NCBI GenBank assembly: GCA_023267045.1 | Contig: JAHFOB010000006.1 | Span: forward strand, 1-48,330 | DNA length: 48,330 nucleotides | Origin: Candidatus Zambryskiibacteriota bacterium | GTDB lineage: Bacteria; Patescibacteriota; Minisyncoccia; Phycocordibacterales; DATDWN01 | Direction: 5' to 3' | Part shown: positions 1-48,330 of the stretch, one piece after another | Position numbering within the stretch: position 1 is the stretch's first letter | Layout of the letters: each line of letters starts with the position of its first letter | Translations under genes and position numbers: made by a program | Notes under the pieces: generated by a model | Told to the model about the DNA's origin: nothing | The model's database searches: none | Seen by the model: the letters and a program-made list of their open reading frames with translations, nothing else

Positions 1-663
1 GGCGTTGAAAGAACTATACTTCTAAATAAAGTCTCAAAATGTAATACATGTGGCGGAAGTGGAGCTGAAAAGGGAAGCGAGCTTGTTACTTGTAATACTT
101 GCAACGGCAAGGGAAGTGTCCGAGAAGTAAAACGCTCTTTCTTTGGCCAGTTTGAGTCTGTTAATACTTGCGAAACTTGCCACGGTACAGGAAAAGTCCC
201 AAAAGTTAAGTGTCACACTTGCCACGGACAGGGAATTTACAAAAAAGAAACTGAGATTAAAGTCAAAATCCCAGCAGGTATTGAAAACGGCGAGATGATC
301 AGACTATCTGGCGCGGGTGAAGCTATCTCTGGTGGTCAGTCGGGGGACTTATACATTAAAGTTCATGTCAAAAAACATTCTATCTTTCGTAAAGACGGAA
401 TAAACTTAGTGATGGATCTTAATGTAAAACTTTCTGATGCTTTACTTGGTGGTGAGCAAAACATAGAGACTCTGGATGGTGATATAAAAGTAAAAATTCC
501 AGAAGGTGTCACTCACGGAGAGATCTTGCGTATACGTGGTAAAGGTGTACCACAAGGCAAAAGTCGAGGTGATATTTTGATCAAAGTGCACATACTTCTA
601 CCAAAGAAGCTTTCAAAGGAAGCCAGACAGACTATTCTAGACTTAAAGCGAGAAGGTCTGTAG
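1..663 (+). CDS. dnaJ: Chaperone protein DnaJ, C-terminal part (5' end outside window)
   Basis: Hsp40 co-chaperone that delivers unfolded clients to DnaK and stimulates its ATPase. The frame is open from base 1, so the J domain and the Gly/Phe linker lie upstream of the window. What is visible is the zinc-binding cysteine-rich domain with four CxxCxGxG repeats (CNTCGGSG, CNTCNGKG, CETCHGTG, CHTCHGQG, within about the first 75 residues), followed by the two beta-rich client-binding domains (for example KIPEGVTHGEILRIRGKGVP). The stop is TAG at 661-663, and a tandem hairpin terminator follows. The four complete zinc repeats make the assignment secure. An internal ATG at 295 is not the real start. 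Confidence 0.97.
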   Translation, partial: GVERTILLNKVSKCNTCGGSGAEKGSELVTCNTCNGKGSVREVKRSFFGQFESVNTCETCHGTGKVPKVKCHTCHGQGIYKKETEIKVKIPAGIENGEMIRLSGAGEAISGGQSGDLYIKVHVKKHSIFRKDGINLVMDLNVKLSDALLGGEQNIETLDGDIKVKIPEGVTHGEILRIRGKGVPQGKSRGDILIKVHILLPKKLSKEARQTILDLKREGL

Positions 664-714
664 ACTTTTCTTGCCTAAACCTGTATTGTAATGTCTATTA
701 AAAATTGGAATTTA

Positions 715-760
715 AGGTCTATATAGAGCCATTTTTTTGGACTTTACAAAGTCTATTTTT
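715..760 (+). terminator. Tandem intrinsic terminators after dnaJ
   Basis: There are two small hairpins, each followed by a T-run. The first is GGTCT-ATAT-AGAgCC followed by seven Ts, ending near 738. The second is GACTT-TACA-AAGTC (740-753) followed by TATTTTT. They separate dnaJ from the strong promoter at 773. Confidence 0.65.
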
Positions 761-772
761 ATGGTTAATTCC

Positions 773-801
773 TTGACAGGGGTAGTCAGGTATGCTATAC
801 T
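773..801 (+). promoter_or_regulatory. Strong sigma70-type promoter with extended -10
   Basis: The -35 is TTGACA at 773-778. After a 17-base spacer comes a -10 TATACT at 796-801, preceded by TGC, which gives an extended -10. The predicted transcript starts near 808 and reads into a structured leader upstream of the transglycosylase gene. Confidence 0.8.
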
Positions 802-806
802 AGAGG

Positions 807-862
807 GGACTCAGACTTCCTGAGTTTTTCTGTTAAAATCGGTTTAATAAACTAATTTTAAC
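807..862 (+). promoter_or_regulatory. Structured 5' leader: terminator-like hairpin plus AT-rich hairpin
   Basis: Directly at the predicted transcript start is a hairpin ACTCAG (809-814) / CTGAGT (820-825) running into TTTTT, followed by a second palindrome GTTAAAAT (832-839) / ATTTTAAC (855-862) with an inner GTTT/AAAC stem. The first has the form of an attenuator or a 5' stabilising hairpin. A similar hairpin plus TTTTTCTGT arrangement is found in the leader at 18046-18068. The function is inferred. Confidence 0.5.
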
Positions 863-917
863 CTCGACAGAATTATAATCTAATAAACTTTGTATTTTAA
901 ATTTCACAGCGATTAGT

Positions 918-1367
918 TTGTTTCTGGTTATTTCCAGCCTTACAGGAGTAAGCACATCGACAACCCAATACACCCCAAAGGCAGAAGACTCTACATACCA
1001 AGTCGTCAAGAAAATTGATACTAAGGAAGTAGAAAATATAATGTCTACCGAGCAATACGTTAGACAGTATTTCTCTGATATTCCGATTATGATTCAAATT
1101 GCTAGATGTGAATCAACATTCAGACAGTTAGACACAGACGGAGATATTCATCGAGGACGTGTTAACTCAGCTGATGTCGGTGTGATGCAAATCAACGAAT
1201 TCTATCATCAAGGTAAAGCAGAAAAAGAAGGACTTGATATTCACACACTTCCAGGTAACGTTGCCTACGCTCGTGATTTGTACGAGAGACAGGGAACACA
1301 ACCATGGATTTCGTCCAAAGCATGTTGGGGTAAGTATGAGAACAAAGATCTTGCTGTTAACAAATAA
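918..1367 (+). CDS. Secreted lysozyme-like lytic transglycosylase (SLT fold)
   Basis: Predicted to cleave the glycan strands of peptidoglycan. The core reads IQIARCESTFRQ, with the Glu of CES in the position of the catalytic acid, then a segment ADVGVMQIN typical of SLT/lysozyme-like folds, and a C-terminal PWISSKACW. The N-terminus is hydrophobic (FLVISSLTG), consistent with a signal peptide. The start is uncertain. There is no ATG anywhere between the promoter and this frame, and the only conventional codon is TTG at 918 with no visible Shine-Dalgarno sequence. The frame is open back to 879, and ATT codons at 894 or 912 would give a longer, more typical signal sequence. It is monocistronic, between the promoter at 773 and the terminator at 1413. 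The family is clear, the exact start is not. Confidence 0.75.
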   Translation: MFLVISSLTGVSTSTTQYTPKAEDSTYQVVKKIDTKEVENIMSTEQYVRQYFSDIPIMIQIARCESTFRQLDTDGDIHRGRVNSADVGVMQINEFYHQGKAEKEGLDIHTLPGNVAYARDLYERQGTQPWISSKACWGKYENKDLAVNK

Positions 1368-1412
1368 CAGCACTCCAAATAAGCTGAAATAGTCAAAACA
1401 GACTACTAAAAA

Positions 1413-1446
1413 CAAAAACCACCAGTTACGGTGGCTTTTGTTTTGT
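1413..1446 (+). terminator. Intrinsic terminator after the transglycosylase
   Basis: The stem CAAAAaCCACC (1413-1423) pairs with GGTGGcTTTTG (1430-1440), and TTTTG follows. Confidence 0.85.
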
Positions 1447-1512
1447 ATAATAAAACGGCTCGCAGATCTGCCTGAATTTAGAGTCTTATTTATATGGGGG
1501 AGTAGAATACAG

Positions 1513-1625
1513 GTATGTCGCACCACAAGGGCACTTCTTATCTCCTAAAATGCCCAGTAGGGCACTAAGGAGATAATGTCGCACAATATATCTTTAGTGT
1601 GCATCATAAGGATAAAGCTTATTAA
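1513..1625 (+). promoter_or_regulatory. Candidate structured leader RNA upstream of the 75-aa gene
   Basis: The roughly 240-base gap before the gene at 1686 holds an elaborate hairpin. TTATCTCCT (1538-1546) pairs with AGGAGATAA (1568-1576), and an inner stem TGCCC (1551-1555) pairs with GGGCA (1560-1564). The hairpin is flanked by a direct repeat ATGTCGCAC (1515-1523 and 1576-1584). The segment CACTAAggAGATA (1563-1575) could instead pair with TATCTTTAGTG (1588-1598), so two exclusive folds are possible. A further hairpin ATAAG/CTTAT lies at about 1607-1623. No known riboswitch class was recognised, and no clear promoter was found. Confidence 0.4.
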
Positions 1626-1685
1626 GGTTGTTGAAACTACGAAAATATGATTTAATTCTTTTTGGATTAAAGAAAGGAGTACTTT

Positions 1686-1913
1686 GTGGCAAAGATATTG
1701 AAATTTGAGGACTGGAGACCATCATTCGTCCGTCCATTGCCAAAGTCTGGACGAAGAATTTACATCGATGGGGAGGAGGTAATTAGTGCCGATCCCCTAC
1801 TTTCATCAGTTCACCTTGGTGGAACATCAATAAGCCAGATTGTTGATAAAGAGTTTGAAGAAAAAATCAAAACTCAAATCAACGAAATTCGTGACAAACT
1901 AAAAGACCGCTAG
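1686..1913 (+). CDS. Hypothetical 75-aa protein
   Basis: No family recognised. GTG start with a strong Shine-Dalgarno AAAGGAGT ending 5 bases upstream. The N-terminal half is basic and proline-containing (SFVRPLPKSGRRIYIDGEEV), and the C-terminal 25 residues are a charged, probably helical or coiled-coil stretch (KEFEEKIKTQINEIRDKLKD). No membrane segment and no cysteines. It is a single gene behind a structured leader, and its terminator overlaps the stop codon, an arrangement shared with other small orphan genes in this window. The open frame, ribosome-binding site and terminator support a real gene. Confidence 0.7.
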   Translation: MAKILKFEDWRPSFVRPLPKSGRRIYIDGEEVISADPLLSSVHLGGTSISQIVDKEFEEKIKTQINEIRDKLKDR

Positions 1914-1944
1914 ACAACGAAACTGTTGAATAGCGGTTTTGTTG
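1906..1944 (+). terminator. Terminator overlapping the stop of the 75-aa gene
   Basis: ACCGCTA (1906-1912) pairs with TAGCGGT (1931-1937), with an inner CAAC/GTTG stem (1915-1918, 1925-1928), followed by TTTGTTGTTT. The stop codon TAG lies in the left arm. Confidence 0.8.
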
Positions 1945-1954
1945 TTTAAGAGTA

Positions 1955-2170
1955 CTATTTTCCAACCCAACCTCGAACTAGATTGTCTAACCAACTGTAA
2001 AAAGTTTTTACACCTGCCCAAATAGGATCATAATATTTATGAGCGTTCGGAGAATTTATCCACGAAATAAGATCCCAATGGAAATAATATTTCAAGGCAA
2101 TAATGGCAATTATTATTATGACAATTTTTACAATAAACCCTTGGTTACTTTTCATACTGTAATTATACAT
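1955..2170 (-). CDS. Small single-pass membrane protein (71 aa)
   Basis: No family recognised. One N-terminal hydrophobic helix (about residues 13-27, FIVKIVIIIIAIIAL) is followed by an aromatic-rich tail with several tryptophans (HWDLISWIN, YDPIWAGVKTFYSWLDNLVRGWVG). Starts 4 bases after the stop of the M23 peptidase gene, so it is probably cotranscribed. An internal ATG (residue 6, MKSNQG) is an alternative start. Proteins of this shape are common beside cell-wall genes in this phylum, but the function is unknown. Confidence 0.65.
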   Translation of the reverse strand: MYNYSMKSNQGFIVKIVIIIIAIIALKYYFHWDLISWINSPNAHKYYDPIWAGVKTFYSWLDNLVRGWVGK

Positions 2171-2174
2171 TTAT

Positions 2175-3452
2175 TTATATACTTGGAAAATATGCTAGTG
2201 GATCAAGATAGGCTTTTATATCTGCTAGTGGAAGCGTGGCCTCTTTACATCCCCTACTATTTACATATTTTTCTATTCGAACTCCTTGGGTGGCATAGAC
2301 ACTTATATGTAAATGAGGGCCAGTGGAGTATCCAGTGTTTCCGCTGTAACCTATTGTGTCGCCTGTAGCCAAAATATCTCCAGTTGAGACGCTTATAACA
2401 GAAAGATGGCCGTATATGGTAGATAAGCCGTTATCGTGCTTGACCATAACCCATTTACCAAATGAATAGCATCCTGGATATGTATCTGTATTTCCCGTTC
2501 CAACAACAGTTCCATCCAAAACATTTTTCACTTTTGTTCCGACACTTGCTCGAAAATCTACTCCGTTATGCGAACCTGAAACATAAAGTTTCTCCGCGCC
2601 GACAGTTTTTCCAAACTTTTGGGTAATATAAACACTATCAAGTGGCCATGCCAAGATACCATTTTGTGGTTTTGGATAGCTATTTTTATCTATTAAATAG
2701 TTCAGCTGTGATTCATAATCAAAAACTTCTTTTTCAAATTGAGCTTTTTGCTCCTCTTTTGTTTTAACTAGATCCTTAAAGGCCTGTTCTTTATTTTTTG
2801 TTTGAGTCAAAATGTTAGATTTTTCGGCCGTTGTATACTCTACAGCCTGTTTTTGACCACTTAAATCTTGTTTTAAGTTAACTAGACTTTTTTTCTGGCC
2901 AGTTAATGAAGATTGCTTGGTCTGCATATCTGACTTCATTATCGTCAATTCATTACTTTTATCCCTAATCGTTCTCTGGACTTGTTTTATATTGTCCATA
3001 TCGCTCCAAACCTCGCCTATGTTTTTACTGGACAATATCATTTCCATAATTCCAGCTTCTTCCAGCGATTGAATATTTTTCAGTGCATTAATAATTGCTC
3101 TTTTGTTTAGGTCAATGTGATCTTCAGTTTTACTTATCTCTTTAGTTAACTGCTGTATAGTCAAGTTTGTTTTTACAATTTTATTCTCAGTCAGACTAAT
3201 ATCTGTGGTTATTTTTTTCTTAGTCAAATCCAAAGTTTTTATGGTGTTCTGTAGAGTTTTGGCCTGATTTCCAGCATTTGTAACTTCGACGTTGTACTGA
3301 TTAATTTCTTGTTCGAGTTGTTTTATTTGGTTGTTCCGCTCATCTATTTTAGCTTTTAGATCATCTGTTGTTGTAGCTTCATCTGCAAAAACAACACTAG
3401 ACAGTGACAGAAGAAGAATTATTAAAAATATGTATTTTAGTTTCCATTTCAT
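2175..3452 (-). CDS. Secreted M23 (LytM/EnvC-type) peptidase with coiled coil
   Basis: Predicted extracytoplasmic murein endopeptidase, or an activator of one, 425 aa. Signal peptide at residues 1-23 (hydrophobic core IFLIILLLSLSSVVFA), then a long coiled coil at about 27-245 as in EnvC/PcsB-type proteins. The C-terminal M23 domain (about 265-400) keeps the zinc ligands: H295 and D299 (HNGVD), H349 (YGHL) and H380/H382 (HLH). Retention of all of these suggests a catalytically competent enzyme rather than a degenerate EnvC. The start ATG (3450-3452) is part of the palindromic element at 3451-3557, with GGG directly abutting the ATG and no separate ribosome-binding site. Last large gene of the leftward envelope cluster. 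Confidence 0.93.
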   Translation of the reverse strand: MKWKLKYIFLIILLLSLSSVVFADEATTTDDLKAKIDERNNQIKQLEQEINQYNVEVTNAGNQAKTLQNTIKTLDLTKKKITTDISLTENKIVKTNLTIQQLTKEISKTEDHIDLNKRAIINALKNIQSLEEAGIMEMILSSKNIGEVWSDMDNIKQVQRTIRDKSNELTIMKSDMQTKQSSLTGQKKSLVNLKQDLSGQKQAVEYTTAEKSNILTQTKNKEQAFKDLVKTKEEQKAQFEKEVFDYESQLNYLIDKNSYPKPQNGILAWPLDSVYITQKFGKTVGAEKLYVSGSHNGVDFRASVGTKVKNVLDGTVVGTGNTDTYPGCYSFGKWVMVKHDNGLSTIYGHLSVISVSTGDILATGDTIGYSGNTGYSTGPHLHISVYATQGVRIEKYVNSRGCKEATLPLADIKAYLDPLAYFPSI

Positions 3453-3557
3453 CCCGTTAGAAGTAGGAAATCACATTACTTATGTGTATGACCTACAAAA
3501 ATTAAATTTAAAATATAGTATACATCAATTATAGATTTCCGTTACTTCTAACGGGAT
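3451..3557. repeat. Palindromic element, family 1 (copy A)
   Basis: 107 bp bounded by inverted arms. The left arm ATCCCGTTAGAAGTA plus GGAAATC (3451-3472) is complementary to the right arm GATTTCC-GT-TACTTCTAACGGGAT (3534-3557), apart from a 2-base bulge. The interior is AT-rich. The left edge supplies the start codon of the M23 peptidase gene. Read on the minus strand from 3561, the right edge is ATGAATCCCGTTAGA, encoding MNPVR. Related copies are at 15037 and 43422. Confidence 0.9.
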
Positions 3558-3564
3558 TCATCTT

Positions 3565-4899
3565 TTATAATATTTTTAATGCGTTATCTATGCGAGAAAT
3601 ACTCTCCTGTTTTCCCAAAATATACAGTAGGGTAAAGGGATCGGGACTTTTTTCTTTGCCAGAAAGTGCGACGCGAAGTGGCCACAGTACATCCCCCCTC
3701 CCCTCCTGTGTTGCATAATCAAAAATTAAACTTTTTATTTTTTCTACTGAACCAAAACTTTCTTTGTTACTAGATTCTAAAGTATTTTTGATCCATTCCA
3801 AATGTTTTTTACTATTTTCCAAAGAGGAATTTTTCCAAGAGAGAAGACTTACTTCATATTTTGGCCTTTCAAAAAAATAATTCCACTCCCCTGCCCCGAG
3901 CATTGTATCTATATCTCCCCACTTTGAAATATGCTCAAAAATTATTGAGTATGCTTTTTTAGACATTTTTTCTGCTTCACCATGGTTTTTCAAACGATTA
4001 TATATTTCTTCATTTCTTTTTTCTTCTGACAAAAGTTTCATATATTCTTTATTGAACCAATCTAGTTTTTCTATATTAAAAACTGCTCCACCTTTTTGCA
4101 CACGGGCTAAATCAAAAACATCAACAAGTTCCGCTAGTGAATATAGTTCTCTATCTCCACCTGGGTTAAAACCAAGTAGAGCTAGAAAATTTACCATAGC
4201 TTCTGGTAAGTATCCTGCCGAGCGAAAATCTCGAAGAGAAACAGCTCCATGACGAGCGGACATTTTGCTTTTATCTGCCGCCAGAATAAGTGGTACGTGA
4301 GCATAAACAGGTCTAGGAGCACCGATTGCCTCGGCGATTAAAATTTGCCTTGGAGTATTTGCGATTCCGTCATCTCCTCGGATAACGTGAGTTACGCCCA
4401 TTTCAAAATCGTCAACCACAACAGTAAGATGATACAGAGGATCATTTATATTTCTAGCAATAACAAAATCTTCTAGATCTTTTGTTTCTATAGAAATATC
4501 TCCACGAATTAAATCGTTGAAAATAATTGTTTTGTTTGGATTTTTGAAACGAATTACTTCTTTGTTCTGACCTTCTGTCTCCTGTGATAAATACGCCGTA
4601 CCGTTTTCAAGCATCATTTTTACATATTTTGAATAGACATTCCCCCTCTCTGACTGACGAAACGGTCCTGAATCGTATGTAATATCAAGCCATTTCAAAC
4701 TTTTAATAATATCTTCTTCATATTCTTTCTTTGAACGTTCTTTATCTGTATCTTCTATTCGAAAAACAATTTCGCCGCCGACTTTTTTAGCAAAAAGATA
4801 ATTAAATAGAGCAGTTCGAGCACGACCAATATGAAAAAAACCAGTTGGAGATGGAGGAATTCTAACTACTATTTTTTGGTTTGTATTTTTTGTGTCCAT
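3565..4899 (-). CDS. gltX: Glutamyl-tRNA synthetase
   Basis: Class I aminoacyl-tRNA synthetase charging tRNA-Glu. It may also charge tRNA-Gln if the genome uses the GatCAB route, but no gat gene is in the window. 444 aa. The Rossmann signature RIPPSPTGFFHIGRARTALFN carries the HIGH-type motif at residues 23-26, and the KMSKS-type motif is KSKMS at 210-214 (DKSKMSARHG). The catalytic domain insertion HVIRGDDGIANTPRQ is also typical. The C-terminal anticodon-binding part is short. It lies 33 bases after murG and ends just before palindromic element A. Confidence 0.96.
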   Translation of the reverse strand: MDTKNTNQKIVVRIPPSPTGFFHIGRARTALFNYLFAKKVGGEIVFRIEDTDKERSKKEYEEDIIKSLKWLDITYDSGPFRQSERGNVYSKYVKMMLENGTAYLSQETEGQNKEVIRFKNPNKTIIFNDLIRGDISIETKDLEDFVIARNINDPLYHLTVVVDDFEMGVTHVIRGDDGIANTPRQILIAEAIGAPRPVYAHVPLILAADKSKMSARHGAVSLRDFRSAGYLPEAMVNFLALLGFNPGGDRELYSLAELVDVFDLARVQKGGAVFNIEKLDWFNKEYMKLLSEEKRNEEIYNRLKNHGEAEKMSKKAYSIIFEHISKWGDIDTMLGAGEWNYFFERPKYEVSLLSWKNSSLENSKKHLEWIKNTLESSNKESFGSVEKIKSLIFDYATQEGRGDVLWPLRVALSGKEKSPDPFTLLYILGKQESISRIDNALKIL

Positions 4900-4932
4900 T
4901 CGTAAATTCGATTACATTCGTATAATTCGTAG

Positions 4933-6072
4933 CTATTCATCATGTTCTAAACCTATCGAGAAAATCTCTGTGGCTATAAGTTTGGCTGAATCCTGTCGAG
5001 CAAATGCTTTTGCGCAGTTTGACATTTTTGTTATCTCTTCTTGGTTTTCTAAAATTCTGTTTATTTCAGCTATTAAAACACCTCGTGCCAAGTTTTTTTC
5101 CTCAATAACAATAGCCGCACCAGAACGAGCATAAGCATAAGCGTTGGTTCTCTGGTCGTGAGACGTAGGCTCTGGTATCGGTATTATAATAGACGGCTTA
5201 CCCCACAAAGCTATTTCAAAAATAGTAGATCCTGCTCGAGAAACAATAATATCACAGACTCCTGTAGCCATCCGCAAATTCAAAATATCAAGATAGGCAA
5301 AAGGTTTGTATCTGCCTTTGTTAGGATTATTTTGCAAAACAACATTACTTGTTTCTTTTATAACAGAAATATTTTTTTGACCTGTTTGATGAACAATCTG
5401 ATATTTTGCTACAAGTTCGGGTAATGCGTCCATTAGAACTTCGTTTATAAATTTTGCACCTTGAGATCCACCTATAATAAAAATAGTTTTGATGTTTGGA
5501 TCAAAGCCAAAAAATTCATCTGCACCGTTAGTCTGTGCAAGTTGAACTTCTTTACGAACTGGATTTCCTGTGTATGCGGTCTTTTCTTTTTTGAAAAAAT
5601 TTATAGCTTCTGGATATGAAACAGCAATCCGACGAGCAAACTTACCTGCCCAAGTATTTACTTTACCAGGTTTGCTGTCGGATTCATGAATAACGACAGG
5701 TATCATAAGAAGTCTAGCAGCAAACATAGCTGGAAAACTGACATAACCCCCTTTACCAAAAACTACGTCCGGATAAATAACGAACATTCGCCAAATAGCA
5801 GCCAAAACTCCATTTAGTGTCTTAAAAATATCAATGAAATTTAGAATAATATTTTGGATTGAAACTTTCCTTCGAATCTTACCCGCAGTAATTTTTACAA
5901 AAGTAATATTATTTTCAAAAAGTAGACTTTCGTTGTATGGATCAGTAGACATATAATAAACTTTCGGCTGGAGTAGTCGATTTTCTTTGGCAACATCGTT
6001 TAGTTCTTGTATTATGGCAATAATCGGATAAAAATGCCCACCCGTTCCACCACCAGTAAATAGTATTTTCAT
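4933..6072 (-). CDS. murG: UDP-GlcNAc:MurNAc-pentapeptide-undecaprenyl-PP GlcNAc transferase
   Basis: Membrane-associated GT-B glycosyltransferase that converts lipid I to lipid II. Residues 1-20 contain the loop GGGTGGHFYP, the middle has FGKGGYVSFP and GGSQGAKFIN, and the C-terminal nucleotide-binding part has SRAGSTIFEIALWGKPSIIIP followed by SHDQRTNA. 379 aa, normal for the family. Its start directly follows the ftsW stop (6073), so the pair is translationally linked. Part of an mraY-ftsW-murG wall-synthesis series. Confidence 0.97.
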   Translation of the reverse strand: MKILFTGGGTGGHFYPIIAIIQELNDVAKENRLLQPKVYYMSTDPYNESLLFENNITFVKITAGKIRRKVSIQNIILNFIDIFKTLNGVLAAIWRMFVIYPDVVFGKGGYVSFPAMFAARLLMIPVVIHESDSKPGKVNTWAGKFARRIAVSYPEAINFFKKEKTAYTGNPVRKEVQLAQTNGADEFFGFDPNIKTIFIIGGSQGAKFINEVLMDALPELVAKYQIVHQTGQKNISVIKETSNVVLQNNPNKGRYKPFAYLDILNLRMATGVCDIIVSRAGSTIFEIALWGKPSIIIPIPEPTSHDQRTNAYAYARSGAAIVIEEKNLARGVLIAEINRILENQEEITKMSNCAKAFARQDSAKLIATEIFSIGLEHDE

Positions 6073-7170
6073 TTATTTCTTTTTATTTTTTGAAATGTTT
6101 AGAATAATTCCCACTTCAGCCAATGTCATAAATAGAGAAGTTCCACCGTGACTTATGAACGGCAAAGTTATACCTGACAAAGGCAAAACCCCAACCATAG
6201 CTCCTATGTTAACAAATGCTTGGGATACAATCATTATAACAATTCCAACAACGACAAGTCTACCAAAAGTATCTGGAACTTTTGTGGCAATTTTCAAACC
6301 TCTAAAAGCAAAAAAGACGAATAATGAAATAATAGTAAGCGCCCCGATAAAACCAAACTCTTCGCTTGCTACAGCAAATATAGAATCACCTATTGGCTCT
6401 GGCAAACCACCAAATTTTTGAATGCTCTGACCGAAACCACGACCAAACATTCCACCATTACCGATTGCGATAAGAGATTGTTTGATTTGGTATCCAGTAC
6501 TCAAAGAGTTTTCCTGTGGATTTATAAAAGTTTTAATACGATTCATTAAATACGTATGTGAATATGCCATTGCGGTAATTCCGACAATACCCAAGAGACA
6601 CGAGACTAATATATATTTCCATCGTCCTCCATCTGATAACAAAATACCTAACCCAGCAAAAACAGTTATGAGAAATGTATCTGTGTCAGGTTGTTTTAGA
6701 AGAATCCACCCAATAATTATTGTGAGAATAATGAATGGCAAAAAACCATATTTGAAACTTTGAGCTTCTTCCTTTACACCAGCAAGCCATGCAGAGAAAT
6801 ACAAAACGAAAGCGATTTTCAAAAATTCTGATGGCTGAAACGAAACTGGGCCCAGATATATCCATCTATGAGCACCACCGTGCGCAATGCCTATACCATG
6901 AACAAAAACTAAAAGAGTAGCTATGATAGAAAGAATAAAAATATAAAAAGAGTATTTTCTATAAATTTTATAATCTAATTTTGTGGTGATTATACAAGCG
7001 ATCGTACCGAAAAGTAGACCTAAAACGGTTTGACTGAAAGCTACACCAGAATATTTGGTGGCTTGTTGTGAGAGAAGCCCCATTGAAGCCGATACGAATA
7101 TCAAATACCCCCCTATGACGAGAATACATACTGATATAAGAAAAGGTATATCAACTTTAAGTTTTTTCAT
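6073..7170 (-). CDS. ftsW: FtsW/RodA-family SEDS glycosyltransferase (probably FtsW)
   Basis: Multi-pass membrane polymerase of the SEDS family that polymerises lipid II. Recognisable segments are the hydrophobic first helix, GGAHRWIYLGPVSFQPSEF, the extracytoplasmic loop around QPDTDTF, a second loop NSLSTGYQIKQSLIAIGNGG with FGRGFGQSIQK, and the C-terminal PFISHGGTSL. 365 aa from the chosen start. An upstream in-frame ATG at 7191 would add seven residues (MSFSTTG), but these are encoded inside the repeat at 7169-7260. The ATG at 7170 follows CGGG at the edge of the element, as for the M23 peptidase, aspS and rplI. The murG and mraY neighbours favour FtsW over RodA. Confidence 0.92.
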   Translation of the reverse strand: MKKLKVDIPFLISVCILVIGGYLIFVSASMGLLSQQATKYSGVAFSQTVLGLLFGTIACIITTKLDYKIYRKYSFYIFILSIIATLLVFVHGIGIAHGGAHRWIYLGPVSFQPSEFLKIAFVLYFSAWLAGVKEEAQSFKYGFLPFIILTIIIGWILLKQPDTDTFLITVFAGLGILLSDGGRWKYILVSCLLGIVGITAMAYSHTYLMNRIKTFINPQENSLSTGYQIKQSLIAIGNGGMFGRGFGQSIQKFGGLPEPIGDSIFAVASEEFGFIGALTIISLFVFFAFRGLKIATKVPDTFGRLVVVGIVIMIVSQAFVNIGAMVGVLPLSGITLPFISHGGTSLFMTLAEVGIILNISKNKKK

Positions 7171-7260
7171 CCCGGTAGTAGAAAATGACATAGCTCTACG
7201 AGCTTTATAGCACTTTCATTTAAATAAGTTATTAATTTCATGTCATTTTCACTACGGGAT
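7169..7260. repeat. Palindromic element, family 2-like (copy B1)
   Basis: The left arm ATCCCGGTAGTAGAAAATGACA (7169-7190) pairs with TGTCATTTTC-ACTA-CGGGAT (7241-7260) with small bulges, over an AT-rich interior. It supplies the ftsW start codon. It abuts a second palindrome at 7262. Confidence 0.8.
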
Positions 7261-7261
7261 A

Positions 7262-7332
7262 GCCCTGTAGTGAAGTTGGCATTTTGTTTCATTGCAAAGT
7301 ACTCTTTGCAATGCCAACTTCTACTACGGGGC
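7262..7332. repeat. Palindromic element, family 2 (copy B2)
   Basis: The outer arms GCCCTGTAGTGAAGTTGGCAT (7262-7282) and ATGCCAACTTCTACTACGGGGC (7311-7332) enclose a perfect hairpin ATTGCAAAG-TACT-CTTTGCAAT (7291-7312). The ends match those of the copy at 42532 (CCCCGTAGTAGA / TCACTACAGGG on the minus strand), but the inner arms differ. Confidence 0.85.
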
Positions 7333-7390
7333 ATTAATTTTGTCTAAAAAGTATAGCATTCTAGGCCCTTTTCTGCCCTGTGGATAATAC

Positions 7391-7418
7391 TTGATTTTTA
7401 TTTAGAAAGTAGTATAAT
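7391..7418 (+). promoter_or_regulatory. Promoter of the 64-aa gene
   Basis: The -35 TTGATT (7391-7396), a 16-base spacer and the -10 TATAAT (7413-7418) predict a start near 7425, so the leader is only about a dozen bases and consists mostly of the ribosome-binding site. Confidence 0.75.
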
Positions 7419-7436
7419 TACCTGTTGGAGTCGCTT

Positions 7437-7631
7437 ATGCCGAATGGGGCCATGGTCTACAACGGGGTAGCGATTGAGATGCAGTACATTGGCCTTTCTC
7501 TGGATGAGGTCATTGCGAAAAGGCAAAGAGAAAACAAAAGTGAGAGAGATATCCCACCCGAAATATGGGGCTGGGAATGTACTCCACTTTTGTCACAAAC
7601 GAAACAAAACCAGAACGGGAACAGACGCTAG
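7437..7631 (+). CDS. Hypothetical 64-aa protein
   Basis: No family recognised. The ATG at 7437 (MPNGAMVYNG) is chosen over the TTG at 7425 because GGAG at 7427-7430 is then correctly placed. The sequence is soluble and hydrophilic, with YIGLSLDEVIAKRQRENKSERD in the middle and WGWECTPLL near the end. It is a plus-strand single-gene unit with its own promoter and terminator, inserted between mraY and ftsW, which are both on the minus strand. Its G+C is visibly higher than its neighbours'. Probably an acquired orphan. Confidence 0.65.
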   Translation: MPNGAMVYNGVAIEMQYIGLSLDEVIAKRQRENKSERDIPPEIWGWECTPLLSQTKQNQNGNRR

Positions 7632-7647
7632 TTGTCTGTTCCCTTTC
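7617..7647 (+). terminator. Terminator overlapping the stop of the 64-aa gene
   Basis: A perfect 10-bp stem GGGAACAGAC (7617-7626) / GTCTGTTCCC (7634-7643), followed by TTTC. The stop codon lies in the loop. Confidence 0.85.
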
Positions 7648-7655
7648 TATTTACA

Positions 7656-8714
7656 CTAACTTATGAGTGCAACAATCACCCCAGATATTGCAAAAACAAC
7701 ACTAATAATCCAATATCGCATAACTATTTTTTCACGAGACCAGCCCATAGCTTCAAAATGATGATGAAGCGGAGCAACTTTGAAAACTCGTCGTTTTCCA
7801 AAATATTTATAAACATTTATTTGAATAATAACTGACAGAGATGTTATGACCAGTGGAAAAGCGATAACCATAAGTAAAAGCACAGAATTTGTTAGAAAAG
7901 CGATAACCGAAAGCGTTACGGTAAGGCCAAGCATGCCTGTTTCTCCCATATAAAACCGAGCTGGCGGAACATTAAACCAGAGAAAAGCTAGAGTCCCTCC
8001 GGCAATAACCGCGCACAGAGCTGAAATATCTATTTGATTGTGAACAAAAGCAATAACTGCGTAGGCGGTAAAGATCGTACCCATCACTCCACCAGAAAGT
8101 CCATCCACACCATCAATCACACTGGTTGAAAAAACACCAAGCATAACAAGAATAAAGAAAGGTATGAACCAAATACCAAGCTCTAATTCCCCACCGAAAG
8201 GTATGTGTACTGAAGTTGCCTGCAGTTTATCGTAAAACCAAAAACTAATAACCAATCCAATAAGTACAATACAAAATATTTTTATTTTTCTGTATATGAG
8301 TGGATCTCTAGCATAGGTACCTTTACCAAAAATCTGAAGTAGGTCATCAAACAAACCGATAAAACTAGCTAGGATAAGTGTTGCAAGAGGAATGAGTGTT
8401 TGACTACGAGAAAAAAAGTTTAATTTTGCAGTTAAATCATTTGGAAAAATAACTGAAAGTAAATAAATAACCAGAACAGAAAGCAAAACTGAAACCCAAA
8501 TAATAACTCCACCTATGCGAGGAGTAGAGAGTTCAGCTTTTGTATTATGAACCTTTGAAAAATCATCGTTTGTTATGTCTCCCGCATCCACTCTAGCAGA
8601 CTTTTTCCACATTTTATATTTGTAGAAAATATTTGTGAAAAAAGGGGTGATGAAAATGCCGATAAAAAATGTAAGAACCGAAGGAACTACAACTTTTAAG
8701 ACATCTATAATCAT
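7656..8714 (-). CDS. mraY: Phospho-N-acetylmuramoyl-pentapeptide transferase
   Basis: Integral membrane enzyme making lipid I from UDP-MurNAc-pentapeptide and undecaprenyl phosphate. 352 aa with about ten hydrophobic segments. Diagnostic motifs are FIGLFDDLLQIFGKG (aspartate-rich), VIDGVDGLSGG, FYMGETGMLGL and the histidine-rich loop PLHHHFEAMGW. Starts 3 bases after asnB stops, so it is cotranscribed with it. Confidence 0.96.
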   Translation of the reverse strand: MIIDVLKVVVPSVLTFFIGIFITPFFTNIFYKYKMWKKSARVDAGDITNDDFSKVHNTKAELSTPRIGGVIIWVSVLLSVLVIYLLSVIFPNDLTAKLNFFSRSQTLIPLATLILASFIGLFDDLLQIFGKGTYARDPLIYRKIKIFCIVLIGLVISFWFYDKLQATSVHIPFGGELELGIWFIPFFILVMLGVFSTSVIDGVDGLSGGVMGTIFTAYAVIAFVHNQIDISALCAVIAGGTLAFLWFNVPPARFYMGETGMLGLTVTLSVIAFLTNSVLLLMVIAFPLVITSLSVIIQINVYKYFGKRRVFKVAPLHHHFEAMGWSREKIVMRYWIISVVFAISGVIVALIS

Positions 8715-8717
8715 GAA

Positions 8718-10544
8718 TTATTTTTCAATAAAGACATTGTACCATAAAGCCAACATGAGGAGAGTGTATATTTTTCTGGAATTATCAGCTTTTTTAGAAA
8801 TATGATCTTTAATTAAGTTTGTTATATATGCCACATCCATGTGTGACTTTATATAATCATTTTTTACTATTGTGTCGTATAAATCTCCCCTGTCTTTTGT
8901 AAACCAGTTACGAATAGGTGTCGGAAAACCAAGTTTTTTTCTATTACGAGTGGCTTCTGGAATTATTTTATCAAATGCCTGACGAAGTAAATATTTTGTC
9001 ACCCCGTGACGCCACTTAAACTGATCTGGTAAAATTCTAGATAGATTTGCCACTTCAATATCAAGAAACGGCACTCTTAACTCAAGAGAATGTGCCATAG
9101 TCATTTTGTCCGCCTTGGCCAATATATCCCCAACAAGCCATGTGTTTATGTCTATATATTGCATTTTAGTTGAGTCAAATAAGCCAGAGACTTCTTTATA
9201 TAGTGGATTAATATTCAGTAATTTCTGCTTACCCCCCTTCCACATAAAATCGATTTCAGAATTTTTGAAAATTGATGCATTACCTATATACCACTCCTCT
9301 AATTTCATATTTACTCGACGTAAATAATTTTTTCCGTAAAATTCAAACGGCAAACCTGTAAAAAACTTTAAAATACTTTTTGGAACCCAAGCCATTTTTT
9401 CTCTAGCAAAAGGTGCAAGATATATATTGTAACCACCAAAGAGTTCATCTGATCCTTCACCAGACAGAACCACTTTCACACTTTTTCGTGCTTCACGGGA
9501 AAGAAAGTACAGTCCAACCGCCGATGGGTCGGCAACAGGTTCGTCAAAATGATAAACAATTTTTTCTAAAGCATCAAAATAATCACGTGAACCAACCAGA
9601 ATATCTGTGTGATCAGTACCGAGAAAACTAGAAGTCTCTTTGGCTTCTTTTGCCTCCGTTAAACCACTCCAACCAACTGTAAAAGTTTTGACTTTTCTTG
9701 CACCACGAATCTTCTGCATAAGTGTCGTGATGATACTGCTATCTATTCCTCCAGATAGAAACGCTCCGACTGGAACATCGGCTATCATATGATGCTCCAC
9801 AGAATCTCTCATCGTGTCAAAGAGACACTTTGACATTGTTTTTTCATCCATTTTTTCAGTCTGTTCAAATTCGAAAGACCAATATTTTTTTATATTTGTT
9901 TCTCCGGTCAAAATATCAATGTGTATAGAGTGCCCTGGCAAAAGTTTGTAAACATTTTTGAAAAATGTCTCGACAAGTGGGTTATACTGAAAAGAAAGAT
10001 AGTTAAAGACGGCGCTATCATTTACTTCTGGCTTAAATCCAGGAAAAGTCAGGAAACTTTTTATTTCGGAAGAAAAAGCTACAATTTTCTTGTCTTGAAT
10101 CAGATAATACAGCGGTTTAATGCCGAAAAAATCTCGAGCTAAAAAAACCTGATGTGTTTCTGTATTATAAATGCAAAACGTAAACATGCCACGAAGTCGG
10201 GTCAACATTTTTTGGCCGTATTCCTCATACATGTGCAAAATAACTTCTGTATCTGTTTTTGTTTTAAATTTATAACCTCTTACAACTAGCTCCTCACGAA
10301 GTTCTTTGTAGTTATATATTTCACCATTAAAAAAAATCAGTAATTTTTCGTCTTTGGAAGTGATTGGTTGTCGTCCAGAAGCAAGGTCGATGATAGACAA
10401 TCTGCGCATTCCTAGACCGACGTATTTATCGACATAAAAGCCCTGATCGTCAGGACCTCTATGAATCAAAGTGGAGACCATGTCCCCTATAACCTTCTCT
10501 TTATTGTCTATATTTGGCTCTATTAGGCCAGCTATTCCACACAT
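8718..10544 (-). CDS. asnB: Asparagine synthetase (glutamine-hydrolysing)
   Basis: Transfers amide nitrogen from glutamine to aspartate via aspartyl-AMP. 608 aa. The class II glutaminase domain begins MCGIAGL with the catalytic Cys2 and contains LIHRGPDDQG. The synthetase domain has the PP-loop LSGGIDSS and SGEGSDELFGGY. All hallmark residues are present. In an envelope operon it may alternatively act on another acceptor, since many AsnB-like enzymes amidate cell-wall or surface intermediates, but the sequence itself is ordinary AsnB. Confidence 0.93.
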   Translation of the reverse strand: MCGIAGLIEPNIDNKEKVIGDMVSTLIHRGPDDQGFYVDKYVGLGMRRLSIIDLASGRQPITSKDEKLLIFFNGEIYNYKELREELVVRGYKFKTKTDTEVILHMYEEYGQKMLTRLRGMFTFCIYNTETHQVFLARDFFGIKPLYYLIQDKKIVAFSSEIKSFLTFPGFKPEVNDSAVFNYLSFQYNPLVETFFKNVYKLLPGHSIHIDILTGETNIKKYWSFEFEQTEKMDEKTMSKCLFDTMRDSVEHHMIADVPVGAFLSGGIDSSIITTLMQKIRGARKVKTFTVGWSGLTEAKEAKETSSFLGTDHTDILVGSRDYFDALEKIVYHFDEPVADPSAVGLYFLSREARKSVKVVLSGEGSDELFGGYNIYLAPFAREKMAWVPKSILKFFTGLPFEFYGKNYLRRVNMKLEEWYIGNASIFKNSEIDFMWKGGKQKLLNINPLYKEVSGLFDSTKMQYIDINTWLVGDILAKADKMTMAHSLELRVPFLDIEVANLSRILPDQFKWRHGVTKYLLRQAFDKIIPEATRNRKKLGFPTPIRNWFTKDRGDLYDTIVKNDYIKSHMDVAYITNLIKDHISKKADNSRKIYTLLMLALWYNVFIEK

Positions 10545-10558
10545 ATACCTAGTCTACA

Positions 10559-11509
10559 TTACTCGGCAATATAAGCCAAACTAGCCTGTACAAGCTTAGA
10601 AATATCATCAAAACGCCCATCAATAGTTGAGCCCAAAACGACGACAATAATTGGCCGACCGATAGAAGCATCAAAAGCAATAGCCAAGTTCCCGCCAGCC
10701 AAATCAGTGTAGCCTGTTTTTGAAGCGATCAGCCCAGGAATATTTCCTATATCTATGTTTGTATTTTTTACTGTATGCTCTGCATTTATAGAATCAATAG
10801 TCAGATTTTCGTATTTTGTCGCTTCAAGCAGTTGTGGCTTATTTTTCAAAATATATTCCATAAGTTTTCCGACGTCCAGTGCTGATCCATAGCCACCAGA
10901 TGTTTCTCCCTCATCCAAACCACTTTCATTTACAAAATATGTTTGTTTCAAGCCGAGTGTACGAGCTTCGTCATTCATTTTTTCAATAAAATCTTTTCTG
11001 CCCATATCATAGTTATCCGTTTTCAAATCCATCGCTCCAACTACGGATGCAACTGACCGTGCACCGTCGTTAGAAGAAACAACAAGTGAAAAATCCAAAA
11101 GATCTTTCAGTTTCCATGATTCATCAACTAAAAGTCCAGTATCTCCTTCCTCCTGCAAAAATTCTTTTTTGATTGTGACGTGAGAATTAGCCGGAAAAAG
11201 ATCTGTTGCTGTCAGTGCCATCATCATTTTTGTTAGTGATGCTAGAGGAAACTGGGCGAACTCATTTTTTTTGAAAATAACTTTCTTTTCGACCACATCA
11301 AAAACGTACACTGACTTGGCCTGTAAATCTAGATTATTAAAGGCTACCGGACTGACACTTTTGCCGGACAAAGTTTCTTTTGTTTGTGCTGGCAAATGCA
11401 TGGCTGAATAAATAACAAATGCCATAAAAGCGATGAGTAATACAATAACTGCATTTAAGACAAGAAAGACTTTTGATATTGGTTCTGGTGCTTGTTCAGT
11501 ATTTTCCAT
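10559..11509 (-). CDS. D-alanyl-D-alanine carboxypeptidase (S11, DacA-like)
   Basis: Penicillin-binding serine peptidase that trims the terminal D-Ala of peptidoglycan stems. 316 aa. An N-terminal membrane anchor (about residues 13-36) replaces the usual cleaved signal plus C-terminal amphipathic anchor of PBP5. Catalytic motifs are intact: SLTK with S91 and K94, SSN at 145-147, and KTG at 264-266. The C-terminal PBP5 domain is absent. Two bases separate it from the scpB stop, and asnB follows after 14 bases. Confidence 0.94.
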   Translation of the reverse strand: MENTEQAPEPISKVFLVLNAVIVLLIAFMAFVIYSAMHLPAQTKETLSGKSVSPVAFNNLDLQAKSVYVFDVVEKKVIFKKNEFAQFPLASLTKMMMALTATDLFPANSHVTIKKEFLQEEGDTGLLVDESWKLKDLLDFSLVVSSNDGARSVASVVGAMDLKTDNYDMGRKDFIEKMNDEARTLGLKQTYFVNESGLDEGETSGGYGSALDVGKLMEYILKNKPQLLEATKYENLTIDSINAEHTVKNTNIDIGNIPGLIASKTGYTDLAGGNLAIAFDASIGRPIIVVVLGSTIDGRFDDISKLVQASLAYIAE

Positions 11510-11511
11510 TT

Positions 11512-12084
11512 TTAATTTTCATCTTCAATTTCTGATTCCTCTGCATTTTCCTCTTTTATTTCCAATTGTTTTTGCATTTCTCTATATTGAGGCAAATCAG
11601 AAACAGATGTCAGACCGAGAAAACGCAGTGTGTCCCCCGTAATATTATAGACTACCATACGCTCGTCTGTCTTACTATTTTCTCTAGTAATAAGTCCTCG
11701 CAAAAGCAAACTGCGCAGAGCATATTGAGAATTTACCCCGCGAATATACTCAATATCTTTTTTACTGACTAGACCTTTGTAGGCAATAATAGAAAGCGTT
11801 TCAATACCCGCTCGTCCCAAGTCTCGCTCCCGCTCTTCCTTGACCATTTTTTCTATTACACTAGAAAGTTCAGGTGCTGTGACCATGACAATCTCATCAT
11901 CGTGCTCCACAATCCTGACCCCACGATTTTCCAAAATAGTACCCAACTCTTTTATTGCGCCGACCACTTCTTTTTTAGAAATGTCCAAAATTTTTGTAAG
12001 AGAGTTTATAGAAACAGGCTCCCCAATATAGAAAAGTATTGCTTCTATTTTGTTAACTAAATCATTTGTTATTTTATTGGTCAT
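11512..12084 (-). CDS. scpB: Segregation and condensation protein B
   Basis: Winged-helix kleisin-interacting subunit of the SMC-ScpAB complex. 190 aa. It shows the N-terminal IEAILFYIGEPVSI, the central RAGIETLSIIAYKG and the segment IEYIRGVNSQYALRSLL. An acidic tail of about 20 residues (EENAEESEIEDEN) extends it. The start ATG lies inside a direct repeat (TTGGTCATTGG on the plus strand, 12077 and 12091), so a repeat unit provides the initiation context. Follows scpA by about 30 bases. Confidence 0.94.
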   Translation of the reverse strand: MTNKITNDLVNKIEAILFYIGEPVSINSLTKILDISKKEVVGAIKELGTILENRGVRIVEHDDEIVMVTAPELSSVIEKMVKEERERDLGRAGIETLSIIAYKGLVSKKDIEYIRGVNSQYALRSLLLRGLITRENSKTDERMVVYNITGDTLRFLGLTSVSDLPQYREMQKQLEIKEENAEESEIEDEN

Positions 12085-12101
12085 TGGAGTTTGGTCATTG
12101 G
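12077..12101. repeat. TTGGTCATTGG direct repeat at the scpB start
   Basis: Two copies of TTGGTCATTGG (12077-12087 and 12091-12101) separated by AGT. On the minus strand they read CCAATGACCAA, and the ATG of the second is the scpB start. The same word type (CCCAATG, GGTCATTGGG) forms the palindromic region at 43551-43665. Confidence 0.75.
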
Positions 12102-12113
12102 GATTTTTTAAAT

Positions 12114-12842
12114 TTAATATCTTGGAACCCCAACAGACTGATTCTCGATTTCTATGTCATGAAAGTCTCGATCTTGACGTACTTGTATAATACCCTGTTT
12201 TACCAGCTCTAGCATAGCCAGAAAACTGACAATAATATTTACCTTTTCTTTTTTGCCAATACCAGCAAAATCCTTGAAACTCATTTTCATGCTAGTTTTT
12301 ATTCGTTCAGTTAAACTTTCTATCATTTCTTCTAAACTTATAACTTTTTGGACAACCGCTTTTGGTACACGTTCAACTTTCGGCATTGCCATGATTATCG
12401 TTTGGATTGTTTCTTCTATTCTACCAACAGAAGTATTTTTGTCTGGCGTAAACACCACCATTTTTTCTTTTGACGGCTGTCGCAAATACTCCACGTTAAT
12501 ACCAAACCGATCTTTCAGATGTCGACTTAATTCTTTATATTTTTTATATTCTCGGAGTCGTGCCTCGAGGTCTTCGATACTATGTTGTTCATCTTCGGTA
12601 AGCGAGAGCGTCGGCAAAAGCGACTTGGATTTGATGAGTACTAGTGTCGATGCGATCAATATAAAATGCGCAGAGTCAGCGATCGGAAAATTCTCCAAAC
12701 TTTTTATATAAGCAATATAGTCATCGGCAACCTGGGCAAGCGAGATATCATTTATAAAAAGTTTCCGCTTTTCAATAAGAGAAAGAAGTGTATCAAGTGG
12801 CCCTTCAAATATATGCGTTTTGACTTTGAACTCAGAGTCCAT
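12114..12842 (-). CDS. scpA: Segregation and condensation protein A
   Basis: Kleisin subunit bridging the SMC heads. 242 aa. The N-terminal domain has the signature FEGPLDTLLSLIEKRKLFINDISLAQVADDYI, and the C-terminal winged helix has VSFLAMLELVKQGIIQVRQ. The first gene of the leftward cluster, in a divergent arrangement with the acidic orphan at 12977. No smc gene is in the window. Confidence 0.94.
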   Translation of the reverse strand: MDSEFKVKTHIFEGPLDTLLSLIEKRKLFINDISLAQVADDYIAYIKSLENFPIADSAHFILIASTLVLIKSKSLLPTLSLTEDEQHSIEDLEARLREYKKYKELSRHLKDRFGINVEYLRQPSKEKMVVFTPDKNTSVGRIEETIQTIIMAMPKVERVPKAVVQKVISLEEMIESLTERIKTSMKMSFKDFAGIGKKEKVNIIVSFLAMLELVKQGIIQVRQDRDFHDIEIENQSVGVPRY

Positions 12843-12891
12843 TTGAAATTATTATAACAAAATAGCCTTATTTATGGCAGTTTTATCTCTA

Positions 12892-12921
12892 TTGACAACA
12901 GAGTATATTATATGCCATAAT
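12892..12921 (+). promoter_or_regulatory. Promoter of the acidic orphan gene
   Basis: The -35 TTGACA (12892-12897), an 18-base spacer and the -10 CATAAT (12916-12921), with TATG just upstream of the -10. Confidence 0.65.
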
Positions 12922-12976
12922 TGAAGTTGGAAGTTTTTTGACCCCTTTCCGCGCCTCTGGCGCACTGGAGCAAAGC

Positions 12977-13543
12977 ATGAGCCTCAAGAAAAAGAATCGA
13001 CTGACACCGGTCAAGCTCAAGGATCTCATCGCTGGACAGACATATCTGTACATGATTGTTTGTCTCGACGGCCAGATGATCCTCGATAAGAAAGTTTTCT
13101 ACGGCAGACCGCAGAAATACAGAGACTATCTGCACACTATTGCCGGTGGAAGCTTTCTGCGAAGCAGCTGGATGATTCAAACTCGTCATCAGAGAGCGAA
13201 AAATCCTGAGAGGGATCAACTCACGAACTTCGATTTCGCTTCCAGTATGGGGATGAGCCAAGACGGAAGATACAGTGATAACTATCACCGAATCTTCCGG
13301 TACACGATGAGAAACGAACAGCTGCTTAAGAAGCTCGCTGAACGTCAAGCGTTTGTCGAATACTTAAGCCTGATCGGTGTGAAAGACGTCGCCGAAGCGT
13401 TGGCTCGGAAAGCTCGAGGTGCAGAAACCATGGAGGAGCTCAACTACATGGATGACCACTTCGATGATTTCGATGATGACGACTTCGGGGAGACTCATGA
13501 CCTCGACGCCGAGCTAGAGGCCGACGAAAACGACTGGCCCTAG
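12977..13543 (+). CDS. Hypothetical protein with acidic C-terminal tail (188 aa)
   Basis: No family recognised. The ATG at 12977 (MSLKKKNRLTP) is preceded by CTGGAG. The in-frame TTG at 12938 lies too close to the promoter and has no ribosome-binding site. The body is basic to neutral (LKDLIAGQTYLYMIVCLDGQ, then SSWMIQTRHQRAKNPERD), while the last 35 residues are strongly acidic (DDHFDDFDDDDFGE and onward). About half of the bases are G or C in the stretch sampled, well above the neighbouring genes. It has its own promoter and terminator. The charge pattern could suit nucleic-acid mimicry or a chaperone tail, but that is speculation. Confidence 0.7.
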   Translation: MSLKKKNRLTPVKLKDLIAGQTYLYMIVCLDGQMILDKKVFYGRPQKYRDYLHTIAGGSFLRSSWMIQTRHQRAKNPERDQLTNFDFASSMGMSQDGRYSDNYHRIFRYTMRNEQLLKKLAERQAFVEYLSLIGVKDVAEALARKARGAETMEELNYMDDHFDDFDDDDFGETHDLDAELEADENDWP

Positions 13544-13560
13544 TGCTGGTCCCCAACACA

Positions 13561-13605
13561 CAACCCGTTTGCGTTCACACGCAGACGGGTTGAATTTATT
13601 TTATT
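13561..13605 (+). terminator. Terminator of the acidic orphan gene
   Basis: CAACCCGTtTGCG (13561-13573) pairs with CGCAgACGGGTTG (13580-13592), followed by an AT-rich, T-rich run. Confidence 0.8.
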
Positions 13606-13633
13606 AAATTTTAAAAATTATTCTGCTGGTCTC

Positions 13634-13756
13634 TGAATCCGTAAAATTGCCTCAGATGCTAGGCGTCGGAGATTTTTAGAGTGAGCCGTACTAAACGTAC
13701 GGTGAACGAGAAAAATTGAACGACAACAACGCAGATGAGGTGATTTTACGGATTCA
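13634..13756. repeat. Palindromic element, family 3 (aspS 3' end)
   Basis: A perfect 14-bp outer arm TGAATCCGTAAAAT (13634-13647) pairs with ATTTTACGGATTCA (13743-13756). Inside are imperfect arms around CCTCAGATGC / GCAGATGAGG and a hairpin CCGTAC-TAAA-GTACGG. The last sense codons and stop of aspS are in the right arm. I recall closely similar modules in other Parcubacteria sequences. Confidence 0.8.
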
Positions 13757-15038
13757 ATCTCTTAACATCTCGTGGGAGGTACGTCGCCTCGCGCACATTT
13801 GGCAAATCCAAAATTTTCATGATAAAACGTCCAGGGCCGATTCCTGCTCCGCCGTGTGGAGGACACCCGTATCGGAAAAAGTTTATGTAGTCTTTCAGTG
13901 GTTCGAGTGACATTCCTTTTTCTTCGGCTTGCTTGGTCAAAATATCTACACGGTGTTCTCTTTGAGCCAGCGTTGTCACTTCTAGACCACGATAGAGTAA
14001 ATCTGCTCTGCGTGAACGATCGCTTCCCTCCTCTAAACGCATGTGATAGAAAGCACTTTTTGATTTGTGATATTCATGAATGAAAACAAAGTCGTGATTG
14101 TGCTCTTTCTTAACATATTCACTTATCGCGCGTTCTTCTTCTGGAGACAAGTCATGTTCCTCTCCGCTTTCCACACCTAAACTTTTCAAAATTTTCTTTG
14201 CTTCAAGCATTGTGATGCGCGGAAAAGGCTGACTCGGAACTTCGATTTTAGTTTCAGGAAATTCTTTCAACACTTGTTCAAAGCCCGAGACAATCATTCC
14301 CTCTTCTGCATCCATGACGTCGTGATGAGAATTGACGTAAGATATTTCAAAGTCCCAACCAGTAAACTCGGTCAGGTGCCTTGTGGTAAACGACTCTTCA
14401 GCTCGAAAAACCGGTGCAACCATAAAAACTTTTTCAAAGCCACTTGCCATGCCCATTTGTTTGTAAAACTGTGGAGACTGGGCGAGATATGCTTTTCGAT
14501 CAAAATAGTTTACGGTAAAAACTTCTGCTCCCGTCTCACTCGGAGTCGACATAAATGCTGGCGGATAGAGTTGTATAAAATTATTATTGTCCCAATATTT
14601 TCTAAAACCTTTTTCAAGTGCCGTCCAAATTTTAAAGATTTTTGTTTTTTCTGGTTTTCTCAAATCAATCCAACGATAGTCAAACCGTGTCGGCGCTTCT
14701 GTTTCTTCGTCACTACCCTTCACTACCACCGGGATCGGTAGTTCAGGGTCTGCGACCGATAATACTTCCAGACTAGAGACATTTATTTCAAAGCCTCCCG
14801 GCGCTTGTTTTGCTTCTTTAACTCTTCCTGTTATCGTTATAACTGACTCATGCGATAGGCCTTTTGCAGTTTCAAATGCCGGACTCGAGGCTTCGACAAC
14901 TGTCTGGATAACACCCGTGACATCGCGAAGAATAAGAAAAATAATCTTACTCTGTACCCGAAGTGTGTGAACAAAGCCCGAAACAACGACTTCCTGTCCG
15001 ACTTGTTCACCAATATCTTTATTATACGTTCGTTTCAT
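13746..15038 (-). CDS. aspS: Aspartyl-tRNA synthetase, archaeal/eukaryotic type
   Basis: Class IIb synthetase charging tRNA-Asp, and perhaps tRNA-Asn if non-discriminating. 430 aa from the chosen start (MKRTYNKDIG). It has an N-terminal OB-fold anticodon-binding domain (about 15-105) and a catalytic domain with motif 2 around APVFRAEESFTTRHLTEF and motif 3 GGAGIGPGRFIMKILDLPNVREA ending PRDVKRLNP. It lacks the GAD insertion of ordinary bacterial AspRS, and the overall length and C-terminus match archaeal enzymes. The ATG at 15038 is chosen over the one at 15080 because the intervening 14 codons fall inside repeat element C, whose CGGGATG edge provides the start. Confidence 0.93.
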   Translation of the reverse strand: MKRTYNKDIGEQVGQEVVVSGFVHTLRVQSKIIFLILRDVTGVIQTVVEASSPAFETAKGLSHESVITITGRVKEAKQAPGGFEINVSSLEVLSVADPELPIPVVVKGSDEETEAPTRFDYRWIDLRKPEKTKIFKIWTALEKGFRKYWDNNNFIQLYPPAFMSTPSETGAEVFTVNYFDRKAYLAQSPQFYKQMGMASGFEKVFMVAPVFRAEESFTTRHLTEFTGWDFEISYVNSHHDVMDAEEGMIVSGFEQVLKEFPETKIEVPSQPFPRITMLEAKKILKSLGVESGEEHDLSPEEERAISEYVKKEHNHDFVFIHEYHKSKSAFYHMRLEEGSDRSRRADLLYRGLEVTTLAQREHRVDILTKQAEEKGMSLEPLKDYINFFRYGCPPHGGAGIGPGRFIMKILDLPNVREATYLPRDVKRLNP

Positions 15039-15138
15039 CCCGTTAGAGTTTTTAATTATTAAATTCAAAGTTATAATCAATATTAGCAGTTACATTCTAT
15101 ATTTTCCACTTACCCAAGTAGTAAAACTCTAACGGGAT
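15037..15138. repeat. Palindromic element, family 1 (copy C)
   Basis: A perfect 16-bp arm ATCCCGTTAGAGTTTT (15037-15052) pairs with AAAACTCTAACGGGAT (15123-15138) around an AT-rich interior. The left edge carries the aspS start codon. The right edge reads ATGAATCCCGTTAGA on the minus strand from 15142. 102 bp, close to copies A and D. Confidence 0.92.
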
Positions 15139-15167
15139 TCATGATGTTAAATCTTATCATATTTTAA

Positions 15168-16952
15168 CTATTTTTTAAATCTTTTTGCTTGGAGATTATA
15201 CAACTCTGCATATTTTCCTTTTTGGCTCATGAGTTCTTTATGATCCCCCTCTTCAATAAGTTTCCCTTCATCAAGAACAAAAATTTTATCACAAGCAGAA
15301 ATTGTGGAGAAATCATGAGAAATTAAAATCGCAGTTCTGTCCTCTGGAAGATTTTCTATTGAATCGAATATTTTTGACTCAGACTCAGCATCAACTGATG
15401 CTGTCGGTTCATCCAAAATCATAACTAATCCATCACGATACAACGTCTTTGCAATTGAAAGCTTTTGTCTCTGGCCCTTTGATGGTTCCTTACCGCTAAA
15501 TTCTACTCCGAGTTGCTGATCATACTTGTCTTTCCATTCTTCAATAAAAACATGAGATTGACTAACATGAGCAGCTTCTACAACTTTTGTAAAATTAGCT
15601 GGTTTGTCAGATCGACCTATAGCTATTGCATCTTTAACAAGGAAATCATAACCTGCATAATCCTGAAGCATTACGGCAAGATATGACCACCATTCTTTTA
15701 TTGAAATTTCTCTTAAGTCGACTCCGTTTACTATTATTCTTCCTTCGGTTGGGTCGTAAATTCTACATAAAAGTTTTACTAGGGTTGTTTTTCCGGCGCC
15801 ATTATTCCCCACAAGACCAATGTTATCCCCCGCTCGTAAAATTAAATTTATCTTTTTTAAAATTAATTTGTCTGAATTATCATATTTAAAACTAACATTT
15901 TCAAATATTATTTCTGGCGCCATTTTTATATTAAGAATTTTTGGATTTTTAGATTCAATTACAATCGGCTTTGTATTCATAAACTCTTGCATATCACGAA
16001 CAATAAGATTATTTTCGTATTGTCCAGATATCATTTCTAGCAAATTTGTAATTGAAGCTCGTACGCTATTTAAAACTCCGACCATGAATACAAAAGTACC
16101 TACTTGATATTGTGAAGATACAACCCCCTTCAATACTAAAATCAAACCCCATGCTAAACCTAGAAGCGCAATTGCATCAGTTACAGAAGTTAACCAGACT
16201 CTATTTTTCTCTAATTTTAATTGTTTTTCTCCAAAGTCCGCCAAAATTTTCCTCATCCAACTCAATAGTTTCCCACTAGATTGAAGTAATTTTGTTTCAA
16301 TCAGAAAAATTCTAAAAATAAAATGCTGTCGAAGATCTCCAAAACGACGTTGTTCAGGTGAGTCCTTTGACCAAATACTCCAAGATTGGCCAGCAAACTT
16401 TATGTCAGTTATAAAACTGGGTATTGCAGCAATCACAACTATTAAATATACAAACACATCAAAACGAATTGCAATTATAGTTCCAGTGATTAAACCGGTG
16501 ACCGCTCTTAAAATATCAAACTGTGTATTACTTAGTTGGTAGATAGGATTTGGGCCATTTCTAAAAGCTCTTTGGATTAAATCTTGAAATCTTGGGTCTT
16601 CATAACGAGCAATATCAATTTTTTCTCGCTGTTTCATAATGTCTAACTCTATTTCCATCTGAAGTTTAACCATCCTGCGTCTATTTACATAAAGTTGTAA
16701 ATTACTAATTATCCCAGGGAGTCCACTGACAACAGCGTAAATTATAATCATGTACCAAACTTCAGATGATGAAGTCTTAACTGAAAGAATGACAACATCA
16801 ACCAATTTACCCAAGAGAAATGAATTCCCGTAACCCAAAACTCCAGAAAATATATACAAAAAAACCATCACCCATGTTGCCCTTGGGACAAATCTAAATG
16901 AATAATTAAGAGAGAAAATAATACTTTTTAAGTATTCCTTTATATTCTTCAT
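15168..16952 (-). CDS. ABC exporter, fused permease/ATPase, with unusual signature motif
   Basis: Half-transporter of the type I exporter family. 594 aa with a six-helix membrane domain (about 1-325) and a C-terminal ATPase. Walker A is GNNGAGKTT, Walker B MILDEPTASVD, and the H-loop is ISHD. The expected LSGGQ signature is replaced by PSKGQ (GKEPSKGQRQKLSIAK), so the C-loop serine/glycine pattern is altered. Very AT-rich, like the core genes. It follows trpS by 3 bases and precedes aspS, from which palindromic element C separates it. Substrate unknown. Confidence 0.88.
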   Translation of the reverse strand: MKNIKEYLKSIIFSLNYSFRFVPRATWVMVFLYIFSGVLGYGNSFLLGKLVDVVILSVKTSSSEVWYMIIIYAVVSGLPGIISNLQLYVNRRRMVKLQMEIELDIMKQREKIDIARYEDPRFQDLIQRAFRNGPNPIYQLSNTQFDILRAVTGLITGTIIAIRFDVFVYLIVVIAAIPSFITDIKFAGQSWSIWSKDSPEQRRFGDLRQHFIFRIFLIETKLLQSSGKLLSWMRKILADFGEKQLKLEKNRVWLTSVTDAIALLGLAWGLILVLKGVVSSQYQVGTFVFMVGVLNSVRASITNLLEMISGQYENNLIVRDMQEFMNTKPIVIESKNPKILNIKMAPEIIFENVSFKYDNSDKLILKKINLILRAGDNIGLVGNNGAGKTTLVKLLCRIYDPTEGRIIVNGVDLREISIKEWWSYLAVMLQDYAGYDFLVKDAIAIGRSDKPANFTKVVEAAHVSQSHVFIEEWKDKYDQQLGVEFSGKEPSKGQRQKLSIAKTLYRDGLVMILDEPTASVDAESESKIFDSIENLPEDRTAILISHDFSTISACDKIFVLDEGKLIEEGDHKELMSQKGKYAELYNLQAKRFKK

Positions 16953-16955
16953 TGA

Positions 16956-17936
16956 TTAATACAACTTAACCCCAATCACCTCTCTCACCTGATCCATTTT
17001 CTTTTCGGCTTTTTGTTTTGCTCGTTTGCCACCTTCTTTCAAAACATCGAGTACGTAGTCTACATCATGAGCCAGTTTTTCTCTTTTTTCTCGAAGAGGC
17101 GCAATGAAAGTTTCTATATTTTTGATAAGAATTTCTTTTGATTCTTTGTGAGAAAAACCACCATTTTCATATTTTTGCCGTAAATCATTTAATTCGTCCT
17201 GTGTTGAAAAAAGTCTGTGGAGTTTAAAAACATTATCTTCTTCTGGGTTTCTTTTTTCTTCGATACCTCTAGAGTCCGTCACGATAGACATGACAGCTTT
17301 TTTTATTTCGTCATGTGTAGCAAAAAGCGGAATAGTATTTCCGTAACTCTTCGACATTTTCTGCCCATCTGTTCCAGGAACAACCGCGACTTCTTGCATA
17401 ATTTTTGATTGAGGAAGTTTAAGTATTTCTGTTTTGAAAATATTATTAAATTTTTGTGCCGTATCGCGAGCGTACTCAACATGCTGTTTCTGATCCTGCC
17501 CAACAGGCACAACATCAACATCGTATAGTAAAATATCGGCTGCCATGAGCATTGGATAGTTAAATGTTCCGACATTTATTTCTTTTTTATTGGCTTCAGC
17601 ATCTTTATATGCATGTGCACGTTCAAGGTATGCCATTGGTGTAATAGTGTCGAAAATCCAGGCAAGTTCTGTATGTTCAGATACATCTGACTGTTTGAAA
17701 ATGACTGATTTTTGTGGATCAAAACCAATGGCTAGATAATCGATAACTAGATTTAAAATATTATCTTTCAACACTTCTTTATCTTGGACAGAATTGAGTG
17801 CGTGATAGTCGGGGATAAAAAAATATGACTCGTGCGAATCCTGCATTTCTATCATTTGCTTCATCATCCCAAAATAGTTTCCAATATGAGGCTTCCCGCT
17901 CGGCTGTATGCCAGAAAGTAAAATCTTTTTGTTCAT
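16956..17936 (-). CDS. trpS: Tryptophanyl-tRNA synthetase
   Basis: Class I synthetase charging tRNA-Trp. 326 aa, normal length. It begins MNKKILLSGIQPSGKPHIGN, with the HIGH-type motif HIGN near residue 17, and carries the KMSKS motif GQKMSKSYGN. The internal ATG at 17936 is preferred over 17972, since the upstream 12 codons (LFHLEICYNIL) do not belong to the family. It has no clear Shine-Dalgarno sequence, but TACAAT stands 15-20 bases upstream on this strand, so the message may be nearly leaderless. Confidence 0.95.
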   Translation of the reverse strand: MNKKILLSGIQPSGKPHIGNYFGMMKQMIEMQDSHESYFFIPDYHALNSVQDKEVLKDNILNLVIDYLAIGFDPQKSVIFKQSDVSEHTELAWIFDTITPMAYLERAHAYKDAEANKKEINVGTFNYPMLMAADILLYDVDVVPVGQDQKQHVEYARDTAQKFNNIFKTEILKLPQSKIMQEVAVVPGTDGQKMSKSYGNTIPLFATHDEIKKAVMSIVTDSRGIEEKRNPEEDNVFKLHRLFSTQDELNDLRQKYENGGFSHKESKEILIKNIETFIAPLREKREKLAHDVDYVLDVLKEGGKRAKQKAEKKMDQVREVIGVKLY

Positions 17937-18008
17937 AAGAATATTGTAGCAAATTTCTAAATGAAACAACACTATATTTTAGCCGTGTTTCATAATTATA
18001 CGGTTCTA

Positions 18009-18068
18009 TTGACATACTTTTTATAAATGCTATAATTATAGCAGAAGGCATTGTGCCTGTTTTTCTGT
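18009..18068 (+). promoter_or_regulatory. Strong promoter and leader hairpin of the second ABC exporter
   Basis: The -35 TTGACA (18009-18014), a 16-base spacer and the -10 TATAAT (18031-18036) preceded by TGC. Immediately downstream is a hairpin AGGCA-TTG-TGCCT (18046-18058) running into GTTTTTCTGTC, and then the Shine-Dalgarno GGAGGAG at 18071. The hairpin plus U-tract resembles the leader at 807-829. Confidence 0.8.
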
Positions 18069-18081
18069 CTGGAGGAGCCCT

Positions 18082-19896
18082 TTGAAAAAGTTCTTGAGAG
18101 ATTTATGGAAAGTATACAGCCCCTTGAAATGGGCAGTGTCTGGTGTGTTCGGCTTCATTGCTGTAAACCAGATCCTGAATCTTGGTGGGCCGTTCCTCAT
18201 GAGTAAACTTATCGACCAGCTGTCTAAAAAACAGATGGGCATGAGTTTCTACCTCTTTGTTGTAAGTCTTATCACCCTCTGGATCTTTCGTGTCACGGCC
18301 TTCCGGCTATGGCGCGAACGCTATGAGCTTGAAAAGCTCGATGGTGCAATCCCTGAGCGGATGCAGGAATACACGATGCAGAAGTTGTTCGGTTTTTCAA
18401 TCGGACAGCATACGAGTGAAAATTCTGGTATCAAGCAGAGCGTCATCAACCGCGGCGAAAACGCCTTGGAAAACATGATGCAGTTACTTGTCTACCAAGC
18501 GCTTCCACTCGTAGTAGAAATTATGATTCTAACTGGCGTGCTTCTCTATTGGGCACCTCAGATCGGACTAATTGTACTGGTAAGTCTTGTGACCTGCCTC
18601 ATCTTCATATGGAGACTTAATGGTTCGTTCCGTAGCGACTTCAAACAGATCGAACATTTAAACATTCAAGATTCCAAGCTGAAGGGAGAGATCATCCGTA
18701 ATATTGGGATGATCATGGTGCAAGCGCAGGAGGAACGAGCTACAGACGAATGTCACGACAGCCAGGAGAAAGCGTACACCTTTACAAAAAATGTATGGTT
18801 GCGATTTCTAAACTGGGCGGCGTTGCGGGACTCGATTCCGCAGATCGCCCGGCTCATTGTTGTGATCTACGCTTCAAACCAAGTCATGAGTGGTAAATAC
18901 ACTCTTGGTGAATGGGTCATGTTCACAACGTGGACATCAAACGCGTTGGGTAATCTAGGTGAAATGAGCGGATTGCATCGACAAATCATCCGTGCATACA
19001 CTTCAATTAGGAAATACTTTGACATGCTTTCCATTGAGCCTGATGTGAAGGTTATCGATAATCCGGTTCGACCTGAAAAATATATTGGCAGAATCGAATT
19101 CGAAAACGTCACATTCAAGTATCAAGGAAGAGAGAAAGCGGAATCGAGTGAGGATGAAGAAGATGAGGATGCGCCTAAAAATGAACCTTCAAAACCAGTT
19201 GGTCCTGCCCTCGATGGTGTTAGTTTTACTATCGAAGCAGGAAAGACTGTGGCGTTTGTCGGAGCATCCGGCGCAGGCAAGTCAACACTCATCAAGGCAC
19301 TTGTCCGAGGACAGGATCCTGTCGGAGGCCGTATCAAAATAGACGGCAACGACTTGCGCACACTCGACCTCAAGCACTTCCGTAGTTCGATCGGTATCGT
19401 CGATCAGGACGTTTCGCTTTTTGATCAATCGCTCCGCTACAACATAACGTACGGACTGAATGGCAAAGGGTCGCTTGTCACTGACCACGAACTCCGCACA
19501 ATTGCAGAACTTTCGCGAATCGACCGATTTTGGGATCGACTAGAAAACGGATTCGATACCATTATCGGCGAACGTGGAGTAAAGCTTTCTGGTGGAGAAC
19601 GTCAGCGGGTCGGGATTGCTCGAGCTCTTGTGAAAGAGCCTGACATCCTGATCTTCGATGAAGCAACGAGCAATCTCGATTCAGAGAACGAAGCAATGAT
19701 CCGTGAAGCGATCGAGATGGTGAGCAAAGGTAGGACGACGATTATTATCGCCCACCGATTCAGCACCATCAAGAGCGTCGACAAGATCTTTGTTTTTGAC
19801 AAGGGTAAACTCGTCGGAGAAGGTAGCCACACTGAACTTGCTCAGACGTGCGAGTACTACCAGCGTCTCGTCAAGAATCAGCAATACATGCTGTAA
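18082..19896 (+). CDS. ABC exporter, fused permease/ATPase, G+C-rich
   Basis: Type I half-exporter, 604 aa. TTG start with GGAGGAG upstream. Membrane domain at about 1-320, then the ATPase with Walker A GASGAGKST, a canonical signature LSGGERQRVGIARAL, Walker B LIFDEATSNLD and the H-loop AHRFST. Between the domains is an acidic, Glu/Asp-rich insertion (residues about 353-372, AESSEDEEDEDAP). Codon use differs sharply from the other ABC exporter 1 kb away: sampled lines are well over half G+C. It forms its own transcription unit with a strong promoter and terminator, which argues for transfer or special expression. Substrate unknown. Export of a peptide such as the graspetide encoded at 25365 is possible but unsupported by proximity. 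Confidence 0.9.
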   Translation: MKKFLRDLWKVYSPLKWAVSGVFGFIAVNQILNLGGPFLMSKLIDQLSKKQMGMSFYLFVVSLITLWIFRVTAFRLWRERYELEKLDGAIPERMQEYTMQKLFGFSIGQHTSENSGIKQSVINRGENALENMMQLLVYQALPLVVEIMILTGVLLYWAPQIGLIVLVSLVTCLIFIWRLNGSFRSDFKQIEHLNIQDSKLKGEIIRNIGMIMVQAQEERATDECHDSQEKAYTFTKNVWLRFLNWAALRDSIPQIARLIVVIYASNQVMSGKYTLGEWVMFTTWTSNALGNLGEMSGLHRQIIRAYTSIRKYFDMLSIEPDVKVIDNPVRPEKYIGRIEFENVTFKYQGREKAESSEDEEDEDAPKNEPSKPVGPALDGVSFTIEAGKTVAFVGASGAGKSTLIKALVRGQDPVGGRIKIDGNDLRTLDLKHFRSSIGIVDQDVSLFDQSLRYNITYGLNGKGSLVTDHELRTIAELSRIDRFWDRLENGFDTIIGERGVKLSGGERQRVGIARALVKEPDILIFDEATSNLDSENEAMIREAIEMVSKGRTTIIIAHRFSTIKSVDKIFVFDKGKLVGEGSHTELAQTCEYYQRLVKNQQYML

Positions 19897-19920
19897 ACGT
19901 AAATCGGTCGTTAAAAATGT

Positions 19921-19947
19921 AAAAGGAGCCTGACCAGCTCCTTTTTT
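19921..19947. terminator. Bidirectional terminator
   Basis: AAGGAGC (19923-19929) pairs with GCTCCTT (19937-19943), with AAAA before and TTTTTT after. It serves the plus-strand exporter and the convergent methyltransferase. Confidence 0.85.
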
Positions 19948-19952
19948 GTTGT

Positions 19953-20654
19953 CTATTTTCTTAAATACCCTATCCAGAAGTTGCGTTTATAGGAGCGACC
20001 GTTCATTCGGGTATAGCTTGTCTTTTTTTCGAGACCCACGATTGTGAAATATTTTTCATACGTCCGCACAAAATCTTCTTTGGTCCAAACTCTCTCAACT
20101 ATGCCGATATCAGGCATAACGTATGTATCTTTTTCTTTTCCAGGGAATTTTTTAAGAAGTGTTTTTGCATTTTCGTCCCCATCTTTACACAAAGCTTTTA
20201 CGAAAAAATATCCGCTCTCTTTTAAAACTCTATGCGTTTCGATTAAATACATCTCCCTTTCTAATTCCGTAAGCGAATTTGATGAAGTCACGTCAAGCAA
20301 AATATCAAAAGTTGAATTTTCATATGGTAGTCTCTCCCCTATATTTTTCTTATCATACGATATATCGTATGATACGCCTGATGTTTTGAGATGTTCCCTA
20401 ATGTTTTCCTTTGCAATTGTAAGAGCAGCATCTGAAATTTCTAAACCGATAACTTTTACCCCAAGTTCAGCAAAATAAAAACTGTTTCGGCCTGTTCCAG
20501 AACCCAAATCTAAAACTCTAAGATTTGAGACCTCAATCCCCTGTTCTCTTTTAAGAAATTGCACAAAACGAACAACATCAGCCTGTGGCTTATTTTCTTT
20601 GGTCAAAAGCTTCGATTTTCTATATTCCCTATCCCAAACATTTTCTTGTGCCAT
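19953..20654 (-). CDS. Class I SAM-dependent methyltransferase
   Basis: 233 aa. The SAM-binding motif I is VLDLGSGTGRNSFYFAELG (about 45-62), followed by VIGLEISDAAL for the motif II acidic residue. Later motifs FDILLDVTSSNSL and ESGYFFVKALCKDGDE fit the family. No membrane segment. Substrate not deducible. It lies divergently from the methyltransferase at 20698, sharing a 43-base promoter region. Confidence 0.85.
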   Translation of the reverse strand: MAQENVWDREYRKSKLLTKENKPQADVVRFVQFLKREQGIEVSNLRVLDLGSGTGRNSFYFAELGVKVIGLEISDAALTIAKENIREHLKTSGVSYDISYDKKNIGERLPYENSTFDILLDVTSSNSLTELEREMYLIETHRVLKESGYFFVKALCKDGDENAKTLLKKFPGKEKDTYVMPDIGIVERVWTKEDFVRTYEKYFTIVGLEKKTSYTRMNGRSYKRNFWIGYLRK

Positions 20655-20697
20655 TTGCTAATTGTAACAGATACACCTTTCATGTATATTTTGAACA

Positions 20698-21267
20698 ATG
20701 ATAGTTTTATATTTAATCTTTGTCATTTTCAGCCTGTTTGTTTGCATTGGATTTATCCTGCTTTTGATTGCCCAAATCTGGGCAGAGTTCGTCATAGCTG
20801 CGCCGTTTATCCCTATTCCATCTCAAATAGAAGAGCAAGTCGTACAAAGTTTAAAATTAACAAAAAATAATATTTTCTACGACCTCGGCTGTGGAGATGG
20901 AAGGGTTTTGATCAAGGCCGTGGAGCAAAATCCAGAAATAAAAACTGTCGGAGTAGATATCGCCTTTTTACCTTTCCTAATATCAAAATGGAAAACAAGA
21001 AAATATAAAAATATTCAAATAATCAGAAAAGATTTTTTCAAGACTGATTTGAAAGAAGCGACACATATTTTTGTCTATTTGTCTTCAAAAATGGATGAAC
21101 TTTCAGCAAAAATCCAAAAGGAATGCAGACCCGGAACACGTATTGTTTCGTGCGACTTCCAATTTCAAAATCTAAAACCTATTGAAATAATTGACCTGCA
21201 TAACCCGACATCCAAAAGAGGTCAAAAACTCTTTGTTTATCAAATCTGGATAGGTAGCTCTAGATAG
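20698..21267 (+). CDS. Membrane-anchored methyltransferase resembling the FAM173/ATPSCKMT family
   Basis: 189 aa. N-terminal transmembrane helix (about 1-24, LIFVIFSLFVCIGFILLLI), then APFIPIPSQIEEQVVQSLKL preceding motif I FYDLGCGDGRVLIKAVE. An anchor followed by a proline-rich linker and a DLGxGDGR motif is the layout I associate with the FAM173-type lysine methyltransferases that act on membrane proteins. The target here is unknown. Its 3' end overlaps the convergent histidine kinase gene by 28 bases. Confidence 0.75.
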   Translation: MIVLYLIFVIFSLFVCIGFILLLIAQIWAEFVIAAPFIPIPSQIEEQVVQSLKLTKNNIFYDLGCGDGRVLIKAVEQNPEIKTVGVDIAFLPFLISKWKTRKYKNIQIIRKDFFKTDLKEATHIFVYLSSKMDELSAKIQKECRPGTRIVSCDFQFQNLKPIEIIDLHNPTSKRGQKLFVYQIWIGSSR

Positions 21268-22574
21268 AAAGTAGCACCCTTATCCCTACCCTCGGATTCA
21301 ACCCAAACACGGCCTTTATGGGCCTCTACAACGCCCTTTACGAAGACTAGGCCATATCCTGTGGAGTTGGTGTTTACCTTGAGAGAATCCGCCCCTCTAC
21401 CACCAGATTTGAACAGACGACTTTTATCCTCTTCGGCAATGCCAACACCAGTATCTTTAATACTTAATTTAATTTTTTTGCCAGTTTGAGAAAGTTCAAT
21501 TGCAACACTTCCAGATGGAGTATAGTTCACAGAATTATCAATCATATTTTTGACTGCTTCAGAAAGTTCTAGACTATCGCCTGTCATACCATAATCCCCA
21601 TCACTAACTTTCAAACTAAATTTCAAACCTTTAGCTTCCACAAAAGTTTTCTGCTCTGCCACAACTTTTTCCACGACATCTTTGAAATTCATTTGTTTCA
21701 TTTCATACGGCAATGTTCCATTTTCAGCACTCGATCCTTTCAAAATATTTTGAACATAGGTTACACCAAGATCTGTTTCCTCTAAACCTTTTTGAAGTAG
21801 TGGTCGAGCAAAATCCGATATCGTTCCGTAGTCATCTGTCAAAAGCTCAGCAAAAATATTTTTGGCATTACCCAGGCGACCCTTAACCTGATGGTTCATA
21901 AAATGCATCAGACTGGCCTGATTCTCATTGGCAATCTTAAGTTTTTCATTAGTATTAGTTAATTGCTCATACAGCATAGATTTATCCAAAGCAACAGATA
22001 TTACATTTATGAATGCACCTATAGAATCTTTCTCGTATTGAACAAGTTCAGAGTACTTACGGTTCAAACTTAGAAGCAAAACTCCTATAGGCTTATTTTC
22101 TATAATAAGTGGGTAAAGTATCGATGACTCTATGTGACCATCTGATTTAATTTTATTAAAAATTTCTTTTGAAACCAGGGAATCCCAAACGTCCGTCAAT
22201 TCTTCCGTGTAAACCATTGATTTATCTTTGAAGATTTTATTCAAAAAAGTATTCTTTGAAACATTTGTTATAGGGATGGAATCTAAAGAAATATTAAAAC
22301 TAGATTCAACTTTGTGTAATCTATCTGATTTTGAGAAATACAGTGGAGACAATATGTCTTTTTCTTCTTGATATAGAAAAATGCCAACTAATTCGAAATT
22401 AAAATCAATTTGTATCGTCGAATTTACTCTCTCTGCGAGATTCTTTGGTTGAAGAGCTAAAATACTTATAGAGTAAAGTTTATCAAGAAGAGAAAGGGTC
22501 TTATTTTTAACTGCAAGCTCTAAATTCTGTTTATAGAGATTCTCAGTTACAAATTTCAGTTCATCATTTTCCAT
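21240..22574 (-). CDS. Cytosolic sensor histidine kinase (GAF + HATPase)
   Basis: 444 aa without membrane segments. An N-terminal coiled coil (1-40) leads to a GAF-like domain (about 45-200), a helical dimerisation region with the H-box FMNHQVKGRLGN (H228, followed by Gln where Glu is usual), and a C-terminal ATPase domain with N-box NMIDNSVNYTP (343-353), G1 box DTGVGIAEED (374-383) and GYGL. Third gene of an operon behind a seven-helix membrane protein and a 97-aa protein. No response regulator is adjacent. HisKA-type proteins with an altered H-box can still be phosphorylated, but the change is worth checking. Confidence 0.88.
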   Translation of the reverse strand: MENDELKFVTENLYKQNLELAVKNKTLSLLDKLYSISILALQPKNLAERVNSTIQIDFNFELVGIFLYQEEKDILSPLYFSKSDRLHKVESSFNISLDSIPITNVSKNTFLNKIFKDKSMVYTEELTDVWDSLVSKEIFNKIKSDGHIESSILYPLIIENKPIGVLLLSLNRKYSELVQYEKDSIGAFINVISVALDKSMLYEQLTNTNEKLKIANENQASLMHFMNHQVKGRLGNAKNIFAELLTDDYGTISDFARPLLQKGLEETDLGVTYVQNILKGSSAENGTLPYEMKQMNFKDVVEKVVAEQKTFVEAKGLKFSLKVSDGDYGMTGDSLELSEAVKNMIDNSVNYTPSGSVAIELSQTGKKIKLSIKDTGVGIAEEDKSRLFKSGGRGADSLKVNTNSTGYGLVFVKGVVEAHKGRVWVESEGRDKGATFYLELPIQI

Positions 22575-22611
22575 TTTTATATATTACCCCGAACACAGTA
22601 TAATTGGAAAT

Positions 22612-22905
22612 CTAAGCTAAACTGGATGGTATTTCAGATGGTGTAAGATCAGCAATAAGAGAGACAACGGCATCTCTACAAACTTCACGTGAAGCTCTGC
22701 CAAAAAGTTTGTCATACTGGCTGACAAGCCTATTTACAACTTCCTTTTGATCATTATCACTAAAAGCCACTTCCCCTTTTACAGAATCAATAATACTTAG
22801 ACCTTGAACTTTTTTCGCTTCAGACCAAGCAAGAGGACCGATAATAAGAGCTTGCTCTTTTATGATTTTGACTGCTATTTGTGTAAGTGGTAGCGCAATA
22901 TTCAT
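22612..22905 (-). CDS. Hypothetical 97-aa protein of the signalling operon
   Basis: No family recognised. Starts MNIALPLTQIAVKIIKEQALIIGPLAWSEAKKV and is predicted mostly helical and soluble, with a weakly hydrophobic N-terminal third and a C-terminal REVCRDAVVSLIADLTPSEI. It starts 4 bases after the seven-helix protein gene stops, and the kinase follows after 37 bases. The arrangement suggests a partner between sensor and kinase. It could be a phosphotransfer, regulatory or adaptor protein; nothing in the sequence decides this. Confidence 0.7.
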   Translation of the reverse strand: MNIALPLTQIAVKIIKEQALIIGPLAWSEAKKVQGLSIIDSVKGEVAFSDNDQKEVVNRLVSQYDKLFGRASREVCRDAVVSLIADLTPSEIPSSLA

Positions 22906-22909
22906 AATT

Positions 22910-23743
22910 TTAAGTATTCTTTATATTTTTCAAAACAATAGAAACCTGCATGATGCTGATTGTCATTATAAGATAGGAAAACATGTACAAAAAATCTCCG
23001 TAACTTCCAACAAACCAGGTGTTATGATTAGCTTGATATAAAAAATTAAAATCGGATACATACTGCATTATCAAAGCAACTAGAAACCAAATCACAGGTT
23101 TTTTCATCATGCCACCTAAAACTTTTCTTGATAATATCAGAGTTAATATCGCTAAAGATAAGTAGAAAGCTTGTCCTAATGGGTATCCAAAATCTAGAAA
23201 AACTTTCAATTTATCAGACCAATCAAAAGCATAATCTTTAAGAAAGAATGAATAAGATACCCATAATAATAAAAGTGGTAACAATACTGATAATAATTGG
23301 TTATGTATAGATTTGAATGAGACTTTTACCCCAGAAACTCGTGCAAGATATACGACACCTAAAATATACCAGATTATACTACCAAAATAGCCTATATCTC
23401 CATATGAAGGATAGGGTGCTTGTATACTAGCAAAAAGATTATAATAACTATACACACTTTGCCCTATAGACTGAAATAGTAGACCTAAAGAAAAGAAAAT
23501 TATTGATTTACCTAAAAAACTTTTTAATCCTCCAAATGATTTCGAAATATATAGACCTAAAATCCCCCCAAAAATAGCTATAATCTGATACCACGAACCC
23601 CAAATATATTTGGCGTGAATTAAATTATCACCATTATAAAACGGATCTAGAATAATCCACCACACTGTCAACGAAGCAAACATTACCAGAGTTATGTTTA
23701 TCGTTATATTTTTTATTAAAAAATTTTTTATTTTATAAGACAT
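22910..23743 (-). CDS. Seven/eight-helix membrane sensor-like protein
   Basis: 277 aa, almost entirely hydrophobic segments connected by short loops, including an extracytoplasmic-type loop PYPSYGDIGYFG. A Pro-Tyr-Pro-Ser plus aspartate loop of this kind occurs in membrane sensory domains fused to diguanylate cyclases and kinases (recalled, not searched). Here the sensory module is a separate polypeptide and the kinase at 21240 has no membrane domain, so the two probably work together. First gene of the three-gene operon. Confidence 0.75.
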   Translation of the reverse strand: MSYKIKNFLIKNITINITLVMFASLTVWWIILDPFYNGDNLIHAKYIWGSWYQIIAIFGGILGLYISKSFGGLKSFLGKSIIFFSLGLLFQSIGQSVYSYYNLFASIQAPYPSYGDIGYFGSIIWYILGVVYLARVSGVKVSFKSIHNQLLSVLLPLLLLWVSYSFFLKDYAFDWSDKLKVFLDFGYPLGQAFYLSLAILTLILSRKVLGGMMKKPVIWFLVALIMQYVSDFNFLYQANHNTWFVGSYGDFLYMFSYLIMTISIMQVSIVLKNIKNT

Positions 23744-23795
23744 GTGTTAAGTTAAGCTAATTGTAACATAAATTACCAGTTGCAGGTTAGGGAGT

Positions 23796-24701
23796 TCAGT
23801 GGGTAAAGCCAACTGTAAATTTTCTAAGGTATTTTGACATAAAAGATTTTTTATTTTCTCTAAGACCTGGTAGACCAAGATCTTGTTCGTAATTTAACAA
23901 AAGATAACCTTTATCAACTAGTATTTTAGCCGTTTCTCTCATTAAAAAATCATATATTCCTATAAATTGAGTGTCTGCTTTGCAAAAATGAGATATGGCA
24001 TAATTATTAGCAACTAAACCCAAAATTGAGTAGCCAATTAGTTTTTTATTTACAAATATTCCAACACCAAACGTGTTATCGATAGCAGACTCAAAAAATC
24101 TGTTTGTAGCTAAGAATTCATTTTTTATTTTAAAGTTCGCATCCTTTTGAGTTTTATTTTTTAACCAAAACTCATCTAACTTTAGTATATTATCTTTTAT
24201 TGACTTATTGTTTATATTTAAAATTTCAACTTTAATACCAGGAAGCAACTTTAAAAAGTGGACTATTTTATTTCTTTTTTTTACAAATTGATTTCCTGTA
24301 TATCTAGAAATTTCATTCAAATCATAGATATAATCAAAGTTATCTAAATCCTCCTCAACTTTAAATTTGTTAAGCATTATCCCTTCGATACTATCATTTG
24401 GTACTAAACAGAGCCTAGGTTTTATTTCTTCTTCAACGGCAGAATTGAGTAATATTTCTGCCGTCTCATTCACTTTATTATTCCCCAAAAATGAATAAAA
24501 TGGCTCACCAGTAAGATAGTCTGTGAAACGCACTACTAAATTAGTATATAACTGAGAAATTCTCATCTCACCTTTTATATCCCAAGACCACATAGAAACG
24601 AAATCGAAATCAGAATATGGAGGAAATTTGGAAGTGAATTTTTCCACATCTTCTTTATCAGATAGTTCGAGTTTTTTGAAATTTGGAAATTCAGGAATCA
24701 T
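23796..24701 (-). CDS. DUF2156 / phosphatidylglycerol lysyltransferase-C-like protein
   Basis: 301 aa, soluble, with a two-lobe acyltransferase-like fold. The decisive segment is near the C-terminus: LLNYEQDLGLPGLRENKKSF, matching the family pattern of N-x-E-x-D-L-G, then G-L-R, then K. KKRNKIVHFLKLLPG in the middle is also typical. Relatives transfer aminoacyl groups from tRNA to lipids or are of unknown function. The membrane flippase half found in MprF is absent. Confidence 0.78.
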   Translation of the reverse strand: MIPEFPNFKKLELSDKEDVEKFTSKFPPYSDFDFVSMWSWDIKGEMRISQLYTNLVVRFTDYLTGEPFYSFLGNNKVNETAEILLNSAVEEEIKPRLCLVPNDSIEGIMLNKFKVEEDLDNFDYIYDLNEISRYTGNQFVKKRNKIVHFLKLLPGIKVEILNINNKSIKDNILKLDEFWLKNKTQKDANFKIKNEFLATNRFFESAIDNTFGVGIFVNKKLIGYSILGLVANNYAISHFCKADTQFIGIYDFLMRETAKILVDKGYLLLNYEQDLGLPGLRENKKSFMSKYLRKFTVGFTH

Positions 24702-24759
24702 GAAATAATAGTCAAACTGTCTGTAATTCTAACATATTAAGAAAATATAGAATAGTTAT

Positions 24760-25281
24760 TTAATTTGATTTTTCAATTTTATCAATTGAATCCTGAAGTA
24801 ATTTTGCATAAACCTCAATAGGTTCTAGTCCTACTGAAATCCGTAATTTATCAACATTTTTCAGATTTTTTATTGGTTTTGGAATAAGCTTCCCATTTAT
24901 CTTGTCTTTATAAAATTGTGTACCATATTTTTGTTTTTTACCTTCATTTACAAGTATCCTGTCTTCAAGGAATGGGACTAATTTTTTGTCTATTTGACCT
25001 TCTTTAACCATTTGCTTCATTAACTTTAAGCACTCTTTTTGAAACATTAGATCATGATCTGAATGTTGAACAATAAGCCATGCGCCAGAAGAAATTTCCT
25101 GACCAAAGTCATTTTTCTTTGGCCAACCAACTTGATTTATAATTTTTTTGAGTTTCAAAGAATTAGCCCTATCGAATTTAGCATCAAGTTTATTCGTGTA
25201 CCTCAAAGATTGGTCTTTATTGACCATTTCTAAAATTTCTTTTTTAATTCTATTTATTAAATTTTTATCTAGTCGCATCAA
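24760..25281 (-). CDS. DUF6624-like protein
   Basis: 173 aa, soluble. It contains IINQVGWPKKNDFGQEISSG, AWLIVQHSDHDLMFQKECL, LEDRILVNEGKKQKYGTQF and a C-terminal helical tail. These conserved blocks (GWP, AWL-VQH-D, DR, Q-YGTQ) match the DUF6624 family as I recall it. Function unknown. The start may be the second Met. Lies beyond the terminator of the graspetide-like unit. Confidence 0.7.
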   Translation of the reverse strand: MMRLDKNLINRIKKEILEMVNKDQSLRYTNKLDAKFDRANSLKLKKIINQVGWPKKNDFGQEISSGAWLIVQHSDHDLMFQKECLKLMKQMVKEGQIDKKLVPFLEDRILVNEGKKQKYGTQFYKDKINGKLIPKPIKNLKNVDKLRISVGLEPIEVYAKLLQDSIDKIEKSN

Positions 25282-25300
25282 ATTATTTTTTAACTTTTAC

Positions 25301-25336
25301 GAAAAGGGAGCTGAGAACCGGACGGTCTCAACTCCC
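25301..25336 (-). terminator. Terminator of the graspetide-like unit
   Basis: On the plus strand, GGGAGCTGAGA (25306-25316) pairs with TCTCAACTCCC (25326-25336) with one wobble pair. The minus-strand transcript then runs into TTTTC. It closes the two-gene unit of ATP-grasp ligase and precursor. Confidence 0.85.
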
Positions 25337-25364
25337 TCAAAAAGAACCTGTGGTAACTTCACCG

Positions 25365-25562
25365 CTAACCTCCGGTGTCGTAACCACCATTGACACCCGT
25401 CATGCTTTCTTCCCCGCTGAAGGAAGTTGACATTTCGAGCGCCATTTTGTCTGAATTCACCGGCTCGCCGAAGGCGAAGGTGATCGGTAGCAACGGAACT
25501 TCTTCTGGCGGGAAGTATGTCTTCTCGCCGTTTGACAGCGACGCAGCAATCTGAGGGTTCAT
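25365..25562 (-). CDS. Putative graspetide (ATP-grasp RiPP) precursor peptide, 65 aa
   Basis: Starts 27 bases after the ATP-grasp gene stops. The ATG at 25562 follows a strong Shine-Dalgarno GGAGGAG. An in-frame GTG at 25577 lies within that site and is rejected. The peptide has a leader MNPQIAASLSNGEKTYFPPE, then PLLPITFAFGEPVNS, where PITFAFGE resembles the PFFARFLE recognition helix of microviridin leaders. A C-terminal core rich in Ser/Thr next to acidic residues follows (STSFSGEES at 45-53, then GVNGGYDTGG to the end). T46, S47 or S49 with E51/E52 are candidate ester-forming pairs. G+C is clearly above that of neighbouring genes. The link to the ligase is strong by position; the ring pattern is inference. 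Confidence 0.72.
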   Translation of the reverse strand: MNPQIAASLSNGEKTYFPPEEVPLLPITFAFGEPVNSDKMALEMSTSFSGEESMTGVNGGYDTGG

Positions 25563-25589
25563 GGACTTCTCCTCCACTTGATGAGTATA

Positions 25590-26594
25590 TCACCTCTCTT
25601 GCTGTGAATCAACCGCACTATCCACACCTCCAACGACAATGAGTCTTGCCAGCTCTCTACCAATAGGCATATCAGTCAAACGTTCAATCCATAACCATTG
25701 CCCATTTGGATTGATTTCAAGGAAAACGAATTCTCCTTTAGGTGTTACTATCATGTCAACGCAGCCAAAAACCAAACCTAAAGACTTTGTAAACGTGATC
25801 AGTTTTTGATGAATTTCTTGAGGCAACTCAAAAACTGAGTGTGGTGTGTTAGCGATATCATACCGACGCCAATCTTCCATCGCTTTTTTAGACTTCTGGG
25901 AGTGTATGGCGCAAGCGAAGGTACTATTACCAACGACAGTTACTCGAAGTTCAAAATCTTTTTCGACGTATGGCTGAAGAATCACTGGACAATTCTGAGC
26001 TCTTTCAACTAAGTTGATAATGTCACTTCTCGACACTTTTCTCGTGTAAAGAATTAAGCGATCGTTTTCAGTGTCACTTGAAATCTGAACGGCTGGCATG
26101 AAAATCGATTTCACTGCTAAATAATCGTACCTATAAGCAAAGTCTCGCATCTGTGCTGGTGAGTTTCCAATGTAGGTGTCTGGTACGCTGAGTCCAGATT
26201 CCGATGCTACTCGAAGTTGGTGAGTTTTCATCGATCCACTTTTCAATGCCTCAGGATGATTAATCCAAAAAGCATTAACCAGGTAAGGTAAAGAATCGAA
26301 GAAGGATTGTGATTCTTTATCTATGTATTCCCTTACGTGAGGATCTTGCACTTTATGGACGGTAGGAGGAGTCCTTCTGTTCCATACTGAACTTATATCC
26401 TTTCCTTCCAACGACACGCCACCAATTTCTAACAACAAGATGTTGCGGTTTTTAGTAGATGTCGAGAATGAGATTGATTCCTCTGTCGGGAATCGAGTGG
26501 TATTCATCGTTACCGTTTCCACCCCCATTCCATCAAGAATATTCTTGACATACTTGTAGTGAGCATCACTTTGATCAGACAGTAATAGAATCAT
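25590..26594 (-). CDS. ATP-grasp ligase, MvdC/MvdD (graspetide maturase) type
   Basis: 334 aa. Predicted to form side-chain ester or amide rings in a ribosomal peptide using ATP. The N-terminal domain starts MILLLSDQSDAHYKYV and contains SVWNRRTPP. The ATP-grasp core has LQPYVEKDFELRVTVVGN, GCVDMIVTPKGEFVFLEINPNGQW and LWIERLTDMPIGRELARLI. The EINPNGQWLWIE segment with a following T-x-x-P-I is the mark of the MvdC/MvdD group rather than of RimK or glutathione synthase. ATG at 26594 with AAAGGA 7 bases upstream. The TTG at 26609 is rejected. The Shine-Dalgarno lies in a hairpin GTTCTTTGAAAGGAAC, so initiation may be modulated. First gene of the unit. Confidence 0.87.
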   Translation of the reverse strand: MILLLSDQSDAHYKYVKNILDGMGVETVTMNTTRFPTEESISFSTSTKNRNILLLEIGGVSLEGKDISSVWNRRTPPTVHKVQDPHVREYIDKESQSFFDSLPYLVNAFWINHPEALKSGSMKTHQLRVASESGLSVPDTYIGNSPAQMRDFAYRYDYLAVKSIFMPAVQISSDTENDRLILYTRKVSRSDIINLVERAQNCPVILQPYVEKDFELRVTVVGNSTFACAIHSQKSKKAMEDWRRYDIANTPHSVFELPQEIHQKLITFTKSLGLVFGCVDMIVTPKGEFVFLEINPNGQWLWIERLTDMPIGRELARLIVVGGVDSAVDSQQER

Positions 26595-26627
26595 GTTCGT
26601 TCCTTTCAAAGAACGTGTTTTGAAGCA

Positions 26628-26656
26628 ACTATATGTAAAATTTTTTTAGTTGTCAA
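26628..26656 (-). promoter_or_regulatory. Promoter of the graspetide-like unit
   Basis: Minus strand: -35 TTGACA (26656-26651), a 17-base spacer, and -10 TATAGT (26633-26628). The leader then contains the hairpin that includes the ribosome-binding site of the ligase gene. Confidence 0.8.
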
Positions 26657-26663
26657 TATATCG

Positions 26664-27260
26664 TTAATAAATTTCTTTCCTGAGAAATCTTGGGAAATAT
26701 ATAAGAACCGTTACGGTTAAAGTCAAAATCACCATGTAAACAGGATATCCGGCGTTACTAAAATCCCATTTTTCTACAGCAAAAAGATTTGCAAAGTTGC
26801 TTATAAAACCAATTAACCAAGCTGGACCGTAATCTGCAGATGAATCTATGTAAACTGTCATAATTAAAGGGATAGCTCCTATAGCATCTATTAGCATTGT
26901 GAGAGATAAAGCTACGATAGGAGAGTTAAAAATAATACGGAGAATAACCGTAATAAAAACACCAACTAGAGCTATTTTTTCAACCCATGTCCATTCTCCA
27001 CTTTTTGCGTATTTTAAAAGCGCAATAAAAGTCAGGGCTGTTCCAAAAAAATAAGCAACGCTAACCCAAATACTACTGACTAATCCAACAGTTTGATAAT
27101 AATAAATACAAATAAGAAAAGTGACTAAAGTCCAAATACCCCATGTCACTCTGTTTGAATGAACTTTTCCTTGTATAATTGCCCTAAGATAGACAATTGC
27201 AGCAATTATTGTCACAATCCCGCTCATATAACCAGTTATTATTTTAAAAAGTGGTTCCAT
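26664..27260 (-). CDS. Polytopic membrane protein (198 aa), possibly PQ-loop-like
   Basis: Six or seven hydrophobic helices. The N-terminal block TIIAAIVYLRAIIQGKVHSN followed by RVTWGIWTLVTF has the look of a family widespread in this phylum. A second half with DAIGAIPLIMTVYIDSSADY may be a degenerate repeat of the first, as in PQ-loop transporters, though the PQ pair itself is missing. A truncated paralogue lies just upstream at 27378. Upstream of the graspetide unit but separated from it by that unit's promoter. Confidence 0.65.
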   Translation of the reverse strand: MEPLFKIITGYMSGIVTIIAAIVYLRAIIQGKVHSNRVTWGIWTLVTFLICIYYYQTVGLVSSIWVSVAYFFGTALTFIALLKYAKSGEWTWVEKIALVGVFITVILRIIFNSPIVALSLTMLIDAIGAIPLIMTVYIDSSADYGPAWLIGFISNFANLFAVEKWDFSNAGYPVYMVILTLTVTVLIYFPRFLRKEIY

Positions 27261-27377
27261 TTAATTTTTAATATAAATTTTCTGACAAATATCTTGTGCC
27301 TCTTTTTATAAAATTGGATTACCGTATATTTTTAAAATTCCATCCCCTTATTTTAGACCAGCTCTCTGGAGAAGAAC

Positions 27378-27515
27378 TCATGATACCATGGCGACGGTCA
27401 CCCAGGTCATTCTATTTGACTTTGTTGTGCCTTTGATGATTGCTCTGCAATACCAAGCATATGCGACAAAAACTAGAATCCCCGTTAATATTCCAAATAT
27501 GTTCTGGAAATCCAT
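27378..27515 (-). pseudogene. Truncated paralogue of the 198-aa membrane protein
   Basis: A 45-codon frame starting MDFQNIFGILTGILVFVAYA and continuing WYCRAIIKGTTKSNRMTW before TGA. It aligns with residues 13-46 of the neighbour (GIVTIIAAIVYLRAIIQGKVHSN then RVTWGIWTLVT): Gly-Ile, Tyr-x-x-x-x-Ile-x-x-Gly, Ser-Asn-Arg and Thr-Trp are shared. The rest of the gene is not visible in the 117 bases downstream, so this is probably the stub left by duplication and deletion. A genuine single-helix peptide is the alternative. Confidence 0.55.
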
Positions 27516-27530
27516 TTTTATTCTTATTAT

Positions 27531-27878
27531 TTAGAGAAAAGAACCCCCTATGCCATATTTTAATGAATAAAAATAAAATATAATATAAATTACTAAAAAT
27601 ACTAAATTTATAAAAAATCCTTTAATCAATGATTTTTTTTCGTATTTTGTTTTATTTAAAATAAAATCTAGGATTAGTAGAATGAACATAATCGGAGTTA
27701 AGTATCTAGCAAAAACAGATATCACTAAAGAAAAGAAATAGAAAAAGAATTCTGTATAACTTTCTGTATTGCCTATTGGAACTATTGCTGTAAAACCTAT
27801 AGAAACAACAAATATTAGAATGAATGACCCCAGTGAAATTTTATATACTAACTTTGATAAGTTTAGTTTTTCTATCAT
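27531..27878 (-). CDS. Small integral membrane protein (115 aa)
   Basis: No family recognised. Three or four hydrophobic helices (GSFILIFVVSIGFTAIVPIG, FFYFFSLVISVFARYLTPIMFILLILDFIL, FFINLVFLVIYIIFYFY) with a basic loop between the second and third (NKTKYEKKSLIK). Very AT-rich. It resembles in size and layout the next gene at 27971, with which it may form a pair of membrane proteins of unknown role. Confidence 0.6.
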   Translation of the reverse strand: MIEKLNLSKLVYKISLGSFILIFVVSIGFTAIVPIGNTESYTEFFFYFFSLVISVFARYLTPIMFILLILDFILNKTKYEKKSLIKGFFINLVFLVIYIIFYFYSLKYGIGGSFL

Positions 27879-27970
27879 AATTATATTAGATTATCTAACA
27901 ATTGGTTCAACATATCAAGTAGCAACTGTGCATCAGTTTTTGACAACTTTTTTGGTTTTAAATTATTATT

Positions 27971-28360
27971 TTAATTTGAATCTTTTTTGAGAGATTTATA
28001 AAGAATTATAGTTAAAGAAATAAACACTAACCCTATGGTCATAAGAAGAAAAGTTGTTTTTTTTTCTATAGGTGAAAAATCTATTCGATTTTTTGGTGAC
28101 AAAATCACTAAAAAAATAGTTATTGGTACCCACCAAAAAATAAACTTTATCCACGTCTTAAAAGATTGTTCTTTAGTAAAATAAAAAATAATAGTTAAAA
28201 GAAATAGAGGAACAAAAATTAAAAATGTGTAAGCGATTGGCTCGCATTTTCCATAGCCCAAAAAACATTGACCCCTATCAGAAATATAACCAAAAATCAG
28301 TGCTACAATTCCCAAAATAAGACTTAATGATAAAACTTTATTTTTTGTAATCAAACCCAT
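27971..28360 (-). CDS. Small integral membrane protein (129 aa)
   Basis: No family recognised. Four hydrophobic helices, with a cysteine-containing extracytoplasmic-type loop after the first (SDRGQCFLGYGKCEPIAYTF), where two cysteines could form a disulfide. The remaining helices are TFLIFVPLFLLTIIFYFT, FIFWWVPITIFLVIL and FLLMTIGLVFISLTIILY, and the C-terminus is basic. It begins 18 bases after the stop of the giant hydrolase gene, so it is likely transcribed with it. Confidence 0.6.
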   Translation of the reverse strand: MGLITKNKVLSLSLILGIVALIFGYISDRGQCFLGYGKCEPIAYTFLIFVPLFLLTIIFYFTKEQSFKTWIKFIFWWVPITIFLVILSPKNRIDFSPIEKKTTFLLMTIGLVFISLTIILYKSLKKDSN

Positions 28361-28378
28361 ATGATCTAAAATTAAATA

Positions 28379-31300
28379 TTAATAATTAATCTTAATTTCA
28401 TTCCCTCCTGTCTCAACCTTTACTACAACAAACCCTTGTCGAATAATGCTAGTATTTGTACCATTTTTTAATTTTTCTCTGATTGTTGTCGTATTCGTAA
28501 CTTTTTTATAATTAAACACAAACATTTCTACACCTTTTATTGTTACATTTGTATCAAGATCTGTAAGAACCCCATTTTTCTCTGCCCAATTATATTGTAC
28601 ATTAGTATTTGGAAAAGTAGTAGATAGTTCATTGCGTATAATAGTATTAAATGAAAGCTTCAGTCTCGTTGGTTTTTCTTTGTACCTAGTATAATTAAGT
28701 ACCGATTTATTACCTTGATAATCTACTGCGATAGTACTAGCAATTGAGTGAGTTAGTGTTACTGGCGAAGTATCAATACCTGAAAACATTACTTCTCTAG
28801 TTGAAGTTGAGAAAGAAATAGATATTTCTGGTGGGGTTACATCATATACCGTAATCCCACCTGGAGCAGCTTTTAATATTTTATCTACAGTTTGATCTCC
28901 ATTTTGATCAATATTGAGAGTCGAGCTTGCAACATCAAGACTTGAACCGATATTCATAGTCACAACAGTTGAAGCAGATGATGGAATCCCCTGAAAAGAA
29001 GTTGACTGTGTAATTGTATTTCCTTCTTGTTTATCAATATCTAGAGAAAAATTCCCATCTTGGTATCCTTTTAATTTAAGAATGTGAACTATGCCCTCGG
29101 GAATCGATAAAAATTGTACATCACCTATTTGTCTATATGTAACACCGGGAATTTCTTCTCTGATTTGTCTTGTTGTGGGATCCTGACCTGTATATCTGTT
29201 TTGCGAGTCTGTGACGCCGAGAGTCAGTGGTGAGTGGAGAGTGTAGTGGAGATGTGGAGCATCAGAACTTGAATTTGGTGCATTATTAACCAATATATTA
29301 TTTGGGTCAATGAATGTAGAACTGATAATTTCAGATTTAATAAAATCTGAAAGATTTGATATTTCAAGTATATCTCTATGCTTTCTAGAAATATGAAGAC
29401 TGAATAATCTATTATATTTTGATAAATCCACCCACCATCTTTCCACATTCGGTGTTGATGTTGACATCCACAAAGCACTTGGTACAACCACTGTACCATC
29501 ACCATCTACAACCATTCGAGGTGTATATGAAAGATAATCGGTATGAGGAGAAAACCCTGCATAAGTTTTGTAATCTAATCCTGCGAGAGTTTCTTCCCCC
29601 CACCCTGCCACTTGTATCACTTTTGTTGTCTGTGATGGTTGCCAAGAGTCAAGATATTGATGAACAGTTTCTGCCTGTGAATAAAGAAAAGAGTTGCCAA
29701 TATTAGGTTGAATAGTGTCATTGTATGCTGGCTTAGATCTACCATCTGTTCCTAAAACATAATTTTTCAGTTCTGTTGGGTTTGAAACAAACAAACCGTA
29801 TTGCGATGTCTGTGGACTAAAAAAAGGTTTGTTCTCAAAAGAAAACACTTTATCAACAGCAAAAGCTGGGTCAATTGTAGTAAAATAACCAGAGGACGGA
29901 AGTAAGTTGTAAATACTTGGCATATTTTCAGAAAGTTGTCGTGATCTTTGGTCATACATGATGGTTCCATAGCTAAGACTTTCTCCATGTAGTAATTCAG
30001 CCATAGCATCAGGTGTACCGACCTGTGGGACAGCTATAAATATTATTTTGTCTATTTTATCGTAAAGTGGATTGTTTGTATCTTTTAATTTTTGGATCAA
30101 AGCTTTTACGACTAATCCTCCGTTTGAATGAGCAATGATTGTGACCTTTTTTGATTTTGAACTTTTCTGCAGTTCTTCTAATTTTTTCAAAATAAAAGAT
30201 TCAGAAAAATCCTGTGTTTGAGTATATGACAGTTTATTACCAGTTGTAGTTGCACCGTTTGTAATAATATCATTCAAAGAAAGTCTCCAATCATATGGTA
30301 TGAACGCATAATCTTTTATAGTCCCATCATTCTTCCAATTTTTAAGATCAGTTATGAAAGACTGATAAATGTTAAAACTATAAACATCATCAACAATTCC
30401 AGTCTCATCTAATTCTCCATTATTTTGCGTGTCATCTTTTGTGTAAATATCATTTATACTTTTACCTTGAATATCTAGTGCCAGATCAGCTTGTTTTGAA
30501 TCACTTGATGACACCCACAACTCCTCACCTGATTGATATAACCTTGAACCCATTATCCCAGGTATAAACAACACATTTGAAAAACAGTCAGTGGTACAAA
30601 CTGGAGTAGGTGTATATTGTTCCATGACCACTGTTCCATTTTCGCCCAGACGTGGACATCCGTAGTAACAAAACAAACCGCCGAGAGATTCTGCACCACC
30701 GCTGAAAGTAGAATTTTGGTAATAAATAGCCACGCGACCTCCACCACCCGAACCAAAACAAACATTCGGACAATAATTCTGACCACCGTTCGCGTGAAAA
30801 GCCCCTGCGCCGATCAGATTATTTGCTGTTACATAAATACTTCCACCACTTGATGTACTGCCACCATCAGCCGATATTGTGCCATCGTTTGAAAGAGTAC
30901 CTGTAACCAAAAGACGAATTGCTCCCCCGCCGTGTGGATGATAACCGTTTCCGCTACTGCCAAAATCTACTGGTTCTGTAGACGAACCGTACGTTGACGA
31001 AGGAATGTTAAGATAACCCGCTCCACCATAACTTGCACCGGCAAAATACAGCGCATCTCCGACAGGCGCTCCTGGCCCCACGCCATTGCTATATCCTTTT
31101 TCGTCTGCGTTTATAAATGATCCCGACTCAACTGTAAGATTTTTTACTTTTAGATATAATATTTTTTGCGGTGAAGCCACTATGCCAGAATTTTCGGTCA
31201 AATTTATTGTCTCGGCATTTAGAGCTCCACTTCCTGAAAGAGTTGCACTGGATCCGTTACTAATATTAATAATCGGAATATTAATCAATTCATTATCGGC

Positions 31301-32263
31301 AATATCTAGAACTGACACATTGTCTAAAACTAAATCGTTTGCTGTAATAGTAGCTCCATCTTCTGCTTTTACTTTAGCACTGTTTTTTAAAACAATATGA
31401 TTGAAGTGAAAAGGTCCGTCATTTTTTAAAAATCGCCAAGATGTGTTCGTCCAAAAATTATTATTTAAAATATCAAAAAATCCAACTGTCCCACTATCAG
31501 AACAGGTCAACGAGAAACCGTCATAGCTACCACAACCCCCTCTGGCCACAACTTCTCCTGTAAATGAAAATGATTTGTAATATACAGCCACTCGCCCACC
31601 ACCACCGAGGCTAGCAAAATAACCCGTAATAAAAATCCCTCCTCCATTTGCTTGGAAAACTCCACTACCAGCTAATATATTTGTATTTATTAAAATACTG
31701 CCACCACTACCGGAGCTTCTTCCACTGGCAGATATTGAGCCATTGTTTGAAAGTGTGTTTGATATGACAAACTCAATCGCTCCCCCGCCACTATCACCAC
31801 TACCACTACCCAAATCCCTAGGATAAGTAGCCGAGCCATAAGTAGATGTAGCGATATTGGAGTCACCCACTCCGCCATAACTTGCACCGGCAAAATAAAG
31901 ATTGGTAGGAGGAGTACCGGGACCAATAAAATAACCTCTTCCATTAGCAGAAATCGACGAACCAGATTCTACCGTCAAATTTGTAGCGTTAATTTTTACG
32001 CCTTTGAAAGAATTAAGAGAACCTGGATCTCCTAGGAGTGTAAGTGTGGAGCCGTTTGTTATTGTCAGATTTTGGAAAAAATATTCACCGGCAGGTAAAG
32101 AAATGTTTGAATCAACAAAAATTTGCGACTCATCTTTATCCAAAATACTATTTCCATTTATATCAAGTGGGTTAAAGTCGGCGCTAACATAGCCCGTACC
32201 TCCAAAAAACATAACCAGTGAGAAAAAAGTTAAAAATAGGCCGTTTCGGCTGGTTAATTTCAT
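28379..32263 (-). CDS. Giant secreted LCAT-like alpha/beta hydrolase with duplicated glycine-rich module
   Basis: 1294 aa. Signal peptide 1-28, then a short calcium-loop-like DINGNSILDKDES. Next come two copies of a glycine/serine-rich, probably beta-helical module (about 97-245 and 378-535), both containing YFAGASYGG, GGGAI, GGSI and a GGGGRVA-YY motif. A lecithin:cholesterol-acyltransferase-like lipase domain follows from about 562: VLFIPGIMGSRL, IPYDWRLSL, nucleophile elbow AHSNGG (S713), DGDGTVV (D922) and KHRDIL (H962), a complete plausible triad. The C-terminal 300 residues are beta-rich and end in a basic strand. It probably binds or acts on lipids at the cell surface or on a host. It is the largest gene here. 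Confidence 0.85.
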   Translation of the reverse strand: MKLTSRNGLFLTFFSLVMFFGGTGYVSADFNPLDINGNSILDKDESQIFVDSNISLPAGEYFFQNLTITNGSTLTLLGDPGSLNSFKGVKINATNLTVESGSSISANGRGYFIGPGTPPTNLYFAGASYGGVGDSNIATSTYGSATYPRDLGSGSGDSGGGAIEFVISNTLSNNGSISASGRSSGSGGSILINTNILAGSGVFQANGGGIFITGYFASLGGGGRVAVYYKSFSFTGEVVARGGCGSYDGFSLTCSDSGTVGFFDILNNNFWTNTSWRFLKNDGPFHFNHIVLKNSAKVKAEDGATITANDLVLDNVSVLDIADNELINIPIINISNGSSATLSGSGALNAETINLTENSGIVASPQKILYLKVKNLTVESGSFINADEKGYSNGVGPGAPVGDALYFAGASYGGAGYLNIPSSTYGSSTEPVDFGSSGNGYHPHGGGAIRLLVTGTLSNDGTISADGGSTSSGGSIYVTANNLIGAGAFHANGGQNYCPNVCFGSGGGGRVAIYYQNSTFSGGAESLGGLFCYYGCPRLGENGTVVMEQYTPTPVCTTDCFSNVLFIPGIMGSRLYQSGEELWVSSSDSKQADLALDIQGKSINDIYTKDDTQNNGELDETGIVDDVYSFNIYQSFITDLKNWKNDGTIKDYAFIPYDWRLSLNDIITNGATTTGNKLSYTQTQDFSESFILKKLEELQKSSKSKKVTIIAHSNGGLVVKALIQKLKDTNNPLYDKIDKIIFIAVPQVGTPDAMAELLHGESLSYGTIMYDQRSRQLSENMPSIYNLLPSSGYFTTIDPAFAVDKVFSFENKPFFSPQTSQYGLFVSNPTELKNYVLGTDGRSKPAYNDTIQPNIGNSFLYSQAETVHQYLDSWQPSQTTKVIQVAGWGEETLAGLDYKTYAGFSPHTDYLSYTPRMVVDGDGTVVVPSALWMSTSTPNVERWWVDLSKYNRLFSLHISRKHRDILEISNLSDFIKSEIISSTFIDPNNILVNNAPNSSSDAPHLHYTLHSPLTLGVTDSQNRYTGQDPTTRQIREEIPGVTYRQIGDVQFLSIPEGIVHILKLKGYQDGNFSLDIDKQEGNTITQSTSFQGIPSSASTVVTMNIGSSLDVASSTLNIDQNGDQTVDKILKAAPGGITVYDVTPPEISISFSTSTREVMFSGIDTSPVTLTHSIASTIAVDYQGNKSVLNYTRYKEKPTRLKLSFNTIIRNELSTTFPNTNVQYNWAEKNGVLTDLDTNVTIKGVEMFVFNYKKVTNTTTIREKLKNGTNTSIIRQGFVVVKVETGGNEIKINY

Positions 32264-32365
32264 TGTTTTAGTACTAAATTTTAATATTTATCTAATAATA
32301 GCAAAAGTACCAGAAAGTAAACTTTCTTTTTTGTAAAAGTGTTTTATAATATTTTGTTACTTATC

Positions 32366-32749
32366 TTAAAAATTTTTGACTGGATACCTCGTCCCGCGTT
32401 TTATAAAGTTTGTTTCAAGCTCTTTCAGTTCAAATTTTTGTTTAAAATAGCGTTTGATTAGAGCGAGATTCATGTCATTTTTGCATGAATAGACATCAGC
32501 ACTTATAAACCTTCTCCTAGGAAAAGTGTGTATGCTTATGTGACTTTCTTCAATAACCACAAAACCACTCCAACCTCCAGGATCTTTTTTATTATTTCCT
32601 TTGACGAAATATACTTCCGGTTTAGAAATTTTTTTCATACCTAAAATAGTAGGCAAATTGTTCAAGCACGAAAGAATTAGCTTTTTATTATTTAATAGTT
32701 TTTCATTTCCCCCATATCCATCTATAGTTATGTGCTCACCAAAATTCAT
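32366..32749 (-). CDS. speD: SpeD-family pyruvoyl-dependent decarboxylase
   Basis: 127 aa, the size of the bacterial class 1B AdoMet decarboxylase proenzyme. The self-cleavage site ESHISIHT is present (Glu68-Ser69), which generates the pyruvoyl cofactor from Ser69, and His70 and the later Cys in ADVYSC are conserved. The N-terminal YGG replaces the common YGC. Family role: AdoMet decarboxylation for spermidine synthesis. Homologues that decarboxylate arginine or ornithine instead are also known, including in CPR bacteria. No spermidine synthase gene is in the window, so the substrate is open. Confidence 0.88.
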   Translation of the reverse strand: MNFGEHITIDGYGGNEKLLNNKKLILSCLNNLPTILGMKKISKPEVYFVKGNNKKDPGGWSGFVVIEESHISIHTFPRRRFISADVYSCKNDMNLALIKRYFKQKFELKELETNFIKRGTRYPVKNF

Positions 32750-32771
32750 TATGGCCTAATCATAACACAAA

Positions 32772-34550
32772 CTATTTCATTTTTAAAGAAAGTTTTTCTA
32801 ATTTTTCTATATCTTTTTCTATACTTTGCAGTCCTGCTTCAAAAAACTTTGGATCGTTTGTGTTTATTCCGGCTTTTTTGAATATTTCGTCTGGACTCAT
32901 GCTTCCTCCGGCTGATAGAAACTGATCTATCTTTTTTATATAACTTTTATCTTTTTTCCAATTTTCAAACAAAGCTCGGCTGACTATTTGACCATAAGCG
33001 TACGAGTAAACATAGAAAAATCGACGTATATGTGACCAATTTACAAAAAAATAACCATCATCGTCTGTTACGGAAAAAGCATCACCCATGTATGATTCCA
33101 GATGTTTATGAAGTAGTTTAGCTATTTCTTCTTTTGACAGCTGACCTTCCTTTCTAATTCTTTGATGTAATTCTAATTCAAAGTTGAAACAAGCTATTTG
33201 TCTAAAAATAGTTGAGATATCGCCCATTATTTTATTGTGAAGTAAGATAATTTTTTCGTCATTCGACAAATATTTTTCTATTTCTGACAAAACAACTTGT
33301 TCAAAAAATGTACTGGCTACTTCAGCCGTAGCAGTGGAATATCCTTGGTAAAAAATTGACTGAACTTTTGATCTTTCTCCGTGTACAGCATGCCCCATTT
33401 CATGAGCCAAAGTTTCTAGAGAACGAATATCGTCATTGTGATTTAAAAGTATAAAAGTTGGCATATTGTAGCTACTAGCACAATATGCGCCACCACTTTT
33501 ACCTTTTTTAGGGAAAACGTCAGTCTGGCCATTTTTTAAAATTCTGTAAAAAATTTCACCATACTCTTTACCCATTTTATGAAAAATATCTCCGACTATA
33601 GAAACACTTGTTTCAAAATTAAATTTTTTCTTTATTTCCCCTATTTTGACAGCTCTGTCAGAAACAGAAAGTTTTTTCTCTTTCAAAAGCTTCGCGTGTA
33701 GTTTGTAAAATCGCTGACTAATTTTGAAATTTTTGGTAACAGTTTCGATCATCTTCTCTATATTTTTTTCATCATTTTCATAACCCAAAATAGTTGCACT
33801 GTATGGTTTTTCAAAACCCCTACGCTCGTCCATAACTTTCTTGAAGTTATAAACAGCGTTTATTTCCGCTTCAGCAAAATGACTTATAGATTTAAAAACT
33901 TTATTTAGACTTTCATGTAAAATTCGCCTGTCATTTTTTGGTAATTCAGAAATCATAGAGAGAGCTTTTTGGACTGGAAGTTTTTGACCTTTGTAGTCAA
34001 CTGTTTGACTGGTTAAAAGTTTTTCCTGACCATCAACCCACATAGAGTAACTAGTTTGAGAAAGTAGGCCGACCAATTGTTCCTCTTTTTCAGTCAAAAC
34101 ATGTTTAGCGTTTTTAAAGATTTTTTCCAAAAAATACCAGTATTTCTTCAGTTTTTTATCTTTTAAGTACTTTTTTTGTTTATTTTCTGGTATTTTTGAT
34201 AATTTTATGTCAATAAAAACCAGCTTGTTCGTAGCCTTAGTCATTCGATTACTTACCTTTGTAGAAAAAGCTTGAGCAATATTGTCCTCGGAATTTAGAT
34301 CTTTTCTGAAATAAAAATAGTAAGAAGTTTTTTCTTCGCCAGCTTTTTTACTCAAATCTTCATAATCATTCAAGGTTTTCAGTAATTCATCGGCAGAAGA
34401 TGTGAAATCTGAATCTTTGTATTTTTTCTCAAAAGAATCACACTCCGACTCTACAAGTTTAAGTCCTTGCTCTATTTTCGGATCTTTTTCGTCTTTGTAT
34501 AGTAGTTTTAAATCCCACTCTGTCTTATATTGTTTTTGTTCGGGATTCAT
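32772..34550 (-). CDS. pepF: M3 family oligoendopeptidase F-type
   Basis: Cytosolic zinc oligopeptidase, 592 aa. The zinc motif HEMGH (H383, E384, H387 in LETLAHEMGHAVHGE) and a downstream glutamate in STATAEVASTFFE supply the ligands. Helix-rich N-terminal half with no signal peptide, and the DDGYFFVNWSHIRRFFYVYSYAYGQ segment near the C-terminus is typical of the family. Its ATG overlaps the trhO stop (ATGA), so the two are translationally coupled. Confidence 0.94.
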   Translation of the reverse strand: MNPEQKQYKTEWDLKLLYKDEKDPKIEQGLKLVESECDSFEKKYKDSDFTSSADELLKTLNDYEDLSKKAGEEKTSYYFYFRKDLNSEDNIAQAFSTKVSNRMTKATNKLVFIDIKLSKIPENKQKKYLKDKKLKKYWYFLEKIFKNAKHVLTEKEEQLVGLLSQTSYSMWVDGQEKLLTSQTVDYKGQKLPVQKALSMISELPKNDRRILHESLNKVFKSISHFAEAEINAVYNFKKVMDERRGFEKPYSATILGYENDEKNIEKMIETVTKNFKISQRFYKLHAKLLKEKKLSVSDRAVKIGEIKKKFNFETSVSIVGDIFHKMGKEYGEIFYRILKNGQTDVFPKKGKSGGAYCASSYNMPTFILLNHNDDIRSLETLAHEMGHAVHGERSKVQSIFYQGYSTATAEVASTFFEQVVLSEIEKYLSNDEKIILLHNKIMGDISTIFRQIACFNFELELHQRIRKEGQLSKEEIAKLLHKHLESYMGDAFSVTDDDGYFFVNWSHIRRFFYVYSYAYGQIVSRALFENWKKDKSYIKKIDQFLSAGGSMSPDEIFKKAGINTNDPKFFEAGLQSIEKDIEKLEKLSLKMK

Positions 34551-35437
34551 ACTGTTTGTGCTGGCGAATATAGCATTTTACACTGGTCCCCACAATAGGC
34601 TTTGCCGTCATCCTCGGAGCAATCCTCACAACACAGAAAGTGTTTGTTACACATTGGGTTTTTGCAGTTTACATAACGCTCTGAAAAAACTCCACACTTT
34701 TCACACGTACCTACAACCTTGTGTTTCTCTTTTGGGTCAAAATCCATAATAATTCGTCTGTCGAAAACATACAGAGAGCCCTCGAACTCCGATCCCGGGA
34801 ATTTTTCTATATAACTGACTATTCCACCATCGAGCTGATAGACATCTTTGAAACCTTCTCGAACTAAAAGGCCAGAAGCTTTTTCACATCTGACACCTCC
34901 AGTACAAACAGTCAGAACAGTTTCATCTTTATAATTTTCTATTTTTGAAATTTCTTTATTGAGATCTCGAAAGTTTTGCAAATCTGGCATTATCGAACCA
35001 TTGAAACGCCCGACTTTAAACTCATAATCATTTCGCATATCAATAATTTTGAATTTTTTCCCTGATTCATACCATTTTTTCAATTCTTCTGGTTTCAAAT
35101 GCTTACCTGTTATTTCGTTTGGATTTATGTCCTCTTCTAAACCAAGAGTGACTATTTCTTTGCGCACTTTTACAGAAAGTTTTGGAAAGGCATCACCTGT
35201 TCCAGCGCTTTTTTTGATATGTGTATTTGCAAATCGTGGATCAGACAAAAATTCTTTCAGATATTCATTGATATTTTCTATCATACCTTCGAGTGTAGCG
35301 TTTATTCCCTCTTTTGCCACAATAACCCAGCCCTTTAGACCCAGCTTCTCACAAATTAAACGTTGCTCATCCCGCAATTCCTCCGGATTTTCAATGGGCA
35401 CGTATTTATAAAACAGAATGATTGTGAATTCTGACAT
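34547..35437 (-). CDS. trhO: tRNA uridine-34 hydroxylase TrhO (rhodanese family)
   Basis: Oxygen-dependent hydroxylase making 5-hydroxyuridine at the wobble position of tRNA. 296 aa. N-terminal YceA-type domain (EFTIILFYKYVPIENP, GINATLEG), a central rhodanese domain with the active-site loop CTGGVRCEKAS, and a C-terminal cysteine cluster CEKC, CCEDC that may bind zinc. The ATG at 35437 (MSEFTII) is chosen over 35476, because the added residues (MLFLLCELCYLFI) are unlike the family and run into the upstream terminator region. Confidence 0.92.
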   Translation of the reverse strand: MSEFTIILFYKYVPIENPEELRDEQRLICEKLGLKGWVIVAKEGINATLEGMIENINEYLKEFLSDPRFANTHIKKSAGTGDAFPKLSVKVRKEIVTLGLEEDINPNEITGKHLKPEELKKWYESGKKFKIIDMRNDYEFKVGRFNGSIMPDLQNFRDLNKEISKIENYKDETVLTVCTGGVRCEKASGLLVREGFKDVYQLDGGIVSYIEKFPGSEFEGSLYVFDRRIIMDFDPKEKHKVVGTCEKCGVFSERYVNCKNPMCNKHFLCCEDCSEDDGKAYCGDQCKMLYSPAQTV

Positions 35438-35470
35438 AATGAAAAGATAACATAATTCACATAATAGAAA

Positions 35471-35516
35471 AAGCACACCCCGGAAAAAGCGTATGGACTT
35501 TTCCTTGTGTGTGCTT
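35471..35516 (-). terminator. Terminator of the lipoprotein gene (first copy of a duplicated hairpin)
   Basis: AAGCACAC (35471-35478) pairs with GTGTGCTT (35509-35516), with an inner GGAAAA/TTTTCC stem. The minus-strand transcript then meets TTTTTC. The 56 bp at 35461-35516 recur with one mismatch at 35944-35999. Confidence 0.8.
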
Positions 35517-35784
35517 ACTCACATTTCACTTGCCCCAAGCTTGTACTCGAGTTTCCACCATTGCCACCGTTGAGAGAACGATAAATGGCATAGCAGGTGG
35601 CAGTTGTATTATCACGAAGAACAAAGACAGAATTCGCCGAGTTTAGTTCATCGTAACTCACAGCCACAAAACGAGTGTGCTTTTGTGGGTTTTGGGTTGG
35701 AATAGCGTCCTCACAACCCATAACAACGATGATGGTGCTGAAAACCAGCAATAGAACGAAAAACTTCCTCAGAATCTTTAGCAC
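35515..35784 (-). CDS. Small lipoprotein (89 aa)
   Basis: Signal sequence at 1-23 (FFVLLLVFSTIIVVMGC) with a lipobox VMGC, so it is probably lipidated at Cys24 and anchored at the outer face of the membrane. The mature part is short (EDAIPTQNPQKHTRFVAVSY, a possible strand, then a Gly/Asn/Ser-rich segment LNGGNGGNSSTS) and ends VKCE with two cysteines in the second half. GTG start with GGAGG upstream. It has its own promoter and a terminator overlapping the stop. Function unknown. Confidence 0.75.
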   Translation of the reverse strand: MLKILRKFFVLLLVFSTIIVVMGCEDAIPTQNPQKHTRFVAVSYDELNSANSVFVLRDNTTATCYAIYRSLNGGNGGNSSTSLGQVKCE

Positions 35785-35802
35785 TAGTAACCTCCATAAA
35801 AC

Positions 35803-35830
35803 ATGGTAGCATTTTATATAAAAATGTCAA
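35803..35830 (-). promoter_or_regulatory. Promoter of the lipoprotein gene
   Basis: Minus strand: -35 TTGACA (35830-35825), a 16-base spacer, and -10 TACCAT (35808-35803) preceded by TGC. Confidence 0.65.
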
Positions 35831-35832
35831 GT

Positions 35833-35901
35833 CTATTCATACCTTAGTGCCTCAATTGGGTCAAGTTTCGAAGCGCTCCTCGCCGGAAACACTGAAGACC
35901 G
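35833..35901 (-). pseudogene. Remnant 3' end of a third MacB-like permease gene
   Basis: On the minus strand this reads SVFPARSASKLDPIEALRYE then TAG. It matches the C-termini of the permeases at 36600 (VFPARTASKLDPIEALRYE) and 38299 (YPSFKASKLDPIEALRYE). Nothing recognisable precedes it: a 25-base palindrome at 35904 and the terminator of another gene come next. It is therefore the stub of a deleted or displaced permease gene. Confidence 0.85.
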
Positions 35902-35903
35902 TA

Positions 35904-35928
35904 CCCCTTGAAGACCGTCTTCAAGGGG
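35904..35928. repeat. Perfect 11-bp palindrome at the permease remnant
   Basis: CCCCTTGAAGA (35904-35914), CCG, TCTTCAAGGGG (35918-35928). It lies exactly where recognisable permease sequence ends, so it may mark the deletion junction or act as a terminator. Confidence 0.7.
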
Positions 35929-35953
35929 AATTTACAATTTTGTATAATAGAAA

Positions 35954-35999
35954 AAGCACACCCCGGAAAAAGCGTGTGGACTTTTCCTTGTGTGTGCTT
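35954..35999 (-). terminator. Terminator of the 99-aa gene (second copy of the duplicated hairpin)
   Basis: Same hairpin as at 35471, with one base different in the loop region (GTGTGG for GTATGG). It is followed on the minus strand by TTTTTC. Confidence 0.8.
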
Positions 36000-36008
36000 G
36001 TGATGTTA

Positions 36009-36308
36009 CTACTCGACGAAAGTGAATTGCCCGATACGGAAATGGGTTGAGTAGTAACCCTGAATACGTTTTTGCTGACGGGCCCCATCTCCGTAGGGCA
36101 TGTCCACGATAGCAATAAATTTCCAACAATCTCCTGCTCCGCGGCTTTCATCTTCCAAAGATTGGATCCAGGCACTCATCTTGTGCTTAGACCTTGAACC
36201 TCCCTCAAAGAATGAAAACTCTACTTCCAACACGCTACCCAAAACAGAGATCAAAGCTTCTTTACCGGGTCCGTCTACGATGTTAAAGAGTCTCTCAGAC
36301 TGTGTCAT
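36009..36308 (-). CDS. Hypothetical 99-aa protein
   Basis: No family recognised. The ATG at 36308 (MTQSERLFNIVDG) is chosen because AAAAAGGA then lies at a workable distance. The ATG at 36317 would overlap that site. Soluble, with glycine and charged residues throughout (ISVLGSVLEVEFSFFEGGSRSKHK, then SRGAGDCWKFIAIVDMPYGD) and an aromatic C-terminus (GYYSTHFRIGQFTFVE) suggesting a small beta-rich fold. Single-gene unit with a strong promoter and terminator, higher in G+C than the neighbouring transporter genes. Confidence 0.7.
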   Translation of the reverse strand: MTQSERLFNIVDGPGKEALISVLGSVLEVEFSFFEGGSRSKHKMSAWIQSLEDESRGAGDCWKFIAIVDMPYGDGARQQKRIQGYYSTHFRIGQFTFVE

Positions 36309-36363
36309 ACAACACATCCTTTTTAGGTGATCTGTCCATACAGACAGGGGTTGATCCCTTTCA

Positions 36364-36393
36364 ATTATAACATGATAAAGATATATTTGTCAA
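36364..36393 (-). promoter_or_regulatory. Promoter of the 99-aa gene
   Basis: Minus strand: -35 TTGACA (36393-36388), an 18-base spacer, and -10 TATAAT (36369-36364). The leader has a small hairpin CTGTC/GGACAG before the ribosome-binding site. Confidence 0.8.
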
Positions 36394-36440
36394 ATAGCCC
36401 TTAAAATAAGGGTATTTTGGTATGGCGTAAGTCATCACCC

Positions 36441-36600
36441 GCTCAGAGGATTTTTGGTGAAGGTCGCGTATAAAATTTGGAAATATGAGAAGCCTTACTT
36501 ATCGTAAGGCGACGAGAATTTTCAAATTTTATTTTTGTTCAACACCGAGTTTTTGTTCAACACCGAGTGTTGAACAAAAACTCGTCAAAAAGACCTGAGC
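36441..36600. repeat. Nested palindromic element at the permease 3' end
   Basis: The outer arms GCTCAGagGATTTTTG (from 36441) and CAAAAAgaCCTGAGC (to 36600) enclose three things: an AT-rich inverted repeat (ATAAAATTTG about 36470 / CAAATTTTAT about 36524), a hairpin CTTAC/GTAAG, and a perfect 18-bp hairpin at 36546-36584 (CGAGTTTTTGTTCAACAC and complement). The unit TTTTTGTTCAACACCGAG is also tandemly repeated (36532-36549, 36550-36567). It directly follows the permease stop on the minus strand. Confidence 0.8.
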
Positions 36601-37844
36601 TATTCATAACGAAGTGCTTCGATTGGGTCTAATTTGGAAGCCGTTCTCGCCGGAAAGACTCCAAAGAAAATTCCGATAGCTGCGGAAACTCCGAAAGCCA
36701 GAATAATTCCTGAAATTGGAACGGAAAAAGTCCAGTCTAGATTTGCGGACTTTGCGATTAGAGAAACTACAAATCCCAAAAACGCACCGAAAGCGATACC
36801 AACGATACCACCAAAAACCGTCACCAGAACTGCTTCCATCAAAAATTCTTTTAAAATATCTGATTCTTTTGCACCGATTGCCTTTTTCAATCCTATTTCA
36901 GCCGTCCGTTCTGTTACGACAACGTACATGATGTTCATAATACCAACCCCACCAACGATTAGAGATATAGTAGCAATAGCCATAAGTAAATATGTGATAC
37001 CACTAAATATAGTGTTGAAGGTATCTAGAGCCTGCGCTTGAGTTTGGACAGTAAAATCATCTTTGTTTGGATTTGTAATGGAATGATTTTGTCTCAAAAG
37101 TATTTTTATTTGATCGGCGGTGCTATCCCCTGCATTTATATCAGACAGAGCGACAATGCCAACCGAAATGTAGTCGATCCCAAGAAGTTTTTTCTGAGCA
37201 GTTATGAGGGGAATGAAAAGTAAGTCATCTGTTCCAGAAAGCGCACCTTGGGCTTCATACACTCCGATGACTTGAAAGTTTAATGTGCCGATTTTTACGA
37301 TTTTACCCAGTGGATCGTCTTGTCTAAATAATTTTTTGGCAATATTGTTTCCAAGAATAAGTACTTGGCTACCAGAGCTATCCTCACTTTCGGTATAAAA
37401 TCTTCCTTCAGATAATTTAGTTTTATCAATATTAAATCTTTCGGCCGATGCCCCATAATAAATAGATGTTTCTTTATTTGATCTGTAACTTGCAACTGCT
37501 TGGCCGGTTACGATGCCGTATGCACCGACAACATTTTGTAATTTTTTAATATCATCAAGATCTCTTTGTTTGAAACTTGTGATGGTGATGCCGTTAAAGG
37601 CTCCACCCGGAGTGCCGTTTGCATTTGCTGCACGGTTTTTTGTCGTCGGTGGAACACGAGTTTGAACAAACAAAGTATTACTTCCGAGCGTTGCTACTTG
37701 TGAATTTATCAAACTCCGAAATCCAGCACCTGCCGTCAAAACAAGAACGACTGTTCCAATACCAATAACAATCCCGAGCATTGTTAGGATTGTTCGTCCT
37801 TTGTTGGCTCTAAGAGCTTTTAATGATTGTTGAATGATAGACAT
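36600..37844 (-). CDS. MacB-like ABC permease (second in operon)
   Basis: 414 aa. The N-terminus RTILTMLGIVIGIGTVVLVL is the first helix, followed by a large extracytoplasmic MacB-type domain (about 45-270) and three C-terminal FtsX-type helices with GGVGIMNIMYVVVTERTAEIG and a C-terminal FPARTASKLDPIEALRYE. It works with the separate ATPase encoded at 39665. The tandem permease (38299) and the stub at 35833 show that this locus carried at least three permease genes. Confidence 0.92.
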   Translation of the reverse strand: MSIIQQSLKALRANKGRTILTMLGIVIGIGTVVLVLTAGAGFRSLINSQVATLGSNTLFVQTRVPPTTKNRAANANGTPGGAFNGITITSFKQRDLDDIKKLQNVVGAYGIVTGQAVASYRSNKETSIYYGASAERFNIDKTKLSEGRFYTESEDSSGSQVLILGNNIAKKLFRQDDPLGKIVKIGTLNFQVIGVYEAQGALSGTDDLLFIPLITAQKKLLGIDYISVGIVALSDINAGDSTADQIKILLRQNHSITNPNKDDFTVQTQAQALDTFNTIFSGITYLLMAIATISLIVGGVGIMNIMYVVVTERTAEIGLKKAIGAKESDILKEFLMEAVLVTVFGGIVGIAFGAFLGFVVSLIAKSANLDWTFSVPISGIILAFGVSAAIGIFFGVFPARTASKLDPIEALRYE

Positions 37845-37861
37845 GGGAGTTATTGAATGGG

Positions 37862-37895
37862 AGTTATCAAGTTATCAAGTATAAAGTTATCAAGT
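37862..37895. repeat. TTATCAAGT repeats, copy 1
   Basis: AGTTATCAAG occurs three times with variations (AGTTATCAAGTTATCAAGTA then AAGTTATCAAGTG) between the four-helix-bundle gene and the downstream permease. The same word fills the gaps at 38260 and 39588. Confidence 0.8.
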
Positions 37896-37898
37896 GAA

Positions 37899-38243
37899 TT
37901 ACAGAGTTTTGATTAAGCCGGAAATGATCTTTGATATTTCAAAAGATTTATTACATAAATCATCGAACTTTGTTTGATTAATATAACCCAAATCTAGAGC
38001 AATATAAAGCATTGAACGAACCTCCCCGCATGAACCTTTAGCTATATGCAAAAATTGATTGAACTCTTTATTACTTTTACGCTCAAAACCTTCTGCTATA
38101 TTATTTGAAATACTTACAACTGCCCTCTCAATTTGATCCTTAAAACTAAAATCTCTGTTAACTTTAAAAGTGAAATAAGTTATCGTGGCTAGTTCTCTCG
38201 CCTTCTGCCAACATATTAAATCCTCAAATTTTTCTATTCTCAT
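37899..38243 (-). CDS. Four-helix-bundle protein (23S rRNA intervening-sequence protein family)
   Basis: 114 aa, almost all helical. Family marks are KFEDLICWQKARELA at the start, the block QIERAVVSISNNIAEGFERK and FLHIAKGSCGEVRSML. Relatives are found in intervening sequences of 23S rRNA genes, as accessory proteins of diversity-generating retroelements and as free-standing genes in CPR genomes. Here it splits the transporter operon between two permease genes and is flanked on both sides by TTATCAAGT repeats, as though it was inserted with them. No reverse transcriptase or rRNA gene is nearby. Confidence 0.9.
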   Translation of the reverse strand: MRIEKFEDLICWQKARELATITYFTFKVNRDFSFKDQIERAVVSISNNIAEGFERKSNKEFNQFLHIAKGSCGEVRSMLYIALDLGYINQTKFDDLCNKSFEISKIISGLIKTL

Positions 38244-38259
38244 GATTTTGCTTGGTATT

Positions 38260-38294
38260 ACTTGATAACTTTCAACTTTCTACTTGATAACTTC
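38260..38294. repeat. TTATCAAGT repeats, copy 2 (inverted)
   Basis: ACTTGATAACTTTC and CTACTTGATAACTTC upstream of the four-helix-bundle gene, in opposite orientation to copy 1. Confidence 0.8.
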
Positions 38295-38298
38295 TTCG

Positions 38299-39582
38299 CT
38301 ATTCATAACGAAGTGCTTCTATCGGATCGAGTTTAGATGCTTTGAACGAAGGATAAAGTCCGAAAACAACTCCAGTTAAAACAGAAACTCCGACTGCCAA
38401 AACAACAGAAGTTATAGAAATAACAAAATCCCAATCAAAACCTAGATATCGCATAAGTGTTGCCAAGAGATATGAAACGACGACACCAACGACAATACCT
38501 ATAAGTCCACCGATAGAAGTCAAAGTGCCGGATTCAAGCAAAAATTGTTTCATTATTGCAGAATTTGTGGCGCCGACTGCTTTTCGTAAACCTATTTCAC
38601 GAGTTCTTTCGGCAACTGTCACAAGCATTATGTTTAATATTCCGATACCACCAACAATCAGTGCAATGGCCGCCATCGAAGTCAAAAATAAACTAAGAGC
38701 GTTTGTGATGGTCGTCAAAATACCCACAGCAGTTGCTTGATTTCGAACAGTAAAATCAATATCGTCATCTGACAAAATGTGGTGACGCTGTTTCAAAACG
38801 GTTGTGATATCGCTTATTGTTTGATTAACATTATCTGCTGAATCAACTTTTATGAGAACCATCTGCAGATAATGAATGCCGAGAAGTTGCGACTGGCCGA
38901 TGGTCAAAGGTAAAAATATTTGGTCATCTTGATCTTGAAAAAAAGCGCTGCCACGAGGATTAATCACCCCGGCTACTCGCAGTGGCACACCAAAGGAAGT
39001 CCCGGCTGTACTGGAAAGAGCGGCACTTTTAACTTTTATAACTTGACCAACAGGATCAGTCCCCGAATCTTTAAATAATTCATCTGCCACAGCTGAACCC
39101 AAAACAACAACATTTCCTCCGCCATCAAGAGAAGATTCGTCCATAAAAGCCCCGCTTTTCATCGTAAAATTTGCGGCATCAGAATATCCAGAATCAACAC
39201 CAAGAAAATTGGTATCAACACTTTTATTTTGCCATGTAATAGTGACTGTTCCTCGAACCTGACCGTCAACTGCAACAGCGTGCGGGACTTGAGAAATAAC
39301 TTTTAGTGCATCTCTGTCTGCGTTGACGAGGCTGGTAATGACCACTCCGTAAGCTTGGGCTGGCGGGCCACTGGTATCACTTTTTCCAGGTTGAACGGAC
39401 AAAAGATTTGAGCCAAGTTTATTTACCTGACCCAAAACTAAACTTTGAGCTCCAGCGCCGAGAGAAATGATGATGATCACTCCGGCAACGCCAATAACAA
39501 TACCGAGCATTGTCAGAAAGGATCTCCCCTTTCGAGACAAGAGATTTTGAATAGTTATTTTTATTGTAGATATGAAATTCAT
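38299..39582 (-). CDS. MacB-like ABC permease (first in operon)
   Basis: 427 aa. Same layout as the permease at 36600: first helix in RSFLTMLGIVIGVAGVIIII, extracytoplasmic domain at about 45-285, then FtsX-type helices with GGIGILNIMLVTVAERTREIG and the C-terminal SKLDPIEALRYE. The two proteins differ through most of the periplasmic-type domain, so they may form a heteromeric pair served by one ATPase. Confidence 0.92.
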   Translation of the reverse strand: MNFISTIKITIQNLLSRKGRSFLTMLGIVIGVAGVIIIISLGAGAQSLVLGQVNKLGSNLLSVQPGKSDTSGPPAQAYGVVITSLVNADRDALKVISQVPHAVAVDGQVRGTVTITWQNKSVDTNFLGVDSGYSDAANFTMKSGAFMDESSLDGGGNVVVLGSAVADELFKDSGTDPVGQVIKVKSAALSSTAGTSFGVPLRVAGVINPRGSAFFQDQDDQIFLPLTIGQSQLLGIHYLQMVLIKVDSADNVNQTISDITTVLKQRHHILSDDDIDFTVRNQATAVGILTTITNALSLFLTSMAAIALIVGGIGILNIMLVTVAERTREIGLRKAVGATNSAIMKQFLLESGTLTSIGGLIGIVVGVVVSYLLATLMRYLGFDWDFVISITSVVLAVGVSVLTGVVFGLYPSFKASKLDPIEALRYE

Positions 39583-39587
39583 AATTC

Positions 39588-39660
39588 AGTTATCAAGTAT
39601 AAAGTTATCAAGTTATCAAGTTGAGAAGAGAACTCCTTTCGACTTTCAACTTGATAACTT
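39588..39660. repeat. TTATCAAGT repeats, copy 3 with inverted end
   Basis: AGTTATCAAGTATAAAG, then TTATCAAGTTATCAAGTTGA, and an inverted TCAACTTGATAACTTTGA at 39647-39660. This can fold as a hairpin between the ATPase and permease genes. Confidence 0.8.
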
Positions 39661-39664
39661 TGAA

Positions 39665-40381
39665 CTATTTCGCCAGCTCTTTGCTTTCGCTGGCCAAAGT
39701 TCTCTCTTTCACTTTTTCGTCGCCAACTATTTGGCCGTCTTTTATTCGAATAATTCTTTTTGCATGATTGGCAGTATCCATCTCATGAGTAACTAGAATA
39801 ATAGTGTGACCTTTATCGTTTAGCTCCTGTAAAATACTCAAAACTGCATTTCCTGATCGAGAATCAAGATTTCCCGTCGGCTCATCGGCAAATATTACTG
39901 CTGGATCATTTACCAAAGCCCGCGCAATAGCCACACGCTGACGTTCCCCGCCAGAAATTTGATTTGTAAAATAATGCAGACGATGAGAAAGACCAACGTC
40001 GGCCAAAGCTTTCTTGGCTAAATCATCGTGATTTATTTTTTTACTATATGTCAGTGGCAACTTCACATTGTCCAAAACCGTTGTTCGAGCTAATAGGTTG
40101 AAAGATTGAAAAACGAAACCAACGCGTTCGTTTCGAAGTTCGGCCAAATAATTTTTATCAAAGCCTTTTGTATCTTTGCCTTCAAACTCAAACAAACCAG
40201 ATGTCGGTCGATCAAGAAAACCTAAAATATGCATCAAAGTAGATTTGCCCGAGCCTGATGGTCCCATGATGGCAACGAACTCCCCTTTTTCTACAGTAAA
40301 ATTTATTCCGAACAAAACGGAAGTAGCAATATCACCATTTACATAATCTTTTTTTAGATTTTCAGTTCGTATTATCGGCAT
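39665..40381 (-). CDS. ABC ATPase of MacB/LolD type
   Basis: 238 aa. Walker A GPSGSGKST, signature ISGGERQRVAIARAL, Walker B VIFADEPTGNLDS, and switch HEMDTA. The MacB/LolD group normally powers mechanotransmission across a membrane via FtsX-type permeases. It starts 8 bases after the membrane-fusion protein gene stops. The ATPase is not fused to the permease, as is usual outside Proteobacteria. Confidence 0.94.
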   Translation of the reverse strand: MPIIRTENLKKDYVNGDIATSVLFGINFTVEKGEFVAIMGPSGSGKSTLMHILGFLDRPTSGLFEFEGKDTKGFDKNYLAELRNERVGFVFQSFNLLARTTVLDNVKLPLTYSKKINHDDLAKKALADVGLSHRLHYFTNQISGGERQRVAIARALVNDPAVIFADEPTGNLDSRSGNAVLSILQELNDKGHTIILVTHEMDTANHAKRIIRIKDGQIVGDEKVKERTLASESKELAK

Positions 40382-40388
40382 CTGTTAT

Positions 40389-41972
40389 TTACTTAACATA
40401 AGTAACAACTTCTTGGTTTATTGAAAGTCCTGAAAGAACTTCTACCTCACCACCGTCAGCTTCTAGACCGGTCGTTACCTCAACTTGATGAAATGTTTTT
40501 GTTTTTGGATCATCAACTACTCGAACAAATTTTTTGCCATTTTGGTTGATGATAGATGAAGATGGCGTAACTAAAGCATCTTTCTTTTCAGCCACTAAAA
40601 TAGTCATGTTTGAAGTCATGCCAGGTTTAACTTCTGAAATATTCTCCAGACTGCCTGTCACTTTGTAGTTGACTACTCCAGAAACCAGAGTTGATGCTGG
40701 ATTTACGGTTAAAACTTTGCTCTGGAAATGTAGGTCAGGACCAAGTGCGTCAAATGTGTTGTCTATAGTCTGTCCTACAGAAACTGATGCAATATCTGCT
40801 TCACTGACCTGCGCCTCTGTGTGTAACTGCCCAATATTCAAAAGTTTTATAACTTCTTTCATAGCTGTTGCTTGTTCACCAAGTTTTATATCTACTTGAG
40901 TAATTGTTCCTGAAGCTGGAGCATATATTACTGTGTTGTTAAGATTTGATAGGGCCATATCATACTGACCTTGAGCAGACAAAACTTGAGCTTCAGCAAT
41001 ACTTATATCTTCTGGTCTGGCTGGGGCTTGTTTCAAAGCTAAAGATGCTTTGGCTTGGGCTAGAGAAAATTCTGCGCTTTTTACAGCTTGTTTATCATTT
41101 ATTATTGCAGTATATGCACTATCGACGGTAGTTTTGGCAGAAACAACAGATGACTGATATGTAGAAAGTGCTGTCTGACTTCCACCACTAGAAATCTGAG
41201 TGTATATTCCTAACAAATTAATTACGTTGCTTAAAAAGCTACTGGTTCTTGAAAGATAAACCAAGGATTCGTTTGCAATCTGATCCATATTAGAATCCGT
41301 TAGGATTGCGATTTTATTTTGCCAATCAGCAAAAGTTGTATTCAAGCCAGAACGAGCATTGTTTACATCATTGACTGATTGTGCATTTGTTTGAACTGTG
41401 CCTGAAACACCAAACTGTGGTGAATTTGATTGTGGATTAGAAAAAAGAAGATTTGTTGAAGAAATAACCACGGTGTTCGCATCGTTGTAGGCGTTGGAAA
41501 TTTGATTCAATAAATTTTGCTTTGCATTTTCTAAAACACTAGAAGCGGTGTCTACAGTTGCTTGGCTAACAGCAACATCTTGGCTGGTTGCTGCAGATTT
41601 GACCTTTTCAAGATTTGCCTGTGCTTGTGCCAGGGCACCTTTGGCACTTGATAAACTAGCGCCTGAACTACCTTGATCCAAAACAGCTAGAACTTGGCCT
41701 GAATAAACATCGTCTCCCTCTTTAACGTTAATTCTTCGTACAACTCCACTGGACTGGAAACTCAAACTTAAATCTGTAGAACTAACAACCTGTCCTGTGG
41801 TTAGGACAGTTTTTTGGATGTCTTTTTTGACAGTTAATTCTGTCTGAACAGAAGTGTTAGCCCCCTTTCTTACGAACAAAACCCATATTAGAAAAAGGAC
41901 AAATATACCGACAGACGCCCATATAATCCTCTTTTTAGTAAATTTTACTGAAAGTTTTTTAATAAAATTCAT
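40389..41972 (-). CDS. HlyD/MacA-type membrane-fusion protein
   Basis: 527 aa, longer than MacA. One N-terminal membrane helix (about 15-32), a lipoyl-like half (SLSFQSSGVVRRINVKEGDD), a long central helical hairpin rich in Ala/Gln/Ser (about 100-330) and the second lipoyl half with ASGTITQVDIKLGEQ, then beta-barrel and membrane-proximal domains ending VKPGMTSNMTIL and beyond. First gene of the operon. With no outer membrane expected in this phylum, the adaptor probably projects into the wall or toward a partner cell instead of joining TolC. Confidence 0.92.
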   Translation of the reverse strand: MNFIKKLSVKFTKKRIIWASVGIFVLFLIWVLFVRKGANTSVQTELTVKKDIQKTVLTTGQVVSSTDLSLSFQSSGVVRRINVKEGDDVYSGQVLAVLDQGSSGASLSSAKGALAQAQANLEKVKSAATSQDVAVSQATVDTASSVLENAKQNLLNQISNAYNDANTVVISSTNLLFSNPQSNSPQFGVSGTVQTNAQSVNDVNNARSGLNTTFADWQNKIAILTDSNMDQIANESLVYLSRTSSFLSNVINLLGIYTQISSGGSQTALSTYQSSVVSAKTTVDSAYTAIINDKQAVKSAEFSLAQAKASLALKQAPARPEDISIAEAQVLSAQGQYDMALSNLNNTVIYAPASGTITQVDIKLGEQATAMKEVIKLLNIGQLHTEAQVSEADIASVSVGQTIDNTFDALGPDLHFQSKVLTVNPASTLVSGVVNYKVTGSLENISEVKPGMTSNMTILVAEKKDALVTPSSSIINQNGKKFVRVVDDPKTKTFHQVEVTTGLEADGGEVEVLSGLSINQEVVTYVK

Positions 41973-42013
41973 TGAGTCAGTATAGCATATTTTTCCAAAA
42001 ATTCAAAATTATC

Positions 42014-42136
42014 AGCTTGGAGGATTTTTGACTGAGTTCAAGGCGCGAGCGAGTACTGTGACCAAAGTGTAGTAAACCTACTCTGCGGGAACAGGCGGAG
42101 CGAGCAACGTAGAAATCAGTCAAAAATACCCAAGCT
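42014..42136. repeat. Palindromic element, family 3 (zinc-protein gene 3' end)
   Basis: AGCTTGGaggATTTTTGACTGA (42014-42035) pairs with TCAGTCAAAAATacCCAAGCT (42116-42136) with minor mismatches. The interior contains GTAGTAAACCTAC and GGCGGAGCGAGCAACG, echoing GTACTAAACGTAC and GTGAACGAG of the element at 13634. The stop codon of the adjacent gene is within the right arm. Confidence 0.78.
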
Positions 42137-42635
42137 ATTTAAGGCCTTTGCAGTTACCGCCTGCTGTAAAACCCGCAGCCCTTGCCTCTTCAATCGATGC
42201 AAAGTGAACTTGATTTTGTGGCAAAATTCTTTTTACCGTACCACACCATGGAAAATAATATTTTTTACCACTTTTTGAACCTATGACTTCCCCACTTGTT
42301 TGTGGTGCTGACTGACTTGTGCTTGTGGTGATGTTTGTGGTTTTTGGCTTTGAAATAGGTGAAACTGCAACACTTGTGGTAGAAATCGACTGAATGACTG
42401 AACTGGATTGCTCTTGGTTGGGATATTCTATTTTTATTGGGGTATGCTGTTTTTCCAAGCTAGAAATACGACCTATTGTAAAGAAAATCGCCCCAACAAC
42501 GATTATAAATATAAGATTATAAAACGGCTTGACCCCGTAGTAGATTCTGGCACCTAAACTTACTGGCGCCTTTGGCGCAGTGCCAGAATTCACTACAGGG
42601 TTGATTTTTTCCAGCAAATCATGTAGACTTCCCAT
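42135..42635 (-). CDS. Membrane-anchored protein with C-terminal Ada-like zinc-binding domain
   Basis: 166 aa from the ATG at 42635 (MGSLHDLLEK). The upstream ATG at 42692 would overlap rpmA and adds unrelated residues. One membrane helix (FYNLIFIIVVGAIFFTIG, about 41-58), a Ser/Thr-rich linker, then GSKSGKKYYFPWCGTVKRI and ARAAGFTAGGNCKG with two cysteines. This small fold, related to the methyl-phosphotriester domain of Ada, is common in Parcubacteria as a surface domain. Residues 11-38 (INPVVNSGTAP to YYGVKPF) are encoded by the palindromic element at 42532, so the element has become coding sequence. Confidence 0.75.
   Translation of the reverse strand: MGSLHDLLEKINPVVNSGTAPKAPVSLGARIYYGVKPFYNLIFIIVVGAIFFTIGRISSLEKQHTPIKIEYPNQEQSSSVIQSISTTSVAVSPISKPKTTNITTSTSQSAPQTSGEVIGSKSGKKYYFPWCGTVKRILPQNQVHFASIEEARAAGFTAGGNCKGLK
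42532..42601. repeat. Palindromic element, family 2, inside a coding sequence
   Basis: ACCCCGTAGTAGATTCTGGCA (42532-42552, next base C) and the facing GTGCCAGAATTCACTACAGG (42580-42599, next GT) form arms identical at 19 of 22 positions, with an inner GCGCC-TTT-GGCGC hairpin. It is translated on the minus strand as NPVVNSGTAP through GARIYYGVK. Confidence 0.88.
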
Positions 42636-42683
42636 GTCCGATATATTATCAAATCTAAATAACAAACACGAGTCTAATAAAAA

Positions 42684-42956
42684 ATGGCACATAAAAAGAG
42701 TGCGGGAACAACCAAAAACGGCCGAGATTCAAATCCTAAATATCTAGGCGTTAAAATAACTGAAGGCGACAAAGCACAGGCTGGTTCTGTGATTATTCGA
42801 CAACGAGGTACAGATGTTTTGCCCGGTAAAAATGTAGGTATTGGTAAGGATCACACTCTCTTCGCACTTATAAATGGAACAATAAAATTTGGAACAAAAC
42901 GTAAAGTAAATTTTGATAATAAAACACACATCAAAAAGATAGTGCATGTAGTTTAA
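42684..42956 (+). CDS. rpmA: 50S ribosomal protein L27
   Basis: 90 aa. It begins [24 protein letters not shown] and contains [23 protein letters not shown], the family signature. The N-terminus lacks the cleaved extension found in Firmicutes. Divergent from the zinc-domain gene and convergent with rplI through a shared terminator. Confidence 0.97.
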
Positions 42957-42957
42957 T

Positions 42958-42981
42958 AAAACTGCCCAATCGGGCGGTTTT
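42958..42981. terminator. Bidirectional terminator between rpmA and rplI
   Basis: AAAACTGCCC (42958-42967) pairs with GGGCGGTTTT (42972-42981) with one wobble pair; A-run and T-run on either side. Confidence 0.85.
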
Positions 42982-43423
42982 ATTTCGCTTCGATATTTAC
43001 AGTAAACTCTACCTTTCTGTCCATAGCTTCAACCACCACTTTGTGTTCACCTACTTCTTTTAGTGGCTTTGGGAGTTTGATTGATTCTGGGTCAATATTT
43101 AAACGAGCGGATTTTTGAATTTCTCCAGATAGCATTTCTTTTGTAATACCGGCAAACAAGTGACCTTTTTCGTTTGCTTTTTCTTTGAGATTTAGAGTTA
43201 GTCCTTTTATTGTATCAAGATTTTTGGCTAAAAGTTCACCCTGGACTTTTTTCTCTGTCGTAGCTTTCGCCTTAAGGACACGCGATTTTTCCAGGGCAGA
43301 TGCTGTTGCAACTTCGGCCATTCCACGTGGAATAAGCATGTTCAAAGCATAGCCGTCTGAAACGTCCTTTATATCGTATTTCCTCCCGAGCTTAGGAATA
43401 TCTTTGAGTAATATAATTTTCAT
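42980..43423 (-). CDS. rplI: 50S ribosomal protein L9
   Basis: 147 aa, normal length. The N-terminal domain starts MKIILLKDIPKLGRKYDIKDVSDG and includes YALNMLIPRGMAEVAT. The C-terminal domain contains KGHLFAGITKEM and HKVVVEAMDRKVEFTVNIEAK. L9 is missing in several other CPR lineages, so its presence narrows the origin. Its start codon is the edge of palindromic element D (ACGGGATGAAA). Confidence 0.97.
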   Translation of the reverse strand: MKIILLKDIPKLGRKYDIKDVSDGYALNMLIPRGMAEVATASALEKSRVLKAKATTEKKVQGELLAKNLDTIKGLTLNLKEKANEKGHLFAGITKEMLSGEIQKSARLNIDPESIKLPKPLKEVGEHKVVVEAMDRKVEFTVNIEAK

Positions 43424-43526
43424 CCCGTTTAAAAATAGGAGATCTGGTATAGAATTATTACTCCCTATTTAATTATTAAACTTATCTGACTCTGGTAATA
43501 TTGATCTCCGCTATTTCTAACGGGAT
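43422..43526. repeat. Palindromic element, family 1 (copy D)
   Basis: ATCCCGTTTAAAAATAG plus GAGATC (43422-43444) faces GATCTCC-GC-TATTTCTAACGGGAT (43503-43526), with the same 2-base bulge position as copy A. The interior includes TTTAATTATTAAA, also nearly present in copy C. 105 bp. Confidence 0.9.
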
Positions 43527-43550
43527 TCATATCCTCTATACTAACCCGAA

Positions 43551-43665
43551 CAAATCCCAATGTCCAAATCCCAATTCCCAATGAAATGACCTAATGAGCC
43601 AATTCCCAATTGGACATTTGAGCATTGGGATTTTCATTGGGAATTAGGTCATTGGGGCTTGGTCA
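43551..43665. repeat. CCCAATG/CATTGGG-rich palindromic region
   Basis: Stretches such as AATCCCAATGTCCAAATCCC and CCAATTCCCAATGAAATGAC face GAGCATTGGGATTTTCATTG and AATTAGGTCATTGGGGCTTG. The region is a set of overlapping inverted and direct repeats 3' of ctpA. The same words occur at the scpB start (12077-12101). Confidence 0.75.
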
Positions 43666-43668
43666 TTT

Positions 43669-44895
43669 TTACTTATTCAGTATCTCCAACGCTTTGACCA
43701 TTTGGTTATCGACTCCCTTTTTAAACGCTTCTTCGTCAAACTTTACGACAACATCTGGAGTAATACCGTTATGAGAAATAGAATTACCATTTGGTGTTAG
43801 CCATTTTGCGATAGTTACTTTGAGTGATGTGTCCGGTGTAATATCAAAAAGTTGCTGAACTGAACCTTTTCCGAAAGATTGTTCACCGACAAGTGTTGCA
43901 ACCCCCTGTTCATGCAAAGCACCAGCTAAAATCTCCGAAGCACTAGCAGAACCACCATCAATCAGAACGATTAATTTCAAATTATCATTAAAAATATTAT
44001 AACCCTTACTTCTATAGACCTGGGCATCTTGCTGGTTTCTAAAATCCTCTTTAACCACAACTTTACCAGCGGGCAGAAACCACGAAGCCATGTCTATAGC
44101 CGCTTCGAGATAACCTCCAGGGTTACCACGTAAATCAATAATCAATTTATATTTTCCAGAATCAACAAATTCTCGCAAAGACTCGCGGAAAAGATTTGGG
44201 GAAATGGCAGAAAAGCTGTATAGATGAATAATGAACACATCGCCTTTTGTATCTGTATCAACTGTCGGAATATTTATGACATCTCGAACAATACTTAACT
44301 CAAATGGCTCTTTTACTCCGGTTCGAACGACGGTTAACTTTACAGTTGTGCCCTTTTTACCCCTAATCAGACTTATAGCTTCATCACTCGAGAGACCGTT
44401 TGTTGGCTTTTCATCTATTTTTGTTATTTTATCACCTGGTTTTATACCTGCTCGATAAGCTGGTGTTCCTTTTACTGGAGCAATAACAGTTAAAACATCA
44501 TCTTTTATCCCCACTTCCATACCAACACCCTCTATTTGACCTTGAATCTCCTGATTAAAGTTTTTTGATTCAACTGGTGGGAAAAATGTTGTGTACGGAT
44601 CACCGAGAGAAGATGTCATTCCTTGTATGGCTCCGTAAACACGTGTCTGTGCATCTACTTTATTTGTACTTGTGCCATTTGTTATAACATAGTTTTGATC
44701 AATCAAGTTCCAAGCTTTCCAAAATGGAGCAAAATCAACTTCTTCTGTAGTTGTGCCAGTTTTATTTATTATGGAAAAAACTTTGTCTTGCTCTGACTGA
44801 TGATTTTTACCAAAATAAAATCCAGAAAAAAATACACCGAGAGCGATGAGGACGGCGATAAAAGCATACGATCGATATTTTAGAAAAGCTTCCAT
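43669..44895 (-). CDS. ctpA: Carboxy-terminal processing serine protease (S41)
   Basis: 408 aa. An N-terminal membrane anchor (about 9-29), a PDZ domain (about 120-195: GVGMEVGIKDDVLTVIAPV, AGIKPGDKITKID), then the S41 domain with LIIDLRGNPGGYLE, the catalytic Ser318 in GGSASASEILAG and Lys343 in GEQSFGKGSVQ. Cleaves C-terminal tails of extracytoplasmic proteins. Divergent from the CorA-like gene. Confidence 0.95.
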   Translation of the reverse strand: MEAFLKYRSYAFIAVLIALGVFFSGFYFGKNHQSEQDKVFSIINKTGTTTEEVDFAPFWKAWNLIDQNYVITNGTSTNKVDAQTRVYGAIQGMTSSLGDPYTTFFPPVESKNFNQEIQGQIEGVGMEVGIKDDVLTVIAPVKGTPAYRAGIKPGDKITKIDEKPTNGLSSDEAISLIRGKKGTTVKLTVVRTGVKEPFELSIVRDVINIPTVDTDTKGDVFIIHLYSFSAISPNLFRESLREFVDSGKYKLIIDLRGNPGGYLEAAIDMASWFLPAGKVVVKEDFRNQQDAQVYRSKGYNIFNDNLKLIVLIDGGSASASEILAGALHEQGVATLVGEQSFGKGSVQQLFDITPDTSLKVTIAKWLTPNGNSISHNGITPDVVVKFDEEAFKKGVDNQMVKALEILNK

Positions 44896-44959
44896 ACAGA
44901 TTCCATTATCTCAAAAAGAAGCTGTAATGACAATAGAAAAACTATTGTGTTATTATTAT

Positions 44960-45763
44960 ATGATGATAAATAAGTACAAATACAACGGTGAAACGTGGAT
45001 TGATGTTGATCACGGCACACCAGAAGAAATCCATGGTTTGATGGATACGTATAACATTCATCCATACGTTGCAAAAGAACTGACTTCAGCTACACCAAAA
45101 CCACGCATAGAATTCCATGACAATTATATTTATTGCATTTTACACTTCCCTGCATGGAAACATACTCACGCCGAAGATAGAAACCAAGAAATCGATTTTA
45201 TTATAGGAAAAGACGTTCTGATAACAGCACGATACGACACTATAGATGCACTACACAAACTTGGTAAAGATTTGGAAGTTCAGGAAGTTTTGGAGAAAGG
45301 AGATGCTAAACATCTACACTCTCACGTCATATTTACTAGAATGCTCCGGGGATTATACACCAGCACATTTGAAGAACTAGAATCGATTGAGGATAATATA
45401 GAAAATATTACTTCACAAATATTCAAGAAAAAAGAGCGAGAGATGGTTGTTTCTATTTCTGAAATTACACGAACACTTTTAGAATTCAAAAGAGTGACTG
45501 ATCTACACAGAGAAATACTGGAGACACTAAAACATAGAGGTAGTGAAATTTTTGGAGATGAATTTGGGGATGAAATGGATGAAATAATTCTAGACTACTT
45601 GAAAATAAATACTACCATACGATCGAGTATGGATATGCTCAAGGAACTACGAGATACGGACAACTCACTACTTACCGCCAAACAAAACGAGACGATCAAA
45701 CGACTGACACTTATTGGTGCAATTTTGTTTATGATCAGTATACTCGTGGCAATATTTCACTAA
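44960..45763 (+). CDS. CorA-like protein lacking the second membrane helix and GMN motif
   Basis: 267 aa. The N-terminal domain (DYIYCILHFP-type beta/alpha fold, here NYIYCILHFPAWKH) and the long helical stalk with EELESIEDNIENITSQIF and KINTTIRSSMDMLKELRDT are those of CorA magnesium channels. However, the protein ends after one hydrophobic helix (LTLIGAILFMISILVAIFH), before the GMN selectivity motif and second helix. The stop is followed by cysS within 6 bases, and no remaining CorA sequence is visible. It may be a regulatory or non-channel derivative, or a truncated gene. Two adjacent ATGs (44960, 44963); the ATG at 44846 is within ctpA territory and rejected. Confidence 0.8.
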   Translation: MMINKYKYNGETWIDVDHGTPEEIHGLMDTYNIHPYVAKELTSATPKPRIEFHDNYIYCILHFPAWKHTHAEDRNQEIDFIIGKDVLITARYDTIDALHKLGKDLEVQEVLEKGDAKHLHSHVIFTRMLRGLYTSTFEELESIEDNIENITSQIFKKKEREMVVSISEITRTLLEFKRVTDLHREILETLKHRGSEIFGDEFGDEMDEIILDYLKINTTIRSSMDMLKELRDTDNSLLTAKQNETIKRLTLIGAILFMISILVAIFH

Positions 45764-45768
45764 AAACA

Positions 45769-47205
45769 ATGGACATTTTTCTACACAATACTAAGTCGGG
45801 TAAAAAGGAAAGGTTTGTACCGATAAAAAAAGGTGAGGTTTCGATGTATAACTGCGGACCAACTGTTTACGACTATGTACATGTTGGAAACTTGCGTAGT
45901 TTTATTTTTGCGGACCTTTTACGCAGAATGTTTGAATACAACAAATACGAGGTCAAACAAGTAATGAATATTACAGATATTGGACACTTGGTAAGCGATG
46001 GAGATGACGGTGAAGACAAAATGACAAAGGCGCTGAAACGTCTGAAAAAACCTTTGACTCTGGAAGCCATGCGAGAAGTGGCAAACTTTTATTTTTCTAA
46101 ATTCAAAAAAGATATAAAAGATGTAAATATAAAAATACCAAGTGAATTCCCTTTTGCTAGTGACAACATACAAGAAGATATTGATCTTGTTTCAACGCTG
46201 ACTGAAAAAGGTTTTACATATAAAACATCTGATGGGATATATTTTGATACGGCAAAATACCCTGACTATGGAAAGTTTGGCAATCTAAATACTACAGAAA
46301 CTCCAGAATCACGTATTGGAGTAAACACAGAAAAAAGAAATTTTCGTGACTTTGCGCTGTGGAAATTTTCTGGGAAATTCAACAATGATCTGGGATATGA
46401 TGCACCATTTGGAAAAGGTTTTCCTGGTTGGCACATCGAGTGTTCAGCAATGTCCGTCAAATACTTGGGACCAGAATTCGACGTTCACACAGGCGGTATT
46501 GACCACATACCAGTACATCATCCAAATGAGATCGCTCAAGCTGTGTGCGCTGGTTATCCATATGCACACTATTGGATTCACAACGCTCATCTAAATATTG
46601 CAAGTAAAAATGACAGCGAAAATGGTAGCGAGAAAATGGCAAAGTCTGGAGAGAACTTTATAACTCTGAAAGTCCTGCGAAAAAAGAAAATTGATCCGCT
46701 CGCTCTGCGATATGTTTTTTTGGGCGCTCGATATTCATCACCTATTCAGTTTAGTTGGGAATCGCTTGAGAGCGCCGAGGTGTCGCTGTCAAAACTACGA
46801 GCAAAAGTTTCAGAACTTGGTGAAAAAGAAGTTGACACTCTGGAAGACCAAAAAGTTTTGGTCAAAAATTATAAAAAGAAATTTCTAGAGAGTATAAACG
46901 ACGATCTCGATACTGCTACAGCGCTCGCGCTCGTTTGGGATATTTTAAAAAATGAATCCCTCGGTGAAAAAGACAAGAAAAAACTAGTTATGGGTTTTGA
47001 CAAAGTCTTGGGCCTTAAACTAAATAAAAAAACTAAAGTTAAAAAAGTAGAAATCCCAGAAAATATTAAAATGTTAGTTACTGAACGAGATATTGCTCGG
47101 GCTAATAAAGATTTTGCAAAAAGTGACGAGCTACGCAAAGAAATAGAATCTCTTGGTTTTGAAGTAAAAGATACTGCTGAAGGTACAGTTGTAAATCCAG
47201 TGTAA
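45769..47205 (+). CDS. cysS: Cysteinyl-tRNA synthetase
   Basis: Class I synthetase charging tRNA-Cys. 478 aa. MYNCGPTVYDYVHVGNLRSF carries a zinc-ligand Cys and the HIGH-type motif HVGN. VMNITDIGHLVSDGDDG is typical, FPGWHIECSAMS and HTGGIDHIPVHHPNEIAQ supply more zinc ligands, and SEKMAKSGENFITL is the KMSKS motif. Starts 6 bases after the CorA-like gene. Confidence 0.96.
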   Translation: MDIFLHNTKSGKKERFVPIKKGEVSMYNCGPTVYDYVHVGNLRSFIFADLLRRMFEYNKYEVKQVMNITDIGHLVSDGDDGEDKMTKALKRLKKPLTLEAMREVANFYFSKFKKDIKDVNIKIPSEFPFASDNIQEDIDLVSTLTEKGFTYKTSDGIYFDTAKYPDYGKFGNLNTTETPESRIGVNTEKRNFRDFALWKFSGKFNNDLGYDAPFGKGFPGWHIECSAMSVKYLGPEFDVHTGGIDHIPVHHPNEIAQAVCAGYPYAHYWIHNAHLNIASKNDSENGSEKMAKSGENFITLKVLRKKKIDPLALRYVFLGARYSSPIQFSWESLESAEVSLSKLRAKVSELGEKEVDTLEDQKVLVKNYKKKFLESINDDLDTATALALVWDILKNESLGEKDKKKLVMGFDKVLGLKLNKKTKVKKVEIPENIKMLVTERDIARANKDFAKSDELRKEIESLGFEVKDTAEGTVVNPV

Positions 47206-47212
47206 ACGTTAA

Positions 47213-47244
47213 GGGTCCGGAATTTTTATCCGGACCCATTTTTT
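47213..47244 (+). terminator. Terminator after cysS
   Basis: GGGTCCGGA (47213-47221) and TCCGGACCC (47229-47237) form a perfect 9-bp stem, followed by ATTTTTT. It overlaps the end of the convergent gene at 47243. Confidence 0.9.
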
Positions 47245-47515
47245 AGTTATCACCGAACCAGCTCTCTTTAACAGCTCGAACCCAGTCGAAAAACTCGAGC
47301 AACACGCTGTCGCACCAGTTGACCATTTTGATACTGATATACAGAAGAGGGAGAGAAATCACCACTCCTAAAATCAGTGACAAAATGGTAATGAGAATTG
47401 ACTCATTATTACCCACATCCTTGTACAAGGCATAGCCTAAAAAGGGATAGAGTCCAATGAGAATTACACACATTGTCCTATCATATTTCCACAAGTACCG
47501 AGCCATTTTGCGCAT
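47243..47515 (-). CDS. Small two-helix membrane protein (90 aa)
   Basis: No family recognised. The ATG at 47515 (MRKMARYLWKYDR) is preceded by GGGGG. The ORF could extend to 47575, but those codons overlap the promoter. Two hydrophobic helices (CVILIGLYPFLGYALY and ILITILSLILGVVISLPLLYISI) with a short acidic loop, and a C-terminal tail with CDSVLLEFFDWVRAVKESWFG. G+C is higher than in the neighbouring genes, and it forms its own transcription unit. Confidence 0.65.
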   Translation of the reverse strand: MRKMARYLWKYDRTMCVILIGLYPFLGYALYKDVGNNESILITILSLILGVVISLPLLYISIKMVNWCDSVLLEFFDWVRAVKESWFGDN

Positions 47516-47529
47516 AGAACCCCCGAAGA

Positions 47530-47557
47530 ATTCTAACTTATAGAGGAAAAAAGTCAA
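47530..47557 (-). promoter_or_regulatory. Promoter of the 90-aa membrane protein gene
   Basis: Minus strand: -35 TTGACT (47557-47552), a 16-base spacer, and -10 TAGAAT (47535-47530). Confidence 0.7.
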
Positions 47558-47629
47558 TTCACACATTACTAACACCTTATAAACTTCCTAAACTGGTCTC
47601 TTGAAAGTTCTATATGATAGAATGTTTTT

Positions 47630-48330
47630 ATGCCACAACAAAGTGCAGTACTCTCGACAGTCATAACAAACCGACTTCGCATACCGCCACAAAACCTGGA
47701 AGCAGAAATGGCGCTTCTAGGTTCTATTATGCTTCGACCCGAAGCTCTCTTTGACATCGTCGACACAGTAAAACCAGAAACTTTTTATTCCGAGAAACAT
47801 CGAATTATTTTCGACACAATGCTCGAGCTGTTTACCAAACGCTCACCCATCGACTTGTTATCAGTTTCTACAAAATTAAAAGAAAAAGGGTGGCTGGACC
47901 AAATCGGCGGAAACACATATCTGACAGAGTTGGTAAACGTTGTGCCGTCGTCAGCAAACATTGGATACTATGCTGAGATTGTTCAGAAAAAATATATGAT
48001 GCGACGACTAATCGAAGCCTCTGATCATATTTCGCAGATTGGCTACGATGAAAACAAAGAGTTGGAAGAAATGCTTGATGGCGCAGAGAAAAAACTTTTT
48101 GACGTGACAAACTTTAACACTGCTCATAAATTTACTCCGATCAAAGATGAGTTGGCTGAAGCCTGGGATCGGTTGGATCGACTTCATACAGATGGCAATG
48201 GTATGCGTGGAATTCCAACTGGTTTTATTGATATTGATAATAAAACTTCAGGTCTTCAAAAGTCCGACCTCATTATCCTAGCCGCACGTCCAAGTATGGG
48301 AAAGACATCACTGGCCCTCGACATCGCTCG
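47630..48330 (+). CDS. dnaB: Replicative DNA helicase DnaB, N-terminal part (3' end outside window)
   Basis: Hexameric 5'-3' helicase of the replication fork. The frame runs off the window after 233 codons. It shows the N-terminal domain RIPPQNLEAEMALLGSIML, the linker HKFTPIKDELAEAWDRLDRL, and the start of the RecA-like domain GIPTGFIDIDNKTSGLQKSD with Walker A AARPSMGKTSLA. The start ATG is at 47630, directly after a T-run; there is no Shine-Dalgarno sequence, so the message may be leaderless. Divergent from the small membrane protein gene. Confidence 0.96.
   Translation, partial: MPQQSAVLSTVITNRLRIPPQNLEAEMALLGSIMLRPEALFDIVDTVKPETFYSEKHRIIFDTMLELFTKRSPIDLLSVSTKLKEKGWLDQIGGNTYLTELVNVVPSSANIGYYAEIVQKKYMMRRLIEASDHISQIGYDENKELEEMLDGAEKKLFDVTNFNTAHKFTPIKDELAEAWDRLDRLHTDGNGMRGIPTGFIDIDNKTSGLQKSDLIILAARPSMGKTSLALDIA

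Follow-up and report, generated by a model that had tools for sequence, protein, structure and literature searches.

Mobile palindromic elements at the start codons of Patescibacteria genes and their probable kinship with GIY-YIG nuclease-encoding elements

The window analysed here, a stretch of 48,330 nt from a Candidatus Zambryskiibacteriota genome, contains three palindromes of about 100 bp, and each of them ends at the ATG of a minus-strand gene. What are these palindromes, and how did they come to lie at this position? The original prediction described them as sharing outer ends and as standing upstream of genes for an M23 peptidase, aspS and rplI. We found all three with the limits given in Table 1, and their exact ends run from TCCCGTTAGA to TCTAACGGGA. 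Every copy began with TCCCGTT and ended with AACGGGA (3/3), and copy 3 had one variant arm, TCCCGTTTAAAA. The sequence AACGGGAT occurred six times in the window, always as an edge of one of the three copies; in the shuffled window it averaged 1.26 occurrences and never reached six. Folding of the single strand into a hairpin gave z values of -5.8 for copy 1, -7.5 for copy 2 and -2.3 for copy 3. Domain matches agreed with the three host genes, and the tRNA synthetase behind copy 2 was of the D/K/N type, consistent with aspS. The Rfam scan of the window at gathering scores gave zero matches.

Table 1. Positions of the elements, their target duplications, the host genes and further palindromes in the window.
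Feature	Position	Strand	Remarks
Element copy 1, 105 bp	3452..3556	-	arms AAGTAACGGAAATC/GATTTCCTACTT; at start codon of M23 peptidase gene
Copy 1 target duplication, gene side, TGAA	3448..3451	-	gives the M23 gene's ATG together with the element's A (3452)
Copy 1 target duplication, promoter side, TGAA	3557..3560	-	with the A at 3561 forms the original ATG
M23 peptidase gene, downstream of copy 1	2175..3452	-	PF01551, E 6e-26
Element copy 2, 100 bp	15038..15137	-	arms AGAGTTTTAC/AAAAACTCT; at start codon of aspS
Copy 2 target duplication, gene side, TGAA	15034..15037	-	
Copy 2 target duplication, promoter side, TGAA	15138..15141	-	
Class II aminoacyl-tRNA synthetase, aspS-like	13746..15038	-	PF00152 and PF01336
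Element copy 3, 103 bp	43423..43525	-	arms AAATAGCGGAGATC/GATCTCCTATTT; at start codon of rplI
Copy 3 target duplication, gene side, TGAA	43419..43422	-	
Copy 3 target duplication, promoter side, TGAA	43526..43529	-	
rplI, ribosomal protein L9	42980..43423	-	PF01281 and PF03948
Two tandem palindromes of another end family	7171..7331	-	CCCGGTAGTAGAA/CACTACGGGA, then a second hairpin; inverted repeat I3
Short palindrome, second family	42532..42601	.	ACCCCGTAGTAGATTCTGGCAC/GTGCCAGAATTCACTACAGGGT; inverted repeat I5; within ORF 42135-42692

One family with more copies across Parcubacteria had been expected, and a lack of copies beyond this contig was named as speaking against it. Such absence was decisively contradicted. 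The window's genome (G000, 750 kb) contained 52 exact ends, corresponding to about 26 elements, mostly 100-119 bp long with a few of 46-65 bp. Elements with exact ends were present in 25 of 99 genomes of the order (the window's genome is one of the 99), and a reversed control pattern had 0 matches in any of them. Scanning the GTDB species genomes revealed at least 118 stretches with the element. Among the matches listed, nearly all hosts were Patescibacteria, including Paceibacterota, Nomura-, Kaiser-, Zambryski-, Campbell-, Kerfeld-, Levy-, Doudna-, Saccharibacteria and others; a few of the matches listed came from MAGs labelled Omnitrophica, Planctomycetes or Desulfobacterales, which may be misbinned. 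Contigs broke inside or at element copies (end of G000:C1 at 87170-87240, G006:C17:9, G006:C22:3, ends of G015:C5 and C6), as expected if near-identical recent copies exist, so that the copy numbers are lower bounds.

Direct repeats of 3-4 bp flanked most of the elements and differed from gene to gene: TGAA, TGGA, TGTA, TGAG and TGCG, and also TGA, TGG, TGC and TGT. The two flanks matched over 3-4 bp at 64 of 80 sites, and where the right flank was other than TGAA 24 of 28 matched (permutation mean 2.6, maximum 9 of 5000). A pan-phylum set, which shares some genomes with the order-level set, gave 28 matches in 45 on this second comparison (mean 3.2, maximum 11). No perfect duplication or no TG flank was found at 20 of the 84 sites.

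Comparison of orthologous loci with and without the element, as the original prediction had suggested, revealed empty sites for L024, aspS and ftsE. The L024 gene was interrupted in G000 and G003, where it reads ...ATGAG[element]ATGAGTAA, and uninterrupted in seven relatives (G004, G010, G009, G008, G002, G011 and G014), several of which keep a similar upstream region (G000 ttgcatattcagccattttagcataatattacccgtattacat; G004 ttgcatatttggccattttatcatagtattacccatattacac). In G010, ftsE contained a related element that encodes a GIY-YIG nuclease, with an ATGA duplication; nine relatives have ftsE without an insert, and a TATAAT-like box stands about as far from it. In G004, G006 and G010, aspS has no element before it. 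The rplI orthologues do not have conserved upstream regions and are therefore uninformative in detail, so the empty-site comparison rests on L024 and ftsE. Target duplications that are specific to the locus, together with orthologous sites lacking the element, show well that the elements are insertions, and mobile.

A fixed cis-acting RNA or regulatory element that does not move would also place a hairpin just 5' of a start codon, with covarying arms and an orientation fixed relative to the gene. We give this reading hardly any credence, as the host genes are unrelated and have orthologues without the element, the target duplications are locus-specific, near-identical copies stand at different genes, and the Rfam scan was empty. 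An attC site of an integron was rejected by inspection, the order of GTTAGA/TCTAAC being opposite to that of the attC R boxes.

Two loci showed unusual arrangements. At L108:601-837 (G041:C21) elements stand in tandem, one of them within the duplicated ATGAA at the other's edge, so that a duplicated start codon was reused as target. At L116:1001-1109 (G061:C21) a tRNA-Ala (CGC) gene is located between TCCCGTTAGAAATT and AATTTCTAACGGGA, which are element-like ends; it adjoins tRNA-Pro and tRNA-Ser genes, and its flanks have no matching target duplication.

The start codon itself is the target. The right flank, which follows directly on the terminal A of the element, was TG in 80 of 84 cases; this A with the duplicated TGN(N) forms an ATG, which is nearly always the gene's own start codon (80/84 copies in relatives). 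Because TGN(N) is duplicated at the site, the element sits within the start codon and supplies at most the A. The claim that the element donates the start codon is thus right about the ATG at its edge and wrong about the donation: TGAA is duplicated, and only the A comes from the element.

We rebuilt the sites by joining the flanks, and considered a gene start to be an in-frame stop upstream with an open frame downstream; these statistics were computed on individual loci, with the background ATGAA taken from those loci. By this criterion 56 of the 64 rebuilt sites were ORF starts, whereas the ATGAA of these loci as a whole gave 26% (p about 2e-24). Before insertion the codon had begun with A at 63 of the 64 sites; the one exception was G at L028, where a GTG start became ATG and the element supplied the A. 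ATGAA was found at 52 of 80 sites, whereas AA follows ATG in 20% of background genes. No upstream motif at fixed spacing was found in the pooled sites. TATAAT stands roughly 6 nt ahead of the ATG in many of the native upstream regions (e.g. L017, ftsE). Targeting of the transcription start of leaderless genes was considered and rejected: the pooled sites had no -10 signal at fixed spacing, and at L078 the target lies directly behind a tRNA-like 3' end.

The start-codon position might also be a matter of survivorship, with insertion at any ATGAA and retention of those copies that spare genes in compact genomes. ATGAA is indeed preferred as a sequence, no other motif marks the sites, insertions within essential genes would be lost, and GIY-YIG elements with other ends are also found in 16S rRNA, in apparent RNase P RNA and between genes. 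Gene starts are, however, far more frequent at the sites than at ATGAA of the same loci, and very few copies were found at other intergenic ATGs, where tolerance would be expected. We give survivorship a little less than an even chance; it covers one step and is compatible with our preferred explanation given below. The excess at gene starts suggests that active targeting may contribute to the start-codon bias.

The insertion also explains the peptide at the outer edge. MNPVR arises where the duplicated ATGAA runs on into the end of the element, and at copy 1 the original ATG (A at 3561) now reads ATGAATCCCGTTAGA (MNPVR). Upstream ORFs opening at the outer edge begin with [N/S]PVR in 41 of 64 cases, so this part of the original prediction was correct. 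It had further placed MNPVR at the N-terminus of many annotated Parcubacteria proteins. The element was open and in frame with the host gene in only 1 of 64 cases, and such annotated N-termini probably come from wrongly assigned start sites or from short peptides encoded upstream. For the same reason an N-terminal extension of the kind made by Rickettsia palindromic elements (RPE) was rejected, a single case in 64 being in frame without stops.

The arms vary between copies and remain complementary within each copy, as was claimed. Element positions 11-13 vary among the 84 copies (A/G, A/G/T and T/C), with agreement of the two arms at 99, 94 and 98% there; permuting arms among copies lowered this to 51, 38 and 57%. 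Further inward the arms are offset and family-specific, for example CCGCGGTC on the upstream side and CAGGTCGCGGTC on the gene side, and in all asymmetric families read by eye the asymmetry has a constant orientation relative to the gene. The original prediction took the covariation to speak against transposition, and named arms identical among copies as the sign of simple transposition that would count against it. The covariation is real, but the conclusion drawn from it is not supported, given the target duplications and empty sites. Recent copies at different genes share their arms (L016 and L029, 97% identical; window copy 3 and L019 of the same genome, 95%), and older element lineages differ in their arms and covary within each copy. 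Arms are thus copied when the element moves and co-evolve over longer times, and arm covariation is no argument against transposition.

Which enzyme moves the elements? A version of the element with a gene, which the original prediction could not take into account, gives a lead. In a genome of the window's genus (G003, locus L138) the same ends with a TGA duplication enclose an ORF for a GIY-YIG nuclease, the stop TGA of which overlaps the ATG of the next gene. GIY-YIG homologues were found in 80 of the 99 genomes of the order. The GIY-YIG loci L158, L160, L161, L163, L164, L167 and L305 also have TTAGA-type ends and lie at start codons with duplications; L158 precedes a transaldolase-like gene and L163 a murG-like gene (named by N-terminal sequence only). 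Gene-bearing partners with the ends of the short elements are L138, L158, L163, L164, L167 and L305. The same arrangement with other ends was found at L166 (CGTACGAAA ends), L179, L183, L185, L315, L324, L325 and L332, of which L179 is at a typA-like gene and L183 at ftsE (again named by N-terminal sequence only). Inverted repeats enclosed the GIY-YIG gene at 48 of 69 loci, and of the 300 control genes 12 had repeats of this score; about 30% of the GIY-YIG loci had no inverted repeat.

The GIY-YIG protein is a single domain of about 85 aa matching PF01541 (E 1e-16 to 1e-18), with the invariant residues Y16, R26, H30 and E62 (catalytic Tyr, Arg, His and Glu). Its AF2 model had a pLDDT of 91.6. 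The nearest solved folds were Slx1, I-TevI, the UvrC N-domain and UPF0213, with Slx1, I-TevI and UvrC at Z 5.5-7.7, and no family closer than the GIY-YIG nucleases at large came out of the fold comparison. Branched DNA is the substrate of Slx1, and a Slx1-like fold would suit a palindromic substrate, although the likeness proves nothing.

In the maximum-likelihood tree of the nucleases, the end sequence tracked the clades, with 15 changes against 45.8 for shuffled labels, some end-type labels having been set by simple motif rules and a few being crude. The end-type clades were TTAGA with nested TACGAAA, GTAGTRAA, TTAAATAA, CACACC and an rnpB pair; the tree has 83 columns and many unresolved forks, but the end-type clades are supported. 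Genomes of one genus were spread over several GIY-YIG clades. The end sequence therefore follows the phylogeny of the nuclease across hosts, and not that of the hosts.

The short elements are thus best considered MITE-like members of a group of palindromic mobile elements of Patescibacteria that encode GIY-YIG nucleases and insert at start codons, a reading to which we give a probability of about 0.7. That the GIY-YIG protein is the mobilising enzyme is something we infer from the sequence comparisons above. Short elements and TTAGA-clade GIY-YIG genes co-occurred across genomes, a positive but modest association (p = 0.018), and 8 of 16 TTAGA-clade genomes had no short copies. In the window's genome, a 94.6% complete draft, no TTAGA-clade GIY-YIG gene was found, so that its approximately 26 copies would either have no mobiliser left or depend on a gene that the draft lacks; the GIY-YIG gene that this genome does have, at C27, is without an inverted repeat.

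This lack of a TTAGA-clade gene beside many short copies would fit a different mover, a Y1 (RAYT) or DDE transposase acting in trans, with GIY-YIG as a resident passenger. Y1 transposases are present in 63 of 99 relatives, and G000 has four of these genes; REP-like palindromes are generally known as classic Y1 substrates. But none of 20 Y1 loci read, four genomes rich in short copies included, had TCCCGTTAGA or TCTAACGGGA, and most of them had their own, different palindromes. A passenger should not co-evolve with the ends, while the end type follows the GIY-YIG clades, and no protein gene other than GIY-YIG recurred between the ends. Judging by these Y1 loci and the end types, we regard such a mover as unlikely. 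Y1 (RAYT-type) genes flanked by palindromes of their own, different each time, were seen at L361, L364, L366, L371 and L374-L377.

The GIY-YIG genes with other ends showed some further locations. At L184 (G025:C2) and L330 (G094:C1) a GIY-YIG gene flanked by inverted repeats ATGCCACACCTC interrupts the 16S rRNA gene close to its 5' end; the two genomes belong to different families and the insertion site is identical. L175 (G009:C29) and L308 (G042:C7) have CCCCGTGAGATAA-type ends and occupy the same site in both genomes, which reads by eye as the RNase P RNA gene (GAGGAAAGTCCGAAC comes after). The ACCCTGTTAAATAA GIY-YIG family (L174 in G048:C40, L182 in G039:C33, L306, L313 and L329) has a common downstream stretch TGATGATTTTAATAGTC...AATCAATC, which stops right at the ATG of unrelated genes in both L174 and L182. 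The true end of this family may therefore lie further out, again at a start codon.

Two other palindromic regions of the window are probably related to the main elements. The tandem palindromes at 7171-7331 end at the in-frame ATG of the gene 6073-7191, arranged as at the main copies, and their ends resemble those around GTAGTRAA-clade GIY-YIG genes. The short palindrome at 42532-42601, with TTGA on both sides, is probably related as well. Just upstream of copy 3, at 43552-43660, direct and inverted repeats made of CCCAATTCCCAATG overlap in a cluster that resembles the CCCCAATTCC repeats surrounding the Y1 transposase in L374.

We propose the following scheme for the movement of such elements. 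An autonomous member would be the same end pair around one small GIY-YIG gene. The GIY-YIG protein would recognise the palindromic ends, which may be extruded into a hairpin or cruciform, and would cut at the ends and, in a staggered manner, at the target TGN(N); repair or ligation would leave the 3-4 bp duplication. Gene-less copies of about 100 bp would be mobilised in trans. Arm matching would be kept by selection or by hairpin-templated correction, because the hairpin is, in this proposal, the substrate. Insertion at the start codon would leave the promoter as well as the coding sequence intact. Where the autonomous version is of the TTAGA type and its target is ATGA, the stop TGA of the nuclease overlaps the host ATG, and translation of the host gene may therefore be coupled to that of the nuclease. 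We know of no case of transposition by a GIY-YIG enzyme. I-TevI leaves 2-nt 3' overhangs, and overhangs of this type would not by themselves give a 3-4 bp duplication, which counts against the scheme.

Since GIY-YIG is a homing-endonuclease fold, the duplication could instead come from homing-type repair, in which the nuclease cuts the start codon, a donor copy repairs the break, and the duplication is flanking microhomology, not the product of a staggered cut. TGAA is the commonest flank (52/80) and would often be common to donor and target. However, the duplications match the target's own second codon even when this is not AA (TGGA, TGTA, TGAG, TGCG, TGGC), so a donor could not have supplied both sides, and we hold this route to be quite improbable. 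Returning to cutting at ends and target by the GIY-YIG protein, we consider the odds somewhat better than even that the elements represent a new class of DNA transposon, with a single-domain GIY-YIG protein as sole enzyme, covarying ends acting as hairpin or cruciform, start-codon specificity and a 3-4 bp duplication, mobilising gene-less copies of about 100 bp across Patescibacteria.

To our knowledge, known DNA transposons use DDE, HUH/Y1, tyrosine or serine recombinase, or Cas1-type chemistry. If true, an element that moves with GIY-YIG as its sole gene, and that has defined ends and duplicates its target, would be a further class beside these and a new role for a well-known nuclease fold. 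Start codons would then be an unusual kind of safe harbour, one that fits very compact genomes. The same reading would offer an explanation for the odd MNPVR N-termini and the many small GIY-YIG genes in these genomes. Pairs of enzyme and element, such as L138 or L158 with short copies, are small enough for direct testing. No published description of the start-codon element was found in the literature searched, which did not include preprints and most subscription journals; searches on MNPVR, on MITEs of Parcubacteria and on GIY-YIG with palindromic or inverted-repeat mobile elements revealed nothing that describes these elements.

Among known systems, MITEs are likewise short and gene-less, with terminal inverted repeats, target duplication, many copies and a gene-bearing partner with the same ends. 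Their partner is a DDE transposase, whereas here it is a GIY-YIG nuclease, and here the outer part is wholly a hairpin with covarying arms, in fixed orientation at start codons. REP/BIME sequences with RAYT (Y1) are also short extragenic palindromes with a foot, in many copies and in bacteria, and some related families here end in GTAGTRAA. Single-strand Y1 transposition, however, makes no target duplication, while one of 3-4 bp is present here, and the Y1 loci read (0/20) do not carry these ends. RPEs are palindromes of about 100-150 bp at or in protein genes of reduced genomes, and we know of no nuclease partner for them; they are tolerated as in-frame protein inserts, unlike the elements here (1/64 in frame). 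RPEs are mentioned in PMC2635572.

Homing endonucleases of the I-TevI type share the GIY-YIG catalytic domain and the selfish spread, but the elements here encode no separate DNA-binding domain and are probably without an intron, possess palindromic ends and a target duplication, and are associated with many different target genes instead of one homing site. Closest in setting are the insertions in CPR rRNA genes, which encode GIY-YIG proteins, were found to match neither group I nor group II introns and were judged to fall outside homing (Tsurumaki et al. 2024, PMC11270868). Like the elements here, and the 16S cases L184 and L330 in particular, they are in Patescibacteria and carry a GIY-YIG gene. 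That report concerns rRNA only; its text is without 'palindrom', 'inverted repeat' or 'duplication', and start-codon insertion and gene-less copies are not described there. If true, the present reading would account for these rRNA insertions, which did not fit homing.

Follow-up and report, generated by a model that had tools for sequence, protein, structure and literature searches.

Graspetide ligases bind the leader of a precursor peptide, phosphorylate carboxylates and form esters between these and hydroxyls (PMC13097080). For CPR bacteria such peptides were described by Makarova et al. 2022, Yanofskybacteria among them (PMC8939145), so the surprise of an earlier note on our locus at peptide products in CPR genomes is overtaken by the text of that study. 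The CPR branches 1 and 2 set out there combine CPR synthetases with small precursors that carry a Pro-hydrophobic leader motif; branch 1 cores have the signature TxxxTx(6-10)Dx(1-4)D, which Yanofskybacteria cores reportedly lack (PMC8939145). In the same text, which also treats the role of the leader motif, ligases are seen as keeping the leader and tolerating changing cores, and an uncharacterised CPR graspetide-associated family (cluster 23) has conserved His and Arg (PMC8939145). The survey of Carter et al. 2026 finds DUF6624 to be highly frequent in graspetide groups 18, 20, 23 and 42, suggests that it is an undiscovered enzyme class and describes many candidate-phyla members in group 42 (PMC13097080).

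Here we analyzed a contig of 48,330 nucleotides (the whole stretch is called the window below) from a Candidatus Zambryskiibacteriota bacterium, in which a minus-strand ligase gene is followed after a 27-base gap by a precursor gene (Table 1). This layout is a direct reading of the sequence and agrees with the earlier note, which had placed the same two genes there and had seen a good ribosome-binding site before the 65-aa peptide. Based on this gene pair, the family and fold of the ligase, the homology of the precursor and the linkage to a DUF6624 gene, we consider it highly probable that these genes form a minimal locus for graspetide biosynthesis, where the ligase would staple the precursor core and DUF6624 would be an accessory.

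Table 1. Features of the putative graspetide locus in the window.
Feature	Position	Strand	Details and basis
Graspetide synthetase gene	25590..26594	-	334 aa + stop (25593-26594 without stop); ATG at 26594, alternative TTG start at 26609; stop codon ends at 25590; Pfam, NCBIfam, AlphaFold/Foldseek
Graspetide precursor gene	25365..25562	-	65 aa + stop; ATG at 25562, stop codon ends at 25365; homologues beside orthologous ligases, leave-one-out profile
DUF6624 gene, probable cluster accessory	24760..25278	-	172 aa; PF20329 1.4e-22; beyond terminator
Promoter-like site TTGACA-17-TATAGT, upstream of ligase	26628..26656	-	11/12 consensus matches
Intrinsic terminator hairpin after precursor gene, then TTTT	25303..25338 (about)	-	MFE, shuffles
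Precursor ribosome-binding site, GGAGGAG region	25567..25576	-	direct sequence reading

The three genes span about 1.8 kb. A single promoter and a single terminator had been proposed to enclose exactly the ligase and precursor genes. The terminator stands, with a hairpin of -24.2 kcal/mol (z = -4.4) whose stability was equaled by 0 of 200 shuffles. The promoter-like site is only suggestive because a scan of the region around the locus found 6 sites against 4.0 expected, a count not above chance. No Rfam families were found in a search across the window. Upstream of the ligase, 26664-27260 and 27375-27515 (minus strand) encode neighboring small multi-pass membrane proteins that belong to one family, of which the latter is short and has a stop codon within the match. 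Further on, 28379-32263 (minus strand) encodes a putative secreted protein of 1294 aa in which glycine-rich segments recur and which has an LCAT/serine-esterase-like domain (PF02450 3e-13).

A genome search with the ligase found its closest relatives, at 44-47% identity, in a Parcubacteria GW2011 genome (L003), a Yanofskybacteria genome (L004) and a bin (L005). Each of these loci has a frame of 55-62 aa that aligns to the window peptide and either adjoins the ligase or lies one gene off. When a leave-one-out profile built from these three peptides alone was run on 1345 window frames, it matched the window precursor at E = 1.8e-16 with a runner-up at 0.026, which rules out a chance frame. The earlier note had proposed looking for conserved precursor-like frames beside orthologous ligases, and since three CPR-type genomes carry such a homologue, the comparison of sequences leads us to regard the 65-aa peptide gene as real. 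Viral contigs gave ligase matches, and no precursor relatives were found in them. GC content is 0.41 for the ligase gene, 0.535 for the precursor gene, 0.285 for DUF6624 and 0.37 for the window; as the ligase value lies inside the window's spread (z 0.9) and high precursor GC is seen again in L004 and L005, we do not conclude a recent transfer from GC.

The microviridin-like leader motif PITFAFGE that had been pointed out in the window peptide (residues 26-33; Pro followed by hydrophobic residues) is indeed there, and the form P[LI]xFxFGE is conserved in all four precursors. At this site the strict published leader pattern Phhx(1,2)h fits two of the four and misses the window and L004 leaders because T comes next there. 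The predicted core covers about residues 43-65 and includes STSFSGEES as well as the motif TSFSGEESMTGVNGGYDT (46-63), which across the precursors (n = 4 sequences) takes the form [ST]xFxGEESx(5-14)YD[ST]. Three Ser/Thr and three Asp/Glu positions with ring-forming potential are thereby common to all four, namely the hydroxyls of T46, S53 and T63 and the carboxylates of E51, E52 and D62 (window numbering), with T46 and T63 exchanging solely with Ser. The linker between leader and core varies, and a variable linker between invariant leader and core residues is what one would expect to see in a graspetide precursor.

Compared with the characterized systems, the locus resembles microviridins in a leader with a Pro followed by hydrophobic residues and in its ligase, the nearest solved structures being MdnC and MdnB at about 28% identity. 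Microviridin biosynthesis uses two ligases, whereas the window has one, with neither an acetyltransferase nor a transporter beside it; the TxKxPSD core is missing and the ligase scores below the MvdC and MvdD cut-offs, which leaves the locus outside group 1. The earlier note was therefore right that the core is not of microviridin type, but less so in seeing no match to the plesiocin pattern: STSFSGEE has the plesiocin spacing [ST][ST]xxxxEE with Ser for the first Thr. The plesiocin core repeats TTxxxxEE, whereas the window core is single and matches the relaxed pattern once, so that it falls outside group 2 as well, and the relatives of the window peptide keep one hydroxyl of [ST][ST] and have an additional conserved Ser and the YD[ST] segment. 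The plesiocin synthetase PsnB shares the ATP-grasp synthetase fold and is, at about 19% identity, the most distant solved relative of the ligase.

With branches 1 and 2, as described by Makarova et al. for CPR bacteria, the locus shares a CPR synthetase and a small precursor, its leader motif resembles the Pro-hydrophobic one, and Yanofskybacteria occur in those branches just as L004 is a Yanofskybacteria genome (PMC8939145). The branch 1 signature TxxxTx(6-10)Dx(1-4)D is absent from the window core, as it reportedly is from the deviating Yanofskybacteria cores, so both may belong to one family, compared by description; the text of that paper does not contain the window core string (PMC8939145). 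Groups 18, 20, 23 and 42 of Carter et al. resemble the window in combining ligase, precursor and DUF6624 in a locus, and group 42 also in its candidate-phyla setting; a core consensus for group 42 does not appear in the text of that survey (PMC13097080). Our best reading of the locus is thus a graspetide cluster of an already known kind whose core type is uncharacterized and might be new.

The earlier note had described a unit of two genes and missed DUF6624, which adjoins the precursor in all four loci; because of this adjacency, the functional unit is probably larger than ligase and precursor and includes DUF6624 as a probable accessory protein. In L003 DUF6624 nearly abuts the ligase gene (DUF6624 ends at 3074, the ligase starts at 3076), and in L005 the DUF6624-like gene shows weak similarity under the Pfam cut-off. 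By our own count, in which some loci end at contig edges, DUF6624 lies near the ligase in 14 of 24 CPR ligase loci, including distant ones such as L029, L066, L126 and L127. That ligase and precursor suffice for the product, with an unrelated DUF6624 merely nearby, would fit the strong terminator that splits DUF6624 from the precursor in the window, its GC content unlike that of the other two genes and its solitary occurrence in same-genus genomes. We nevertheless consider this unlikely given the precursor-adjacent DUF6624 of all three relatives, its position against the L003 ligase, the 14 of 24 loci and the enrichment of DUF6624 in published graspetide groups (PMC13097080). The link is not exclusive, since some same-genus genomes in which this ligase was not detected have a solitary DUF6624; in the genome of the window no second DUF6624 gene was found. 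The predicted structure of its product (pLDDT 92.5) matched no PDB fold below E 0.5, and the His/Arg family of cluster 23 in the text of Makarova et al. is possibly the same as DUF6624 (PMC8939145). In another CPR genome two DUF6624 genes in opposite orientation lie beside one graspetide ligase (L127:4901-5899), and in a same-genus genome where the window-type ligase was not found DUF6624 is part of a 340-aa protein (L118:1980-3002, minus strand).

The family to which the locus belongs is rare, with one carrier among 397 sampled genomes of the order and three among 384 of the class, and the orders to which two other carriers belong yielded no further members. A search of 11 same-genus genomes, not all of them complete, likewise gave no window-type ligase. 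Such a patchy distribution is compatible with transfer and with loss and does not discriminate between them. The absence from these 11 genomes, together with the loss of the final core Asp of L003, L004 and L005 (Gly-Gly in the window) and a genome (94.6% complete) in which no Peptidase_C39 was found anywhere, could also suggest a decaying locus whose ligase and precursor no longer function in this lineage. We think this very improbable, since the frames, ribosome-binding site and terminator are intact and the window keeps every invariant residue of leader and core as well as the invariant catalytic ones.

In a tree of 67 ligases computed with a quick method, the window and its three relatives group together (support 90), and the ligase of a Vampirovibrio bin (L016) is the sister of this group (SH-aLRT 98). 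The genus Vampirovibrio has a known predator among its members. Upstream of the L016 ligase lies a 60-aa frame (L016:3714-3896, plus strand; MKIPSM...GEKPLTFAG...STTTNTDSGSWEDD) that is likely a precursor, its leader segment PLTFAG being related to that of the window and its core STTTNTDSGSWEDD unrelated, which fits the published view of a fixed leader and changing cores (PMC8939145); no DUF6624 was seen within the available stretch of L016. Gene order varies too: L003 has its precursor first and the ligase after, so the order of the window, which the earlier note reported correctly as ligase before precursor, is no special trait. About 0.75 kb downstream of its DUF6624-like gene, L005 encodes a radical SAM/SPASM protein (L005:2708-3964, plus strand), possibly an extra tailoring enzyme.

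The ligase itself combines an MvdD-type pre-ATP-grasp domain (PF21068, 3.6e-10) with a RimK-like ATP-grasp domain, both over the Pfam cut-off, and contains the motif EINPNGQW. Its best NCBIfam matches are graspetide maturases (MvdC TIGR04185 4e-64, SAV_5884 family TIGR04187 5e-61, MvdD 2e-53; RimK 3e-12), all under their curated cut-offs (e.g., 217 vs 425 bits). A PDB profile search with the four closest ligases returned only six distinct graspetide synthetases at E<=1e-10, and Foldseek with the AlphaFold model (pLDDT 90.3) filled its first 32 places with MdnC (bound to MdnA), CdnC, AMdnB, PruB, MdnB and PsnB, ahead of LysX and RimK. The residues K162, R217, D280, E293 and N295 expected for ATP-grasp catalysis are invariant among 27 relatives. 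The assignment to the MvdC/MvdD type in the earlier note thus holds at the level of the family: sequence and predicted fold identify a graspetide synthetase, which we place outside the curated subfamilies because it scores under every named graspetide maturase cut-off. By profiles, PDB search and Foldseek it groups with neither RimK nor D-Ala ligases, and a RimK/LysX-type enzyme that adds glutamate or other amino acids to a small protein without forming rings, to which the shared ATP-grasp fold and the weak RimK match might point, can be dismissed as hardly credible given a RimK profile about 50 orders of magnitude weaker, RimK and LysX structures ranking after every graspetide synthetase, the MvdD-type N-terminal domain and a precursor homologue beside the ligase in four loci.

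For the graspetide locus that we propose, leader binding and ester chemistry are carried over from the family. The ligase would bind the precursor leader at P[LI]xFxFGE and, with ATP, phosphorylate core Asp/Glu side chains, upon which Ser/Thr hydroxyls would attack the activated carboxylates to give up to three omega-ester rings in [ST]xFxGEES...YD[ST]; in the window, the conserved hydroxyls and carboxylates named above are the candidates. Ring pattern, the role of DUF6624, export and target are guesses: the likeliest outline may be a plesiocin-like turn of T46 with E51 or E52 and a second ring between GEES and the C-terminal YDT, and DUF6624, which other graspetide loci also have, might act as a partner or in tailoring or processing. 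That [ST]xFxGEESx(5-14)YD[ST] is a new core type with a new ring pattern that needs DUF6624 as partner or tailoring enzyme in CPR is a possibility that we raise tentatively. The locus contains no protease or dedicated exporter. An ABC exporter-like protein at 18082-19896 (plus strand) was considered for the latter and not established in this role; it lacks a C39 domain and lies 5.7 kb off on the other strand. Its GC content is 0.47 against 0.37 for the window, and same-genus matches mostly cover its ATPase part.

Four natural homologues with a common core and a DUF6624 neighbor, in a system of three genes small enough for expression in E. coli, bear on the question of a DUF6624 requirement that was left by the 2026 graspetide survey (PMC13097080). 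The family is rare, and its peptide sequence has been retained in at least four lineages that are far apart. Most biosynthesis has been lost from CPR bacteria, and the source bacterium is tiny and probably host-dependent; that some CPR bacteria still have a peptide-stapling locus points to a product used in contact with hosts or rivals.
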